Shown here: positions 1 through 53,356 of the stretch, one piece after another | Position numbering within the stretch: position 1 is the first letter of the stretch | Layout of the letters: each line of letters opens with the position of its first letter | From: Halobiforma nitratireducens JCM 10879 | GTDB lineage: Archaea > Halobacteriota > Halobacteria > Halobacteriales > Natrialbaceae | NCBI RefSeq assembly: GCF_000337895.1 | Contig: NZ_AOMA01000124.1 | Location: 1-53,356, forward strand | DNA: 53,356 bases | Direction of reading: 5' to 3' | Notes under the pieces: model-generated | Told to the model about the DNA's origin: nothing | Database searches by the model: none | The model's input: only the letters and a program-made list of their open reading frames with translations | Position numbers and translations under genes: made by a program

Positions 1-882
1 TGTATGGCAGCCTCCTGCATCCGGGAGTTCGGGTCCGAAACGCACCGCGAGGAGTGGCTCCCCGAGATGGCCGAGGGCCGTCCCGTCGGCGCGTTCGCGC
101 TCTCGGAGCCCGAAGCCGGCTCGAACCCTGCGGAGATGAGTACCGAAGCGCGACTCGACGAGGACGCCGGCGAGTACGTCATCAACGGCAAGAAACAGTG
201 GATTACCAACGGCAAACGCGCCGGCGTCGTAATCTTGTTTGCCAAGACCAACCGCGACGACCCCGATACAGTCACGCAGTTTTTGATCCCGAAAGACGCC
301 GACGGGCTCGAGGTCGGCAAGAAAGAGGACAAACTCGGCCTCCGAGCGAGCGATACGACGACCCTGCTTTTCGACGACGTTCGGATTCCGGAAGAGAACC
401 GGCTAACTGAGGTCGGCCGAGGACTGAAGGCAGCGTTCTCGATCCTTACCGTGGGCCGGATCGCCATCGCGAGCCAGGCAGTCGGGCTGGCACAGGCGGC
501 ACTGGACGACGCCGTCGCCTACGCCGACGAGCGCGAGCAGTTCGGACAGCCGATCGCCGACCACCAGACGATCGCACACAAGCTTGCGGACATGCAGACG
601 CAGGTCCAGGCGTCGCGGCTGCTGGCTCGCGACGCTGCCCGCAAGAACGAGGACAGCGTCGACCCGATGGCCGCGAGCATGGCGAAGTACTTCGCGAGCG
701 AGGCCGCCGTCGACGTGGCCAACGAGGCCGTCCAGATCCACGGCGGTTACGGCTATACAACCGACTTCGACGTCGAACGCTACTACCGCGACGCCAAGAT
801 CACGACGATCTACGAAGGTACGAGCGAGATTCAAAAGGAGATCATCGCTCGTCACGTCCGGGAGAACGGCGGGAGTCGCTAG
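1..882 (+). CDS. Acyl-CoA dehydrogenase, 3' part (5' end outside window)
   Basis: The frame is open from the first base, so the gene starts upstream of the window. About 293 residues are visible, and a full acyl-CoA dehydrogenase has about 380. The flavin/substrate region motif FALSEPEAGSN is near the visible start. The C-terminal helical domain ends with QIHGGYGYT and IYEGTSEIQ, whose Glu (about residue 271 of the visible part) is the usual catalytic base position. By family it is an FAD enzyme that makes the alpha,beta double bond in acyl-CoA and passes electrons to ETF. Its neighbour is methylmalonyl-CoA mutase, which fits fatty acid, branched-chain or propionyl-CoA catabolism. Chain-length specificity cannot be read from the sequence. 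Confidence 0.93.
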   Translation, partial: CMAASCIREFGSETHREEWLPEMAEGRPVGAFALSEPEAGSNPAEMSTEARLDEDAGEYVINGKKQWITNGKRAGVVILFAKTNRDDPDTVTQFLIPKDADGLEVGKKEDKLGLRASDTTTLLFDDVRIPEENRLTEVGRGLKAAFSILTVGRIAIASQAVGLAQAALDDAVAYADEREQFGQPIADHQTIAHKLADMQTQVQASRLLARDAARKNEDSVDPMAASMAKYFASEAAVDVANEAVQIHGGYGYTTDFDVERYYRDAKITTIYEGTSEIQKEIIARHVRENGGSR

Positions 883-985
883 ACGCGGAGGAATCGGACC
901 GGACGGTCGACGCGCGGTCGCTCTCGGGGCGGATTCCCGCGAAACCACACAAGACTTTAGAAACTCGCCGTACACGTTTCTACCA

Positions 986-2686
986 ATGTTCGATCAAGAC
1001 GAGCTCGAGGGAATCCGCGAGGAACGGGAACGCTGGGAAGCGGAGACCCGCGATCCCGTCCTCGATGCCCACGGGGAACGCCAGGATCGGTTCGCGACCG
1101 TCTCGAACCACGAGGTAGACCGGCTCTACACGCCGGAAGACATCGCGGACCTGGACTTCGAGGACGATCTTGGGTTCCCCGGGGAGCCGCCGTACACGCG
1201 GGGGCCGTATCCGACGATGTACCGCGGCCGGACGTGGACGATGCGACAGTTCGCCGGGTTCGGTACCGCCGAGGAAACAAACGAGCGGTTCCACTATCTC
1301 ATCGATCAGGGCCAGACCGGTCTCTCGACGGCGTTCGACATGCCGTCGCTGATGGGCCTCGACTCCGATCACCCGATGAGCGAGGGGGAAGTCGGCAAGG
1401 AGGGCGTCGCCGTCGACACCTTGCGAGACATGGAAATTCTGTTCGATGGGATCGACATCGGCGAGGTCTCGACGTCCTTTACTATCAATCCGTCCGCGCC
1501 GGTCATCTACGCGATGTACATCGCGCTGGCAGACCAGCAGGGCGTCCCCCGCGAGCAGGTCCGTGGCACTCTCCAGAACGACATGCTCAAGGAGTTCATC
1601 GCACAGAAAGAGTGGGTGATCCCCCCACGACCCTCGCTGAATATCGTCACCGACACGGTCGAGTTCGCCGTCGAGGAGACGCCGAATTTCCACCCGATCT
1701 CCATCTCCGGCTACCACATCCGTGAGGCAGGGTCCACGGCCGCACAGGAGGCCGCCTTTACCCTCGCGGACGGCTTCGCCTACGTCGAGGACTGTCTCGA
1801 CCGCGGGCTCGACGTCGACGAGTTCGCGCCGTTGCTTTCGTTTTTCTTCAACTCTCACAACTCCATCTTCGAGGAGATCGCGAAGTTCCGTGCCTCCCGT
1901 CGGATCTACGCCCGCGTGATGGAAGACTGGTACGGGGCCGAGGAAGACGAGTCCAAGCGGCTGAAGTTCCACACCCAGACCGCCGGCCAGTCGCTCACCG
2001 CCCAGCAGCCGCTCAACAACATCGTCCGCGTGACGATCCAGGCGCTCGCTGGCGTCCTCGGCGGAACCCAGTCACTGCATACGAACAGCTTCGACGAGGC
2101 ACTCGCGCTCCCCTCGGAAAAGGCCGTCCGCGTCGCCTTGCGTACCCAGCAGATCATCGCCGAGGAGTCCGGTGCGGCCGACATCGTCGACCCGATGGGC
2201 GGCAGCTTCGCCATCGAGAAGCTCACTAACGAGATGGAAGCCGAGATCATGGCCTACATCGAGGAGATCAAGGAGAAAGGCGACGGCTCCGTCCGCGACG
2301 GCGTCCTCGACGGCATCGACCAGGGCTACTTCCAGCGGGAGATACAGGAGTCCAGCTACGAGTACCAACAGCGAGTCGAACGCGGCGAGGAGGTCGTCGT
2401 CGGCGTCAACGAATACACGATCGAAGAGGACACGTCACCGGAAATCCTCCACATCGACGAGACCACCCGCGACCGCCAACTCGAGCGACTCGAGGCGGTC
2501 AAGGAGGAACGCGACGACGAGGCAGTCGATGCGACGCTCGAGGCCCTCTCGGACGCGATCGAGGCGGACGAGAACGTCATGCCGTACGTCGTCGACGCCG
2601 TCAAGGCCTACGCGACGATGGGCGAGATCATGCAGGTCTTCGAGGACCATCACGGAGCGTATCAGGAAGAACTGAGCCCCGTCTGA
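986..2686 (+). CDS. Methylmalonyl-CoA mutase, large (catalytic) subunit
   Basis: This is a 566-residue protein with the TIM-barrel domain of coenzyme-B12 mutases: YTRGPYPTMYRGR near residue 70, TAFDMPSLMGLDSDHP, FHPISISGYHIREAGSTAAQE and FHTQTAGQSLTAQQP. It lacks the C-terminal B12-binding domain, as is normal for archaeal and split MCMs, where a separate small subunit (not in this window) supplies it. It isomerises (R)-methylmalonyl-CoA to succinyl-CoA in propionyl-CoA catabolism. The ATG at 986 starts MFDQDELEG. A TATA-like ctttagaaa about 27 nt upstream suggests a near-leaderless transcript. The frame is open further upstream, but that part has non-protein-like composition. Confidence 0.93.
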   Translation: MFDQDELEGIREERERWEAETRDPVLDAHGERQDRFATVSNHEVDRLYTPEDIADLDFEDDLGFPGEPPYTRGPYPTMYRGRTWTMRQFAGFGTAEETNERFHYLIDQGQTGLSTAFDMPSLMGLDSDHPMSEGEVGKEGVAVDTLRDMEILFDGIDIGEVSTSFTINPSAPVIYAMYIALADQQGVPREQVRGTLQNDMLKEFIAQKEWVIPPRPSLNIVTDTVEFAVEETPNFHPISISGYHIREAGSTAAQEAAFTLADGFAYVEDCLDRGLDVDEFAPLLSFFFNSHNSIFEEIAKFRASRRIYARVMEDWYGAEEDESKRLKFHTQTAGQSLTAQQPLNNIVRVTIQALAGVLGGTQSLHTNSFDEALALPSEKAVRVALRTQQIIAEESGAADIVDPMGGSFAIEKLTNEMEAEIMAYIEEIKEKGDGSVRDGVLDGIDQGYFQREIQESSYEYQQRVERGEEVVVGVNEYTIEEDTSPEILHIDETTRDRQLERLEAVKEERDDEAVDATLEALSDAIEADENVMPYVVDAVKAYATMGEIMQVFEDHHGAYQEELSPV

Positions 2687-3482
2687 GTGAGCGTTTCCCC
2701 CCGAATCGTCTGTCGTTCGCGGTGCTCGATCCCGTCGGTGCCGGACTCGAGATCGGTTCGGCTTGCCGTCACTGCCGAGCGACCGTTCGTCGTCAACGAA
2801 CAGTCCGGGGAGCGATTTTGGCGTTGTTCGGATTAGCTGGTTCCAGCAGTATGCGTACTCTGGTGTTGTGTTTCGGTGGTCGCCGGATCGACGTTTCTGG
2901 AGCAGTTTCCAAACTGGTAGGTATGTCGTTTTACTCTCTGGAAAGACGTTCAATGTAGTTGCTATTTCTGTGTGGTTCGTGTCGAGTGTAGCCGTGAGCC
3001 ACGATGCTGAACCGACGAGAAATCGCCGTCTTCGGTATCGCATCTCCCAGTGGGTTCCGTCAAAAACACCTCAGGAAGTGCAGTTGTCCGGATTGGATAC
3101 AGCCTGGAGAAAGCCGTTGGTTGCAGGATCAAAGCGGTATACAGCCAATACTGCTGGCCAGTGAGTTGGACCAGTCTCGTCGACCACGACGTGATTCGGT
3201 TCGATACCAAAAGTATTCAAAATAGTATCAGTATTCGGAAGTGGTAGTTTGGAAGCCAAACTGGAGACTCAACTGCAGCAACCCACGTAATGTCTGCTCA
3301 CGCTTCACGGAGTCTACTGAATCTCGATGCGATATTCACTGAATCGATCGGATTCTGACCTGCTGATCAGCAACTCCACCGTTTCACTGCTTCAAACCCC
3401 AATCTGAACAGCGCCGACGTCGAACCGACGACGAGAATTAAACGTATTCTGTCATAAAAGCCGGATTTAAACTGGTCTGCCG
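2687..3482. other. Gene-poor, lower-GC gap
   Basis: About 800 bases are visibly less GC-rich than their surroundings. Short open frames exist on both strands (for example 2962-3210 and 3071-3259 minus). They have no recognisable domain, begin with weak start codons and lack the GC3 bias of the neighbours. I see no tRNA, no clear inverted-repeat ends and no transposase. It could be decayed accessory DNA. Confidence 0.5.
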
Positions 3483-3707
3483 TTAGCCCGCGCCGGCACC
3501 GAGTGGGCTGTGCGACCCCTTCGTAACGACCTCTTCGGTGAGGAAGATCAGAGTGAAGACGGCAGCGCCGGTGATTTGGACCGTCTGCCCGGGATAGACC
3601 ATGACGAAGGCACCGAGCCAGAACAACCCGAACCGTATCGGAACTCTGTACTGACGTCCGAGCTCGAAGGGGTAATTAAGCCCGCAGATGATGGTGAACG
3701 CATCCAT
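3483..3707 (-). CDS. Small predicted membrane protein, function unknown
   Basis: This is a 74-residue frame with two hydrophobic stretches, about residues 23-39 (around FGLFWLGAFVMVYP) and 42-57 (ITGAAVFTLIFLTEE), consistent with two membrane helices and short soluble ends. The ATG at 3707 lies directly downstream of a 10-bp inverted repeat containing TATA-like sequence (3708-3745). No family was recognised. It could be a chance frame, but the clean two-helix pattern and the promoter-like element favour a real gene. Confidence 0.45.
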   Translation of the reverse strand: MDAFTIICGLNYPFELGRQYRVPIRFGLFWLGAFVMVYPGQTVQITGAAVFTLIFLTEEVVTKGSHSPLGAGAG

Positions 3708-3745
3708 TATAGTACCAGGTGCAAATCGTTACAGTTGGTACTATA
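3708..3745. repeat. Palindromic element, copy A (TATAGTACCA / TGGTACTATA arms around a TGCAA core)
   Basis: Two perfect 10-bp arms, TATAGTACCA (3708-3717) and TGGTACTATA (3736-3745), flank an 18-nt centre holding TGCAAATCGTTACA, itself an imperfect palindrome (TGCAA-N4-TTACA). A second copy of the core plus one arm occurs at 11057-11085. On the minus strand it sits immediately before the start of the small membrane ORF. It may be an operator or promoter element, or a dispersed repeat. Confidence 0.6.
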
Positions 3746-3838
3746 GCAGGCAATCTCTCCCGACCGTGGTTACTGCCGTCGGCACCGATGCCTGCAGAAA
3801 CGCGACCCTATATATGATCGGGGTCGGTACACGTGGTT

Positions 3839-5149
3839 ATGGAGTTTCCCGATCGGAGTGCGGTCCAAGACCTCATCGGGCCCCAGCCCGCTCCGACGTT
3901 CGCGCGTGTCGAGTACGATCCGCCGACCGAGACGCTCGCCGGGCCGCTGGCCGAAACCCGAGACGAATTGGCCGATCTCCCGTTCGAGTCGCTGCCCGAG
4001 GGCGCGACGGTCGCCGTCGGGGTTGGGAGCCGCGGCATCCACATGATCGACGAGATCACGGCCGAAGCGGTCGATTTCCTCGAAGACCGCGGTTTCGACC
4101 CGATCCTCGTCCCCGCGATGGGGAGCCACGGCGGTGCGACGCCAGAGGGGCAACTCGAGATACTCGAAACGCTCGGGATCACCGAGGAACGGATGGGCGC
4201 GCCGATCGAGGCCACGATGGCCGTCGAACGGGTGGGCGAGGTCGAGGTCGGCGAGACCGAGACGCCAGTGTACTTCTCCGCGGCGGCACTAGAGGCCGAC
4301 GCCGTGCTGGTTATCAACCGCGTCAAACCACACACGAATTTTTCGGGACGGCTCGAGAGCGGTCTCTGCAAGATGCTCACCGTCGGACTCGGCAAACAGC
4401 GGGGCGCACAGGCGTTTCACTCGACGGCGCTGACGGAAGGGTACGTCCCGACGATCGAGTCGCTGCTCGAGGTCGTCCGCGAGTCGACGCCACTTCTGGG
4501 CGGACTTGCCCTCGTCGAGAACGGTCACGAGGAGATCGGTCACCTCGAGGCGGTCCCCGCCGACGAACTCGAGCAGCGGGAGCCACCGTTGCTCGACCGG
4601 GCCTACGATGAAATGGCGACACTGCCGACCGACGAACTCGACCTCTTGATCGTCGACGAGATCGGCAAAGAAATATCAGGTGCCGGAATGGACACGAACG
4701 TCATCGGCCGCTACCGCGTCGTCAACGCGCCGGACCCGGAAACGCCCGAGGTGACGCTGATCTACGTCCGTGGGCTCACGAACGAGACGAAAGGCAACGG
4801 CAACGGGATCGGACTGGCCGATATCACCCGACAGGCGGCAGTCGACGACCTCGACTTGCAGAAAGTGTACGCCAACGCCCTGACCAGCGGCTCGCTCGCC
4901 AAGGCGAAACTCCCGCCGGTCGCGCCCGACGACGAACTCGCCTTGCGGGTCGCGCTGAACGGACTCGGGGGCTACGATCCCGAAACCGTCCGGATTGCCT
5001 GGATAGAGAACACCGATCAACTCGAGGAGTTTCGTATCTCGGAGGCGCTGGTCGGGGAACTCGACGACGCCGTCACCGTCCTCGAGCGCGAGGAACTGGT
5101 GTACGAGGACGGGACGGCCCAGTTCGTGCCGATTTCGGACGCGACGTAG
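3839..5149 (+). CDS. LarA-like (lactate racemase N-terminal domain family) protein
   Basis: This 436-residue soluble protein resembles the lactate-racemase-like/DUF2088-type family. An N-terminal alpha/beta domain contains AVGVGSRGI (about residue 60), LVPAMGSHGGATPEGQ and VINRVKPHTNFSGRLESG (about 160-177). A C-terminal domain ends around VRIAWIENT. LarA uses a nickel-pincer cofactor for 2-hydroxyacid racemisation, but the exact LarA catalytic set is not obvious here, so the activity is open. A TATATAT box at 3809-3815 lies 24-30 nt before the ATG at 3839, giving a leaderless start; the GTG six bases earlier is less likely. The IclR-type regulator gene is convergent and ends 7 nt downstream. 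Confidence 0.7.
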   Translation: MEFPDRSAVQDLIGPQPAPTFARVEYDPPTETLAGPLAETRDELADLPFESLPEGATVAVGVGSRGIHMIDEITAEAVDFLEDRGFDPILVPAMGSHGGATPEGQLEILETLGITEERMGAPIEATMAVERVGEVEVGETETPVYFSAAALEADAVLVINRVKPHTNFSGRLESGLCKMLTVGLGKQRGAQAFHSTALTEGYVPTIESLLEVVRESTPLLGGLALVENGHEEIGHLEAVPADELEQREPPLLDRAYDEMATLPTDELDLLIVDEIGKEISGAGMDTNVIGRYRVVNAPDPETPEVTLIYVRGLTNETKGNGNGIGLADITRQAAVDDLDLQKVYANALTSGSLAKAKLPPVAPDDELALRVALNGLGGYDPETVRIAWIENTDQLEEFRISEALVGELDDAVTVLEREELVYEDGTAQFVPISDAT

Positions 5150-5155
5150 CCGCCA

Positions 5156-5950
5156 TTACTCGACGATGTGGTCGTCCGCACGTTCGGGCGACGAGTAGGT
5201 CACGTTCAACTCGAGTTCGTTCGCCGCGGCGAGCATCATGTCGGGAACCTCTTGCTCGAATCGATCACCGGTCAGCCGGTGCGAAGGGCCGGCGACGGTG
5301 AGAGCTCCGAGAATCTCGTCATTGCACATGACGGGCACAGCAATGCCATTGATACCGTCGACGTGCTCCTTGCGGTTGAACGCCACGCCGCGCTCGCGGA
5401 CGCCCTCGAGTTCGTCGTAGAACTCGTCTCGATCGGTGATCGTGTGATCGGTCAGCACGGGAAGCCCCCACTTGTCGAGGATACGGTCGACTCGTTCCCG
5501 AGACGAGTGCGCGAGGATCGCCTTACCAGCCGACGAGCTGTGCAGGTGAATCTGGCGGCCGACACCGAAACCGGCCCGGACGGCGCGGCTACCGGTCTCG
5601 ACGTGGACGTAGATACCGAGCCCGTGGTCCTCGACGACGAACTGGGCTCGCTCCCCGGTCTCCTCGGCCAGCTGCTGAACGTGAGATCGAGTCATCTCGT
5701 CGGCCGGGTCACGGGTCCTGGCGGCCCGCCCGAGTCGCGTAAATCGAAGCCCAAGCTGGTATTGTTCGCCGTCTCGAGAGGCGTACCTGAGGTCCCGGAG
5801 CGTCTGTAGATGGCGGTGAGTAGTGCTCTCGGCCATATCGAGTCGCTCCGCGATATCCGAGAGTCGGGCAGGTCCGATCTCTTGGAGCGTGTGTACGACC
5901 TCGAAACTCGTTTTCGTCGCTCGGATCGTTTCGTTGGTTCGCTCCCCCAT
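5156..5950 (-). CDS. IclR-family transcriptional regulator
   Basis: This is a 264-residue protein. An N-terminal winged helix-turn-helix contains LSDIAERLDMAESTTHRHL (about residues 30-48). It is followed by the IclR effector-binding domain, with motifs SSAGKAILA, RGVAFNRKEHVDGI and ALTVAGPSHRL. IclR proteins usually sense a small organic acid and control nearby catabolic genes. It is transcribed divergently from the SDR-cupin pair and converges on the LarA-like gene, so it probably controls one or both. The start is the ATG at 5950 (MGERTNETIRA). The open frame continues upstream but without typical coding character. Confidence 0.92.
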   Translation of the reverse strand: MGERTNETIRATKTSFEVVHTLQEIGPARLSDIAERLDMAESTTHRHLQTLRDLRYASRDGEQYQLGLRFTRLGRAARTRDPADEMTRSHVQQLAEETGERAQFVVEDHGLGIYVHVETGSRAVRAGFGVGRQIHLHSSSAGKAILAHSSRERVDRILDKWGLPVLTDHTITDRDEFYDELEGVRERGVAFNRKEHVDGINGIAVPVMCNDEILGALTVAGPSHRLTGDRFEQEVPDMMLAAANELELNVTYSSPERADDHIVE

Positions 5951-6398
5951 ACCACCCTTATTAATGACATCCTCACTTATCAGTTCTAAATATCGAAAAG
6001 ACTCTTGGCAGTTGTATTGGAGCTTGAAATCGTCTTTACGTCCGGTAGCGTCGACACCGGTGGTAAGAGAGCCAGTACGATTCGATTTTACTACGGGAGC
6101 ATCGACTATATGGATTCTACTTTGTGGAACAATTCGAACTTGATCGTCCGAAAGTCTCGATCGATCGACCAATAGGTTACAGGCGTACCTTTGTAATTTA
6201 ATCCATCCAGAATCGACGACCCATTGCAGTAGGTTACGTAGATGTGTCGTCGTGTCGTATCTCAGCACCTGTTGTTCGGATATCGTGGCTTCTTCCGCTC
6301 GGCGGAAACTATTACGACAACGGCAAGACGCTTCCGAGAGGCATAGCCTTACCGCTACGACAACCTTTTTCGTTCTTTCCTCTGGGGATACGAACGAT
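5951..6398. other. Divergent regulatory gap between iclR-type and SDR genes
   Basis: This 448-base intergenic stretch is relatively AT-rich and has no convincing gene. It must carry the promoters for both the IclR-family gene (reading left) and the SDR-cupin operon (reading right). I could not single out one clear operator palindrome. Confidence 0.5.
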
Positions 6399-7187
6399 AT
6401 GGACCTCCAGATCGATGGCAACACGGCACTGGTAACGGCTTCCTCGAGCGGGCTCGGCAAGGCGTCGGCGACAGCACTCGCTCGAGAGGGCGCGAACGTC
6501 GTCATCAACGGACGGGACGCCGACCGACTCGAGGAGACGCGGGCGGAACTCGCGGCCGTCGGCTCCGGGGAAGTCCTCGCCCAGCAGGGCGACCTCACCG
6601 AGAAAGACGACATCGAGGCGCTGATCGAGGCGACCGTCGACGAGTTCGGCGGTATCGATCACCTCGTGACCAGTGCCGGCGGCCCGCCGTCCGGTCCGTT
6701 CCTCGAGACTGACGACGAGGACTGGTACGAGGCCTACGACCTGCTCGTGATGAGCGTCGTTCGGCTGGCCCGCGAAGCCGAGCCGTCCCTCAAAGAGAGC
6801 GACCACGGTACGATCGTCAACATCACCTCCCGAAGCGTCAAGGAAGCCATCGACTCGCTCGTGCTCTCGAACTCCGTCCGTATGAGCGTCATCGGCCTCG
6901 AGAAGACCCTCTCCAAGGAGTTTGCACCGGACGTTCGCACGAACGCTGTCCTGCCAGGACCCCACGAGACCGAGCGTATCGAGACCCTCGTGAACCAGGC
7001 CATCGAACGCGGCGAGTACGATTCCTACGAGGAGGGACTGTCTGACTGGGCGAACAACCCGCTCGAGCGTGTCGGCGACCCGATGGAGCTGGGCAACACC
7101 GTTGCTTTCCTCTCGTCGCCGCGGTCGGGCTACATCAACGGTGAGAGCATCCTGATCGACGGCGGGTCCACGGGGGCGAACCTATGA
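6399..7187 (+). CDS. SDR-family oxidoreductase lacking the YxxxK dyad
   Basis: This is a 262-residue Rossmann-fold protein of the short-chain dehydrogenase/reductase superfamily. The cofactor motif TASSSGLG is at residues 13-20, SAGGPP at 92-97 (normally NAGG), and the C-terminal INGESILIDGG is intact. The Ser of NITS (144) is kept, but the positions 13 and 17 residues later, normally Tyr and Lys, are Ser157 and Arg161 in SNSVR. The family also includes FabG-like members with altered active sites, so the reaction is uncertain. It overlaps the cupin gene by 4 bases and is probably regulated by the adjacent IclR protein. The ATG at 6399 was chosen because MDLQIDG is the canonical SDR N-terminus. 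Confidence 0.9.
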   Translation: MDLQIDGNTALVTASSSGLGKASATALAREGANVVINGRDADRLEETRAELAAVGSGEVLAQQGDLTEKDDIEALIEATVDEFGGIDHLVTSAGGPPSGPFLETDDEDWYEAYDLLVMSVVRLAREAEPSLKESDHGTIVNITSRSVKEAIDSLVLSNSVRMSVIGLEKTLSKEFAPDVRTNAVLPGPHETERIETLVNQAIERGEYDSYEEGLSDWANNPLERVGDPMELGNTVAFLSSPRSGYINGESILIDGGSTGANL

Positions 7188-7534
7188 AGCCGGTCGAGTT
7201 CGACGACGCCGAGACCTACGAGCCCGACGAGGGCTGGCAGCGTCGCGCGCTGGCCGGCAGCGACCGGTTCAGTTTCGAGTGGTTCGAGAAGCCGCCGGGC
7301 CACAGCTCGCCGATGCACCACCACGAAAACGAGCAGGTCTGTCTCTGCCTCGAAGGCAAACTGACCGTCACCACCGAGGACGGCGGTTCGGTCACCCTCG
7401 AGCAGTACGACTCGGTGTTCCTCGAGGCCGACGAACCACACAAAGTCGAGAACACCGGCGACGAGCGTGCGGTCGGGCTCGATGTCTTCGCACCCGGCCG
7501 CTCGTTCGACTTCTGGACTGACCGGGAGGACTGA
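7184..7534 (+). CDS. Single-domain cupin
   Basis: This is a 116-residue single cupin barrel. Motif 1 is visible as PMHHHENEQVCLCLEG (His ligands and Glu) and motif 2 as EADEPHKVEN. Together they retain a full metal-binding set. Cupins of this size act as dioxygenases, isomerases or sugar/acid binding proteins. The ATGA overlap with the SDR gene shows translational coupling. It probably serves the same small-molecule pathway as the SDR and the lost FAH hydrolase next to it. Confidence 0.9.
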   Translation: MKPVEFDDAETYEPDEGWQRRALAGSDRFSFEWFEKPPGHSSPMHHHENEQVCLCLEGKLTVTTEDGGSVTLEQYDSVFLEADEPHKVENTGDERAVGLDVFAPGRSFDFWTDRED

Positions 7535-7535
7535 C

Positions 7536-7667
7536 GTGCAGTACCTCGCTCGAACCACCGACGGCCGGCCGCTGCTCGGCGACGAGGAGGGGTTCGTGCC
7601 GCTGTCGGCACGTAGCTGCGGTCGCAACCGGATCGGGATACAAGGACCGGTACGATGTCGACGCTGA
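7536..7667 (+). pseudogene. Truncated start of a fumarylacetoacetate-hydrolase-family gene
   Basis: One base after the cupin stop, a GTG opens a frame that reads VQYLARTTDGRPLLGDEE and then GFVPLSA. From my knowledge of the family this is a typical N-terminus of haloarchaeal FAH-domain hydrolases. After about 25 residues the similarity stops and the frame ends at 7667 without any catalytic domain. No continuation is seen in the other frames before the AT-rich gap. I read it as the residue of a deleted third operon gene. Confidence 0.6.
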
Positions 7668-8190
7668 CGTCGACTCGCATACCCGCACGATCGGCCCCTC
7701 GACTGTCTCGTTCGACGACTGTGAACGACCCAGCAGAAGATATCTTAGAACTGACTGGTATCGAGGCGTTCAGGCCGTTGTCTCACTCCTAGAAAACATG
7801 TACTCGGAATTGATATTGGGATAAATATTAGTACACAGTTAAAACTCCTTCGACGGATTGGCCCGTCAAGTCGTCCCTGAACAACTATTTCGATACTGCT
7901 GTCGGTAAAGATATTGTATCTTCCATCCGATCCTTCTATACTAATAACAGAAGTCAGATAGTTCCCTCGAGTTCAGGCGACCAATTTAGAGTTTGAATCC
8001 TGTCTCTAAAAATTATATATATGTCATATGTGTATTAGATGAATCACTGAGGTAACGTGAATCACGGGTCCGGTCCAGGTCGTCCGCGCTGCCGACCGAA
8101 TGCCGATCCCCTACGAATTCCGGGCCAGCGACGAAGTGCCGGGGCGAGCAACGCCCACTCGAGACCGGCGGCGACGCCGTTTCCGTGACA
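7668..8190. other. AT-rich gap after truncated gene
   Basis: About 520 bases with a distinctly AT-rich core (roughly 7790-8040). No coding frame, tRNA or terminal inverted repeats were recognised. It probably marks the deletion or insertion scar that removed the rest of the FAH-type gene, and also carries the promoter for the next gene. Confidence 0.45.
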
Positions 8191-9162
8191 ATGACTGCAA
8201 TTGGCTACCACGCGTCCCACGAACAGTTCTCACCGTCCGAACTGCTCGAGTTCGTCGAACTCGCCGAGGAGAACGGGTTCGATCACGCGCTCGCGTCGGA
8301 TCACTTCCACCCCTGGAGCGAACGGCAGGGCGAGTCGGGGTTCGTCTGGTCGTGGCTCGGGTCGGCGATGGAGCGGACGTCGATGACCTTCGGTACCGTC
8401 AACGCGCCGGGCTATCGCTACCACCCCGCGATCATCGCCCAGGCCGCTGCGACGCTCCGGGAGAGCTACCCCGAACGGTTCTGGCTCTCGATCGGCAGCG
8501 GTCAGTTGCTCAACGAGGGGATCACGGGCACCGACTGGCCCGTCAAGGACGAGCGCAACGCCCGTCTCGAGGAGTCTGCCGGGATCATGCGACGGCTCTG
8601 GAGCGGCAAAGAGGTTACCCACCACGGCCGGATCAGCGTCGAGCGTGCACAGCTCTACTCCCGGCCGGAGACGTCGCCGCCGCTGATCGGCGCGGCGCTG
8701 TCGGAGGAGACTGCCCGCTGGCTCGGACAGTGCGAGTGGACCGACGGCATGATTACCATCGCGACACCGGCCCGGGAGGCACTCGAGAATCGCGTTGGGG
8801 CGTTCCGGGACGGATCACCGGAGGGAGAGGTGTATCTCAAGGTACAGCTCTCGTACGCCGAAGACGAGGAAGCCGCACTCGAGGGCGCGTACGACCAGTG
8901 GCGGACGAACTGCGTTCCGGGGCCGGTCACCCAGGAGCTTCGGACCCCCGCGGAGTACGACGAACTCGGCGACGAGATCAGTCGGGAACAGGTCGCCGAG
9001 AACGTCCGAGTCTCCGCCGATCTCGACGAGCACCGCGAGTGGCTCGCGGCGGACCGCTCGATGGGGGCCGACCGGCTCCTGTTGCACAACGTCAACCGAG
9101 GACAACGGCAGTTCATCGAGGCGTTCGGCGAGGATGTCCTTCCGGCGCTCTCGCTCGAATGA
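8191..9162 (+). CDS. LLM-class flavin/F420-type oxidoreductase
   Basis: This is a 323-residue TIM-barrel protein of the luciferase-like monooxygenase superfamily: IGYHASHEQFSPSELLEF at the start, ALASDHFHPW near residue 40, YRYHPAIIAQAAATL and LSIGSGQLLNE. The pattern resembles the family that includes F420-dependent glucose-6-phosphate dehydrogenases and related probable FMN enzymes (TIGR03557/TIGR03885 type). Whether it uses F420 or FMN cannot be decided by eye. The ATG at 8191 was chosen over a GTG two codons earlier. It is separated by the AT-rich scar from the SDR-cupin operon, so shared function is only inferred. Confidence 0.88.
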   Translation: MTAIGYHASHEQFSPSELLEFVELAEENGFDHALASDHFHPWSERQGESGFVWSWLGSAMERTSMTFGTVNAPGYRYHPAIIAQAAATLRESYPERFWLSIGSGQLLNEGITGTDWPVKDERNARLEESAGIMRRLWSGKEVTHHGRISVERAQLYSRPETSPPLIGAALSEETARWLGQCEWTDGMITIATPAREALENRVGAFRDGSPEGEVYLKVQLSYAEDEEAALEGAYDQWRTNCVPGPVTQELRTPAEYDELGDEISREQVAENVRVSADLDEHREWLAADRSMGADRLLLHNVNRGQRQFIEAFGEDVLPALSLE

Positions 9163-9228
9163 CGGCAGGCTGTCGGCGATCGTCGACGACGGCCGAGACT
9201 TATTACCCTGACCGTGGTCCCTCTCCGC

Positions 9229-9801
9229 ATGGTCGATAGCAGAACCTATGCGTTCGAGGAGTCGCGACCCGACGTTCACGAGGACGCGTCGGTGAGTCGC
9301 GAGGCGGTCGTCGTCGGCGACGTCACGGTCGAGGCCGACGCGAGCGTCTGGCCTGGCGTCGTCCTCCGGGGTGACATCGCACCCGTCAGGCTTGGCCGGG
9401 AGGCACACGTCGGCGACAACGCGACCTTGCACGCGAGCGTCCTCGGCGATCGGGTAATGGTCGGCCACGGCGCGGTGCTCAACGAGGCCGTCGCCGAGGA
9501 GGGTGTGTTGATCGGGTTCAACGCCACGGTCAACACCGACGCGACGATCGGCGCTGGCAGCATCGTCGCCGCCGGCACCGTCGTTCCCGACGGCTACGAG
9601 GTCCCCCCGGAGTCGTTCGTCCGCGGGGTGCCCGCCGAGACGACACCACTCGAGGAGACCGGAATCGATCCCGAGGCCGTCTTCGAGGAGTATTCCTCGG
9701 GCGAGTACACGAACCTGGCCAAGCGACACGACGAGCTCTTCGACGACGAAAGCGGGAGAGGTGACACCAGCGGCCGGGAAACTGGTGGTCGGCACGATTG
9801 A
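9229..9801 (+). CDS. Gamma-carbonic-anhydrase-like left-handed beta-helix protein
   Basis: This 190-residue protein contains hexapeptide repeats from about residue 20 to 135 (VVVGDVTVEADASVWPGVVL, AHVGDNATLHA and similar), as in the YrdA/Cam family. In that family three His bind zinc. Here His68 (TLHAS) and His80 (VGHGAV) are present, but the third, normally five residues after the second, is Asn85. Carbonic anhydrase activity is therefore doubtful. A TATA-like ttattaccc about 25 nt upstream supports a leaderless ATG at 9229 rather than the GTG at 9214. The C-terminal tail is acidic and Gly/Arg-rich. Confidence 0.87.
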   Translation: MVDSRTYAFEESRPDVHEDASVSREAVVVGDVTVEADASVWPGVVLRGDIAPVRLGREAHVGDNATLHASVLGDRVMVGHGAVLNEAVAEEGVLIGFNATVNTDATIGAGSIVAAGTVVPDGYEVPPESFVRGVPAETTPLEETGIDPEAVFEEYSSGEYTNLAKRHDELFDDESGRGDTSGRETGGRHD

Positions 9802-9839
9802 CGCCCTGTCCCGGTACGTCGGTGGCCCCGACCCGTCGG

Positions 9840-10343
9840 TTATCGTGTCTGTTCGGCAGTCGCTCGAATCTCGAAAATTTCCTCGTATAGCGTCTCAGCG
9901 AGCCGATCGACGTTTTCCTCGGCTTCGCCGGCGTCCATGGTGTCGCCGACGCCTTGCCACTCGACCGAGAGTCGCGCCATCGGGACGACTGGAACGCCGC
10001 CGACGGTCACGTCGCCGTCGGGGGTGTGGACGACCCACTCCGTCCGCATTCCGTCGCTGGTCCGGGAGACCCCGTCGATCGTCCCGCCCGCGTCGCTCCA
10101 TCGTTCGACGAGCTCGGCCGTGACTCGGCGGAGTTTGCGCTCGCCTAACCAGTGGACGGCGAGTCCACCAGCAGTCAACAGCAGGAAGGCGACGCCGGCC
10201 ATCGCGAACCCGCCGTGGGGAACGTTCACCGAGGCGGCGAGCGCTGCGGTCGCGAGGACGAGCGCGACGACGCGGGCGTCGAACGCGGTCGGCACCGTCC
10301 CGCTCCAGTCGCCAGTTCGATCGGAGGACCCCTCGAATTGCAT
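9840..10343 (-). CDS. Conserved-type membrane protein, function unknown
   Basis: This is a 167-residue protein with two adjacent hydrophobic helices at about residues 23-39 (ARVVALVLATAALAAS) and 45-64 (GFAMAGVAFLLLTAGGLAVHW), followed by a soluble domain of about 100 residues (RRVTAELVERW to RATAEQTR). The helical-hairpin-plus-soluble-domain layout resembles many uncharacterised haloarchaeal membrane proteins. No catalytic motif is visible. It starts at the ATG at 10343 and stands alone between convergent and divergent neighbours. Confidence 0.75.
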   Translation of the reverse strand: MQFEGSSDRTGDWSGTVPTAFDARVVALVLATAALAASVNVPHGGFAMAGVAFLLLTAGGLAVHWLGERKLRRVTAELVERWSDAGGTIDGVSRTSDGMRTEWVVHTPDGDVTVGGVPVVPMARLSVEWQGVGDTMDAGEAEENVDRLAETLYEEIFEIRATAEQTR

Positions 10344-10543
10344 CTCGCCGGCACTCGCGGTGCCGAACGGATAGCGGTTGGCCTGCCCGATTGCGCGCTT
10401 TATTTGATGACGTCCCCACTCGATAGGAGGCGGGAAGGCGTTCCGGTTGGAGTTCGTGCTCTCGAGGAGAGAAACGCTGCGGAGACGCGTAGAGCCCCAA
10501 TACTGGGGCCGGTTTTAATATCACGCTGGCCGAACAGTTCCGT

Positions 10544-10966
10544 ATGTACCGCGTACTGTTGCCCGTCGACACGAGCGAGGACCGCGCTCTCGCGCAAGCC
10601 GAGTACGTCGCGTCGTTGCCGAACGCGGCCGACGAGATCGAAGCCTACCTGCTGTTCGTCTTCGACGAGGGGACCGGCGAGGTCCCCGAGGAGTTCGACG
10701 GTGCCAAATCGGTCGACCGGATCGGATCGATCCGAACGGCCCGGGACCGCCTCGAGGAGGCCGGCGTCGAGACGGTCCTCTTCGAGGACAGCGGCGACGC
10801 TGCCTCGGACATTCTGAATCTGGCCGACTCCAACGACGTAGACGAGATCGTCCTCGGCGGACGGAAGCGCTCGCCGGTCGGGAAGGCGCTGTTCGGCAGC
10901 GTCACTCAGTCGGTCGTGCTCAACACGGACCGCCCGGTCGTCGTCACCGGGAGCGGGACGGAGTAG
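10544..10966 (+). CDS. Universal stress protein (UspA family)
   Basis: This is a 140-residue single USP domain: MYRVLLPVDTSEDRAL at the start, then the C-terminal GGRKRSPVGKALFGS block, which corresponds to the ATP-binding G-x2-G-x9-G(S/T) region of the family, and a final RPVVVT strand. USP proteins bind ATP or act as stress-response partners, and haloarchaea carry many copies. An AT-rich box (gttttaatat, about 28 nt before the ATG) indicates a leaderless promoter. A copy of the TGCAA palindromic element lies about 90 nt beyond the stop codon. Confidence 0.93.
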   Translation: MYRVLLPVDTSEDRALAQAEYVASLPNAADEIEAYLLFVFDEGTGEVPEEFDGAKSVDRIGSIRTARDRLEEAGVETVLFEDSGDAASDILNLADSNDVDEIVLGGRKRSPVGKALFGSVTQSVVLNTDRPVVVTGSGTE

Positions 10967-11056
10967 CGTGGTCGTCGCCGCCAGTCCGAACTCGAGAGAC
11001 GATAGTAGCCACTGCATGTCAGTGGGCACCTGCTCGCCAGACTGATCGGCGATCAG

Positions 11057-11085
11057 TGTGCAAATCGTTGCAGTTGGGACGATAG
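11057..11085. repeat. Palindromic element, copy B (TGCAA-ATCG-TTGCA core)
   Basis: This is the second copy of the element seen at 3708-3745; about 25 of 28 positions agree over the shared part. Here the core TGCAAATCGTTGCA (11059-11072 region) is a perfect TGCAA-N4-TTGCA palindrome, followed by gttgggacgatag. A separate short inverted repeat (ACTGATC-GGC-GATCAGT, 11041-11057) abuts it. It lies upstream of the zinc-finger gene starting at 11152. An operator is a reasonable guess, but no regulator is known. Confidence 0.55.
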
Positions 11086-11151
11086 ACGGTTAAAGCGTAC
11101 ACAGGTAAAGTCCGTCGCACTTCGGGCGCTGGTTCGAACGAGGCGACCAGT

Positions 11152-11391
11152 ATGACACGACGTCGACGCAGACGGGACGCCGGCGACGTCCGGTGGGGCT
11201 GGACCTGTCCGTGCTGTAACGGGGAAACGACAGTTACGCGAGATTCATCTTCGGGCACGTTCCGCTGGGAGTGTGACCGCGAAGACTGTGACACGCTCGG
11301 CTTCGGCTTTCGGTCGCGGCGGCGGGCACGGATCGCGATTCGAGAGTCTGCCGACGAGTATCGGGATCGCAATCGCGATCGGCGTAATTGA
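11152..11391 (+). CDS. Small zinc-binding protein
   Basis: This is a 79-residue basic protein. An Arg-rich start (MTRRRRRRDAGD) precedes a four-cysteine cluster, CPCC near residue 19 and CDREDC near residue 40, typical of a zinc ribbon. The C-terminus is again Arg/Asp-rich (RDRNRDRRN). The basic ends are unusual in an acidic haloarchaeal proteome and suggest nucleic-acid or ribosome binding, which is inference. Small CPxCG-type zinc proteins are abundant in haloarchaea and mostly uncharacterised. Confidence 0.75.
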   Translation: MTRRRRRRDAGDVRWGWTCPCCNGETTVTRDSSSGTFRWECDREDCDTLGFGFRSRRRARIAIRESADEYRDRNRDRRN

Positions 11392-11419
11392 CTACAGGCA
11401 ACCGTAGAGTCGTCCCCCG

Positions 11420-13039
11420 TTACCCGACGAGCGGCCGCTCCCCGACCGATCCGACTTCGCCGACCGGAGCAGACGGCCCGGTGGAACCGTTGCCTGCGGT
11501 CGATTCCTCGATGACGTATCGTTGCCCCAGCATCGGGTCCAGCAGTTCGTCGACCCCGCCGCGGTCGTCGCGCAACACCGGCGCATCGCTCGTGTCCGGA
11601 TCGGAGAGTCGGTTCTCCACCGCGTCCTCGAGTTCGACGCCGAGGTCCCGCTGAGCGTTTCGCTCGGCCAACTCGGCGGTCGAAACGTTCGTCCCATCGT
11701 TTGGCGCGACCAACTGGACGTTCTGGACCGCACTCGAGTCCGACGTTCGGAACCCGTACACCTCGGGGAACACCTCCTCCATGGTCCGCTGTTGGGCGTA
11801 GTAAAACTCCGATCCCGGACCACCGGGTGAGGCGATCACGTTCGCGTGGAGGACGCCGTTCTCGGCGAGCCGATCCGAGACGAGTTCCATGAACTCGACG
11901 GTCGTCAGGTGAAACGGGACCTGATCTTTCTTGTACGCGTCCAGGACGATCACGTCGTAGGTCTCGTCGGTCGACTCGAGGAACTGCCGACCGTCCGCGA
12001 CGTGGGCCTCGAGGTCCACGTCGTCGCTTCGATCGAGACCGAAGTACTCCTCGGCGGCGTCGGTCACTTCGGGGTCGATCTCGACCACGTCGACGTGGGC
12101 GTCGTAGCGCTGTTCGAAGTCCTGTGGGCCGGTGTAGCCACCGCCGCCGACGAACAGTACTCGATCGATGTCGTCGGGGTCGTCGGTCACCAGCATCGGC
12201 AGGTGGAAGTACCGCGTGTAGGTGTAGACGTGTCGGTTGGGCTCGCTCAGGTCTGTCGCGCTGTGTCGCGCGCCGTCGAGGTACATCGTGCGAACGTCCC
12301 CGTTGTCGACGATCTCGAGTTGCTGGTGTGGCGTCTGGGTCTCGTAGACGATGTCGCCACGGTAGTCCAGTCCGATCGATCCACCGCCGGCCGCGGCGAC
12401 GAGCAGGAGGACGGCGGCCCCGCTCGCGAGAAGCGCTCCTCGAGACGGTCGCGGGAGCCGAAGTGTGACTGCGGTTCCGACCAGGGCCACGCCGAAGAGG
12501 ACGCCGATCTGGTCTACCGTCAGTGCCGGGATCAACACGAACGTCGTCGCCGCCGAGCCGACGATACTCCCGATGGTCCCGAGGGCGTAGACGTGGCCCG
12601 AGGCCTCTCCGGTACCGACTTTCGCCGAGAGTTCGGCAGCGTACGGGCTGATGAACCCGAGCAGATAGGTCGGTGGGCCAAAGAGCAGGATCACTGCGGG
12701 GAGGGAGGCATACCGCGGCGGCAACGCGAGCGCCGAGGTATACGTGAGCAGGAGGTCACTCGCGTAGACGACGATCGCGACGTAGACCGCCGTCCCGAGC
12801 ATGATCCAGGACATCTCGCGGTTCGTCGCCGTCGACGCACGCTTGCCTCCCTGCCAGTAGCCGAGACTCAGCGCGATCAGGAAGACCGTCAGGATGCCGC
12901 CGACGGTGTAGATGTGGCTCCCGAACTGGGGGGCGACGATCCGCACCGCCAGGATTTCCAGGCCCATGCTCGTGACCCCGGAGACGAACACCGCCAGCTC
13001 GGGTTTGCTCGGTCGATACGACCCGATGCGTCCGTCCAT
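11420..13039 (-). CDS. Membrane-anchored spermidine-synthase-like protein
   Basis: This is a 539-residue fusion. Residues 1-225 hold about seven hydrophobic helices (start: PELAVFVSGVTSMGLEIL), and 240-460 form a Rossmann-like methyltransferase/aminopropyltransferase domain with FVGGGGYTGPQDF, VVEIDPEV, VADGRQFLE and VIVLDAY. True spermidine synthases have an acidic residue in the GGGDG loop. Here it reads GGGGYTG, and the polyamine-site signature is weak, so a different small-molecule or lipid substrate is likely. The C-terminal 60 residues are acidic/Gly-rich and probably disordered. It appears monocistronic. Confidence 0.82.
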   Translation of the reverse strand: MDGRIGSYRPSKPELAVFVSGVTSMGLEILAVRIVAPQFGSHIYTVGGILTVFLIALSLGYWQGGKRASTATNREMSWIMLGTAVYVAIVVYASDLLLTYTSALALPPRYASLPAVILLFGPPTYLLGFISPYAAELSAKVGTGEASGHVYALGTIGSIVGSAATTFVLIPALTVDQIGVLFGVALVGTAVTLRLPRPSRGALLASGAAVLLLVAAAGGGSIGLDYRGDIVYETQTPHQQLEIVDNGDVRTMYLDGARHSATDLSEPNRHVYTYTRYFHLPMLVTDDPDDIDRVLFVGGGGYTGPQDFEQRYDAHVDVVEIDPEVTDAAEEYFGLDRSDDVDLEAHVADGRQFLESTDETYDVIVLDAYKKDQVPFHLTTVEFMELVSDRLAENGVLHANVIASPGGPGSEFYYAQQRTMEEVFPEVYGFRTSDSSAVQNVQLVAPNDGTNVSTAELAERNAQRDLGVELEDAVENRLSDPDTSDAPVLRDDRGGVDELLDPMLGQRYVIEESTAGNGSTGPSAPVGEVGSVGERPLVG

Positions 13040-13189
13040 CAGCCGGTGTGATGGGGTCCGGCGGTGAGTACCTGTCGCCTCGACGCCATCGATTCGCTCG
13101 CGCCAGTGTGGAGCGTGTCTCGACTGTACGCCATTTCCGGTCCATCCGACTGGAGCGGTTCCACCGGCACATCGGTACAGCGATCCGCG

Positions 13190-13423
13190 TCAGGGTCTGG
13201 TGACGACGTGGGTCAAGACGAACACCCCGACGGCGACGATCGCGACGTTCGGAAGCGTCATCGCCGCCGCACCGACGAGGTCGGCACCCCAGACGAGCAG
13301 CCAGGCGAACGCCGCCGACAGGACCGCGTTGATGGCGACGAGGACGCGCGGATCGCCGTGTGAGGACTCGAGTCCCTCCCGGAACCCCTTCCGGTTTCGA
13401 TCTCCCTCGTCGGAGCCAGCCAT
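13190..13423 (-). CDS. Small two-helix membrane protein
   Basis: This is a 77-residue protein. A charged N-terminus (GSDEGDRNRKGFREGLESSH) precedes two hydrophobic segments (about 27-48, VLVAINAVLSAAFAWLLVW, and 53-73, AMTLPNVAIVAVGVFVLTHV). Codon composition matches the neighbours. The family was not recognised. It is upstream of and co-directional with the spermidine-synthase-like gene, with a 150-nt gap, so co-transcription is possible. Confidence 0.65.
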   Translation of the reverse strand: MAGSDEGDRNRKGFREGLESSHGDPRVLVAINAVLSAAFAWLLVWGADLVGAAAMTLPNVAIVAVGVFVLTHVVTRP

Positions 13424-13550
13424 GCGCCGATACGGGACCGGGGATCACTTATGGGTTCGGGGCCGGCCTCGGGTGCTCCGGGACTGGCGTACCGTCCTCC
13501 GTGGGGTCGTCGGGACCGAGATTTATATTCGGGGACACGAACGTGGCGGT

Positions 13551-14015
13551 ATGCGGGAGGTGTCGGCGTCTCGGACGATCGACGCGACCGAACGTGAACT
13601 TCGGCGCTGGCTCGAGCCGGCGACGATCGTCGAAGCCGAAGGAAGCTTCGACGTCGTTGCCGTCGAGGACGGCGAACGGAGTGGCGACGTGAGGGCGGAC
13701 CGAGTTTCGGCTTCGGACCTGGACCCGGGTGAGACCATCGTCATCGCCAGCGGCCCCGGTATGCGACTGCCGCTGCGCTTCGAGCAGCGCGAGGGAACGA
13801 TCTACTACACCCAGGAGGGCGAGCGTGGCCCGTTCGACCACATGGAGACGTGGATCGACCTCGAGCCGGAATCGGGCGGTACGCGGACGGAGTTGACGAT
13901 TCGCTCGGCGGTTTCGCTGTCCGCACCGCTTCCGTTCGGCGACCGGATCGCCGCCTGGAAGCGCAACAGTGAGCTCGAACGGACACTGGAGGCGGCGGTC
14001 GACGAGTTCGCCTGA
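13551..14015 (+). CDS. SRPBCC/START-like small-molecule-binding protein
   Basis: This is a 154-residue protein beginning MREVSASRTIDATERELRRW and ending with an amphipathic helix (RNSELERTLEAAVDEFA). The alternating beta pattern and terminal helix match the polyketide-cyclase/SRPBCC fold common in haloarchaea (coenzyme Q-binding-like). A TATA-like atttatattc lies about 25 nt before the ATG at 13551, giving a leaderless transcript. The ligand is unknown. It converges with the COG0523 GTPase gene, with 3 nt between their stops. Confidence 0.7.
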   Translation: MREVSASRTIDATERELRRWLEPATIVEAEGSFDVVAVEDGERSGDVRADRVSASDLDPGETIVIASGPGMRLPLRFEQREGTIYYTQEGERGPFDHMETWIDLEPESGGTRTELTIRSAVSLSAPLPFGDRIAAWKRNSELERTLEAAVDEFA

Positions 14016-14018
14016 CGG

Positions 14019-15269
14019 TCAGGTCCGTGGCTCCCGAAGCGTCGCTTCCTCGCCTTCGGTGGTCGGAAACGGGTGCTGGTCCGAGTCTACGTTTAGGCTC
14101 CGGTCCGTGTCGTCGCTCCCGGTGTCGGCCGCTTGCTCCCACCTCTCGTCGGCGATCAGACACGACTCGAGTTCGTCCTGGAGCCGCCGCTCGTCGTACT
14201 CGGAGCCGATGAGGACGAACTCCGTCCGCCGGTCGCCGTAGTCGTCGTGCCACTCGAGGTAGGGTCGATTCGAGCGGTACAACGCTCGATCCACGTCGGG
14301 GAGCGTGGCAATCCACGGACCTCGGGCGGTCGCACGGACGGAGGGACCTGCCTGCGAGACGTCGATCTGGAGGTCGCTGCCGGCGAGCCAGACGGTTCCT
14401 TTCGAGCGAACGATGCCGTCGGGTAGGTCCCGGAGAAACGACGCGAACCGTTCGGGATGGAAGGGGCGACGTCGGCGGAAGACGAAGGAGTCGATGCCGT
14501 AGACGTCGTCGGGATGGCGGTGGTCGTCGTGGTGATCGTGTCCGTGGTCCTCGAGCACCCGCTGCCAGCCCGCCGACTCGTCGAATCGGTCCGGATCGAA
14601 CAGACCCACGCCGAGGAGCCGATCGGGATCGACCGCGGAGAACTCCGTCCGGATCGTCTCCGCGGTCGGACACAGGGCCTCGACGAGCGCCTCGGCCTCC
14701 TCGAGTTCCGCGTCCTCGCAGAGATCGGCCTTGTTGAGCAACACCACGTTCGCGAATTCGACCTGCTCGATCCAGAGGTCGGAGAGCGGTCGACTGGCTT
14801 CCCGGTCCTCGCCGCCGCGTCGTTCCGGCGTTCCATCGCCGGCGAAGGTGTCTCTGAACCGCCGCGTATCGAGGACGGTCACGAGTGCGTCGATTTCGTA
14901 CAGCCCAGCCACGCGCGAACGAGTCGTAAACAGCCGTGCGACGGGTGCGGGCTCGGAGATGCCGGAGGACTCGACGACCAGGTGGTCGAACTCCCGGTCG
15001 CGAGCCAGTCGAACGACCGCCGTCTCGAGGTCGTCTTGAAGCTCACAGCAGAGACAGCCGTTCGAGAGTTCGGCCACGTCGCCCGCAGGGTCCAGGTCCG
15101 ACCCCTCGGCGACGAGCTCCGCGTCCACGTTGACCGCGCCCATATCGTTGACCAGTACCGCCAGGTCGCGGCCGCCGGCGTTCGAAAGCAAGTGATTGAG
15201 CAGCGTCGTCTTGCCGGCACCGAGCCCGCCGGAGAGGACGGTGACGGGGATCGTGCTCGTCGGTGACAT
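14019..15269 (-). CDS. COG0523/CobW-family metallochaperone GTPase
   Basis: This is a 416-residue protein. The P-loop GGLGAGKTT spans 14-22, and the family-defining metal motif GCLCC has its cysteines at 72, 74 and 75. VVESSGISEP and the NKAD guanine motif (about residue 188) are present. A His/Asp-rich stretch near residue 245 (DHGHDHHDDHRH) precedes the CobW C-terminal domain, which is followed by an acidic tail. COG0523 proteins deliver zinc, cobalt or iron-type metals to client enzymes using GTP. No zinc-regulon partner lies next to it; its upstream neighbour is the rhodopsin-like gene, 81 nt away. Confidence 0.92.
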   Translation of the reverse strand: MSPTSTIPVTVLSGGLGAGKTTLLNHLLSNAGGRDLAVLVNDMGAVNVDAELVAEGSDLDPAGDVAELSNGCLCCELQDDLETAVVRLARDREFDHLVVESSGISEPAPVARLFTTRSRVAGLYEIDALVTVLDTRRFRDTFAGDGTPERRGGEDREASRPLSDLWIEQVEFANVVLLNKADLCEDAELEEAEALVEALCPTAETIRTEFSAVDPDRLLGVGLFDPDRFDESAGWQRVLEDHGHDHHDDHRHPDDVYGIDSFVFRRRRPFHPERFASFLRDLPDGIVRSKGTVWLAGSDLQIDVSQAGPSVRATARGPWIATLPDVDRALYRSNRPYLEWHDDYGDRRTEFVLIGSEYDERRLQDELESCLIADERWEQAADTGSDDTDRSLNVDSDQHPFPTTEGEEATLREPRT

Positions 15270-15350
15270 ACCGAACGGCTTGGCGCTCGAGAGGGAAGAA
15301 GCGTTGCCTATCGGTCGGTCCCGGTTTCGGAACCCCCAGGGAGTGTTAGA

Positions 15351-16109
15351 TCAGCTAGCTGTGTCCGTCCTCCCGGCGCTTTCCTCGCCGGAATCGGTCG
15401 CTCCGTCGTCCGTCGAGAACGGGAGCAGTCGTGTCGTGGCCGCGGTTTCCTCGAGTGCGGCTTCGTTTCGAACGACGAGTCCGCCGAACCCGACGAACAG
15501 GACGAGATCGACGTAGCTCGCGGCGAACTGGCCGACGAAGTTGTCGGTCAGCGCGAGGTTCTGAGCGGAGACGAGCCCGAGCAGGAGCAGCCCGGCCCAG
15601 GCGAGGAGGATCAGGTACTCGAGTTTTCGGTAGAGCAATCCGCGTCGTTCACTCACGGTCGCGGCAGTCCGTGCGAGCGGGCCGACGAGCAGGTAGACGA
15701 GTCCCACGAACGACAGGACCATGGTCAGGGAAATGACCGTCCCGGCCGTCCCGCCGAAGACCCAGCCCCCGAACGTAGCCCACAGCGTGCCCATGCTACA
15801 GACGAAGACGGCGGCGGTTCGTTTCGGTCCGGCGTCCGCGACCGCGCCGAGGACGTAGCTAATCCCCGCCCAGGCGACCGTGTAGCCGAGAAACCGGACG
15901 ACGGACTCGTCGTTTCCGGTCGTCTCGACGGTCCAGAGCCCCCGCGACATGAGCAGGTACGTCACAGTCATGGCACCGCAGGCGAGGACGGCCGCGTACC
16001 CGTACCGCCGGCTTGCCCGCCCGAGCCGCCGCGTCGCCAGCAGCAAGCCGACGGCGGCCGGCCCCAGCGCGGCGCTGGTCAGCAGGTAGATCGTCGTATC
16101 CTCGATCAT
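15351..16109 (-). CDS. Microbial rhodopsin homologue lacking the retinal-binding lysine
   Basis: This 252-residue, seven-helix protein aligns without large gaps to bacteriorhodopsin (BR) from helix A (about residue 6) to helix G. Conserved positions: Tyr51 (BR Tyr57), Arg72 (Arg82), Trp171 (Trp182), Asp201 (Asp212), and VGFGG after it (BR VGFG). The Schiff-base lysine BR Lys216 is Phe205 (codon TTC, 15495-15497), so several bases would have to be wrong for a sequencing error to explain it. The proton acceptor Asp85 is Gly75, the donor Asp96 is Val86, and BR Tyr185/Pro186 are Leu. Covalent retinal binding and proton pumping are therefore not expected. The start overlaps the stop of a 54-codon upstream ORF (ATGA). 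Function unknown; possibly a sensor or lipid/carotenoid-binding membrane protein. Confidence 0.85.
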   Translation of the reverse strand: MIEDTTIYLLTSAALGPAAVGLLLATRRLGRASRRYGYAAVLACGAMTVTYLLMSRGLWTVETTGNDESVVRFLGYTVAWAGISYVLGAVADAGPKRTAAVFVCSMGTLWATFGGWVFGGTAGTVISLTMVLSFVGLVYLLVGPLARTAATVSERRGLLYRKLEYLILLAWAGLLLLGLVSAQNLALTDNFVGQFAASYVDLVLFVGFGGLVVRNEAALEETAATTRLLPFSTDDGATDSGEESAGRTDTAS

Positions 16110-16270
16110 GGCTTCGGCGTCCCCTCGCTCGAATCGCCTTTCTCCACTCGCGGCGCGTTCGGCTTCGACTCGCCCTCGAGTGACGCGACCCGGGTGGAGT
16201 GCTGGTGGGCACCCGTCCGTTCCGGGTTCGCTGTGCCGAGTCGTCCCCGCGTCGTGTGGGGAATATCCAT
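16106..16270 (-). CDS. 54-residue leader protein translationally coupled to the rhodopsin-like gene
   Basis: The ATG at 16270 lies about 27 nt downstream of a TTTTATC box, the spacing of a haloarchaeal leaderless promoter, so this small frame is probably the first cistron of the transcript. Its TGA overlaps the rhodopsin-like ATG (ATGA). The protein (start MDIPHTTRGRLGTANPERTG, end SSEGTPKP) is soluble, Ser/Thr/Pro-rich and slightly basic, with no hydrophobic segment. No family was recognised. In Halobacterium, small proteins Brz and Brb are encoded near bop and regulate it. A similar role here is only a suggestion. Confidence 0.6.
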   Translation of the reverse strand: MDIPHTTRGRLGTANPERTGAHQHSTRVASLEGESKPNAPRVEKGDSSEGTPKP

Positions 16271-16365
16271 GTTATGAATTCTCAATCCACCCGATAAAAC
16301 TGTTATTGCCGCGTTCCGGTCCCGACGCGACATCTTTTTGTCCTCGCCGCCGGTCGTGTTCACTG

Positions 16366-16662
16366 ATGACACTTGCCGAGCGGATCGAAACGGTTCGAAC
16401 CGCACTCGAGGAGTGGCTACGCGGCCTCTATCACGGCATGATCTCACATCCGGCCTACGAGAAGATCGAGGCCGAAGCCGAAGACCGCGAGGACGCGTTC
16501 ATGCTCGCCTGTTTCCCCGATGCGTTCGGCGTTCCCTCGCCGGTCTCGTACTACACGTCGGAGCTGCTGCCGTATCTCGAGGACGAGTTCGAGGCCTGGG
16601 AGCGGCGGCTGTGGGACCGGAGTACGCTCGTCGAACGAAAGGGACGGCAGTACCACTTCTGA
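16366..16662 (+). CDS. Conserved-type small protein ahead of ArsA-like ATPase
   Basis: This is a 98-residue soluble, acidic, mostly helical protein (MTLAERIETVRTALEEWLRG; FMLACFPDAFGVPSPVSYY; RSTLVERKGRQYHF). Its stop overlaps the start of the ArsA-type ATPase gene (TGATG), so the two are translationally coupled and probably act together, for example as a substrate adaptor or targeting partner. It is divergent from the rhodopsin-like operon, with both promoters inside 16271-16365. A T-rich box (catctttttg) lies about 30 nt before the ATG. No domain name can be given. Confidence 0.75.
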   Translation: MTLAERIETVRTALEEWLRGLYHGMISHPAYEKIEAEAEDREDAFMLACFPDAFGVPSPVSYYTSELLPYLEDEFEAWERRLWDRSTLVERKGRQYHF

Positions 16663-17624
16663 TGGACCGACACGTCTTTTTCGGCGGCAAAGGCGGCGTC
16701 GGAAAAACGACCGTGTCGGGAGCCTACGCGTACAAGTGTGCCCGGGACGGGCTCGAGACCCTCGCGGTGTCGACCGATCCGGCCCACTCGATGGGCGACC
16801 TCTTCGACCAATCCCTGGGGGACGAGCCGCGATCGATCGAGGGCGTCGACGGGCTGTCGGCGATGGAGATCGATCCCGACGAGGAGGTGTCTCGGCACCT
16901 GACGGAGGTCAAACGGAAGCTCTCGGATCAGGTCTCCGCGGCCATGGTCAACGAGGTCGACAGACAGATCGAGATGGCCCACGGCACTCCTGGGGCGTAC
17001 GAAGCCGCGCTGTTCGATCGGTTCGTCGACGTGATGCGCGAGCGCGACGAGTTCGACCGGATCGTCTTCGACACGTCACCGACCGGCGGCACCCTGCGGC
17101 TGCTCTCTTTGCCCGACTCTCTCGAGGGGTGGATCGACCGGCTGATGGCCAAGCGCAAGCAGAGCATCGATCTGTTCGAACGGGCCGCCCTGGGCGACCG
17201 GGAACCGAGACGCGTCCTCGAAGGTGATCCTGTCCTCGCCCACCTCCAGCAGCGCAAGGAGTTCTTCGAGTACGCCGGCGAGACGCTTCGTGAAGACGCG
17301 TCGTTTTACCTCGTGTTCAACCCGGATTCGCTGTCGATCCGCGAGACCGAACGGACGATCGACGAACTGGCTACACAGGCTCTCACGGTTCGTGGACTCG
17401 TCGCCAACCGACTCACGCCGGCTCCCGACCCCGACGAGGACGGACGCGGCGCACGCTACCTGCGTCGGCGGGTCGCCACCGAACGCGAGCGCCTCGAGAC
17501 GGCCCGTACCCGACTCGAGCCGCCGGTCGTCGCGGAGATCGAGAGCCGCGTCGAAGAGGTCCGTCAGGAACACCTGACGGCAGTCGCCGACGAACTCACG
17601 ATCGAAGCCGCAGTCGATGCCTAG
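16662..17624 (+). CDS. ArsA/GET3-family ATPase
   Basis: This is a 320-residue single-ATPase-domain protein with the deviant P-loop GKGGVGKTT at residues 9-17, STDPAHSMGDLF (switch I/A-loop) and DTSPTGGTLRLL (the ArsA signature, usually DTAPTGHTLRLL). It has one ATPase half, like archaeal Get3, rather than the duplicated bacterial ArsA. Such proteins target tail-anchored membrane proteins or drive oxyanion export. No arsenic genes are nearby, so the targeting role is favoured. The start at 16662 follows the TGATG overlap with the upstream gene. Confidence 0.9.
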   Translation: MDRHVFFGGKGGVGKTTVSGAYAYKCARDGLETLAVSTDPAHSMGDLFDQSLGDEPRSIEGVDGLSAMEIDPDEEVSRHLTEVKRKLSDQVSAAMVNEVDRQIEMAHGTPGAYEAALFDRFVDVMRERDEFDRIVFDTSPTGGTLRLLSLPDSLEGWIDRLMAKRKQSIDLFERAALGDREPRRVLEGDPVLAHLQQRKEFFEYAGETLREDASFYLVFNPDSLSIRETERTIDELATQALTVRGLVANRLTPAPDPDEDGRGARYLRRRVATERERLETARTRLEPPVVAEIESRVEEVRQEHLTAVADELTIEAAVDA

Positions 17625-17763
17625 ATCCCGATTCGGTGACGGGATCGCTGTCCACAGTGGTCCTCGTATCGATCCAACAGCGCGATAGCATCTCACCCAC
17701 GTTCGGTGGGGACATTCCACATGATTTTATGTACCTCTAAAATGACTTGAGGAGTGAGAACCC

Positions 17764-19611
17764 ATGACAGGGGTAATCTGGATCGTGGTCCTGGTGGTCG
17801 GACTGTTCTCCGTGGGGTACGTGGGATACGGGCGATACCTTTCCCGGTTCGTCGAACTGGACGACTCCCGGGAAACGCCCGCTCACAAGTATCAAGACGG
17901 ACAGGAGTACGTACCGGCGAAAAAGCCGGTGTTGTTGGGGCATCACTTCTCGAGTATCGCCGGCGGTGCGCCGATCGCCGGTCCCATCACGGCGGCGTTC
18001 ATCTGGGGTTGGGTCCCGGCAGTGCTGTGGGTCGCCATCGGCAACCCGTTGATGGGAGCCGTTCACGACTTCATGGCGCTGTCCTCGAGTATCCGTCACG
18101 AGGGCAAGTCGATCGGGTTCATCATCGGGGAGTACATCGGCGAACGGGGGAAGAACATGTTCCTCTGGTTCGCCTTCCTCGTGATCGTTCTGGTGGTCGC
18201 GGTGTTCGCTCTCCTGGTGGCGGTCATCCTCGATGCGTATCCACAGGCGGCGACGGCGAGCCTGCTCTATATCGGGCTGGCGATCGTCTTCGGCATCTGG
18301 CTGTATCAGCTGGATCTCCCACTGATTCCAGGGACCGTCTTGTTCGTGGGCGGAATCTTCGCCAGCGTCTGGGTCGGCATCCAGTATCCGATCGCGCTGT
18401 TCGAGCCCAGCGGCTTCGCCGACGAGGCGTTTATCCTGTTTGCCGGTGAGGGTGCCTGGATACCCGGCGCGGAGCTGTTCGGCGCGAACACGGCGACGTG
18501 GATCATCGTCGGACTGGTGTACGCCGCGCTCGCGAGCGTCCTTCCAGTCTGGGTCCTGCTCCAGCCTCGGGACTACCTCTCGTCGTTTCTCCTCTACACG
18601 GGGGTCGGCGGGACCCTGCTCGCCGTCGTCGTCGGCACGCTACTGGGAACGACTCAGGGCGGCGCAGGGGCACTCGATATCCAGATACCGGCCTACACGA
18701 GCTTCATGGGCGGTCCGCTGGTCGGCGTTGCGATGCCGCTTTTCCCGTTGCTTTTCATCACGATCGCCTGTGGGACGATCAGCGGCTTTCACTCGCTGGT
18801 CTCCTCGGGGACGACGGCGAAACAGCTCAACACGGAAAGCGACGCCCGGACGATCGGCTACGGCGGCATGCTCGCCGAGGGGCTGCTCGCCGCGACCGCG
18901 CTCGCGGCCGTCTCGGTCGTCGCCTTGACCCCCGGCGGGGCCGTCCAGGGGATCGACGCGGCACTCCCCAACTTCGCCGAAGGTGGCGGTCTCATCCTCA
19001 CGAGCTTCGGTATCCCGCTTCTCATCGGCGAGGTGTTCATGGCGCTCGTGTTCGTCAGCTTCCTGTTGACGAGCCTCGACACCGCGTTACGCCTGGGCCG
19101 GTACATGGTCGAGGAACTGATCGGGACGCCGGAAACCGACGCTCAGGAGAGGGCAGCAAACAAGTACGTCAACACCAGCATCGCCACGCTCGCGGCGTTC
19201 GTGCTCGTCTCGAGCGGCCAGTGGGAACAGCTCTGGCCCCTGTTCGGCGGTGCGAACCAGCTGCTGGCTGCTCTCGCGTTGCTGACCGCGACCGTCTGGT
19301 TGGCCAACTGGAAGGAGACGAAGCAGCTGCTGACCACGGGCGTTCCGGTCGTCGTGATGGTGATCGTCACGATCTGTGGACTGCTGTGGATCGCTCTGGT
19401 CGAGAACGTGCAACGGACGTTCCTCGATAGCGCCTGGCTAGCCGAGGCAACCGCGTTACAGATCGTCTCGAGCGGTCTCCGACTCGTGTTGGCACTGGTG
19501 TTGATCCTACTGGCGGTGGCGATCATCAGAATGGGCTACGAGAACCTCCAGTCGGCACGTGACGGTCTGCTGTCGACGAACGAAGCCTCAGTCGGGTCGG
19601 ACGACGACTAA
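17764..19611 (+). CDS. cstA: CstA-family carbon starvation transporter
   Basis: This is a 615-residue polytopic membrane protein with about 16-18 hydrophobic helices. Family landmarks are GHHFSSIAGGAPIAGPI (about residues 59-75), NPLMGAVHDFMALSSSIRHEGKS, CGTISGFHSLVSSGTTAKQ and FGGANQLLAALAL. CstA proteins import peptides and/or pyruvate under carbon limitation. No sensor partner gene is adjacent. An oligo-T run follows the stop codon. The ATG at 17764 is downstream of an AT-rich box near 17725-17735. Confidence 0.94.
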   Translation: MTGVIWIVVLVVGLFSVGYVGYGRYLSRFVELDDSRETPAHKYQDGQEYVPAKKPVLLGHHFSSIAGGAPIAGPITAAFIWGWVPAVLWVAIGNPLMGAVHDFMALSSSIRHEGKSIGFIIGEYIGERGKNMFLWFAFLVIVLVVAVFALLVAVILDAYPQAATASLLYIGLAIVFGIWLYQLDLPLIPGTVLFVGGIFASVWVGIQYPIALFEPSGFADEAFILFAGEGAWIPGAELFGANTATWIIVGLVYAALASVLPVWVLLQPRDYLSSFLLYTGVGGTLLAVVVGTLLGTTQGGAGALDIQIPAYTSFMGGPLVGVAMPLFPLLFITIACGTISGFHSLVSSGTTAKQLNTESDARTIGYGGMLAEGLLAATALAAVSVVALTPGGAVQGIDAALPNFAEGGGLILTSFGIPLLIGEVFMALVFVSFLLTSLDTALRLGRYMVEELIGTPETDAQERAANKYVNTSIATLAAFVLVSSGQWEQLWPLFGGANQLLAALALLTATVWLANWKETKQLLTTGVPVVVMVIVTICGLLWIALVENVQRTFLDSAWLAEATALQIVSSGLRLVLALVLILLAVAIIRMGYENLQSARDGLLSTNEASVGSDDD

Positions 19612-19619
19612 CGGACCAC

Positions 19620-19636
19620 GAATCGATTTTTTCGAC
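19620..19636 (+). terminator. Possible T-tract terminator after cstA
   Basis: A run of six T (about 19627-19632) lies within 25 nt of the cstA stop, between two convergent genes. Archaeal termination often needs only a U-tract, so this is a reasonable candidate. No stable hairpin is evident. Confidence 0.3.
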
Positions 19637-19682
19637 ACGGTAGCCGGAAGCGGCGCGTCTTCCGGGGACTGGACGGCCGACA

Positions 19683-20393
19683 CTACAGCGAAACGAGACC
19701 ACGAACGCGAGCGAGCAGTCCGTCGCCACCGCTCTCGAGGTCCTCCCACAACGCGAACGCCGCGTCGATCTCCGTTCGGTCGCTCGCGACGATCGTTTCC
19801 CGTTCGGGCGCGACGACACAGCAGTGTATCTCGTAGTGGCCGTGGAAGCCGAACCGAATGAGAGTCCGGTCCCGAAACTCCGCGACGAACGAGCGGACCT
19901 CCTGGGGGATGTCGGGAACGACGAGCACGAACGTGAACTCGGTCGCCCGGTGTTCGTCGTTCGGGTCGACTCGCTCGTCGGCCAAGTCGTGTCCTAGCGC
20001 GACCAGTTCCTCGAGGTCGGCCACCGACACGCTCGAGCGTCGGTCGGCGTAGAGGTACTCACGCATGTGGTGGTTCGCGTACTGAACTGACGGGTGGAAC
20101 ATGTGCTTGCTGCTTTCGACTCGGAGTTCGCCGTACAGGTCGAACCGGTTGCGTCCCGCCAGGACGTCCTTCTCGAGGTCGTAGGTATGGACGAGCCGGC
20201 CGGCGACTCGATCGAGGTACTCGTCGTCCCAGTCGGGGACCGCCTCGCGGAGCTTCGGTGGGAGTTCGGGGAGACCGTCGTCGGTTTCGGTTTCGCTGGT
20301 CCCGTGGTCGTCGTGTCGAGTTCCCGTCGTTGCGTTCCCTGTCGGGTTCGTCGCCGGCTCGGTCCCGGTCCGGTCGTCATTTCCCTGTGACAT
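19683..20393 (-). CDS. Hypothetical soluble protein, possible secretion/sensing domain not recognised
   Basis: This is a 236-residue protein. The first 40 residues are low-complexity and acidic/Thr-rich (MSQGNDDRTGTEPATNPTGN). The rest is a folded domain containing DWDDEYLDRVAGRLVHTYDL, VQYANHHMREYLYADRRSS, FTFVLVVPDIPQEV and GFHGHYEIHCCVVAPE. It has no membrane helix. The family was not recognised, although the look is that of a conserved haloarchaeal hypothetical. The ATG at 20393 was chosen because the open frame upstream encodes a tandem repeat and unlikely sequence. Confidence 0.72.
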   Translation of the reverse strand: MSQGNDDRTGTEPATNPTGNATTGTRHDDHGTSETETDDGLPELPPKLREAVPDWDDEYLDRVAGRLVHTYDLEKDVLAGRNRFDLYGELRVESSKHMFHPSVQYANHHMREYLYADRRSSVSVADLEELVALGHDLADERVDPNDEHRATEFTFVLVVPDIPQEVRSFVAEFRDRTLIRFGFHGHYEIHCCVVAPERETIVASDRTEIDAAFALWEDLESGGDGLLARVRGLVSL

Positions 20394-20422
20394 GGTTTTA
20401 GCTCGCGTATTCGTCGGTGTGC

Positions 20423-20476
20423 TCTCGATATCGGTCTCGATATCGGTCTCGATCTCGATCTCGATATTGATCTCGG
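20423..20476. repeat. 12-bp tandem repeat (4.5 copies) upstream of a hypothetical gene
   Basis: Units read TCTCGATATCGG, TCTCGATATCGG, TCTCGATCTCGA, TCTCGATATTGA, plus TCTCGG. The array occupies roughly -30 to -83 relative to the start at 20393, on the promoter side of the gene. The regular spacing could alter promoter geometry if the copy number changes. Confidence 0.85.
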
Positions 20477-20643
20477 CCCCGGTCGAACCCACGGTCGGTG
20501 TCGCATCGAATCCGACCGCGATTACCGCGGCCACAGAGTCTCGTGCAAACAAGTACCATGTCGACACCAAAAATCCGTCGGGACCGGAGCCGGCGGCGGG
20601 AGAAGTAAGAGGCTCGTCTCCGTAGGCCGTACTTGGAAGTACC

Positions 20644-20880
20644 ATGGGTGACGAACAGGAAGCCTGCGGCCGCTGTTCCATGTCGGCAGCCGTGGATGTC
20701 GCCCGAGCCAGCCGTGAAGACGGCGACGAACGGTCGCCGAAAACCGACCGGGACCCTTACGGGGAGAGGCGGATCGAAGTCGACGCCGACGACCTCCGGA
20801 CCGTCTCGCCAGCGGCGTGGGTCTCGCGGGTCTCGAGTCGGATCGACGACGCCGTGAGCCGATTTACGTGGGGTCGGTAG
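20644..20880 (+). CDS. Small hypothetical acidic protein with CxxC
   Basis: This is a 78-residue frame with haloarchaeal GC3 usage and acidic composition. An N-terminal CGRC (residues 9-12) suggests a metal or redox site, followed by an Arg/Asp-rich middle and a C-terminal amphipathic part (AAWVSRVSSRIDDAVSRFTW). It converges on the YchF gene, with 25 nt between. No family was recognised; the start at the ATG at 20644 is the simplest choice. Confidence 0.5.
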   Translation: MGDEQEACGRCSMSAAVDVARASREDGDERSPKTDRDPYGERRIEVDADDLRTVSPAAWVSRVSSRIDDAVSRFTWGR

Positions 20881-20905
20881 AACCGAGCGGCAAACGCAGC
20901 CGCGA

Positions 20906-22105
20906 TCAGTTCGTCGTCACGATCTCGATCACGTCTCGAGAGTCGACCTCGTAGTCCGCGCCGAGCTGGCGGTTCGTCCGACAGTCGATCGCGTGGAGGA
21001 AGCCGTCGCCGATGTCCGAGTGCAGGCTGTACGCGAAGTCCTCCGCGGTCGAGTTCGGCGGAATCAGATAACAGTCCGGGAGCACCTCGCCGCGTTCGTT
21101 GCCCAGGCCGTTCGCGCCGCCGGGGAAGACCGGCGTGACGCCCAGCACGTCGAACAGCGCGGTTTCCAGTGCGGCCTGGACGCCGGTCGCGCCGTACTCG
21201 GAGAGGAACTCGCGAATCCGCTCGAGACCCTCTTTCTGTTCGCCGGATACGTCGCCGACGATCTCGAACTCCCCGTCCCCGGGACGGTAGTCGACGACGC
21301 CGCTCTTGTCGGCGGATTTCAGTGCCTTCTCGGCGTGAGCGCTGCACGGGACGAACGTGAGGTGATCGTAGTCGGGATCGTCAGTGATCTCTTCGTAGTT
21401 CGCCTGCGCTTCGGGCAGATCCATCTTGTTCGCCGCGATGACCATCGGTTTCGTCTCCGTGCGGATTTCCCGGGCGAGCTCGAGTTGGTCGTCTTCGTCC
21501 CACTCTTCGGGGTCGAAACCGACGCCGACCCGGCGGATCAGGCGCTTGATCTCGTCTTCGTTCGTCCGGAACGCGCTCATCTGCTCGGCGAGTTCTTCCT
21601 CGATGGCGTCGTCCTCGGTCGTGTAGCCGGACTCGTAGCGCTCGATTCCCTTCTCGAGAACGTCCAGGTACCACTGGTCGAGTTCCTCCTCGAGGAAGTC
21701 GATATCCTTGCGGGGGTCGTGATCCTCGGTGGGTTCGCCCTCGAGGTCCGTCTCCCCGGAGAAGTCCACGACGTGTACGAGCACGTCCGTCTCGTTGAGG
21801 TCGGTCAGGAACTGGTTGCCCAACCCCGCGCCTTCGTGTGCGCCGGGAATCAGGCCCGCGACGTCGACGAGTTTCGTCGGGACGAATCGCGTCCCGTGGT
21901 CACAGTAGCCGACGTTCGGGGTACACTCCTCGTCGAACTCCGGGGCCGCACAGTCGACTCGAACGTAGGCCTCGCCCACGCTGGGGTCGATGGTCGTGAA
22001 CGGGTAGGCTCCCTCGGGCACGTCGTTCATCGTCGCCGCGTTGAAAAAAGAGGACTTGCCGACGGACGGTTTGCCGACCAGTCCGATCCGGTAACTCGTA
22101 CTCAT
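20906..22105 (-). CDS. YchF/OBG-family translation-associated GTPase
   Basis: This is a 399-residue protein. The P-loop GKPSVGKSS is at residues 11-19, followed by YPFTTIDPSVGEAYV (switch I), DVAGLIPGAHEGAGLGNQF (G3) and AANKMD (about residue 230). A C-terminal TGS domain contains PGGANGLGNERGEVLPD and ends RDVIEIVTTN. YchF-type NTPases bind ribosomes and may use ATP rather than GTP. The archaeal insertion between G3 and G4 contains a long acidic helical region. The ATG at 22105 gives the canonical start MSTSYRIGLVGKPS. It is probably monocistronic. Confidence 0.94.
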   Translation of the reverse strand: MSTSYRIGLVGKPSVGKSSFFNAATMNDVPEGAYPFTTIDPSVGEAYVRVDCAAPEFDEECTPNVGYCDHGTRFVPTKLVDVAGLIPGAHEGAGLGNQFLTDLNETDVLVHVVDFSGETDLEGEPTEDHDPRKDIDFLEEELDQWYLDVLEKGIERYESGYTTEDDAIEEELAEQMSAFRTNEDEIKRLIRRVGVGFDPEEWDEDDQLELAREIRTETKPMVIAANKMDLPEAQANYEEITDDPDYDHLTFVPCSAHAEKALKSADKSGVVDYRPGDGEFEIVGDVSGEQKEGLERIREFLSEYGATGVQAALETALFDVLGVTPVFPGGANGLGNERGEVLPDCYLIPPNSTAEDFAYSLHSDIGDGFLHAIDCRTNRQLGADYEVDSRDVIEIVTTN

Positions 22106-22314
22106 TATCCGTCCCTCGAGCGGCCCGACTAAACGGGTTTCTTTCCGGCCGCGCCTCGACACGAGGTCTCATACCATTCGGGCGACCCAGGAACCGTCTC
22201 CGTCCCCAACGGATGCGAACAGCCGTGTGGCAATAATTGTCGATCATCGTAGGCCGCGGCTAATATTACTGGTGCATGAAAAGTTATTAGTCACAGTCTT
22301 TCGTCCGCTTTTCC

Positions 22315-23550
22315 ATGAGCCCGACCGACCGGACACTCGAGACGCTCGCGGTCGCTGCCGGCGAGGAACCCTTCCGGACGGGAAGCGAAGCCGGGGACGT
22401 CACCTCGCCGCTGCACCTCTCGTCGACGTTCGCGCTGCCAGGCCTCGACGCCGACATGAGTCTGGACGACGTCGACCCCGACGCCGGGGAGTTCGTCTAC
22501 TCCCGGCTGTCGAACCCGACGCGACACGCACTCGAGAAACGCCTCGCCGCACTCGAAGGCGGCGAACACGGGATGGCCTTCTCCTCGGGGACGGCAGCCA
22601 TCTTCACGACGGTCCTGGCTACCGTCGAGCCGGGCGACCACCTCGTCGCGTTCGACGATCTCTATGCCGGGACGCGACGGCTACTCGAGGAGGTGTTCGC
22701 GACCCGGTTGGACGTCGATGTCTCGTTCGTCGACGCGACGGAAACCGAGAACGTCGCGGCTGCCGTCACCGACGAGACGGCGTTCGTCTGGATGGAGACG
22801 CCGACGAACCCCGGGATCGAACTCTGTGATATTGCCGCTATCGCCGAGATCGCAGACGGTGCGGACGCGACCTTCGGCGTGGACAACACCTTCGCGAGTT
22901 CGTACTTCCAGCGGCCGCTCGAACTCGGGGCGGACGTCGTCGCCCACAGCACGACGAAGTACCTCAACGGCCATTCCGACTCGGTCGGCGGGGCCGTCGT
23001 CACCGACGACGACGCGCTCGCGGAGCGACTCGAGTTCCTCCAGCAGGTCGGTGTCGGCGACGCACTCGCCCCGTTCGACAGCTATCTCGTGCTCCGGGGG
23101 CTGAAGACACTGCACCTGCGGATGCGCCAGCACGAGCGCAACGCGATGGCGATCGCGGAGTTCCTCGAGGACCACGACCGCGTCTCGGCCGTCCACTATC
23201 CGGGCCTCGAGAGCCATCCACAGCACGACCTCGCCCGCGAGCAGATGGACGGCTTCGGCGGCATCCTCTCGTTCGAACTCGAGGGCGACATCGACGACGC
23301 GGCCGCGTTCCTGGAGTCACTCGAGGAGTTCACCCTCGCGGTTTCGGTCGGCGGCGTCGAGAGCCTGATCGAACTGCCGGCGGGGATGACCCACGAACCC
23401 CTCTCGGACGACGAGCGCGAGAAACTGGGGATCACGGAGACGCTGATTCGCGTCTCCGTCGGCGTCGAGGGGACAGACGACCTGCTTGCGGACCTCGAAC
23501 GTGGGTTCGACGCGATCAGACGTCAGTCGGCGGTCGCCGACGACGATTGA
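22315..23550 (+). CDS. Cystathionine gamma-synthase/lyase-type PLP enzyme
   Basis: This is a 411-residue member of the Cys/Met-metabolism PLP family. It contains VYSRLSNPTR (61-70), SSGTAAI (90-96), METPTNP (160-166) and the PLP lysine Lys215 in HSTTKYLNGH, with the C-terminal SLGG-type region reading SVGGVESLIELPAGMTH. Synthase and lyase cannot be separated by eye. Either works in methionine/cysteine interconversion through cystathionine, in the cytoplasm. A TATA-like aaaagttattag box lies about 28 nt before the ATG, so the transcript is leaderless. Confidence 0.92.
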   Translation: MSPTDRTLETLAVAAGEEPFRTGSEAGDVTSPLHLSSTFALPGLDADMSLDDVDPDAGEFVYSRLSNPTRHALEKRLAALEGGEHGMAFSSGTAAIFTTVLATVEPGDHLVAFDDLYAGTRRLLEEVFATRLDVDVSFVDATETENVAAAVTDETAFVWMETPTNPGIELCDIAAIAEIADGADATFGVDNTFASSYFQRPLELGADVVAHSTTKYLNGHSDSVGGAVVTDDDALAERLEFLQQVGVGDALAPFDSYLVLRGLKTLHLRMRQHERNAMAIAEFLEDHDRVSAVHYPGLESHPQHDLAREQMDGFGGILSFELEGDIDDAAAFLESLEEFTLAVSVGGVESLIELPAGMTHEPLSDDEREKLGITETLIRVSVGVEGTDDLLADLERGFDAIRRQSAVADDD

Positions 23551-23615
23551 TCCGCGACTCGGTATAGCGGCCGAAAACCGGTTTCGATGGAATCGAACGC
23601 CGTCGAGGAATCCGT

Positions 23616-23909
23616 CTAGCCTTCCCAACTCGAGTTCTTGATTCCGCTCCAGCTCCAGCCGGCGAGCCCGATCCAGAGCAACACAAGCACGGCGAATGCG
23701 GCCCACTGCTGGGTCTGGGTTTCGGCGATCGGGGCGAAGACGTCGACCAGCCCGCTTGCCTGTAACAGTCCGAGGGCGAGCAACAACAGGCCGAAGATCG
23801 AGACGGCGGCGATTCCGAGCCAGTTGCGGCCCATCCACTTGCCCTCGCGTTCGGCCTCGTTTCGCTCGGTCGTGGGGTTCTCGGTCGGTTCTTCGTCGGG
23901 ACTGGACAT
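23616..23909 (-). CDS. Small two-helix membrane protein
   Basis: This is a 97-residue protein with a hydrophilic acidic N-terminus (SSPDEEPTENPTTERNEAE) and two hydrophobic helices (about 29-49, NWLGIAAVSIFGLLLLALGL, and 68-86, QQWAAFAVLVLLWIGLAGW). The last residues are NSSWEG. No family was recognised. It is downstream of and opposite to the PLP enzyme gene, and co-directional with the class V aminotransferase gene, 100 nt behind it. Confidence 0.68.
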   Translation of the reverse strand: MSSPDEEPTENPTTERNEAEREGKWMGRNWLGIAAVSIFGLLLLALGLLQASGLVDVFAPIAETQTQQWAAFAVLVLLWIGLAGWSWSGIKNSSWEG

Positions 23910-24009
23910 ATCGATACGTACCGCCGTCGGGCGGGAAACGGTTCCACCTGCAGGCTCCGGCCCACCGTCCTGGCGGTCAGCCGACCCGTCGATCAGCACA
24001 CACGCCCTA

Positions 24010-25140
24010 TCAGTCCAGTACGTCCCCGAGTGCGTCCATCGTCCGCTCGACGCGCTCGATGCGGGCGTTGTGACCCATGTGGCCGATCCGAAGAACGTCG
24101 TCAGCGAGGTCGCCCAGTCCCGTCGCGACGACGATCCCGTGCTCGTCACGCAGCGTCCGCTGTAACTCACCTGCACGGCCGTCGACCTCGAGGGCGGTGA
24201 CCGTCGGCGAACAGTCGGCCTCGGCGTCAGGGAACGTCTCGAGGGCGAGGTCCGCGGCCCGCTCCCGACAGACCCGTGCGGCCTCGTCGTGACGGTCGAA
24301 CACCGACTCCATCCCTTCCTCGAGCAGCAGTTCCGTTGCGGCCTCGAGACCGGCGAGGTTCGCCGTCGAGTGGGAGTACGGGAACCACTCCTCCTCGAGG
24401 GCGGTCCGCCACGGCTCGAGGTCGAGGTAGAACTCGGGCGTCTCGACGGCTGCGATGCGATCCCACGCCCGATCGCTGATCGCGGCGGTCGTCACCCCCG
24501 GTGGCGCGCTGAGACACTTCTGGCTCGCGCCCAGACAGACGTCGATCAGGTCCGTCGGGACCGGCGTGCCGCCAAGCGAGGAGACGGCGTCGACGACGCT
24601 GACGATCCCACGGTCGTCGAGCATCTCGAGGATCGGCTCGAGGTCGTTCAGCGTCCCCGTCGGCGTCTCACAGTGGACCATCGTCGCGACATCGAACGGC
24701 TCGCCGTCGGTTTCGGCCCGCTCGAGTTCGTCTTTGACTGCTGTGGGCTCGAGGGTCTCGTGCCAGGACACGTCCAGGACGACGGCCTCGCCGCCGTAGG
24801 TCTCGACGAAGTCGGCGAACCCGGCTCCGTACCGCCCGTTCGAGAGACAGAGCACGCGGTCACCGTCCGCGACGAGCGAGGCAATCGCGGCCTCGAGCCC
24901 GAGGATGCCTTCGCCGCCGAGAACGACGATATCTGACGGATCGTCCTGTCCGCCAGGGCCGCTGCGTTCGCGGCCCCCGTAGTAGACGGCCTCGAGGTTT
25001 TCGGTGAGGTCGCGATAGAACGCGAAGAACGCCGGCTCCACGTCGGGGTTGGGCATCGGCTCGGCCATCCGTTCGCGGACGGCGGCGGGGACCTCGGTCG
25101 GACCGGGCGTCATCCGGTCTCGGTCGGGGAACTCGTACAT
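24010..25140 (-). CDS. Class V PLP aminotransferase (alanine-glyoxylate/serine-pyruvate type)
   Basis: This is a 376-residue fold-type I aminotransferase. It starts MYEFPDRDRMTPGPTEVP, has GGEGILGLEAAI (PLP phosphate region), SVVDAVSSLGG with Asp184 binding the pyridine nitrogen, and Lys208 in GASQKCLSAPPG as the PLP lysine. Members convert serine, alanine or aspartate with pyruvate/glyoxylate. The substrate is not decidable here. A TTTTATG box about 27 nt before the ATG at 25140 supports this start over the in-frame ATG at 25167. Confidence 0.9.
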   Translation of the reverse strand: MYEFPDRDRMTPGPTEVPAAVRERMAEPMPNPDVEPAFFAFYRDLTENLEAVYYGGRERSGPGGQDDPSDIVVLGGEGILGLEAAIASLVADGDRVLCLSNGRYGAGFADFVETYGGEAVVLDVSWHETLEPTAVKDELERAETDGEPFDVATMVHCETPTGTLNDLEPILEMLDDRGIVSVVDAVSSLGGTPVPTDLIDVCLGASQKCLSAPPGVTTAAISDRAWDRIAAVETPEFYLDLEPWRTALEEEWFPYSHSTANLAGLEAATELLLEEGMESVFDRHDEAARVCRERAADLALETFPDAEADCSPTVTALEVDGRAGELQRTLRDEHGIVVATGLGDLADDVLRIGHMGHNARIERVERTMDALGDVLD

Positions 25141-25208
25141 GACGGTTGGGGAGACCCACTGGAGCATAAAACCATAGCCATTCCCCTCAGCACTCGATGT
25201 CTCGACCC

Positions 25209-25901
25209 CTACACCGGCCGCTCCCGCCGCCGACACAGCGTGCCGCGGACGAACGGCGTCACCGGAAAGATACCGAACTCGAGTCGTCGCACCTCCTCGA
25301 CGGCGAACGCCTGGCGGCCCACGAATCTGTCGACGGTGTCCCGGTCGAGCTGGCAGCCCCCGCCCGCCCGCGACCACAGCGGGTTCAGTAGCTCCTGCCC
25401 GGTTCGTCGCCAGCCGTCTGCCCCGACGTGTTCGAGGAACCGAAACTCCCCGCCGGGTTTCAGGACGCGAGCGACTTCCTCGAGGGCCGCGTCGGGGTCC
25501 TGGACAGTACAAAAGACCATCCCGGAGAGGACGGCGTCGAAGGCGTCGTCGGGGTAGGGTAGCGACTCGGCGCGGGCGTCTCGCAGATCGACCGGGAGAC
25601 CGCTCTCGCGGGCCTGCCGCTTCGCCCGCGAGCGCATGTGGGGGTCGGGTTCGATAGCGTGATACTCAAGCGCCTCGCGGTCCGTCTCGTTCCGGACGTA
25701 GGGAAACATCGCGCCGTTTCCGGCACCGACCTCGAGGACACGCCCCGAGAGATTCCGCGAGAGGTACTGCCGGTGGGTACGGAGAAACAGCGATTGTGGG
25801 AGCAGATCGTAGACGGCAGCGAAGAGTGGATGTTCGATCTCGACGCCGTGATCGTGATCGTGGTCGCGGTCGTGCCCGGACGTCGTGGATTTCTCGGCCA
25901 T
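25209..25901 (-). CDS. SAM-dependent methyltransferase (UbiE/METTL7-like)
   Basis: This is a 230-residue class I methyltransferase. The SAM motif LEVGAGNGAMFPYV is near residue 57, the acidic AIEPDPHM follows, then AESLPYPDDAFDAVLSG and RVLKPGGEFRFLEHVG. The N-terminal His/Asp stretch (HDRDHDHDHG) may bind metal. The substrate is unknown; the pattern is similar to METTL7-like and quinone methylases. The start MAEKSTTSG at 25901 is preferred over the ATG two codons upstream only because it is the more usual N-terminus. It probably stands alone. Confidence 0.85.
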   Translation of the reverse strand: MAEKSTTSGHDRDHDHDHGVEIEHPLFAAVYDLLPQSLFLRTHRQYLSRNLSGRVLEVGAGNGAMFPYVRNETDREALEYHAIEPDPHMRSRAKRQARESGLPVDLRDARAESLPYPDDAFDAVLSGMVFCTVQDPDAALEEVARVLKPGGEFRFLEHVGADGWRRTGQELLNPLWSRAGGGCQLDRDTVDRFVGRQAFAVEEVRRLEFGIFPVTPFVRGTLCRRRERPV

Positions 25902-25950
25902 ACACACCCCGACGAGGGGCCACGGGGAATCGTTTTCCCCGGCTCACCGC

Positions 25951-26727
25951 TCACCTGATCGTGTCCGGAATGCGATCGATGACGTCCGTCGCGAGGACCC
26001 CCGGCCCGTACTCGGCAGTCGCCAATTCGCCGCTCTTGCCCAGAATCCACGCGCCTAGCTCGGCGGCCGCTTCGCGGTCCATCCCCTGCCCGAGCAGGGA
26101 GGCGGTAATCCCCGCCAGCGTGTCGCCCGTCCCGGCGACCGTCAGCGCCGATGTCCCGGTCTCGTTTTGCTGTCGCGTTCCGTCCGCGATGATCTCGTCG
26201 ATGTCGCCGGTCAGCGTGATCACCGCACCCGTCTCCTCGGTAATCGCCTCGAGCGAGCCGTAACTCTCGTAGATCGGATCGTCTTCCGAGGCGCTTGGCG
26301 TCAGTACCGCGTTCGAGAGGTCGGCCTCGAGTGCGGGTTCGATCGCGAGCGCGTCGACGACGACCGGGACGGACACCTCGTCGATCGTCTCGCAGACGGC
26401 GTCGGGCTCCGCGTCGACCAATCCGGGGCCGATCACGAGCGCGTCGGCCCACGCGGCGGCGTTGACGGTCTGTTCGTGGGCGTCTTCACCGAACCGCTCG
26501 CCGGCGTAGTAACTCGCAAGCAGGTTCACCGAGTGGCCGGCGACGACGTCGTAGATCGGCTCGGCGACGAGCGCCCGGACGTGGTCCGAGCCGGTCCGCA
26601 GCGCCGCCCGACCGACGACCGCGGGCTGGTTCGGATAGTCGATGCTCCCGCCGACGACGGCCACCCGGCCGTTGTCCGCGCCCGATTCCTCGGAGACGTT
26701 CGACAGAGTTCGCTGCAGTCTCCCCAT
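25951..26727 (-). CDS. ADP-dependent NAD(P)H-hydrate dehydratase (YjeF C-terminal/ribokinase-like)
   Basis: This is a 258-residue ribokinase-like protein with RVAVVGGSIDYPNQPAVVGR at residues 21-40, ALVIGPGLVD, PVVVDALAIEPA, VLTPSASE and VAGTGDTLAGI, the usual ATP/ADP-site motif. The enzyme repairs hydrated NADH/NADPH (NADHX), in the cytoplasm. Unlike many bacterial versions it lacks the fused epimerase domain, which must be elsewhere. The start at 26727 (MGRLQRTLSN) has an SD-like ggag eight bases ahead. An in-frame ATG at 26802 would add 25 basic residues. Confidence 0.88.
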   Translation of the reverse strand: MGRLQRTLSNVSEESGADNGRVAVVGGSIDYPNQPAVVGRAALRTGSDHVRALVAEPIYDVVAGHSVNLLASYYAGERFGEDAHEQTVNAAAWADALVIGPGLVDAEPDAVCETIDEVSVPVVVDALAIEPALEADLSNAVLTPSASEDDPIYESYGSLEAITEETGAVITLTGDIDEIIADGTRQQNETGTSALTVAGTGDTLAGITASLLGQGMDREAAAELGAWILGKSGELATAEYGPGVLATDVIDRIPDTIR

Positions 26728-26835
26728 ACGTTCTCTCCCGACCCTCGACGGGTAGCCGTTTGGCAGGCGTGTTCCGGTCGGAATCCTGTCGTCTGACACC
26801 ATAACTCATAGTACGTTGCCGTCGTAGGACCGCCC

Positions 26836-27474
26836 ATGACCGTCTTCGACGATCGTACCGATGCCGGCGAACGGCTCGCGGCGGAACTCGACCGACGCGA
26901 TATCGAGGCCGACATCGTCCTCGGCATCCCGAGAGGCGCACTCCCGGTCGCGCGCCCGGTCGCGGACGCGCTCGAGGCCGAATTGGACGTCGTGGTCGCA
27001 CGGAAGATGGGCGCACCGGACAACCCCGAAGTGGCCCTCGGGGCCGTCGCGAGCGACGGCAGCACGTGGTACAACGACGATTTCGTCGAGCGGATCGGCG
27101 TCTCCGACGCCTATCTCGAGGAGGTCAGCACGGAGGAGGCCGACAACGCCCGTGAGAAAGCGGACCGGTACCGAGACGCGACAGCCCTGCCCGACCTCGA
27201 GAACAAACGGGTCGTGGTCGTCGACGACGGGGTCGCGACGGGCGCGACGGCGATCGCCTGCCTCCGGCAGGTACGGGACGCCGACCCGGCGTTCGTCGTC
27301 CTGGCGGTCCCGGTGGGCTCGCCGCGGTCGATCGCCGACCTCGAGGGGGACGAGGCCGACGAGGTGATCGCACTCGAGACCCCCCGGAACTTCCGTGCGG
27401 TAGGACAGTTCTACCGGGACTTCGGGCAGGTGACCGACGAGGAGGCGATCGAGTACCTCGACCGGAGGGGGTAG
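26836..27474 (+). CDS. Phosphoribosyltransferase-family protein
   Basis: This is a 212-residue type I PRTase fold. DIVLGIPRGALPVARPVADA near residue 30, ARKMGAPDNPEVALGAVA around 55-72, and the PRPP loop VVVVDDGVATGATA (about 125-138) are visible. COG1926-type proteins of this layout have no settled substrate; some salvage bases and others are regulatory. It is divergent from the NAD(P)HX dehydratase gene, with about 110 nt between the starts. Confidence 0.88.
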   Translation: MTVFDDRTDAGERLAAELDRRDIEADIVLGIPRGALPVARPVADALEAELDVVVARKMGAPDNPEVALGAVASDGSTWYNDDFVERIGVSDAYLEEVSTEEADNAREKADRYRDATALPDLENKRVVVVDDGVATGATAIACLRQVRDADPAFVVLAVPVGSPRSIADLEGDEADEVIALETPRNFRAVGQFYRDFGQVTDEEAIEYLDRRG

Positions 27475-27531
27475 CGACGGAGCCGACTGTCACGGGGACC
27501 ACGCCGACGGCTGGTGGCTGCGCGAGGGCAC

Positions 27532-28263
27532 TCAACCGACGAGGCGTGCTTCGAAGAACGTCCAGGGCTCTTCGTCTTCGTCCTCGTCCTCGTCCTCGGC
27601 TCCAACTTCGATTTCGTCTTCGTCGGTGGGTGTTTCGTCGTCGGAATTGCCGTCTTCGCTCGCCTCGTCCGCGTCCTCGCGCAGCGTCTCGGGCAGACCC
27701 CAGGTCTCGACAACGTCGAACCCCGCGTCCCGCAACTGGGCTCTCGTCCGCTCCGCGCCGGCAACGTTCCACTCCATTCGGACGCCGGTCTCGAGCCAGT
27801 CGGGGTTCTCGCCACACCACTCGTTCGCGCCCTCACACACCAGCACGCGGCCGGCCGGCCGGAGCACGCGCGCGAACTCGTCGAGCACCGTCCGGTGGTC
27901 CTCGAGCGGGACGTGGATCAGCGACCAGTAGGCGACGACGCCGTCGAACGTGTCGTCGGCGAACGGCAACGCGGTCATGTCGCCCTGCGTCAGTTCGGCG
28001 TCGGGAACCGCGTCGGCCGCCAGCAGGAGTTGCTCGCGGGAGAAGTCGAGGCCGACGGGCGCGGGCGCGGCTCCGCCTGCAGCCAGCCGCTCCAGAACGG
28101 GCGTTCCCTGCCCGCAGCCGGCGTCGAGTACCCGCGGAGACGCCGGCAGGGAGTCGAGAAACGACTCGAGGATCGTCGTTCCGCGTCCGTCTTCCGATCG
28201 GCGGTCGGCGTGGGTCGTCGCTAGCTCGTCGTAGCTCCGACGAACGGCGTCTTTCTCGACCAT
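27532..28263 (-). CDS. SAM-dependent methyltransferase with acidic insertion
   Basis: This is a 243-residue class I methyltransferase. The SAM motif VLDAGCGQGTPVLERL is near residue 45, GLDFSREQLLLA, LTQGDMTALPFADDTFD and RVLRPAGRVLVCEGANE follow, and the last strand is WTFFEARLVG. Between the penultimate helix and the last strand is a run of about 35 mostly Asp/Glu residues (from DADEASEDG to EDEDEDEDEE). It probably forms a disordered solvent-exposed loop, as seen in salt-in proteins. The start MVEKDAVRRSYDELA at 28263 is the usual UbiE-like beginning. Confidence 0.86.
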   Translation of the reverse strand: MVEKDAVRRSYDELATTHADRRSEDGRGTTILESFLDSLPASPRVLDAGCGQGTPVLERLAAGGAAPAPVGLDFSREQLLLAADAVPDAELTQGDMTALPFADDTFDGVVAYWSLIHVPLEDHRTVLDEFARVLRPAGRVLVCEGANEWCGENPDWLETGVRMEWNVAGAERTRAQLRDAGFDVVETWGLPETLREDADEASEDGNSDDETPTDEDEIEVGAEDEDEDEDEEPWTFFEARLVG

Positions 28264-28401
28264 TGGTTCGTCTCTCCCGTGCAACATGTTCAATCTTCGG
28301 TCGAGAAGGCCCCGAATCGGCTCTCCTACGTCGTCCAGCGCAGGCCGGCTGAAGTTCCGATGAGCGGTCTCGAACGGGTTTTAGTGTAGCGCACGCTGTC
28401 A

Positions 28402-28644
28402 GTGATCTCGTTCCCAGTCGAGGTGATCACGGCCTTCCATCCCGCGGCCGTCGGCTTCCTGTGGCGACACGGCGTCGACCTGCTGGACCTTCCGCTCTGG
28501 GAGTTCTTCGAGTACGTCGTCTCGGATCGCGTGACGACCGAAGCCCTCTCGCTCGAGCCGTTCGAAGTGGTCGTTACGTTCACGATCGACGACGAGACGC
28601 TTCGACTCGAGGTCGACGGGCCAGGATCGGTGAGGCCCGTATAG
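28402..28644 (+). CDS. Small hypothetical haloarchaeal protein
   Basis: This is an 80-residue frame starting with GTG (ISFPVEVITAF; GVDLLDLPLWEFFEYVVSD; FEVVVTFTIDDETLRLEVDG). It has an alternating helix/strand pattern and GC3 usage like its neighbours. A TTTTAGTG box lies 22-24 nt upstream of the GTG, matching a leaderless promoter. No domain was recognised. The antisense frame at 28326-28583 is considered a shadow. Confidence 0.5.
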   Translation: MISFPVEVITAFHPAAVGFLWRHGVDLLDLPLWEFFEYVVSDRVTTEALSLEPFEVVVTFTIDDETLRLEVDGPGSVRPV

Positions 28645-28797
28645 CCGACCTCACGAACGACCTGCTCAAACGAATTTGAGTAATGACGCTGTCAATATGT
28701 AACAAATACAACAATACTTATCGTGTACGCCGCCAAAGATGTGCTATGTTCATCGCATCCCGACTATGGGGAATTTCGGACTACTGGAGGGTCGACG

Positions 28798-29733
28798 ATG
28801 GCAGCCATTGAGATCGACGGCCTCACGAAACGATTCGGCGACGTCGTCGCCGTCGACGACCTCGATCTGACCGTCGAGGACGGCGAAATCTTCGGCTTTC
28901 TCGGCCCGAACGGCGCTGGCAAGTCGACGACGATCGATACGCTGCTGGATTTCATCCGGCCCACCGACGGTACCGTCACCGTGCTCGGCCACGACGCACA
29001 GCGAGACGGGGAGGCCGTTCGTCGACGGACCGGCGTGCTCCCCGACGCCTACCACGTCTACGACCGCCTCACCGGTCGTCAACACCTCGAGTTCGCAATC
29101 GAGATGAAAGACGCCGACGACGATCCAGACGACCTCCTCGAGCGGGTCCACGTCGCGGACGCTGCGGACCGCAAAGCCGGCGGCTACTCGAAGGGGATGG
29201 CCCAGCGACTCGTTCTCGCGATGGCACTCGTAGGCGATCCCGACCTGCTGATACTCGACGAACCGTCGACGGGACTGGACCCCAACGGTGCCCGCGAGAT
29301 GCGCGAGATCATCCGCGAAGAGAACGCTCGCGGGACGACCGTCTTCTTCTCGAGTCACATCATGGAGCAGGTCGAGGCGGTCTGTGATCGCGTCGCGATC
29401 ATCGACGACGGTCGACTCGTCGCGGTCGACACGATCGACGGGTTACGTGGCGCGACCGAGAGCGGCGAAACGCTGTACGTCTACACGCAGACGCTCGACG
29501 ACACTGTCGTCAGCGCTGTCGCCGCACTCGAGGGCGTCGGGACGGCCGGGATCGACGACGACCGACTTCGCGTGACCGTCGACGGGGTCTCCAAGTTCGC
29601 CGTGTTACACGCGATCGACGCCGATGTCGTCCCCGTTCAGGACTTTTCCGTGGTCGAGTCCTCGCTCGAGGATCTGTTCGTCCGGTACACGAACGACCCC
29701 ACGGACGGAGAGAAAGAGGGCGTGGAACCGTGA
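28798..29733 (+). CDS. ABC-transporter ATP-binding protein
   Basis: This is a 311-residue ATPase. The Walker A GPNGAGKST is near residue 37, the signature reads YSKGMAQRL (a variant of LSGGQ), Walker B is LLILDEPSTGLDP, and the H-loop FFSSHIM is present. A C-terminal domain of about 80 residues follows, as in NatA/CcmA-type exporters. It is partnered with the permease gene overlapping its stop. An SD-like ggagg sits 8 nt before the ATG at 28798. The in-frame ATG at 28723 is less likely. The substrate is unknown (multidrug, Na+ or copper-processing exporters share this layout). Confidence 0.93.
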   Translation: MAAIEIDGLTKRFGDVVAVDDLDLTVEDGEIFGFLGPNGAGKSTTIDTLLDFIRPTDGTVTVLGHDAQRDGEAVRRRTGVLPDAYHVYDRLTGRQHLEFAIEMKDADDDPDDLLERVHVADAADRKAGGYSKGMAQRLVLAMALVGDPDLLILDEPSTGLDPNGAREMREIIREENARGTTVFFSSHIMEQVEAVCDRVAIIDDGRLVAVDTIDGLRGATESGETLYVYTQTLDDTVVSAVAALEGVGTAGIDDDRLRVTVDGVSKFAVLHAIDADVVPVQDFSVVESSLEDLFVRYTNDPTDGEKEGVEP

Positions 29734-30596
29734 CCTGGGAGACGATCGCGACGAAGGACTTCCGGGACGCCGTTCAGTCGCGCGCGCTGTGGGCGATCAT
29801 CGCCGTATTCGTGATCGTCTCGCTGCTCTCGACGTACGCCTACGTCGAGGTACCCGAGATGCTCGGCGAACCCGGCGGCGCGACGTTCGCCGGACTGCTC
29901 TTTTTTACATCCGGGCTGGTCGCACTGTTCGTCCCGCTGACGGCGATCGTCGTCTGTTACAAGAGCCTCGCCGGCGAGCGCGAACTGGGGAGCATCAAAC
30001 TGCTGCTCGCACAGCCGACGACCCGACGCGACGTCTTCGTCGGGAAAGTCGTCGGCCGGGCGGGCGTCCTCGCGGTCGGTCTCGGCATCGGCGTCGTCGT
30101 CGGTCTCGGCTTCGGAGCGACGCTGCTCGGCACGCTCGAGGCCGTGGCGGTCGTGACGTTCGTCCTCCTGACGCTCGTGTTCGCCGCTGCTTACGCCGCG
30201 ATCGTCGTCTCGCTGTCGGCGACGACGGGATCGACCGCACGCGCGACGACGCTCGCGCTCGGTTTCTTCGTCCTCTTCGAACTCCTCTGGGACATCGTGC
30301 CTATCGGCCTGCTGTACGTCGTGAGCGGGTTCTCGTTCCCGACGGAGATTCCCGACTGGGTGTTCACTGTGACTCAGGCCTCGCCGTCGTCGGCGTACTT
30401 CTCGTCGCTCGTCGCGTTGCTGCCCGATCTGGCGGACCAGGTCGGTGCCGAGCCCGGGCTCGAGGCCGGAGTCGAAGTGACGACGGACTCCGGCCCTCTC
30501 TACGCGAGTCCGGAAATCGGGCTGGTCGTTCTGGTGCTATGGTTGCTCGTTCCGACCGCTATCGGATACTACCGGTTCGATCGTGCGGACCTCTGA
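29730..30596 (+). CDS. ABC-2-type permease
   Basis: This is a 288-residue protein with about six membrane helices. A cytoplasmic start (TWETIATKDFRDAVQSRALW) is followed by the first helix, and then YKSLAGERELGSIKLLLAQPTTRRDVFVGK, the conserved cytoplasmic loop of NosY/ABC-2 permeases. A long extracytoplasmic segment precedes the last helix. The GTG start at 29730 overlaps the ATPase stop by 4 bases. It forms the membrane half of an exporter. Confidence 0.9.
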   Translation: MTWETIATKDFRDAVQSRALWAIIAVFVIVSLLSTYAYVEVPEMLGEPGGATFAGLLFFTSGLVALFVPLTAIVVCYKSLAGERELGSIKLLLAQPTTRRDVFVGKVVGRAGVLAVGLGIGVVVGLGFGATLLGTLEAVAVVTFVLLTLVFAAAYAAIVVSLSATTGSTARATTLALGFFVLFELLWDIVPIGLLYVVSGFSFPTEIPDWVFTVTQASPSSAYFSSLVALLPDLADQVGAEPGLEAGVEVTTDSGPLYASPEIGLVVLVLWLLVPTAIGYYRFDRADL

Positions 30597-30799
30597 AACC
30601 TGAAAGGACTCGCTCCTCTCGACTCACCTTCCACGATATCGTCCGTTCTCGAGGTGTCCGAGGACAGGTGTCCGGTGATTCAAAGACGGTTCGATTCAAT
30701 CCGGCTCGACACGTGCGGTGGTGGGCCGGTCGCGTCGAAAAAGATGGTGCCTGCAGTCGCGGCGGCGCGTGCGGTTCGCGAGTTAGGGTTTGCGACGCG

Positions 30800-31246
30800 C
30801 TATTTGCCGCCCGCGTCGGCTTCTCCCTCGTCGTCGAACTCGAGCGCGACGCTGTTGATGCAGTAGCGTTTGCCAGTCGGTTCCGGGCCGTCCTCGAAGA
30901 CGTGCCCGAGGTGGCCGCCACACTCGGCACAGCACACCTCGGTGCGGCGCATGCCGTGGCTGGTGTCGAGTCGCGTCTCGATGCGGTCGTCGTCGGCGTC
31001 GTAGAAACTCGGCCACCCGCAGCCGGAATCGAATTTGGTATCGGAGTCGAACAACTCGGCACCGCAGCCAGCACAGGCGTAGCTCCCGTCCTCTTTGTGA
31101 TCGACGTACTCGCCGCTAAACGGTGGTTCGGTGCCTGCCTCCCGAAGAATCTGGTACTCCTCTTCGGAGAGTTCGTCGCGCCACTCGGTGTCGGTTTCCG
31201 GGACCTCGTCGGCGGTCCGGGGCTGTTCGGATGCGTCTCGATCCAT
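30800..31246 (-). CDS. msrB: Peptide-methionine (R)-S-oxide reductase MsrB
   Basis: This is a 148-residue protein with the complete MsrB fold. Zinc cysteines are Cys58/Cys61 (CAGC) and Cys106/Cys109 (CAEC), GCGWPSF holds Cys76, and the catalytic Cys129 lies in [18 protein letters not shown] is the substrate loop. It repairs oxidised methionine residues. It appears monocistronic. The fold and motifs leave little room for another call. Confidence 0.96.
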
Positions 31247-31300
31247 ACCGTAGGGTAGGGTCGAACCGTAAAGAGTCTGTCCGCCCTCGGCGGGGGCGGC

Positions 31301-31468
31301 TCAGCGTCCCGTGACGACGTCCGTGCTCTCACAGCTCGGACACTGGGTCATCCGCCCGAGTTTGGGTACCTCGAGGCGGAGCCACTCGTCGGCACCGCTT
31401 GGCGCTTCGTACCCGCAGTTGCGACACAGCGAGCGCGTCTTCGTGACGTGGGCAGGCTCGTTGGCCAT
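31301..31468 (-). CDS. Small zinc-ribbon protein
   Basis: This is a 55-residue protein with CRNC (residues 15-18) and CPSC (about 43-46), a classic four-cysteine zinc ribbon (TRSLCRNCGYEAP; MTQCPSCESTDVVTGR). A TATATGC box about 26 nt before the ATG at 31468 gives a leaderless start. A longer frame from 31495 is unlikely. Such proteins in haloarchaea mostly lack assigned functions; partner binding or transcription-related roles are possible. Confidence 0.75.
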   Translation of the reverse strand: MANEPAHVTKTRSLCRNCGYEAPSGADEWLRLEVPKLGRMTQCPSCESTDVVTGR

Positions 31469-31594
31469 ATTTGAGTGTACGACAGGTAGTAGCATATAGC
31501 TTGCTCCCGGCCGCCCCCGTCCCGATCCGATCCGCTCCGCTGCGGGGCCGAGAGCGGGAGCGGGAGGGCGGGAGACGAGCGCGTGACAGGGTCG

Positions 31595-32233
31595 CTATCG
31601 CGGACCGGACGAGGACGACGGCTCCAGTCGCCGTTCGTCGGATTCGGGCCGTTCCGCGGGTCGCTCGGAGATCGGGCCGTCGATCTCGGTCGCCGCTTGC
31701 TGCCGGTCGTCGTACCGCAGCACCGGTTCGTCCGCCGTCTCGGTTCTCTCCCCGTCCGGGTCCGACTCCTCCCCACGAGCCTCGAGTGTGTCGAGCGCAT
31801 CGAGCCGGTCGAAGACATCGACTGTCCCGCGGCTGCCGCTGCAGGGTGCGACGTGAACCAGATCGCCGTCCCGGAACTCCGCCAGCGCGACTGTCGGCAG
31901 CCGCCAGACCTCGCGGTGTGCCCCCGTGATCACCGACTCGACGGTCCGCTCGCGGAAGAACGGTGCTAACCGTTGCCCGGTCTCGTCGGCCCACGCCTCG
32001 AAAGCCTCGAGTCGGTCGTCGATCCGTTCGAGTTGCGGAATCGAGACGCGGGAGCGGGCGGTTGCGTCCCGCTCGATCTCCGCTCCCCAGACACGGACCG
32101 TCGTTTCGATTTCGGACCGTCGCTCGAGCGCGTCGACACGCTCGATGGCGCGTTCCTGGGTCGGGCCGGTCGAGGCCGGTGCAAACGAGCGAATCCACAG
32201 TTCGACGGTCGTCGGATTGGGTGTTGGTGCCAC
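31595..32233 (-). CDS. Hypothetical haloarchaeal protein with disordered acidic tail
   Basis: This is a 212-residue protein. The first 140 residues look folded (TTVELWIRSFAPASTGPTQE, VRVWGAEIERDATARSRV, FRERTVESVITGAHREVW). The last 60 are acidic and Ser/Arg-rich (from GEESDPDGERTETAD to the C-terminus). The family was not recognised, although its opening resembles conserved haloarchaeal proteins with an HTH-like annotation. GTG start at 32233. Confidence 0.7.
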   Translation of the reverse strand: MAPTPNPTTVELWIRSFAPASTGPTQERAIERVDALERRSEIETTVRVWGAEIERDATARSRVSIPQLERIDDRLEAFEAWADETGQRLAPFFRERTVESVITGAHREVWRLPTVALAEFRDGDLVHVAPCSGSRGTVDVFDRLDALDTLEARGEESDPDGERTETADEPVLRYDDRQQAATEIDGPISERPAERPESDERRLEPSSSSGPR

Positions 32234-32446
32234 GGCTGATCTCCGTCGGGTGAGTCAACGAACCCGTACAAAAGTATTACCCAGGCTATCAGTCGCTGGA
32301 AGCGTAGGAGATGGACGCACGCTTGCGATTTCTGGACTTCCCCGCTCGGAAATGCGGTAAGTGCTGTCGATTTCGAGTGCCAACCGACGTGGTCCCGCGT
32401 CGTCCCACCGCACACATTGACGGTCCCTCACCCCGAACGGCAATCG

Positions 32447-33691
32447 ATGACAGTCGCGCACACCGTCGAACTCGAGGGCCACATCATCGACTCGGGAACG
32501 ATGGGTACCTGTTTCGGGATCGTGATGGACATGGGCGGCGAGTTCGAGGTCGAGGAGTTCGAGGTCGGCCGCCACAAACACGACGAGAGCTACTGTCGGA
32601 TGCGGGTGCTCGCCGAGAGCGAAGCCGACCTGAAAGCGATTCTCCACGAACTCAACCAGAACGGGGCGACCGTCGCCGATCCGCGGGATGCGACCCTCGA
32701 GCCCGCGCCGGCCGACGGGGTCGTTCCGCCTGGCTTCTACTCGACGACGAACCACCCGACACACGTCCGGATCGAGGGCGAGTGGGTCGAAGTCGAGGAC
32801 CCGGAGATGGACTGTGCACTGGTTGTCGACCGGAATTTGCCGGACGACCCGCGCGTCCGTACCGTCGTTCTCAACGCCGTCGAAGAAGGCGACCTCGTCG
32901 TCACCGGCGACACCGGAATCCGCGTCGAACCGCCCGAACGACCGCGAGAGAGCGGCGGCTCGTTCGGATTCATGCAAGGCGGCATCTCGAGCGAGCGGCC
33001 GTCGGAGTCGCTCATCGGGGAGATCGCCGACGAGATGCGCTCCGTCCGTGAGGCCGACGGCACCGTCCTCGCCGTCTGTGGCCCGGCGATCGTCCACTCG
33101 GGCGGCCGGGACGCTCTCGCCGATCTGGTCCGGGCGGGCTACGTCGACGCCATCAGTGCCGGCAACGGATTCGCCGTTCACGACCTCGAGCGGGACCTGT
33201 ACGGAACTTCGCTGGGCGTCGACACCGAAAGTCTGGAACACCCTCGCGAGGGGCACAAACACCACATCTACACGATCAGCGAGATCGTCCGTGCGGGCGG
33301 TATCGAGGAGGCCGTCGACGACGGGATCGTCGACGAGGGGGTGATGTACGAGTGCGTCGTGAACGACGTTCCCTACGTCCTGGCGGGTTCGATCCGCGAC
33401 GACGGGCCGCTTCCGGACACGATCACCGACGCGATCGAGGCCCAGGACGCGATCCGCGAGCAGGCCCACGAGGCCGACCTCGTCTTGATGCTGTCGACGC
33501 TGTTGCACTCCGTCGCCGTCGGCAACTGCCTTCCGTCGACGACCAAAACCGTCTGTGTCGACATCAACCCGGCCACCGTCACCCAGTTGATCGATCGGGG
33601 CAGCGCGCAGGCGATCGGCATGGTCACCGACATCGGCGCGTTCGTTCCGATGCTTCGTGACGAACTGCTCGAGTCGGCCGACGCCGCCTGA
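32447..33691 (+). CDS. TIGR00300-type archaeal ornithine cyclodeaminase (LOR/SDH domain protein)
   Basis: This is a 414-residue protein. An N-terminal domain (VELEGHIIDSGTMGTCFGIV, about residues 6-25) matches the LOR/SDH bifunctional-enzyme conserved domain. A C-terminal Rossmann-like part contains GTVLAVCGPAIVHSGG, ISAGNGFAVHDLERDLYG and VCVDINPATVTQLIDRG. Archaeal proteins of this family convert ornithine to proline and ammonia with NAD+, replacing bacterial ornithine cyclodeaminase. ATG at 32447 (MTVAHTVELEG). It seems to stand alone. Substrate assignment comes from family knowledge only. Confidence 0.86.
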   Translation: MTVAHTVELEGHIIDSGTMGTCFGIVMDMGGEFEVEEFEVGRHKHDESYCRMRVLAESEADLKAILHELNQNGATVADPRDATLEPAPADGVVPPGFYSTTNHPTHVRIEGEWVEVEDPEMDCALVVDRNLPDDPRVRTVVLNAVEEGDLVVTGDTGIRVEPPERPRESGGSFGFMQGGISSERPSESLIGEIADEMRSVREADGTVLAVCGPAIVHSGGRDALADLVRAGYVDAISAGNGFAVHDLERDLYGTSLGVDTESLEHPREGHKHHIYTISEIVRAGGIEEAVDDGIVDEGVMYECVVNDVPYVLAGSIRDDGPLPDTITDAIEAQDAIREQAHEADLVLMLSTLLHSVAVGNCLPSTTKTVCVDINPATVTQLIDRGSAQAIGMVTDIGAFVPMLRDELLESADAA

Positions 33692-33786
33692 CGACGCTCT
33701 CTTTCGTAGGCCGACGGCGACGAGTACGGAGCTCCGGCGACGGGGGTCCGTACCTGTTATTGTCGTCTACGTGTTACCCTCACGCG

Positions 33787-35415
33787 ATGGACCTCCGGGA
33801 CGACCTCGCCACAGCAACACTCGAGACGCTCCCGATTACGGTCGCTGTCCTCGACGCCGAGGGGAAAATCCTGTTGACGAACCAGTCGTGGCGCGAGTTC
33901 AACCCCGAGGACGGCGACCACGTCGGCGTCGACTACGTTGCAACCGCGGAGATGGTCGAAGATGACGACGAACACGCCCGCCAGGCGGTCGAGGGGCTCG
34001 AGTCGGTTCTCGACGGGAATCGGGAGAGCTTCGAGCTAGAGTATCCCTGCCACACGCCCGACGAGAAACGGTGGTTCCTGATGCGAGCCTTCCGGTTTAC
34101 CGTCGACGACGACCCGCGGGTCTCGGTCGTCCACCTCGAGATCACGGACCGGAAACTGGCGGAGATCGACGCCGAGTCGGCCGCCGAGCGACTCCGCGAG
34201 GAACAGCGGATGCTCGAACACGTCCTCGAGCGAGTCGACGGGCTCGTCCAGGACGTCACCGACGCTGCGGTCGGGGCGGCCAGCCGCGACGAGATCGAAC
34301 GGCGAGTCTGTCGACGACTCGCCGAGACGGACCCTTACGTGCTCTCCTGGGTCGGCCGGGTCGACGTCACGACCCGCCGGGTCTCACCCCGCGAGTGGGC
34401 CGGCCGCGACGACGTTCCCCTCGAGGACGACGAACTCGTGCTCTCCTCCGACGAGACGCACCCGGCCGTACAGGCGCTCGACGAGGGGCAACCCCGCGTC
34501 GTGCAGGACGTTACGGCGTTCGATCACGCCGACCGTTGGTGGCCGACCGGCGCGGGAGAGCTGTTCCAGTCCGTCGCTGCGATCCCGCTCGAGTACGGCG
34601 ACGTCACCTACGGCGTCCTCGTGCTGTTCGCCGAGGAGGTCGACGCCTTCGATCAGCGGGAACTGCTCGTCCTCGAGTCGCTTGCCGGGACGGTGGCGAC
34701 GGCGATGAACGCGATCGAAGCCCGGCGCATGCTCACGACCGAGACGGTCGTCGAACTCGAGGCGGCGATCGAGGATTCCTCGCTGTTCGTGACGGCGCTT
34801 GCCAACCGGATCGGTGCGACGGTGACATACCGCGGGCTGACCTACGACCGTGACGGCACTGCACTGACGGTCTTCTACGTGAACGAAACCGGCGGCGTCG
34901 CGGACGTTGCGGACGATCTCGAGGGAGTCGAGGACGCGTCAGTCCTCTCGGAGTACGAGGAAGGAACGCTGCTCGAGCTGGCGCTGTCGGACGGAATCGT
35001 CGCTGCCCTCGCCGATCACGGTGGCGTGATCCAGCGGTTCGACGCGACACCGGAGGATCGGGTCGGCGACCTCGTGTTGCAGTTGCCAAACGGACAGTCC
35101 GCACGGTCGGTGTACGACCTGCTCGAGGAACGTTACGATCGGGCGGAGCTCATCAGCTACCACGAGTCGGATCGGCCGACGCGAACGCTGCGGGACGTGG
35201 CTGCGGAACTGGACTCGAAACTGACCGACCGACAGGAGATGGCGCTTCGCAAGTCCTTCTACGCCGACTACTTCGAGTGGCCCCGTGGCGTCTCCGGGGA
35301 GGAGCTGGCCGAATCGATGGACGTGTCCCGATCGACGTTCCACCAGCATCTCCGGGCCGCACAGCGAAAACTGCTCGAGGAACTCTTTGCCGTCGACCCC
35401 ACTAGTGAGGGCTAG
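33787..35415 (+). CDS. Bacterio-opsin activator (Bat)-like transcription regulator
   Basis: This is a 542-residue multidomain regulator: PAS domain (about 8-125; LPITVAVLDAEGKILLTNQSW), linker helix, GAF domain (about 160-310; FDQRELLVLESLAGTVATA), bacterio-opsin-activator-specific domain (about 315-475), and C-terminal HTH_10 (LTDRQEMALRKSFYADYFEW; EELAESMDVSRSTFHQHLRA). In Halobacterium, Bat is an oxygen/light-responsive activator of bop and crtB1. Here crtB starts 52 nt downstream, and a bop-UAS-like motif overlaps the bat 3' end, so direct control of crtB is likely. A ttattg box about 27 nt before the ATG at 33787 supports a leaderless start. Confidence 0.9.
   Translation: MDLRDDLATATLETLPITVAVLDAEGKILLTNQSWREFNPEDGDHVGVDYVATAEMVEDDDEHARQAVEGLESVLDGNRESFELEYPCHTPDEKRWFLMRAFRFTVDDDPRVSVVHLEITDRKLAEIDAESAAERLREEQRMLEHVLERVDGLVQDVTDAAVGAASRDEIERRVCRRLAETDPYVLSWVGRVDVTTRRVSPREWAGRDDVPLEDDELVLSSDETHPAVQALDEGQPRVVQDVTAFDHADRWWPTGAGELFQSVAAIPLEYGDVTYGVLVLFAEEVDAFDQRELLVLESLAGTVATAMNAIEARRMLTTETVVELEAAIEDSSLFVTALANRIGATVTYRGLTYDRDGTALTVFYVNETGGVADVADDLEGVEDASVLSEYEEGTLLELALSDGIVAALADHGGVIQRFDATPEDRVGDLVLQLPNGQSARSVYDLLEERYDRAELISYHESDRPTRTLRDVAAELDSKLTDRQEMALRKSFYADYFEWPRGVSGEELAESMDVSRSTFHQHLRAAQRKLLEELFAVDPTSEG
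35396..35410 (+). promoter_or_regulatory. Bat-type upstream activating sequence (UAS) before crtB
   Basis: ACCCCACTAGTGAGG matches the published bop UAS consensus, ACCcnactagTTnGG as I recall it, at all but one defined position (G for the second T). It overlaps the last codons of the Bat-like gene and lies 8 nt upstream of the crtB TATA box, the same arrangement as in bop. Binding by Bat is inferred. Confidence 0.65.
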
Positions 35416-35418
35416 GCC

Positions 35419-35427
35419 TTTTATATA
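35419..35427 (+). promoter_or_regulatory. crtB: TATA box for crtB
   Basis: TTTTATATA is centred 45 nt before the crtB ATG, predicting a transcript start near 35448-35450 and a short leader of about 20 nt. It is one of the strongest TATA boxes in the window. Confidence 0.7.
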
Positions 35428-35467
35428 CTCTTGTCGTATCTAGAACATCACGCGGTGGCCGGGTTAA

Positions 35468-36436
35468 ATGAGAGAGGACCACATCGAGAGAGGCAAGGCG
35501 ATACAGAAGCGAACCGGGAAAACGTTCTACCTCGCGACGAGGTTCCTCCCGGAGCGCGTTCGCCACGCGACCCACGTTCTGTACGCGTTCTTCCGAATCG
35601 CGGACGAGGTCGTCGACGACGCGAAGGGTGTACCGCCGGCACAGCAGCGCGACGAACTCGAGACGCTGCGTGCCCAGGCGCTGGGCGAACAGCCGGCTGA
35701 GGACCCGGTACTCGAGGCGTTTTGCGAACTCCGGGAGCGACACGACATCGCCGACAAGGAACTCGAGGAGTTCGTGGACGCGATGGTGACGGACATCGAC
35801 AAAGACCGGTACGAGACCTACGCCGAACTGGAGTCGTACATGCGCGGGTCGGCGGCCGCGGTCGGCGTGATGATGACCGCGATCATGGACCTCGAGCCGG
35901 AGCTCGAGGAGGCGGCACTTCCCCACGCCATCAAGCTCGGTGAAGCGTTCCAGTTGACGAACTTCCTGCGTGACGTCCGGGAGGACATCGTCGAACGGGA
36001 CCGGATTTACCTGCCACAGGAGACGCTCCGCGAACACGATGTCTCCGAGACGGAACTCGAGAACTTCGAGTACTCCGATCGGTTCGCCGCGGCGATGAAA
36101 GCCGAACTCGAGCGTGCCGAGGAGCTGTACCGCGAGGGGGTCGCAGGGATTCGCTATCTCCCCGCGGACTGTCAGCTACCGGTGTTGCTCGCCGCAGTGT
36201 TGTACGCCGAGCATCACTCGCTCATCCGCGCTCGAAACTACGACGTACTGTCGTCCGAGCCGTCCCTCTCGACGGGCCGCAAACTGTGGTGTCTCGCGAA
36301 GACGCGCTGGCACTGGCACTGGAACCGCGACCCGGAAGCCGTGTTCCAGCGCGTTTCGGCGGTTCCGACCGCAGACCCAGGGACCGAGCCGGACCTTCAC
36401 GGCCACGAACCGGGCGACGGCGTGCCGACGCGGTAG
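35468..36436 (+). CDS. crtB: Phytoene synthase
   Basis: This 322-residue trans-isoprenyl-diphosphate synthase condenses two geranylgeranyl diphosphates to phytoene, the first committed step to bacterioruberin and, through lycopene, retinal. Both Mg-binding aspartate motifs are present: DEVVD (46-50) and DVRED (169-173), followed by RDRIYLP. The C-terminus has YAEHHSLIRARNYDVL. It is preceded by bat and a UAS/TATA pair, and converges with bioD, 45 nt between stops. Its length fits the family. Confidence 0.95.
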   Translation: MREDHIERGKAIQKRTGKTFYLATRFLPERVRHATHVLYAFFRIADEVVDDAKGVPPAQQRDELETLRAQALGEQPAEDPVLEAFCELRERHDIADKELEEFVDAMVTDIDKDRYETYAELESYMRGSAAAVGVMMTAIMDLEPELEEAALPHAIKLGEAFQLTNFLRDVREDIVERDRIYLPQETLREHDVSETELENFEYSDRFAAAMKAELERAEELYREGVAGIRYLPADCQLPVLLAAVLYAEHHSLIRARNYDVLSSEPSLSTGRKLWCLAKTRWHWHWNRDPEAVFQRVSAVPTADPGTEPDLHGHEPGDGVPTR

Positions 36437-36481
36437 GCGACGGACCGTCGGGTTTCGTGTCTCCGGTCGAGACGCCGGCCG

Positions 36482-37173
36482 CTACTCGAGAGCGACCGGC
36501 AGCATCGACGACGGAACGTTCTGCCGGACGCCGTCGACGACTGCCCCGCCATCGTCGACCTCGAGCGGCGGGACGGTCGCGACTCGTGTGGCCGTCATTC
36601 GCTCGAGTTCCGTGGGGTTCGTCCGCTCGGCCAGCGTCTCCCCTTCGTATTCGTTGAGAACGATCCCGGCGACGGACAGCCCCCGATTCTCGAGTGCAGC
36701 CACGGTTAGCGCGGTGTGGTTCAGTGTTCCGAGCCCGGAACGGGCGACGACGATGGCGGGAAAGCCGAGGTCGGCAGCGAGGTCGAGCACTTCGTAGCCG
36801 TCGGCGAGTGGGACTCGAACGCCGCCGATTCCTTCGACGATCGTGACCGTCTCGTCAGCGGCCAGCGAGCGACAGCCAGCCACGATGTCGTCGTAGGAGA
36901 GCGATTCATCCGCTATCGAGGCCGCGACGCGGGGTGCAAGCGGTGGTTCCAGTCGCCGGAGACACGTCGACGCAGTTGGCTCCTCACAGACGTCGGCAAC
37001 CGTCCCTGCGTCGTCGTCTTCGGGTGCACCGGTCTGTGCCGGTTTGATAGCGTGAGCAGCGACCCCTTCGCTTCGGAGCCAGCCGGTCAGGCCGGCGGTG
37101 ACGACGGTCTTGCCGACGCCGGTTCCGGTTCCAGCGACGAAGACGCCGGTCCCGGGATCGACGGGATCGGTCA

Positions 37174-37174
<1 letters not shown>
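36482..37174 (-). CDS. bioD: Dethiobiotin synthetase
   Basis: This is a 230-residue P-loop enzyme (GTGTGVGKT at 15-23) with IKPAQTGAPEDDD, APRVAASIAD, IVEGIGGVRVPLADGYE and ARSGLGTLNHTALT, the standard BioD blocks. It closes the ureido ring of DAPA with CO2 and ATP. The start at 37174 overlaps the bioF stop by one base (TGATG), giving translational coupling at the end of the bioB-bioU-bioF-bioD operon. Confidence 0.94.
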
Positions 37175-38385
<1,211 letters not shown>

Positions 38386-38397
38386 GGTCTCTCGGAG

Positions 38398-39483
38398 TCA
38401 AAACCGCGGCATCAGTTCTGCGGGGCCGTAGACGCCGTCGTCGCCGACGCGGTGGCGCATTACGCCCGCTTTCATGTAGCCCAGCGCGGGACCGTTTACG
38501 TTGGCCGCCATGCTCGTGTCGTCGTCGAGTTGGAACGTGTTGGTCGCCGTCTCACCGTCGAACGTCGTCCCGGTCACGCTGACGGTCGTCGTGGTCGGTT
38601 TCTCGTCCGAGCGGACGTCGAGAATGCCGCCGACGGAGACATCGTCGGCGTCACAGATTCCCGCCCGTTCCAGCAGAACGTCGTCGGCGTGTTCCATGTC
38701 GTGAAACTCCAGGACGCCGTCGTGTTCCTCGACGAGGTCCTCGATTTCGTCTTTGCTGAGCGACCGGGCAGTTTCGACATCGTAGCCGTCGAGGTGAGCG
38801 ATGTCCTCGCGGACGGTCCCGCGGTTGTCCTCGTAGCCGGACTTGAGACCGACACCCCACCAGATGTCGACCTCCTGTACCTCGACGAACGACTGAGCGG
38901 CAAGCGCCGCTGCGCCCGTCAGGAACCCCGGCGTCGCACCGGCACCACAGACGAACGTGATCCCGGCGTCCTCGAAGGTCTCCGCGCGCTCGTCGAGCAT
39001 GTCGATGACCCGCGAGCGCTTGAGCACGTCCACGAGCACGCCGGCGTAGCCAGCGTCGACGAACCGATCGGCGATGCGGGGGATGAAATCGTGCTCGAGG
39101 TTCGGCAACGCGATAAGGACGGCGTCGATCGGCTCCGACTCCGCGATCACGTCGTCGATCGGCGTATCGGTCGGCTCCCCCTGCTCGGAGGCGACGACGC
39201 CCGCTCCGTCGCCGGTCTGTTTGACGCCGCCTCCCGTCCCGCTTGCCTCGACGCCGCCGTCGGTCGCCGCGTCCGGTCCCGCAGTGTCGCCGCGGCCGTC
39301 GCCCGCGACGTTCCCCTCCGTTGCCGCGAGCAGCTCGTCGACGTCGAGTCCGTCGTGATCGACGGCGATTCCGTTCCGGTCACAGGCCGCGACCGGGACG
39401 AGCCCGTCCGCGTGCTGGCTAACCTCGAGCGTTCGTCGGCCGATACCACCGGTTCCCAGTACCGCAAAGGTGATCTCCGTCAT
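38398..39483 (-). CDS. BioU-like oxidoreductase (probable KAPA-to-DAPA step)
   Basis: This is a 361-residue NAD(P)-binding protein of the saccharopine-dehydrogenase-like class: VLGTGGIGRRTLE (8-20), IDAVLIALPNLEHDF, YAGVLVDVLKRSRVIDML (146-163), and GATPGFLTGAAALAAQ. It sits between bioB and bioF in a tight operon that lacks bioA. In cyanobacteria BioU, a protein of this class, uses the side-chain amine of its own lysine to make the diamine. A haloarchaeal BioU has, as I recall, also been studied. Lys155 in VLKRS is a candidate but unaligned. Residues 56-108 are a Gly/Asp/Ala-rich insertion, probably disordered. Confidence 0.75.
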   Translation of the reverse strand: MTEITFAVLGTGGIGRRTLEVSQHADGLVPVAACDRNGIAVDHDGLDVDELLAATEGNVAGDGRGDTAGPDAATDGGVEASGTGGGVKQTGDGAGVVASEQGEPTDTPIDDVIAESEPIDAVLIALPNLEHDFIPRIADRFVDAGYAGVLVDVLKRSRVIDMLDERAETFEDAGITFVCGAGATPGFLTGAAALAAQSFVEVQEVDIWWGVGLKSGYEDNRGTVREDIAHLDGYDVETARSLSKDEIEDLVEEHDGVLEFHDMEHADDVLLERAGICDADDVSVGGILDVRSDEKPTTTTVSVTGTTFDGETATNTFQLDDDTSMAANVNGPALGYMKAGVMRHRVGDDGVYGPAELMPRF

Positions 39484-39489
39484 GCTGTC

Positions 39490-40620
39490 TCAGTCGGTTC
39501 GGTCGGTTGCTGCGTTCGGTTCCGCGGCTGCGTCGATGTCGGCTCCGTCACGGTCGCGAACGGGTCCGTCGGCTCGCGTACGTACCGCATCGGGATCGAA
39601 CTCGTTTGCGTCCATGTTCGGGCGCATGCCGGCGCGTTCGATGATCTCGAGGTCCTCGTCCGGCGACTGGCCGCCCGTCGTGAGGTAGTCGCCGGTGAGG
39701 AGGCCGTCGGCACCGGCTTCCAGCGGCAGGTGTTGTTCGTCGGGCTCGAGGTTCGCCTCTCGCCCGCCGGTCAGGCGAACTCTCGCGGTCGGGTGAAGCA
39801 GTCGATAGACCGCGACCGTCTTGACGATCTCTGCCGTCGATATATCCGCCGAGCCGCCGAGTCGCTCGGCAAGCGGCGTTCCCGGAACGGGGTTGAGCAC
39901 GTTCACGGGAAGCGACGAAATCCCGATCTCCTGCAACGCGATGGCCGCTTCGACGCGGTCGGTCGGCGTCTCACCCATCCCGAGGATGACGCCCGCACAG
40001 AGGTCCATACCTGCGTTCTTGGCGATTTCGAGCGTCTTCACCCGGTCCTCGAAGCTGTGGGTATCGACGATCTCCGGGAAAAATCGCGGCGAGGTTTCGA
40101 CGTTGTGATTGTAGTGATTGATCCCCTCCTCGGCGAGGGTTTCGGCCTCGTCTTCGGTCAGAATGCCAAGCGACGCGTCGATCTCGACGTCGGTTTCGTC
40201 CCGTACCAGGCGAATCGCCCGGATGACGTCTCGCCACTCCTCGGGACGGTTCTCCTTGGAGACGCCTTTCTCTGCGACGACGATGCCGAACCGCTGGGCA
40301 CCGTCCCGTTCGGCGCGTTTTGCGGCCTCGAGAATCTCCTCGGGCTCGAGGAAGTCGTGGGTGTCGATACCCGTATCGAAGTGGACGGACTGGGCACAGA
40401 ACCCACAGTCCTCGGCGCAGTTACCGGCTTTCGCGTTGACGATCGAACAGGCATCGACCGTCCCGTCGCCGAACTGTGCCCGGACGTAGTCCGCCGCCGC
40501 GGCGAGTTCGTCGACCGGCTGGGCGATCAGCGCCAGTCCGTCGGTTCGATCGAGCGACTCGCCGTCGAGCACGCGCGTCACCGCCTCGTCGATCACTCGG
40601 TTCGCTGTCTCGTAAACCAC
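39490..40620 (-). CDS. bioB: Biotin synthase (radical SAM)
   Basis: This is a 376-residue radical SAM enzyme with the CxxxCxxC iron-sulfur motif at Cys68, Cys72, Cys75 (NCAEDCGFC). VVAEKGVSKEN, YNHNVETSPRFFPEI and GVILGMGETPTDRVE follow. It inserts sulfur into dethiobiotin. The C-terminal 40 residues are a haloarchaeal acidic extension. It starts with GTG at 40620; an AATTAACA box lies about 28 nt upstream, so the transcript is leaderless, and a BirA-type operator covers the start. First gene of the biotin operon, 6 nt before bioU. Confidence 0.94.
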   Translation of the reverse strand: MVYETANRVIDEAVTRVLDGESLDRTDGLALIAQPVDELAAAADYVRAQFGDGTVDACSIVNAKAGNCAEDCGFCAQSVHFDTGIDTHDFLEPEEILEAAKRAERDGAQRFGIVVAEKGVSKENRPEEWRDVIRAIRLVRDETDVEIDASLGILTEDEAETLAEEGINHYNHNVETSPRFFPEIVDTHSFEDRVKTLEIAKNAGMDLCAGVILGMGETPTDRVEAAIALQEIGISSLPVNVLNPVPGTPLAERLGGSADISTAEIVKTVAVYRLLHPTARVRLTGGREANLEPDEQHLPLEAGADGLLTGDYLTTGGQSPDEDLEIIERAGMRPNMDANEFDPDAVRTRADGPVRDRDGADIDAAAEPNAATDRTD

Positions 40621-40640
40621 GATATCTATATCGGTTTACG
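40611..40640. promoter_or_regulatory. BirA-type biotin operator over the bioB start
   Basis: CGTAAACC (40611-40618), 14 bases, then GGTTTACG (40633-40640): a perfect 8-bp inverted repeat. Its core GTAAACC-N14-GGTTTAC equals the bacterial/archaeal BirA operator consensus (TTGTAAACC-N14/15-GGTTTACAA). It covers the predicted transcript start and first codons of bioB, a position suited to repression by a BirA with a DNA-binding domain when biotin is plentiful. Confidence 0.88.
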
Positions 40641-40718
40641 GCGTGTTAATTGTTACGTGCTAGACGGTCGTGTTGCGAAGAAAAGACGACGTAAGCGGAC
40701 GGCTGGCGGACGATGCCG

Positions 40719-41621
40719 TCAGTTTCGCGGCCCGCTCGAGGGGTCCGGATCGAACCGGGGAAGCGCCGTCAGCACCATCTCACGGTCGTATCGGTCGGTG
40801 CTGAACAGGCCGAGACAGAACAGCCCGGCGACCCCCGCGGCGAGCCAGTTCCCGTACAGGAGGTTGATCGACCCCCACAGCAACACGAAACTCACCAGAT
40901 CGTCCAGCATGAACTCACACTCGCGGACGCGCTCGAGCAGTCCCGATCGTTCGAACGCGAGATCGACGAGCGCGACGGCGACGGTCCCCGACAGCACCCA
41001 GCCGGCGTAGTTCGAGAGGGGGACCCCGTAGAACCCGCCGGACTCGAAGGCCCAGAAACCGATGGCGACGGCCGCCGGGTCGAGAACGACGTCGATGGCG
41101 ACGACGGCCGCAATCGCGACTGGGACCCTCACCAGGAGTCGGTCGCTCCAGTCACCAAGCACCAGCAGCGTCAGCAGGTAGGCGTTCAGCACCAGTGGGA
41201 TGAAAAACAGCGGAAGCGCGATCGGCACCTCCCCCAGCAGCATCGGCCCGAGCTGGATCGTGTACTCGAAGGCTCCGTAGGGCCAGTCCGTCCGGACGCC
41301 GACCATCTCGATCGCGTAGGTGTAGGCCGTCAGAACGCCGAGACAGCCCAGCGCCCACCAGCCGATCCGTGGGAGGACCCCGACGAGTAGCGGCGAACGC
41401 ATGACCGCCGTTCCAAACAGGATAAACAGGGGATTGTACGCGAGCGGCTCCGGGAGCCACCCCTCCGCGCTCGCGACCAGCGTCACCGCGCCGACGACCG
41501 GGAAGACGACGGCGATCGTGAACCGATGCTCCCGAATGAGCTCCTCGAGGCGTCGCTGAACGTCCTGTCTTCGACCGACTCGACTGCTGGATGCGTGCGT
41601 GTTCGAACTCGATCTATCCAT
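40719..41621 (-). CDS. cruF: Bisanhydrobacterioruberin hydratase
   Basis: This is a 300-residue polytopic membrane protein with about eight helices and the CruF/carotenoid-hydratase (DUF422-like) pattern: EMVGVRTDWPYGAFEYT (about residues 105-121), LGPMLLGEVPIALPLFF, and FYGVPLSNYAGW. It hydrates the end groups of the C50 carotenoid, the last step to bacterioruberin. The start overlaps the lyeJ stop by 8 bases, so it is the third gene of the crtD-lyeJ-cruF operon. Confidence 0.9.
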   Translation of the reverse strand: MDRSSSNTHASSSRVGRRQDVQRRLEELIREHRFTIAVVFPVVGAVTLVASAEGWLPEPLAYNPLFILFGTAVMRSPLLVGVLPRIGWWALGCLGVLTAYTYAIEMVGVRTDWPYGAFEYTIQLGPMLLGEVPIALPLFFIPLVLNAYLLTLLVLGDWSDRLLVRVPVAIAAVVAIDVVLDPAAVAIGFWAFESGGFYGVPLSNYAGWVLSGTVAVALVDLAFERSGLLERVRECEFMLDDLVSFVLLWGSINLLYGNWLAAGVAGLFCLGLFSTDRYDREMVLTALPRFDPDPSSGPRN

Positions 41622-42552
41622 AGATCATCCTCCAGAGACCGCCCATCGTCAGCGCGGCTCCGACGACGGTGTTGATCGCGGGGAACCACCAGTAGGCACG
41701 ATCGACGGCGACGCTCGAGCCCACGACGACCGCGATGAGCGCGGGGTACACGGCCATGGCGGCCCCGAGCCGGTAGTCGATCGCGCCGAAGGCGACGGCG
41801 CTTGCGAGCCAGCAGCCGCCACAGTAGGCGTACGTTCGGGACTCGCCGAGGACCGTCGCCGTCGTCTCGATACCTGCTGCACGGTCGGGTTCGATGTCCG
41901 GAATCGCCGAAAAGGTGTGCATTCCCATCGCCCACAGCCAGCCACCGAGGACGGCGAGTGCGGGTGGCTGGGTGCTAGCGACCGCGGCGTAGGCTGCCGC
42001 GCCGGGTTCGATGTAGAGTCCGTTCGACACCGAGTCGAGCACCGGCGTCGTCTTGAACCGGGCCGGCGGTGCGCTGTAGGCCGCTCCCAGAACGAGGAAG
42101 ACGACGATCCACGGCCAGGCGGCCGAGGGGACGACCGGCAGGAGAACCACCGGCAACAGGCCACAGACTGCGACGGCCGCGGGAACGTACCCCTGACCCT
42201 GGTATCTCGCCTCTTTCTCGTCTTTCTTCGGGTTCTCGCGGTCGATGTCCCGATCGTAGACATCGTTGATCCCGTAGAGGAAGACGTTCGCCGGGACGAG
42301 GAAGTACGCGAACAGGACGACTGCGGCGGGCGCAAACAGCTCCGGCCGACTCTCGGCGGCGTAAGCCACGCCGACCACGACGGGACCCGCGAGGTAGAGC
42401 CAGAACCGCGGCCGGGAGAGGACAAGCAGGTACCGCAGTCGCTCGAGGCGGCCGGCACCGCCGCTCGATCCGGGGTCGCTTGGTCGTCCCGTTCCGCCGT
42501 CGGAGCCGTCTCCGCCGTCCGCTCGCCGTGGCGCGTTCTCGCCCTCGTGCAT
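41614..42552 (-). CDS. lyeJ: UbiA-family lycopene elongase/1,2-hydratase
   Basis: This is a 312-residue UbiA prenyltransferase with about nine helices after a 36-residue Gly/Asp-rich N-terminus. Aspartate motifs are NDVYDRDID (96-104) and DIEPD (219-223). In haloarchaea this enzyme adds dimethylallyl units to lycopene, and in Halobacterium it is also reported to divert lycopene from retinal when bacterio-opsin is absent. It is placed between crtD (13 nt upstream) and cruF. Its operon position makes the lycopene role much more likely than a quinone or lipid role. Confidence 0.9.
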   Translation of the reverse strand: MHEGENAPRRADGGDGSDGGTGRPSDPGSSGGAGRLERLRYLLVLSRPRFWLYLAGPVVVGVAYAAESRPELFAPAAVVLFAYFLVPANVFLYGINDVYDRDIDRENPKKDEKEARYQGQGYVPAAVAVCGLLPVVLLPVVPSAAWPWIVVFLVLGAAYSAPPARFKTTPVLDSVSNGLYIEPGAAAYAAVASTQPPALAVLGGWLWAMGMHTFSAIPDIEPDRAAGIETTATVLGESRTYAYCGGCWLASAVAFGAIDYRLGAAMAVYPALIAVVVGSSVAVDRAYWWFPAINTVVGAALTMGGLWRMIYG

Positions 42553-42565
42553 ACTCCGCGTCCGG

Positions 42566-44047
42566 TCACCCGCGATCCTCGATCACGGTTTCCGCCGTGA
42601 GCTCGCCACTGATCAGACACATCGGAACGCCGATCCCGGGCGTCGTGTCGCCGCCGGCGAAGTAGAGCCCGTCGACCTCCTTCGAGCGGTGGGGCGGCCG
42701 GAACAGCGCCGTCTGTCGGAGCGTGTGGGCCAACCCGAGTGCCGTCCCCTGGTAACTGTTGTAGCGGCTGGCGAAATCCTCGACGGAGAACTGTTCCTCG
42801 ACGACGATCCGGTCGCGGAGATCGGTGCCCGTGTTCGCTGCGATATCGGCCAGGATTTCGTCCCGGTACCGGTCGCGGGTCTCGGGCGTGTCCTCGAGGC
42901 CGGGCGCGATCGGCACGAGCACGAACAGGTTACTGTGGCCTTCCGGGGCGACGTCGTCGTCGGTCTCCGAGGGGACACAGAGGTAGTAGGCTGGATCGTC
43001 GGGCCAGGCGGGCTCTTCGAAGATGCTGTCGAAGTGCTGGCCCCAGTTGGTCGGGAGAACGAGCGTGTGGTGGGCCAACTCGTCGACCTCGCCCTCGACC
43101 CCGAGATACAGCAGGAACGCGGAGGGTGCGTACGTTCTCGACTCCCAGTAGTTGGCATCGTAGCCGCGCTGTTCGGGTTTGAGGAGGTCCTGTTCTGCGT
43201 GGGCGTAATCGGTGTTGCTGACGACGAGATCGGGCCGGAGCGGCCCGTCGGGGGTCTCGACGAGGAACGCGCCCTCGCGACCCTTGATCGCCGTCGCGGG
43301 CCGATCAGTGTCGTACTCGACGCCCAGTTCCCGTCCGAGTTCGACGATCCCGTCGACGACGCTTCCCATGCCACCTTCGGGGTACCAGACGCCGAGGTTG
43401 AAATCGACGTGGCTCATCAGGTTGTACAGGGCCGGCGTGTTGTTCGGCGAACCGCCGAGAAACACCAGCGTGTACTGCATGATCTGCTGGAGTTTCGGGT
43501 GTTCGAAGTAGTTCTCGACGTGATCTTGCATCGAGCCCAGCAAGGAGAGACCCCGTGCCTGCCGGGCGACGTCGAGGTCGACGTAGTCCCGGAGCCGCGA
43601 GCGATCCTCGTAGACGAAATGTTCCATCCCGACCTCGTAGTTCTCCTTTGATTTCTCGAGGTAGCGTTCGAGCGTTTCGCCAGCACCGTCCTCGTACTCC
43701 TCGAAGACTTCCTTCGTACGCTCTAGGTCCGGCGTCACGTCGACTCGATCCCCGTCCTTGAAGAAAATCCGGTAGTGGGGATCGAGGTGGGTGAGTTCGT
43801 AGTAGTCGGACGGCGTCCGATCGAACTGTCCGAAGAAGCGTTCGAAGACGTCGGGCATCAGGTACCACGAGGGACCCATATCGAACTCGAACCCGTCTTT
43901 CTCGAGGCGACTCGCTCGTCCGCCCAGCTGCTCGTTCTTCTCGATGAGGCGCACTTCCGCGCCCGCGTCGGCGAGGTAACAGGCGGTCGACAGACCCCCG
44001 ATCCCTCCGCCGACGACCACGACAGACTCACCGGCCAACGGTTGCAT
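42566..44047 (-). CDS. crtD: Carotenoid 3,4-desaturase (CrtI/CrtD family)
   Basis: This is a 493-residue FAD-dependent desaturase. VVGGGIGGLSTACYLADAG (12-30) is the dinucleotide motif, EKNEQLGGRASRLEKDGFEFD follows, then MGPSWYLMPDVFERFF, and the C-terminal GLYFAGGDTTPGIGVPMCL closes the FAD site. As first gene of crtD-lyeJ-cruF it most likely desaturates the C45/C50 intermediates. A separate CrtI for phytoene desaturation is not in the window; a phytoene-desaturase role cannot be excluded from sequence alone. The ATG at 44047 lies behind an AT-rich promoter. Confidence 0.9.
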   Translation of the reverse strand: MQPLAGESVVVVGGGIGGLSTACYLADAGAEVRLIEKNEQLGGRASRLEKDGFEFDMGPSWYLMPDVFERFFGQFDRTPSDYYELTHLDPHYRIFFKDGDRVDVTPDLERTKEVFEEYEDGAGETLERYLEKSKENYEVGMEHFVYEDRSRLRDYVDLDVARQARGLSLLGSMQDHVENYFEHPKLQQIMQYTLVFLGGSPNNTPALYNLMSHVDFNLGVWYPEGGMGSVVDGIVELGRELGVEYDTDRPATAIKGREGAFLVETPDGPLRPDLVVSNTDYAHAEQDLLKPEQRGYDANYWESRTYAPSAFLLYLGVEGEVDELAHHTLVLPTNWGQHFDSIFEEPAWPDDPAYYLCVPSETDDDVAPEGHSNLFVLVPIAPGLEDTPETRDRYRDEILADIAANTGTDLRDRIVVEEQFSVEDFASRYNSYQGTALGLAHTLRQTALFRPPHRSKEVDGLYFAGGDTTPGIGVPMCLISGELTAETVIEDRG

Positions 44048-44216
44048 AGCCTAATTGAATAGTGCAGCAGTGAAAAACGTACGTCTTACTCAGGTAGGCT
44101 CATCGCTCATCGCTCATCGTGGGACGGCGGACCGGCGGACCGACGGGGAATCGTCCCCGCCCGGTTTCCGTAGATCGGACCGCTGGTTTCGTGTAGTTCC
44201 CGCCCGTACTGGCCGT

Positions 44217-44915
44217 ATGGACGGAACCGTGGTCGTCACTGGTGGAACGCGAGGAATCGGACGCGCCGTCGCCGAAGCCTTCGCCGCCGACGGGGCGACG
44301 GTCGTAATCGGTGCACGGAACGACAGCGAGGTATCGGAGACGGTCGAGACACTCGAGTCGGCCGGCGCGACCGCGGCCGCCGGCGTCCGGACCGACGTTC
44401 GAGACGAGTTCGACGTCGAGCGGCTGGTCGAGACTGCGTCCCGGACCGGCGACTCGAGGGGGATCGACGCCGTCGTCGCCGCGGCAGGGGTCTACCACGG
44501 CGAAGCCGGTGAGACTCCGACCGACGAGGAGTCGTACACCGCGGTCGACGACCACTGGCGAATCAACGGCCGTGGCGTCTTCGCGACGATTCGGGAGGCA
44601 CTGCCCCACCTCAACGACGGGGCGCGCGTACTCGTTCCGACGGGTGCGGTCGCTCGAGACCCACAATCCGGATACGGTGCCTACGCGATTTCGAAGGCGA
44701 CGGCCGAGGCGGTTGCCCGTGGGTTCGCCGCCGACACCGAGCACCCGGTCGGCTGTCTGGACCCGGGACGAGTCTCGACGGCCCTCTCGGGCGGTGAGGG
44801 ACGTGATCCCGAAGCCGTCGCCGACATGTTCGTCTGGGCGGCGACGGACGCCGATCCGGACGAACTCGACGGGAACGTCCTCGGGCTGAAAGAGTGGAAG
44901 ACGGCGACGCGGTAG
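44217..44915 (+). CDS. SDR-family oxidoreductase
   Basis: This is a 232-residue classical short-chain dehydrogenase. The cofactor motif VVTGGTRGIGRAV is at residues 6-18, AAAGVYHGE corresponds to NNAG, and the catalytic YAISK (Tyr-x3-Lys) is present near residue 160. The C-terminus is short. Unlike the SDR at 6399-7187, the active site is complete. The substrate is unknown. The ATG at 44217 was chosen because MDGTVVVTGGT is a standard SDR start; upstream frame sequence is Arg/Ser-rich. It faces away from crtD. Confidence 0.88.
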   Translation: MDGTVVVTGGTRGIGRAVAEAFAADGATVVIGARNDSEVSETVETLESAGATAAAGVRTDVRDEFDVERLVETASRTGDSRGIDAVVAAAGVYHGEAGETPTDEESYTAVDDHWRINGRGVFATIREALPHLNDGARVLVPTGAVARDPQSGYGAYAISKATAEAVARGFAADTEHPVGCLDPGRVSTALSGGEGRDPEAVADMFVWAATDADPDELDGNVLGLKEWKTATR

Positions 44916-44975
44916 GTGGTCGTCGTTTCGGGTCCGGGTCCGGGTCTGAGTCTGAGTCCAGGTCCGCCGCCCTCG

Positions 44976-46850
44976 CTACTCGAGATCACCGTCACCTCCC
45001 TCACCGCCCCCGAGTCCCAACGCGTCGCTCAACTCGAGGCTCACGTCCGACCGGGAGCGGGCGTACGCGTAGGAGGCGACGAGCAGCACGGCCCCCAACA
45101 CGAGAAACGACAGCGTCCGTGCGACGGTATCCAGATCGCGCGTATCGACGAGAAACACCTTCGCGGTCGCGAGGCCGAACACGCCGATCGCGAGCGCCCG
45201 GAGCCCCCGAACGTCGAGCGTGAACCCGGCCACGAGCAGGGCGAGGCCGAGCAGTACCCAGGCGATAGAGACGCCGAGTCCGGACAACTCGAGTGCGAGC
45301 ACGAGCACGGCCAGCCCGGTCGCCGCGGTCGCGTAGACGCCCTCGAGCGGCGGCAGGAAGCGGCGTTCGGCCTCGGAGAGCGTCGACTGGTCGGCGGCGA
45401 ACCACCACGCCAGTCCGTAGAAAACGCCGATCGCGAGCGCGAACGCGACCGGTCGACCCGTCAGCGTCGCCATCGGCTCGGCGGCGTCGAACGCGGCCAA
45501 CTCGCTCGCGTCGACGGCGAGCAGTTTGAAGCCCGTCGCCCCGGCGACGACGTGGCTCCCGTACCGGAAGCCGGGCTCCTCGAGTTCCCTCGCCGCCAGG
45601 ACGCCGACACAGACGATCGCGAGCGCGCCGACCGTCGTCGCGAACGTCCCGACCGCGATCCCGATACCGAGCGCGAGAGCGCCGACGGAGCCAGCCGCGG
45701 CAGTTCCGTCGGCTTTGACCGATCCCCGGTCGGTGATCACGTAGGCACCTCCGAGAAGAATCGCGACGACGATCGCACCGAGCCCGGCCGCGTCGGGAAT
45801 CGCGTCTTCGACGGCGTTCTCGAGCAGGAGCGTTCCGAACGCGGCGTTGACGAGCGGGAGGGCGATAAGCTGGACACGGTAGCGACGGTTCTCGAACCGC
45901 GTCGCTGTGACGTCACGCAGAACGTAGCCGCCAGCCAGGTAGATCACAAGCGTCAGGACCGCGGTCAGCGCGAGCACGGCTGCCGACGGCTCGACCTCGA
46001 CGAGCCACAGCAGAACGACGCCGTAGGTGGCGAACGTACTCGAGAGGACGAGCCGACTCCAGGGTTCGACTGTGGCGATGGCGACCAGTCCGCCGGCCAG
46101 CAGGAGGAGGTACACGGGCGTCACCGCGAGCGTCGCGGCCTCGATGCTCAGTGCGGCGGTGACGTAGCCAAGCAGGAACGCCTCGCCGACGACCAGCGCC
46201 GCGCCGTCCCGGATCGAGACGACCGCCGTCACGCCGACCAGCAGCGTCAGCGCCGCGAGGACGGCCCACAGCGGCGTCCCGATCGCCTCGCGGTACCCCT
46301 CGAAGCCGTAGGCAGCGTAGATGCTGAGGTAGGCGACGGCCATCCCTGCCCCGGCGGCGATTCGGCCCCAGCGGACGTACCCCTGTCGCGTCGTGGCGTA
46401 TCGACCGCCGGCAAACAGTGCCAGGCCACCGATCGTCCCGACGACGACCCGACCGAACGGACCGAGCAGCCCGATCTCGATTGCCAACTGGACGAAGAAC
46501 GCGACGCCGATCACGAGCGCGGCAGCGCCCGCGATGCCCAGCCACCGAACGCCGACGGCGAGTTCCCAGTCGCGGGCCGTCCCGCTCGAGCGGAGGCTCG
46601 AGTGATCGGCCGACGCCTCGTTTGCCTCCTCGTCGTCCGCAGCGTTGCCGGCTCCTGTCCCCTCGCTGCGGTCGTCCGCCCGCTCTCTCTCGCTCGTCTC
46701 GGGGTCCGACTCCGGTCGGGACGGATCGTCGGCCTCGGCCTCGAGTTCCTCCTCGAGCGATTCGACTCGACGGCGAAGCGAATCGAATTCGGTCCGGAGC
46801 CGCCGGATATCCTCCTGGAGGTCGTCGTTCGCGTTCCCGTCGTCGGCCAT
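44976..46850 (-). CDS. DUF2339 polytopic membrane protein
   Basis: This is a 624-residue protein. An N-terminal coiled coil (LQEDIRRLRTEFDSLRRRVE, about 10-45) is followed by an acidic linker, then WELAVGVRWLGIAGAAALVIG and about 16-18 short hydrophobic helices to the end (AKVFLVDTRDLDTVARTLSF is typical of DUF2339). The biochemical role of the family is not known to me. The coiled coil suggests oligomers. It ends with a Gly/Asp-rich tail. It faces the SDR gene, separated by a short hexamer repeat. Confidence 0.9.
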   Translation of the reverse strand: MADDGNANDDLQEDIRRLRTEFDSLRRRVESLEEELEAEADDPSRPESDPETSERERADDRSEGTGAGNAADDEEANEASADHSSLRSSGTARDWELAVGVRWLGIAGAAALVIGVAFFVQLAIEIGLLGPFGRVVVGTIGGLALFAGGRYATTRQGYVRWGRIAAGAGMAVAYLSIYAAYGFEGYREAIGTPLWAVLAALTLLVGVTAVVSIRDGAALVVGEAFLLGYVTAALSIEAATLAVTPVYLLLLAGGLVAIATVEPWSRLVLSSTFATYGVVLLWLVEVEPSAAVLALTAVLTLVIYLAGGYVLRDVTATRFENRRYRVQLIALPLVNAAFGTLLLENAVEDAIPDAAGLGAIVVAILLGGAYVITDRGSVKADGTAAAGSVGALALGIGIAVGTFATTVGALAIVCVGVLAARELEEPGFRYGSHVVAGATGFKLLAVDASELAAFDAAEPMATLTGRPVAFALAIGVFYGLAWWFAADQSTLSEAERRFLPPLEGVYATAATGLAVLVLALELSGLGVSIAWVLLGLALLVAGFTLDVRGLRALAIGVFGLATAKVFLVDTRDLDTVARTLSFLVLGAVLLVASYAYARSRSDVSLELSDALGLGGGEGGDGDLE

Positions 46851-47092
46851 CTCGCCTGTGTCGTCTCACTCCGACAACATAAATCGGCGGGTACGGTCTC
46901 CCGCTCGACGACTGCGACGACTGGTCGACTTCGGGTGAGCCACCGCTAATCGCACGGAACACGTCCCTCTACGGGAGCGTCGCTATCACTACGAGGGGTT
47001 GTTCGACGTGGCGCGTGTGAGCCACGGCTGAACCCGGGCCACGTTCGGAGGGTCGTCGCAAGCTATATATTCGGCTGACATGACTGTCGGCC

Positions 47093-47665
47093 ATGCCTGG
47101 ACCGGTCTTTCTCGAGAGCGATCGCGTTACGCTTCGCCCGATCGAGCGGGACGACCTCGCGTTCCTCCAGCGTGCCATGAACGCGCCCGACGTGTGGCGG
47201 CCCGCGCTCGATATCGACCCGATGAACCGCGAGCAGGCCGCGGAGTTCTTCGAGACCGTCGTTTCCGAGACGGACGGCGGCGTCCACTGTCTCGTCTGTA
47301 CGGACGGGGACCCCCTCGGCGTCGTCACGCTCTCTGCATCGCGGTACGGTCCCGACGAAACTGCCCGCTCGCGGGCCGCAGAACTCGCCTACTGGCTCGC
47401 TCCCGAACACCACGGCCAGGGGTACGGCTCCGACGCGGTCTCGAGACTGCTCCGATACGCCTTCGAGGACCGGAACCTGCGGCGAGTGAGTGCTCGTGTC
47501 GGGAGCTTCAACGACGCTTCGGTCGGGCTCCTCGAGCGTCTCGGCTTCGAGCGGGAGGGGCGACTACGGGACGCAGCCTGGTATCGCGGCGACTACCACG
47601 ACATGTACTGGTACGGGCTGTTACGCGAGGAGTGGCGGAAGACCAGCGACGTGTGCGAGCGATAG
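47093..47665 (+). CDS. GNAT-family (RimJ/RimL-like) N-acetyltransferase
   Basis: This is a 190-residue GNAT protein starting MPGPVFLESDRVTLRPIERDD. The acetyl-CoA pyrophosphate-binding loop region HHGQGYGSDAVSRLLRYAF (about residues 106-124) and SFNDASVGLLERLGFEREG (about 139-157) mark it as RimJ/RimL-like. It probably acetylates an N-terminus, amino group or small amine; the substrate cannot be set. A TATATATTC box lies about 27 nt before the ATG at 47093 (leaderless). Confidence 0.9.
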   Translation: MPGPVFLESDRVTLRPIERDDLAFLQRAMNAPDVWRPALDIDPMNREQAAEFFETVVSETDGGVHCLVCTDGDPLGVVTLSASRYGPDETARSRAAELAYWLAPEHHGQGYGSDAVSRLLRYAFEDRNLRRVSARVGSFNDASVGLLERLGFEREGRLRDAAWYRGDYHDMYWYGLLREEWRKTSDVCER

Positions 47666-47737
47666 CGGTCGCTCGTCGGTCGGGGTACGGTCCGAAGAAT
47701 ACGCTCTGGGACTGCAGTATGCAGTCGGCGCAAAATC

Positions 47738-48022
47738 TCAGTCGATGTGTCCTTCGCGGCGGAGCTGGTCGGCGTCCTGACTGGTGTAGCGCCACTCGAT
47801 GGTGGCCTTCTCGTCTTGCCAGTCCCAGGGCTCGGCGACGACGATGTCGTCTTGCTCGATCCAGGTTCGGTATTTCATTCGACCCGGAATGCGGCCGAGT
47901 CGCTCCTCGCCGTCTTCGCAGCGGAGTTGCACGTGGTTCCCGCCGAGGTGTTCGGTGACGACGGCGAATACTTCGTCGCTGTTGGGCATACGGAGGTTCC
48001 GTCGCCCGGAGTCTTCTGTCAC
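47738..48022 (-). CDS. Translation initiation factor aIF-1A
   Basis: This is a 94-residue S1/OB-fold protein: [20 protein letters not shown] (about residues 17-36), [20 protein letters not shown] and [16 protein letters not shown], a textbook aIF-1A. It promotes ribosome dissociation and initiator-tRNA binding. The N-terminus [17 protein letters not shown] matches the short archaeal extension. It is monocistronic and converges on the GNAT gene. Confidence 0.95.
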
Positions 48023-48145
48023 AATCTACCTACGAGCGGAAGACGTTTAAATGGTTGGAGAGTCGTGGTACCACGTCGCAGCCAACCAGCAGCAACCACG
48101 GGTCACCACTCGCACGTGCAAACGGCGGATATCGATCCGCCGTCG

Positions 48146-48658
48146 TCACAACTCGCGGTCCGAATCCGGATTCTCGAGTTCCCACAGGAGTTCCGGCAGG
48201 AACGCCTCGAGGTTGTCGATCACTGTGCGGTCGCTGACGTTCAGCCCGTCACAGTGGTCGTGGGCCGACTCGCGGATATCGACGTGGAGGTCCCCGCCCT
48301 CGCGCCAGACGGCAAGCGGGAAGACCGAACACCGCGTCGGTTTCCAGTCTTCCTCCAGGTGCAGCGAACAGAGCCCGTCTTCCCGCAGGAAGGCACAGGC
48401 ACAGCCGTCGTCGCCGACGTGGTCCTCGCGGTCTTTCTCCTCGCGGGTGACGAACTTCTCGCCGCGGAAGTCGGTCGTGTTCTCGGCGAGGTTGGCCCGC
48501 TGGGCGAGCTCGAGGAGGTCCCGGTCGTAGAGGAGAACACCGTGGTGACAACACCAGGTACAGTCGTCGACACACTCGAAGGTGAGGTCGGGATCGAACT
48601 CGACGACGACCTCTCGGCCGGGGTAGACTTCGACGCGGTGGGGAACCTCCGTGCTCAC
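48146..48658 (-). CDS. YkgJ-type cysteine-cluster protein
   Basis: This is a 170-residue protein with the zinc/iron-chelating domain pattern (PF03692-like): FECVDDCTWCCHHGVLL, DGCACAFL, GLCSLH, KPTRCSVFPLAV and HDHCDG, about ten cysteines and several His in an otherwise acidic protein. Family proteins probably bind an Fe-S or zinc cluster; no reaction is known. The GTG at 48658 (STEVPHRVEVYPGREVV) is preferred; an in-frame GTG at 48754 would add 32 residues of unlikely sequence. Confidence 0.8.
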   Translation of the reverse strand: MSTEVPHRVEVYPGREVVVEFDPDLTFECVDDCTWCCHHGVLLYDRDLLELAQRANLAENTTDFRGEKFVTREEKDREDHVGDDGCACAFLREDGLCSLHLEEDWKPTRCSVFPLAVWREGGDLHVDIRESAHDHCDGLNVSDRTVIDNLEAFLPELLWELENPDSDREL

Positions 48659-48766
48659 GTCAGCGGGAAGGGGGTGCGGGCGGAAGTGCCTTTCTTCCTG
48701 GGCCGGAGGGCAGTCACGGTCGTTCCGCGTCTGGATTGTCCGTCGCTCGAGCACTCGATTCCGCGG

Positions 48767-49672
48767 CTACTCGATCTCGAGAGCACCGTACATGAACCCC
48801 GCGTGGGGCGAACAGTAGTACGGCTGGCGGCCAGGCTCGTCGGCCTCCCACTCGAAGGTGTCTCCCTCGCTCGAGATCGTCGTGTCGAACGTCTCGCCGC
48901 CGCCGCTTCGCTGCTCGAGATCGGCCGTCGAGGTGACGGTGTGGAAGACGCCGTCGGTGTTGACCCACTCGACGGTAGTCCCCTCGTCGACGGTGGCGAA
49001 CGCGGGATCGAAGACGAAGTCCGGTTCGTCTCCCTGGCCTTCGCGGGTCTCGATCTCGACGTGGTCTTCACCCGTCAGGTCGGCGAACTCCTCGTCGATG
49101 TCGGCCGTGCCGTCCCCGTTCGCTTCCTCGTCTTCTACTTCGTCGTCTTCCTCGTCGTGACCGTGGGCTTCTTCGGCCGCCTCCCGTTCGTCCTCGTTTC
49201 CGTCACCGACGATCAGACTGCCCTCCATGAACCCGGCGTGTGGTTCACAGTAGTAGTGCTGGACGCCGTCCGAGTCGGGCGTCCACTCGAACGTGTCGCC
49301 GTCGGAGGCGATGGTCGCGTCGAACTCGTCGCTCGGGGTTTTCTCCTCGAGCGAGTCAGTCGAGGTGACGGTGTGGAAGACGCCGTCGGTGTTGACCCAC
49401 CGGACGGTAGTGCCGGGCTCGAGTTCGACGATCGCGGGGTCGAAGACGAAGTCGGGTTCTTCTCCCTCTCCTTTTTCCTCGCCCTCGCGAGTCTCGATCT
49501 CGATCACGTCCTCTTCCTCTTCGGCGTCGTCCGCAGTGGCATCTTCAGACTCCGCTTCGTCGCCGCCCTCGTTTTCCGACTCGTCGTCGCCGAGACAGCC
49601 GGCAAGCGCCGCACTCGAGGCGGCCCCGAAGGCGACCAGCAGCCGTCTGCGACTTGCGGGTCTCGGGTTCAT
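48767..49672 (-). CDS. Halocyanin-type lipoprotein with two cupredoxin domains
   Basis: This is a 301-residue secreted blue-copper protein. A Tat-like signal (SRRRLLVAFGAASSAALAGC) ends in the lipobox LAGC with Cys26, then an acidic spacer. Domain 1 (about 57-156) has copper ligands His100, Cys142, His145, Met149. Domain 2 (about 203-301) has His244, Cys287, His290, Met294, so both sites look functional. It is separated from domain 1 by an acidic linker. Two-domain cupredoxins of this kind probably carry electrons at the outer face of the membrane. The partner gene 49685-50785 lies 12 nt upstream in the same direction. Confidence 0.93.
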   Translation of the reverse strand: MNPRPASRRRLLVAFGAASSAALAGCLGDDESENEGGDEAESEDATADDAEEEEDVIEIETREGEEKGEGEEPDFVFDPAIVELEPGTTVRWVNTDGVFHTVTSTDSLEEKTPSDEFDATIASDGDTFEWTPDSDGVQHYYCEPHAGFMEGSLIVGDGNEDEREAAEEAHGHDEEDDEVEDEEANGDGTADIDEEFADLTGEDHVEIETREGQGDEPDFVFDPAFATVDEGTTVEWVNTDGVFHTVTSTADLEQRSGGGETFDTTISSEGDTFEWEADEPGRQPYYCSPHAGFMYGALEIE

Positions 49673-49684
49673 GGATGTCAGTGA

Positions 49685-50785
49685 TCACTCCGTCGGGGTG
49701 GGCATGAACTCGCGGTCGACGCCGACCTCGACTTCGCCCCAGGGCATCTCGTGGTCGCGGGTAGCGTGGTGGACGAGCCACGTGCCCCACTGTTCGGGGT
49801 CCTGACCGCCGTGGCCGGCTTCCCAGCTGTCTGCCTCGTGCTTGTGGAAGTGCGTGAACTCCTCGTCCTGACCGGCGGGGATGTCGTCCGTGGTGAACTG
49901 CCCGCGGACACCCATTCCGAAGTAAATGAGGTTCTCGGCCTCCTCGACCGCCGGCTCGTCCCAGTGGAGGAAGACGAACGTCTCCTCGCTGACCCACTTC
50001 CAGACGTGTGCGGGCGTGCCGTGTGGAGCGTCGTCCTGGCCGGTCGTCCAGCGATCGTCGAAGATGTCGATCAGTTCGTCCCGGTCGGCGTCGGTGAGGT
50101 CGCTCTCGCCACTGTCGGGGGTCTCCCAGTCGGTTTCGTGGCCCTCGCTGCCCTCCTCGGGCGGCGTCGGCATGAAGCCGTAGTCGATCTGGGGTTCGAT
50201 CGGCTCGTCGTGGAACGGGTACTCGATCTCCCGAACCGCGATGTGGGTCAGCCAGTACCCCTCGTCGCCGGTGTCGCCGCCGTGGCCGGCCTCCCAGCCG
50301 TCGGCCGTGTGCTGGTGGAAGTGCGTAAACTCCTCGCTGGGCTGGCTCTCCTCGGTAAAGAGTCCCTTCTGCCCGATCGTGATGTAGTCGAGTTCGGTTG
50401 CTTCCTCCGGATTCGGCTCGTCGAAGTGAAGCCCGATCAGGGTCTCGTCGCTGACCCACTTCCAGACGTGTCGTGGGGTGTAGGATCGCTCTTCGCCCTC
50501 CACCTCGTGTTGGTCCTCGTTCATCGGCTGATCGTCGAACGCCGCGACCAGCGCCGAGATATCTTCCTCGGAGAGCGACTCCCCCTCCGGGGTCGGCTCG
50601 AGGCTCGCCAGGTCCGCTTCCTCCTCTTGAGCTTCGTCACTGTCCGCCGATTCGTCTCTCGACTCGTCGGTCTCGTCGCCCTCAGTGCCGTTCTCGTCGG
50701 CTGCTTCCTCTTCGCCACCGAGACAGCCAGCAACCGCGACGGCACCGCTCGCTCCCAGTAGTTGTATCGCGCGTCGTCGGTTCAT
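49685..50785 (-). CDS. Secreted lipoprotein with two tandem His-rich domains, function unknown
   Basis: This is a 366-residue protein. A Tat/lipoprotein signal (MNRRRAIQLLGASGAVAVAGC, lipobox Cys21) is followed by an acidic linker (about 25-68). Two homologous domains follow: residues 71-209 (HVWKW at 106-110, FTHFHQHTAD 153-162, WEAGHGG 164-170, GFMPTP) and 230-366 (HVWKW 260-264, FTHFHKHEAD 310-319, WEAGHGG 321-327, FMPTP). The conserved His/Trp/Asp pattern looks like a metal or cofactor site, but I cannot name the family. It is co-directional with and 12 nt upstream of the cupredoxin gene, so a shared redox function is suggested. The ATG at 50785 was chosen; an ATG eight codons earlier is possible. 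Confidence 0.85.
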   Translation of the reverse strand: MNRRRAIQLLGASGAVAVAGCLGGEEEAADENGTEGDETDESRDESADSDEAQEEEADLASLEPTPEGESLSEEDISALVAAFDDQPMNEDQHEVEGEERSYTPRHVWKWVSDETLIGLHFDEPNPEEATELDYITIGQKGLFTEESQPSEEFTHFHQHTADGWEAGHGGDTGDEGYWLTHIAVREIEYPFHDEPIEPQIDYGFMPTPPEEGSEGHETDWETPDSGESDLTDADRDELIDIFDDRWTTGQDDAPHGTPAHVWKWVSEETFVFLHWDEPAVEEAENLIYFGMGVRGQFTTDDIPAGQDEEFTHFHKHEADSWEAGHGGQDPEQWGTWLVHHATRDHEMPWGEVEVGVDREFMPTPTE

Positions 50786-50927
50786 CGTCCGCAGTCGGTC
50801 GGGTGACATACGTACTACACCAGTGTCGAGTAGACGATGGTGCTATGGTGGTTGTGCGCAGCCGACGCACTCGGGACGTAGATATATCCAGCACCAGTAC
50901 AGTGCCGTCCGACCGAGACGATGGCCG

Positions 50928-51344
50928 TTACGTCTCGGGCGACTCGAGCCAGGTTTCGTGGAGATCAACCCACGCGAGCTCCCCAGGAGCGTCCGTATCG
51001 TCACGAAACAGAACCGTGCTAACCCGACCCGTCGTCTCGTCGGTCGTCTCCTGGCACTCCTCGTACCGAACCGTCGCATGCGACTCGGTCCGTGCGACTA
51101 CTTCGACGTTCCGGATGTCGATGTCGAACGCTCCCGGCTCGTCGCGGCCGTAGTCCTCGCGGATTCCCTCGAGAACCGCCTCGCGAGCCAGTCGGTCGCC
51201 GTCGGGCGTCACCATCTCGAACCCGGGAGCGAGCGCCTCCTCCAGTCGGCCGGCGTCGGTTTTCGGCCGTTGGCCTGCGTACCACTCGACGAAAAACTCG
51301 TGTAACGATTCGATCTCCGCCGCGTACCGCGAGCGATCCGACAT
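50928..51344 (-). CDS. SnoaL/NTF2-like (DUF4440-type) protein
   Basis: This is a 138-residue cone-shaped NTF2-like fold candidate: an N-terminal helix (YAAEIESLHEFFVEWYAGQR), PGFEMVTPDGDRLAREAVLE and a beta-rich end (HATVRYEEC; STVLFRDD; WVDLHETWLES). Members are small enzymes or ligand-binding proteins; none of the catalytic residues can be assigned here. The ATG at 51344 gives MSDRSRYAAEIES. Confidence 0.78.
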   Translation of the reverse strand: MSDRSRYAAEIESLHEFFVEWYAGQRPKTDAGRLEEALAPGFEMVTPDGDRLAREAVLEGIREDYGRDEPGAFDIDIRNVEVVARTESHATVRYEECQETTDETTGRVSTVLFRDDTDAPGELAWVDLHETWLESPET

Positions 51345-51486
51345 AGCGGTCGTTCGGGCGGCCGACGCAAAACTGTATCCCGGCTCCGACAGGAAGCGGT
51401 TCTCGGAACGGTCGCTCCTCGCTCGCTGACCCGAACTCCGGGTCGTGAGGAAACAGGTGAGAGGAGAAAACGAGCGTGCTCCGAAC

Positions 51487-51858
51487 CTACGGCCCGAACT
51501 CGTCGATGCGTTCGTGGACCGTCTCGGCCCACTCGTCGACGGCCTCGTGCATCCGCTCCTGTGCGTCCGGAACCGGCACGGCGTAGTACTGATAGACGTA
51601 GCCACCGCCGTCGAGCAGTCGGCGTTCGCGTTCGACCAGCCCTTTTTCCGACAGCGTCGACAGCGACCGATTCACGTTGCTCCTGTCGCGCTCGAGGTCG
51701 GTCGCGAGTTCGGAGACCGTACTCCCCTGGAGTTCGAACAGTCGAAAGTACGTGCGCGTCTCGTGGGACTGGATGCCAAATACACACTCCATGATCCGCT
51801 CGAACTCCGGACTATCGACGAGCATGAGCGTCTCCATTCGTTGCTCGGAGTCGGTCAT
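51487..51858 (-). CDS. Winged-helix transcriptional regulator (TrmB/MarR-like)
   Basis: This is a 123-residue protein. The wHTH spans about residues 33-85: TRTYFRLFELQGSTVSELA, ERDRSNVNRSLSTLSEKGLV, with a wing VERERRLLDGGGYVYQYYAV. The C-terminal helix suits dimerisation. No ligand domain is present. The N-terminal part MTDSEQRMETLMLVDSPEFER is typical of haloarchaeal small TrmB-like regulators. The target is unknown. Confidence 0.85.
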   Translation of the reverse strand: MTDSEQRMETLMLVDSPEFERIMECVFGIQSHETRTYFRLFELQGSTVSELATDLERDRSNVNRSLSTLSEKGLVERERRLLDGGGYVYQYYAVPVPDAQERMHEAVDEWAETVHERIDEFGP

Positions 51859-51984
51859 GTTCCTGTGTCAGGGAGGTACCGCCCTATAGTTTGGGAGCGA
51901 AACGTAACTCCCGAGCGTCGCCGGTCACTGTCGGTCGACCCGACTCGATCCGTAGGCAACTCCCAATCGTCACCGCCGTGACGC

Positions 51985-52266
51985 TCACTCGGCCGAGGGC
52001 CGAACGTCTTCTTCCGTCTCCTCGGCCGGCTCCGCCCTGGCGAGCCGATACCGCTCGAGACAGGACTGCATCTCCTCCTGTGACTCGAAGGTGAGCAGCT
52101 TCATCGGCGTATCGCAGTAGTACGTTCCCTGCTGTCTCCGCAACGCCATCCGCAGCGTCTTTCCGAGAACGTCGACCTCGATGATCACGCGGTTTCCGCT
52201 GTCGAGTTTCTCGAGAATCTGCCCCGAAGTGAGGTCTTTCCGGTCGACGTAGATCGTGTCTCCCAT
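51985..52266 (-). CDS. Small conserved-type haloarchaeal protein
   Basis: This is a 93-residue soluble protein with a mixed alpha/beta pattern (IYVDRKDLTSGQILEKL; RVIIEVDVLGKTLRMALRRQ; TPMKLLTFESQEEMQSCLE) and an acidic tail (EPAEETEEDVRPSAE). The family was not recognised. It starts at the ATG at 52266, 58 nt from the FAH-family gene's stop. No operon partner is clear. Confidence 0.68.
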   Translation of the reverse strand: MGDTIYVDRKDLTSGQILEKLDSGNRVIIEVDVLGKTLRMALRRQQGTYYCDTPMKLLTFESQEEMQSCLERYRLARAEPAEETEEDVRPSAE

Positions 52267-52323
52267 GGTTCCGATACACGGACGCCAGCGGCAAGAAATT
52301 ACACGACTGGGCGTTCGCGCCGA

Positions 52324-53046
52324 TCAGTTCCGCGACTCGACTACGTCGTTTCGGAGCGTCCCGACACCCTCGTACGTGATTTCGACGGTATCGCCGGGCT
52401 CGACGAGACCTGGATTGGCGGGGCTGCCGAAGGCGACGACATCGCCCGGCCGGAGTGTGAACCGCTCGGAGAGGAAGGAGACGATCTCGTCGGGATCGAA
52501 CAGCATCAGTTCGGTGTTTGCCTCCTGGCGGCGCTCGCCCGCGACATCGGTGTGCATGTCGATCCCGTGAGGATCGAGGTCGGTCTCGAGCCACGGCCCG
52601 AGCGGCCCGGAGCCGTCGAAGGCCTTGCGCGCGGTCCGGCCCTGCTGGTCGAGTGCGTCGATGTCGTTCATAATGGTGTAGCCGCGGACGACCTCGGGGA
52701 CCTCTGCCGGAGCGACGTTACGACAGCGTTCGTCGATCACCGCGGCGAGTTCGCCGGCGTAGGTCAGTTCGTCGGTGAACTCGGGATAGGGAATCGGCTG
52801 CTCGTGGCCCAGCAACGCCGTGGGCGGCTTGATGAAGAAGTCCGGTTCCTCGGGTCGTTCGTACTCCATCTGCTCGAGCGTCTCGGCGAAGTTCCGGCCG
52901 ACGCAGTACAGCGTCGACGGCTCGCAGGGTGGCAGCAGTCGGCCGTCGACACCGACCTCGTAGGTACCGTCGTCGGCGTGAACGGTACCGTCCTCGTATC
53001 GGCCCGAAACCGGTCCGTCGGATGTCAAGAGTCGTGCGAGTCGCAT
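52324..53046 (-). CDS. Fumarylacetoacetate-hydrolase-family protein
   Basis: This is a 240-residue FAH-fold enzyme: YCVGRNFAETLEQM (about 48-61), PPTALLGHEQPI, metal-binding ELTYAGELAAVI and NDIDALDQQGR, then the C-terminal PGDVVAFGSPANPGLVEPGD and IEYEGVGTLRN-like end. FAH-family proteins cleave C-C bonds in 2-oxo acids or hydrate double bonds, using Mg2+/Mn2+; the substrate is unknown. It is intact, unlike the truncated relative at 7536-7667, whose N-terminus differs. Confidence 0.9.
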   Translation of the reverse strand: MRLARLLTSDGPVSGRYEDGTVHADDGTYEVGVDGRLLPPCEPSTLYCVGRNFAETLEQMEYERPEEPDFFIKPPTALLGHEQPIPYPEFTDELTYAGELAAVIDERCRNVAPAEVPEVVRGYTIMNDIDALDQQGRTARKAFDGSGPLGPWLETDLDPHGIDMHTDVAGERRQEANTELMLFDPDEIVSFLSERFTLRPGDVVAFGSPANPGLVEPGDTVEITYEGVGTLRNDVVESRN

Positions 53047-53108
53047 GGTCTCTGGCTCCCGTTCCTCGCTCGAGGCTGTTAGCGGTGCCGGTCGGTCGTC
53101 GTGAAGTA

Positions 53109-53183
53109 CCTCGGGGTCACGTGATTCGAGACGCTTCGCGTCTCGTCATCACGGAAGACAACCTCTTCCGTACGACCCCGAGG
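53109..53183. repeat. 75-nt multi-hairpin element (closed by a 10-bp stem)
   Basis: CCTCGGGGTC (53109-53118) pairs perfectly with GACCCCGAGG (53174-53183). Inside are a long hairpin, CGTGAT/ATCACG (53120-53125 with 53148-53153) enclosing GAGACGC-TTC-GCGTCTC (53128-53144), and a second hairpin GGAAGA/TCTTCC (53153-53158 with 53164-53169). Together this is a three-way-junction layout. It may be the end or structured-RNA region of an IS200/IS605-type element, a MITE, or a noncoding RNA gene; which one is not decidable here. Confidence 0.7.
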
Positions 53184-53313
53184 AACTCTCGCTGTCTCTC
53201 TGTAGATACCGACAACGCTGGCTCCTGGTGTTAGTTATTTGTCTCCGCTCGTGGGCCAGCCGAACGTTAGTGTCTAGGGAAGTGCTTTACCTGTAGAGAC
53301 GCTGGAAGTGGTA

Positions 53314-53356
53314 ATGGGACGGCTCGATGACATCACACTCGAGGAACTCTACGAGC
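53314..53356 (+). CDS. Start of probable transposase (IS630-like), cut by window end
   Basis: The last 43 bases encode MGRLDDITLEELYE. I recall haloarchaeal IS630-type transposases starting with very similar sequence (MGRLD/MGKLDxI, then a helix-turn-helix). Only 14 residues are visible, so this rests on resemblance. A tttgtctcc/gttagttattt-like AT box lies upstream. Confidence 0.4.
   Translation, partial: MGRLDDITLEELYE

Follow-up and report, generated by a model that had tools for sequence, protein, structure and literature searches.

The window analyzed here, the whole stretch of 53,356 nucleotides of Halobiforma nitratireducens JCM 10879 (contig NZ_AOMA01000124.1), encodes an opsin-related protein (ORP) with the seven-helix fold of the microbial rhodopsins and a phenylalanine in place of the lysine that forms the Schiff base with retinal. 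The protein is, with near certainty, a group B haloarchaeal ORP related to sensory rhodopsin II (SRII). The observation is real and the family is not new, the protein being a further member of one set out in the text of Becker et al. in 2016 (PMC4915679). For its function, the reading preferred here, at a probability of roughly 0.5, is that of a retinal-free receptor for a stimulus other than light, which would act on a chemotaxis transducer encoded apart from it. The features discussed are listed in Table 1.

Table 1. Features of the window around the ORP gene (positions in the window; that of Phe205 was counted from the ORF start)
Feature	Position	Strand	Remarks
Group B opsin-related protein (ORP) of seven-helix rhodopsin fold, lacking the retinal lysine	15351..16109	(-)	252 aa
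Phe205 codon at the Schiff-base lysine site (SRII Lys205, bacteriorhodopsin Lys216)	15495..15497	(-)	From the SRII alignment
CobW-type GTPase	14019..15269	(-)	81 bp downstream of the ORP, same strand; Pfam cobW, CobW_C
Conserved small protein, first gene of the divergent block	16366..16662	(+)	98 aa; no Pfam family
ArsA-type ATPase	16662..17624	(+)	
Carbon starvation protein CstA	17764..19611	(+)	
Bat-like protein	33760-35415		PAS, GAF, BAT, HTH_10
Phytoene synthase	35468		

Fold and Retinal Site

The ORF is free of internal stops and scores 28.1 bits against the Pfam Bac_rhodopsin profile (cut-off 24.6; E 1.7e-6), with residues 6-214 aligned to profile positions 5-219 of 224. A sequence search of the PDB returned Natronomonas pharaonis SRII as the best matches (top E 5e-11); a Rubrobacter rhodopsin (8e-4) and a Haloquadratum bacteriorhodopsin (1.4e-3) came next. 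Judged by sequence, the relationship to rhodopsins is beyond chance. NCBIfam gave no match near a cut-off, its one sub-threshold hit (13 bits where the cut-off is 300; E 0.043) being taken as chance, and a scan of viral contigs with the window protein as single query, by which only close relatives are detectable, found no copies. An AlphaFold model built from 12 input sequences (mean pLDDT 82.3, pTM 0.80) matched SRII structures at each of the first 13 Foldseek ranks, with TM-scores by target length of 0.80-0.91 and 26-28% identity. Profile and predicted structure alike place the protein inside the type 1 (microbial) rhodopsin fold. The collinear homology that an earlier note on this DNA had drawn with bacteriorhodopsin therefore stands, but the nearest relative by both sequence and structure is SRII.

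The alignment with SRII of N. pharaonis (PDB 3qap, 5jjj, and 1h2s) extends over SRII residues 5-219 without an internal gap, with 59 of the 215 known residues identical (27%), and the two proteins share fold and numbering together with Tyr51, Arg72, Trp171, Tyr199, Asp201, and the Gly207-Phe208-Gly209 motif. In contrast, Lys205, Asp75, Trp76, Thr80, Tyr174, Pro175, and Trp178 of SRII are all replaced in the window protein. The three substitutions first read against bacteriorhodopsin (Phe at the place of Lys216, Gly at that of Asp85, and Val at that of Asp96) were upheld, SRII Lys205, Asp75, and Phe86 corresponding to Phe205, Gly75, and Val86. Position 86 is the place of bacteriorhodopsin Asp96. 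Lysine occurs in the whole protein only at positions 96 and 162, so no lysine of helix G can replace the Schiff-base lysine at the pocket, an arrangement by which the earlier reading would have fallen. Because the Schiff-base lysine that defines a functional type 1 rhodopsin is missing, covalent binding of retinal has been lost, as had been supposed; this matches the spectra reported in the text of PMC4915679, where two other purified ORPs supplied with retinal gave no band at 480-580 nm and other chromophores were left open.

Beyond the lysine, 18 pocket positions, selected with the SRII and bacteriorhodopsin structures in view, were compared with SRII: four are the same (Ile83, Phe134, Trp171, and Asp201) and 14 differ, among them W76Y, T80W, F127S, Y174L, P175L, and W178G. 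Several of the new residues recur throughout the 53 lysine-less rows of the family alignment described below, namely Tyr76 in 52, Gly75 in 48, Gly178 in 47, Leu174 in 46, and Trp80 in 42. As far as the alignment can tell, the retinal pocket has been rebuilt, which is more than a point change. Phenylalanine at 205 is found in the window protein and in one of its four orthologues (L059); since the other three have leucine, the Phe as such probably carries no particular significance. At SRII position 162, the cytoplasmic end of helix F, all 53 lysine-less rows carry a basic residue (46 Lys and 7 Arg), and 7 of the 12 lysine-bearing rows carry Ser.

Family Membership and Phylogeny

The family alignment comprised 64 rhodopsin ORFs and the SRII reference, the latter counted among the 12 lysine-bearing rows; two rows that are second copies (L056 and L074, of L047 and L053) and a 76-residue fragment (L084) were removed, and a third match in genome G061, at 28% identity, lies outside the aligned set. 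Over these 65 rows, which are related sequences and not independent ones, the lysine position is occupied by Lys in 12, Leu in 32, Val in 7, Phe in 6, Ile in 3, and Arg in 5. In a maximum-likelihood tree computed without the lysine column and rooted on the two non-sensory lysine rhodopsins of the H. nitratireducens genome, a branch with 100/100 support separates the 53 lysine-less rows from the 12 others, with the lysine-less side adjoining the SRII-type rows. The rows with a hydrophobic residue at 205 form one group, into which a single Arg row, L105, on a very long branch, also falls. A clade of five rows (100/98) unites the window protein with its four orthologues; the nearest row from outside the genus, L048 of Natronorubrum halalkaliphilum, joins it with the weaker support of 96/67. 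The phylogeny proposed as a check thus sets the window protein within the lysine-less haloarchaeal opsins, nearest the sensory rhodopsins.

In the text of Becker et al. (PLoS One; PMC4915679), the lysine is missing from 48 of 170 haloarchaeal opsins, which fall into a group A, with Arg at its place, and a group B, with Leu or another hydrophobic residue. Group B is there described as keeping Tyr51, Arg72, Asp189, and Tyr199, with Gly for Trp178, Leu for Tyr174, and Ser or Thr at 127. Set against that text, the window protein has every one of these features (a hydrophobic residue at 205, Ser127, Leu174, Gly178, Tyr51, Arg72, Asp189, and Tyr199); SRII is likewise the nearest canonical relative, and the genera covered by that article include Halobiforma and Natronobacterium, a likeness at the level of genus. 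The one departure is Phe at the lysine position, for which the article names leucine or another hydrophobic residue. PMC4915679 gives residue 189 of N. pharaonis SRII as Asp; the PDB sequence has Thr there. With group A, described in the same text as having Asp at 76 and Met at 108 and as not keeping Tyr51 and Arg72, the window protein shares the missing lysine and Tyr199 but differs in keeping Tyr51 and Arg72 and in its hydrophobic residue 205. It is not an SRII, having neither Lys205 nor the Asp75 counter-ion nor, by a search within 3 kb, a transducer gene alongside.

Two kinds of Arg205 protein were also present among the aligned rows. Four lysine-less proteins that overlap an MCP gene (L101:4913-5695, L102:4988-5770, L103:4989-5756, and L104:4994-5782) keep Tyr51 and Arg72, have an acidic residue at 75 (Asp, Asp, Asp, and Glu, respectively), Tyr174, and Trp108, and form a clade (96/87) beside the remaining lysine-less rows; they are perhaps a third ORP type, because they fit neither group A nor group B as described in the text of Becker et al. 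The very divergent L105:5030-5764, which also overlaps an MCP gene, has Arg205, Ser51, Asp72, Asp76, and Met108 and resembles the published group A, of which it is the sole such row in the aligned set; it scores 25.2 bits against Bac_rhodopsin, and its branch length of 2.95 leaves its place in the tree unsure.

Lysine-less rhodopsins had been noted as reported in some other microbes. Such opsins do exist elsewhere, but this understated the matter, the haloarchaeal ones having been described in 2016 (PMC4915679). The bacterial Rh-noK proteins and the freshwater FArhodopsins are, in the text of PMC10308929, type 1 rhodopsins that likewise lack the retinal lysine; unlike the window protein, they are related to xanthorhodopsin or proteorhodopsin, occur in tandem with a pump or beside flotillin, and stand outside the present tree. 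According to the text of PMC4915679, non-haloarchaeal lysine-less opsins fall outside the haloarchaeal ORP clade.

Linked, Unlinked, and Orphan Transducers

A search with one MCP query within 3 kb of each row, which divergent or distant MCPs may escape, found an MCP beside 33 of the 53 lysine-less rows; in PMC4915679, as its text has it, transducers adjoin 17 of 32 group B genes. Tyr199, cited in that article as a transducer contact in SRII, is present in all 53 lysine-less rows, in the 33 with an MCP within 3 kb as in the 20 without, and is absent from the two non-sensory lysine rhodopsins of the H. nitratireducens genome. A further candidate marker of linkage, Asp189, was set aside as too weak, being found in 28 of the 33 linked and 14 of the 20 unlinked rows. 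The conservation of Tyr199 suits a receptor that talks to a transducer. The earlier note had offered a sensor, a scaffold, or a carotenoid or lipid binder as possible roles; of these, sensor is best supported, by the 33 of 53 rows near an MCP and by the branch beside the SRII-type rows, and no support was found for the other two.

No such neighbor was found for the window protein itself. Within 3 kb of the orthologue, no MCP was found by this search in any of the five genus genomes, which counts against a transducer partner; the setting differs in this from that of SRII, and a place beside a HAMP/MCP transducer is not required of group B. The replacement of Asp189 by Gly in two of the five orthologues counts against a receptor for an unlinked transducer as well. 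Outside the genus, the ORP of the nearest row (L048) adjoins an HtrII-like MCP. The locus as a whole (L048:9923-13361) reads ORP-MCP-ORP on one strand, two different lysine-less opsins flanking a single HtrII-like transducer.

HtrII-like is a label of this report for proteins with a HAMP and an MCP domain, without a Pfam sensor domain (one protein scanned), and with two N-terminal hydrophobic stretches recognized by eye. A search with the first 160 residues of the ORP-linked transducer from Natronorubrum recovered intact HtrII-like transducers in G061 (L161:5098-6759) and G013 (L160:4534-6162), at 62 and 63% identity over the query; for about 4.5-5.8 kb to each side of them there is no ORP. 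Against a free transducer, a different ORP comes after the counterpart transducer in G039 and G058, and a second HtrII-like transducer of G013 has an ORP of its own. As G039 is a close relative of G061, its ORP after the counterpart transducer may have been lost from the corresponding position in G061. The H. nitratireducens assembly, which is 85% complete, yielded no transducer over the full 160-residue query length, a result that also counts against the reading; seven of its eight matches start at query residue 54 or later, on the HAMP side, and the eighth, on contig C111, covers query residues 5-53 only, in an ORF near the contig end. This C111 ORF was rejected as the cognate transducer, as it looks different by eye, with a long stretch after the first hydrophobic segment.

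Taken together, these results favor a receptor that works without retinal and through an unlinked transducer, because Tyr199 is universal among the lysine-less rows, the nearest row from outside the genus lies beside an HtrII-like MCP, and unpaired transducers occur in G061 and G013. A ligand or physical cue in the remodeled pocket would move helices F and G, and this change could then be passed to a partner. The likeliest partner would be an HtrII-like chemotaxis transducer whose gene lies at another place in the genome, given the retention of Tyr199 and the frequency of MCPs near lysine-less rows. A stronger version, that the receptors and transducers of the genus are interchangeable and that unpaired HtrII-like transducers, such as those in G061 and G013, are served in trans by the window clade's orphan ORP, is considered unlikely. 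Judged by titles and the text of PMC4915679, no published ligand or output for ORPs was found.

Gene Neighborhood

In all five genus genomes, the ORP lies in a block with a spermidine synthase-like gene (Spe), CobW, the 98-residue small gene, and CstA, the four genes compared across genomes; ArsA was scored for the window only. In G000, G061, and G039 the ORP is flanked by CobW and the small gene, and in G058 and G013 it lies beyond CobW, from which two conserved ORFs and about 1 kb separate it. The ORP has thus switched sides of CobW inside one genus (L056-L059) while remaining within this block. Matches to the small protein were obtained in 48 of the 61 family genomes, the own genome included, at 74-92% identity in the others; its gene is usually divergent from CobW, and in the window ArsA and CstA come after it.

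This setting is the ground for the strongest competitor of the transducer reading, a receptor without a role in motility that would relay a stress signal to a partner other than an MCP, possibly one linked to CobW, ArsA, and CstA and hence to metal supply or carbon starvation. The orthologue has stayed in the block in five of five genomes, CobW follows it on the same strand in three of them, and the text of PMC4915679 mentions metal chaperones and carbon starvation genes as neighbors of several unlinked ORPs, a setting like that of the window ORP, which has CobW and CstA nearby and no adjoining transducer. However, among the 37 genomes without an ORP match the small gene is present in 26, and in 23 of these 26 CobW is divergent from it within 1 kb; the block therefore does not need the ORP, and CobW, part of an older block, would be at most a candidate partner. 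The position of the ORP in G058 and G013, on the far side of CobW, tells against such a partnership as well. An operon of opsin and CobW as a receptor-GTPase pair was set aside on the same two counts, and the block says little about ORP function. A non-MCP receptor is accordingly given less than an even chance and is on balance rather unlikely, and the receptor for an unlinked transducer is preferred to it.

The earlier note had also pointed to a Bat homologue and carotenoid genes in the same stretch. Both the Bat-like gene and the phytoene synthase gene are real, about 18 and 19 kb from the ORP, but the proximity is not conserved: phytoene synthase lies 19-29 kb from the ORP in three of the five genus genomes and 0.57 and 1.37 Mb away in the other two, and a carotenoid-gene link was rejected as a general feature. 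The product of the encoded carotenoid enzymes is presumably bacterioruberin.

Distribution, Selection, and Further Alternatives

A match at E 1e-5 or better was obtained in 24 of the 61 sampled genomes of the family; with rows assigned to genomes by hand, 23 of the 24 hold at least one lysine-less protein, and G007 has only a lysine protein. The orthologue is present in all five sampled genus genomes, the own one included, with 62-72% identity in the other four, and two to five lysine-less copies were counted per genus genome among the aligned rows. Across the five orthologues, none of which has an internal stop, NG86 dN/dS is 0.23-0.34 in all ten pairs (pair dS 0.04 to 1.07; YN00 gave values for three of the pairs and none for seven). 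The dN/dS values, proposed as a check along with a count of orthologues, thus show the gene to be under constraint by purifying selection. In the three closest pairs (window, L056, and L057), the ORP value of 0.28-0.33 exceeds those of CobW (0.18-0.23), CstA (0.07-0.17), Spe (0.17-0.21), and the small gene (0-0.08), and its constraint is perhaps lower than that of its neighbors; among the wider pairs, the values for CobW (0.25-0.28) and for CstA (0.27-0.34) point to no tighter constraint than that on the ORP.

The looser constraint in the closest pairs, together with the absence from G061 of another ORP, that beside the transducer in G039, would fit a relic in slow decay or a protein with a merely structural role in the membrane. 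Against this stand an ORF that is intact in five of five genomes, dN/dS that never exceeds 0.34, neighbors that are equally loose in the wider pairs, and Arg72, Phe73, Gly75, Tyr76, and Tyr199, which are invariant in a 21-row alignment; decay is regarded as improbable.

Modulation of a canonical rhodopsin through mixed oligomers, an idea given for bacterial Rh-noK in the text of PMC10308929, is still less credible. The own genome does encode two lysine rhodopsins and probably makes retinal, since two of its proteins match the Brp/Blh-type family BCD, but those rhodopsins lie on other contigs, the ORPs branch beside sensory and not pump-like rows, and eight species have ORPs without canonical opsins (PMC4915679, in its text). 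Equally hard to credit is a non-covalent binder of retinal, a carotenoid such as bacterioruberin, or a lipid, for which the retained fold and the encoded retinal and carotenoid enzymes might speak, against the 14 changed positions of the 18 compared (Trp80 and Gly178 among them), the reported spectra of two other ORPs, and the distance of phytoene synthase from the ORP in two of five genomes.

Implications

The window protein belongs to a conserved branch without adjoining transducers, and it points to the unpaired HtrII-like transducers as candidate partners. The ORP family looks like a photoreceptor fold turned, in prokaryotes, into a sensor of something else. If the interchangeability of receptors and transducers within the genus is true, the ORPs would form a receptor module that works without retinal and exchanges its outputs in the manner of GPCRs.
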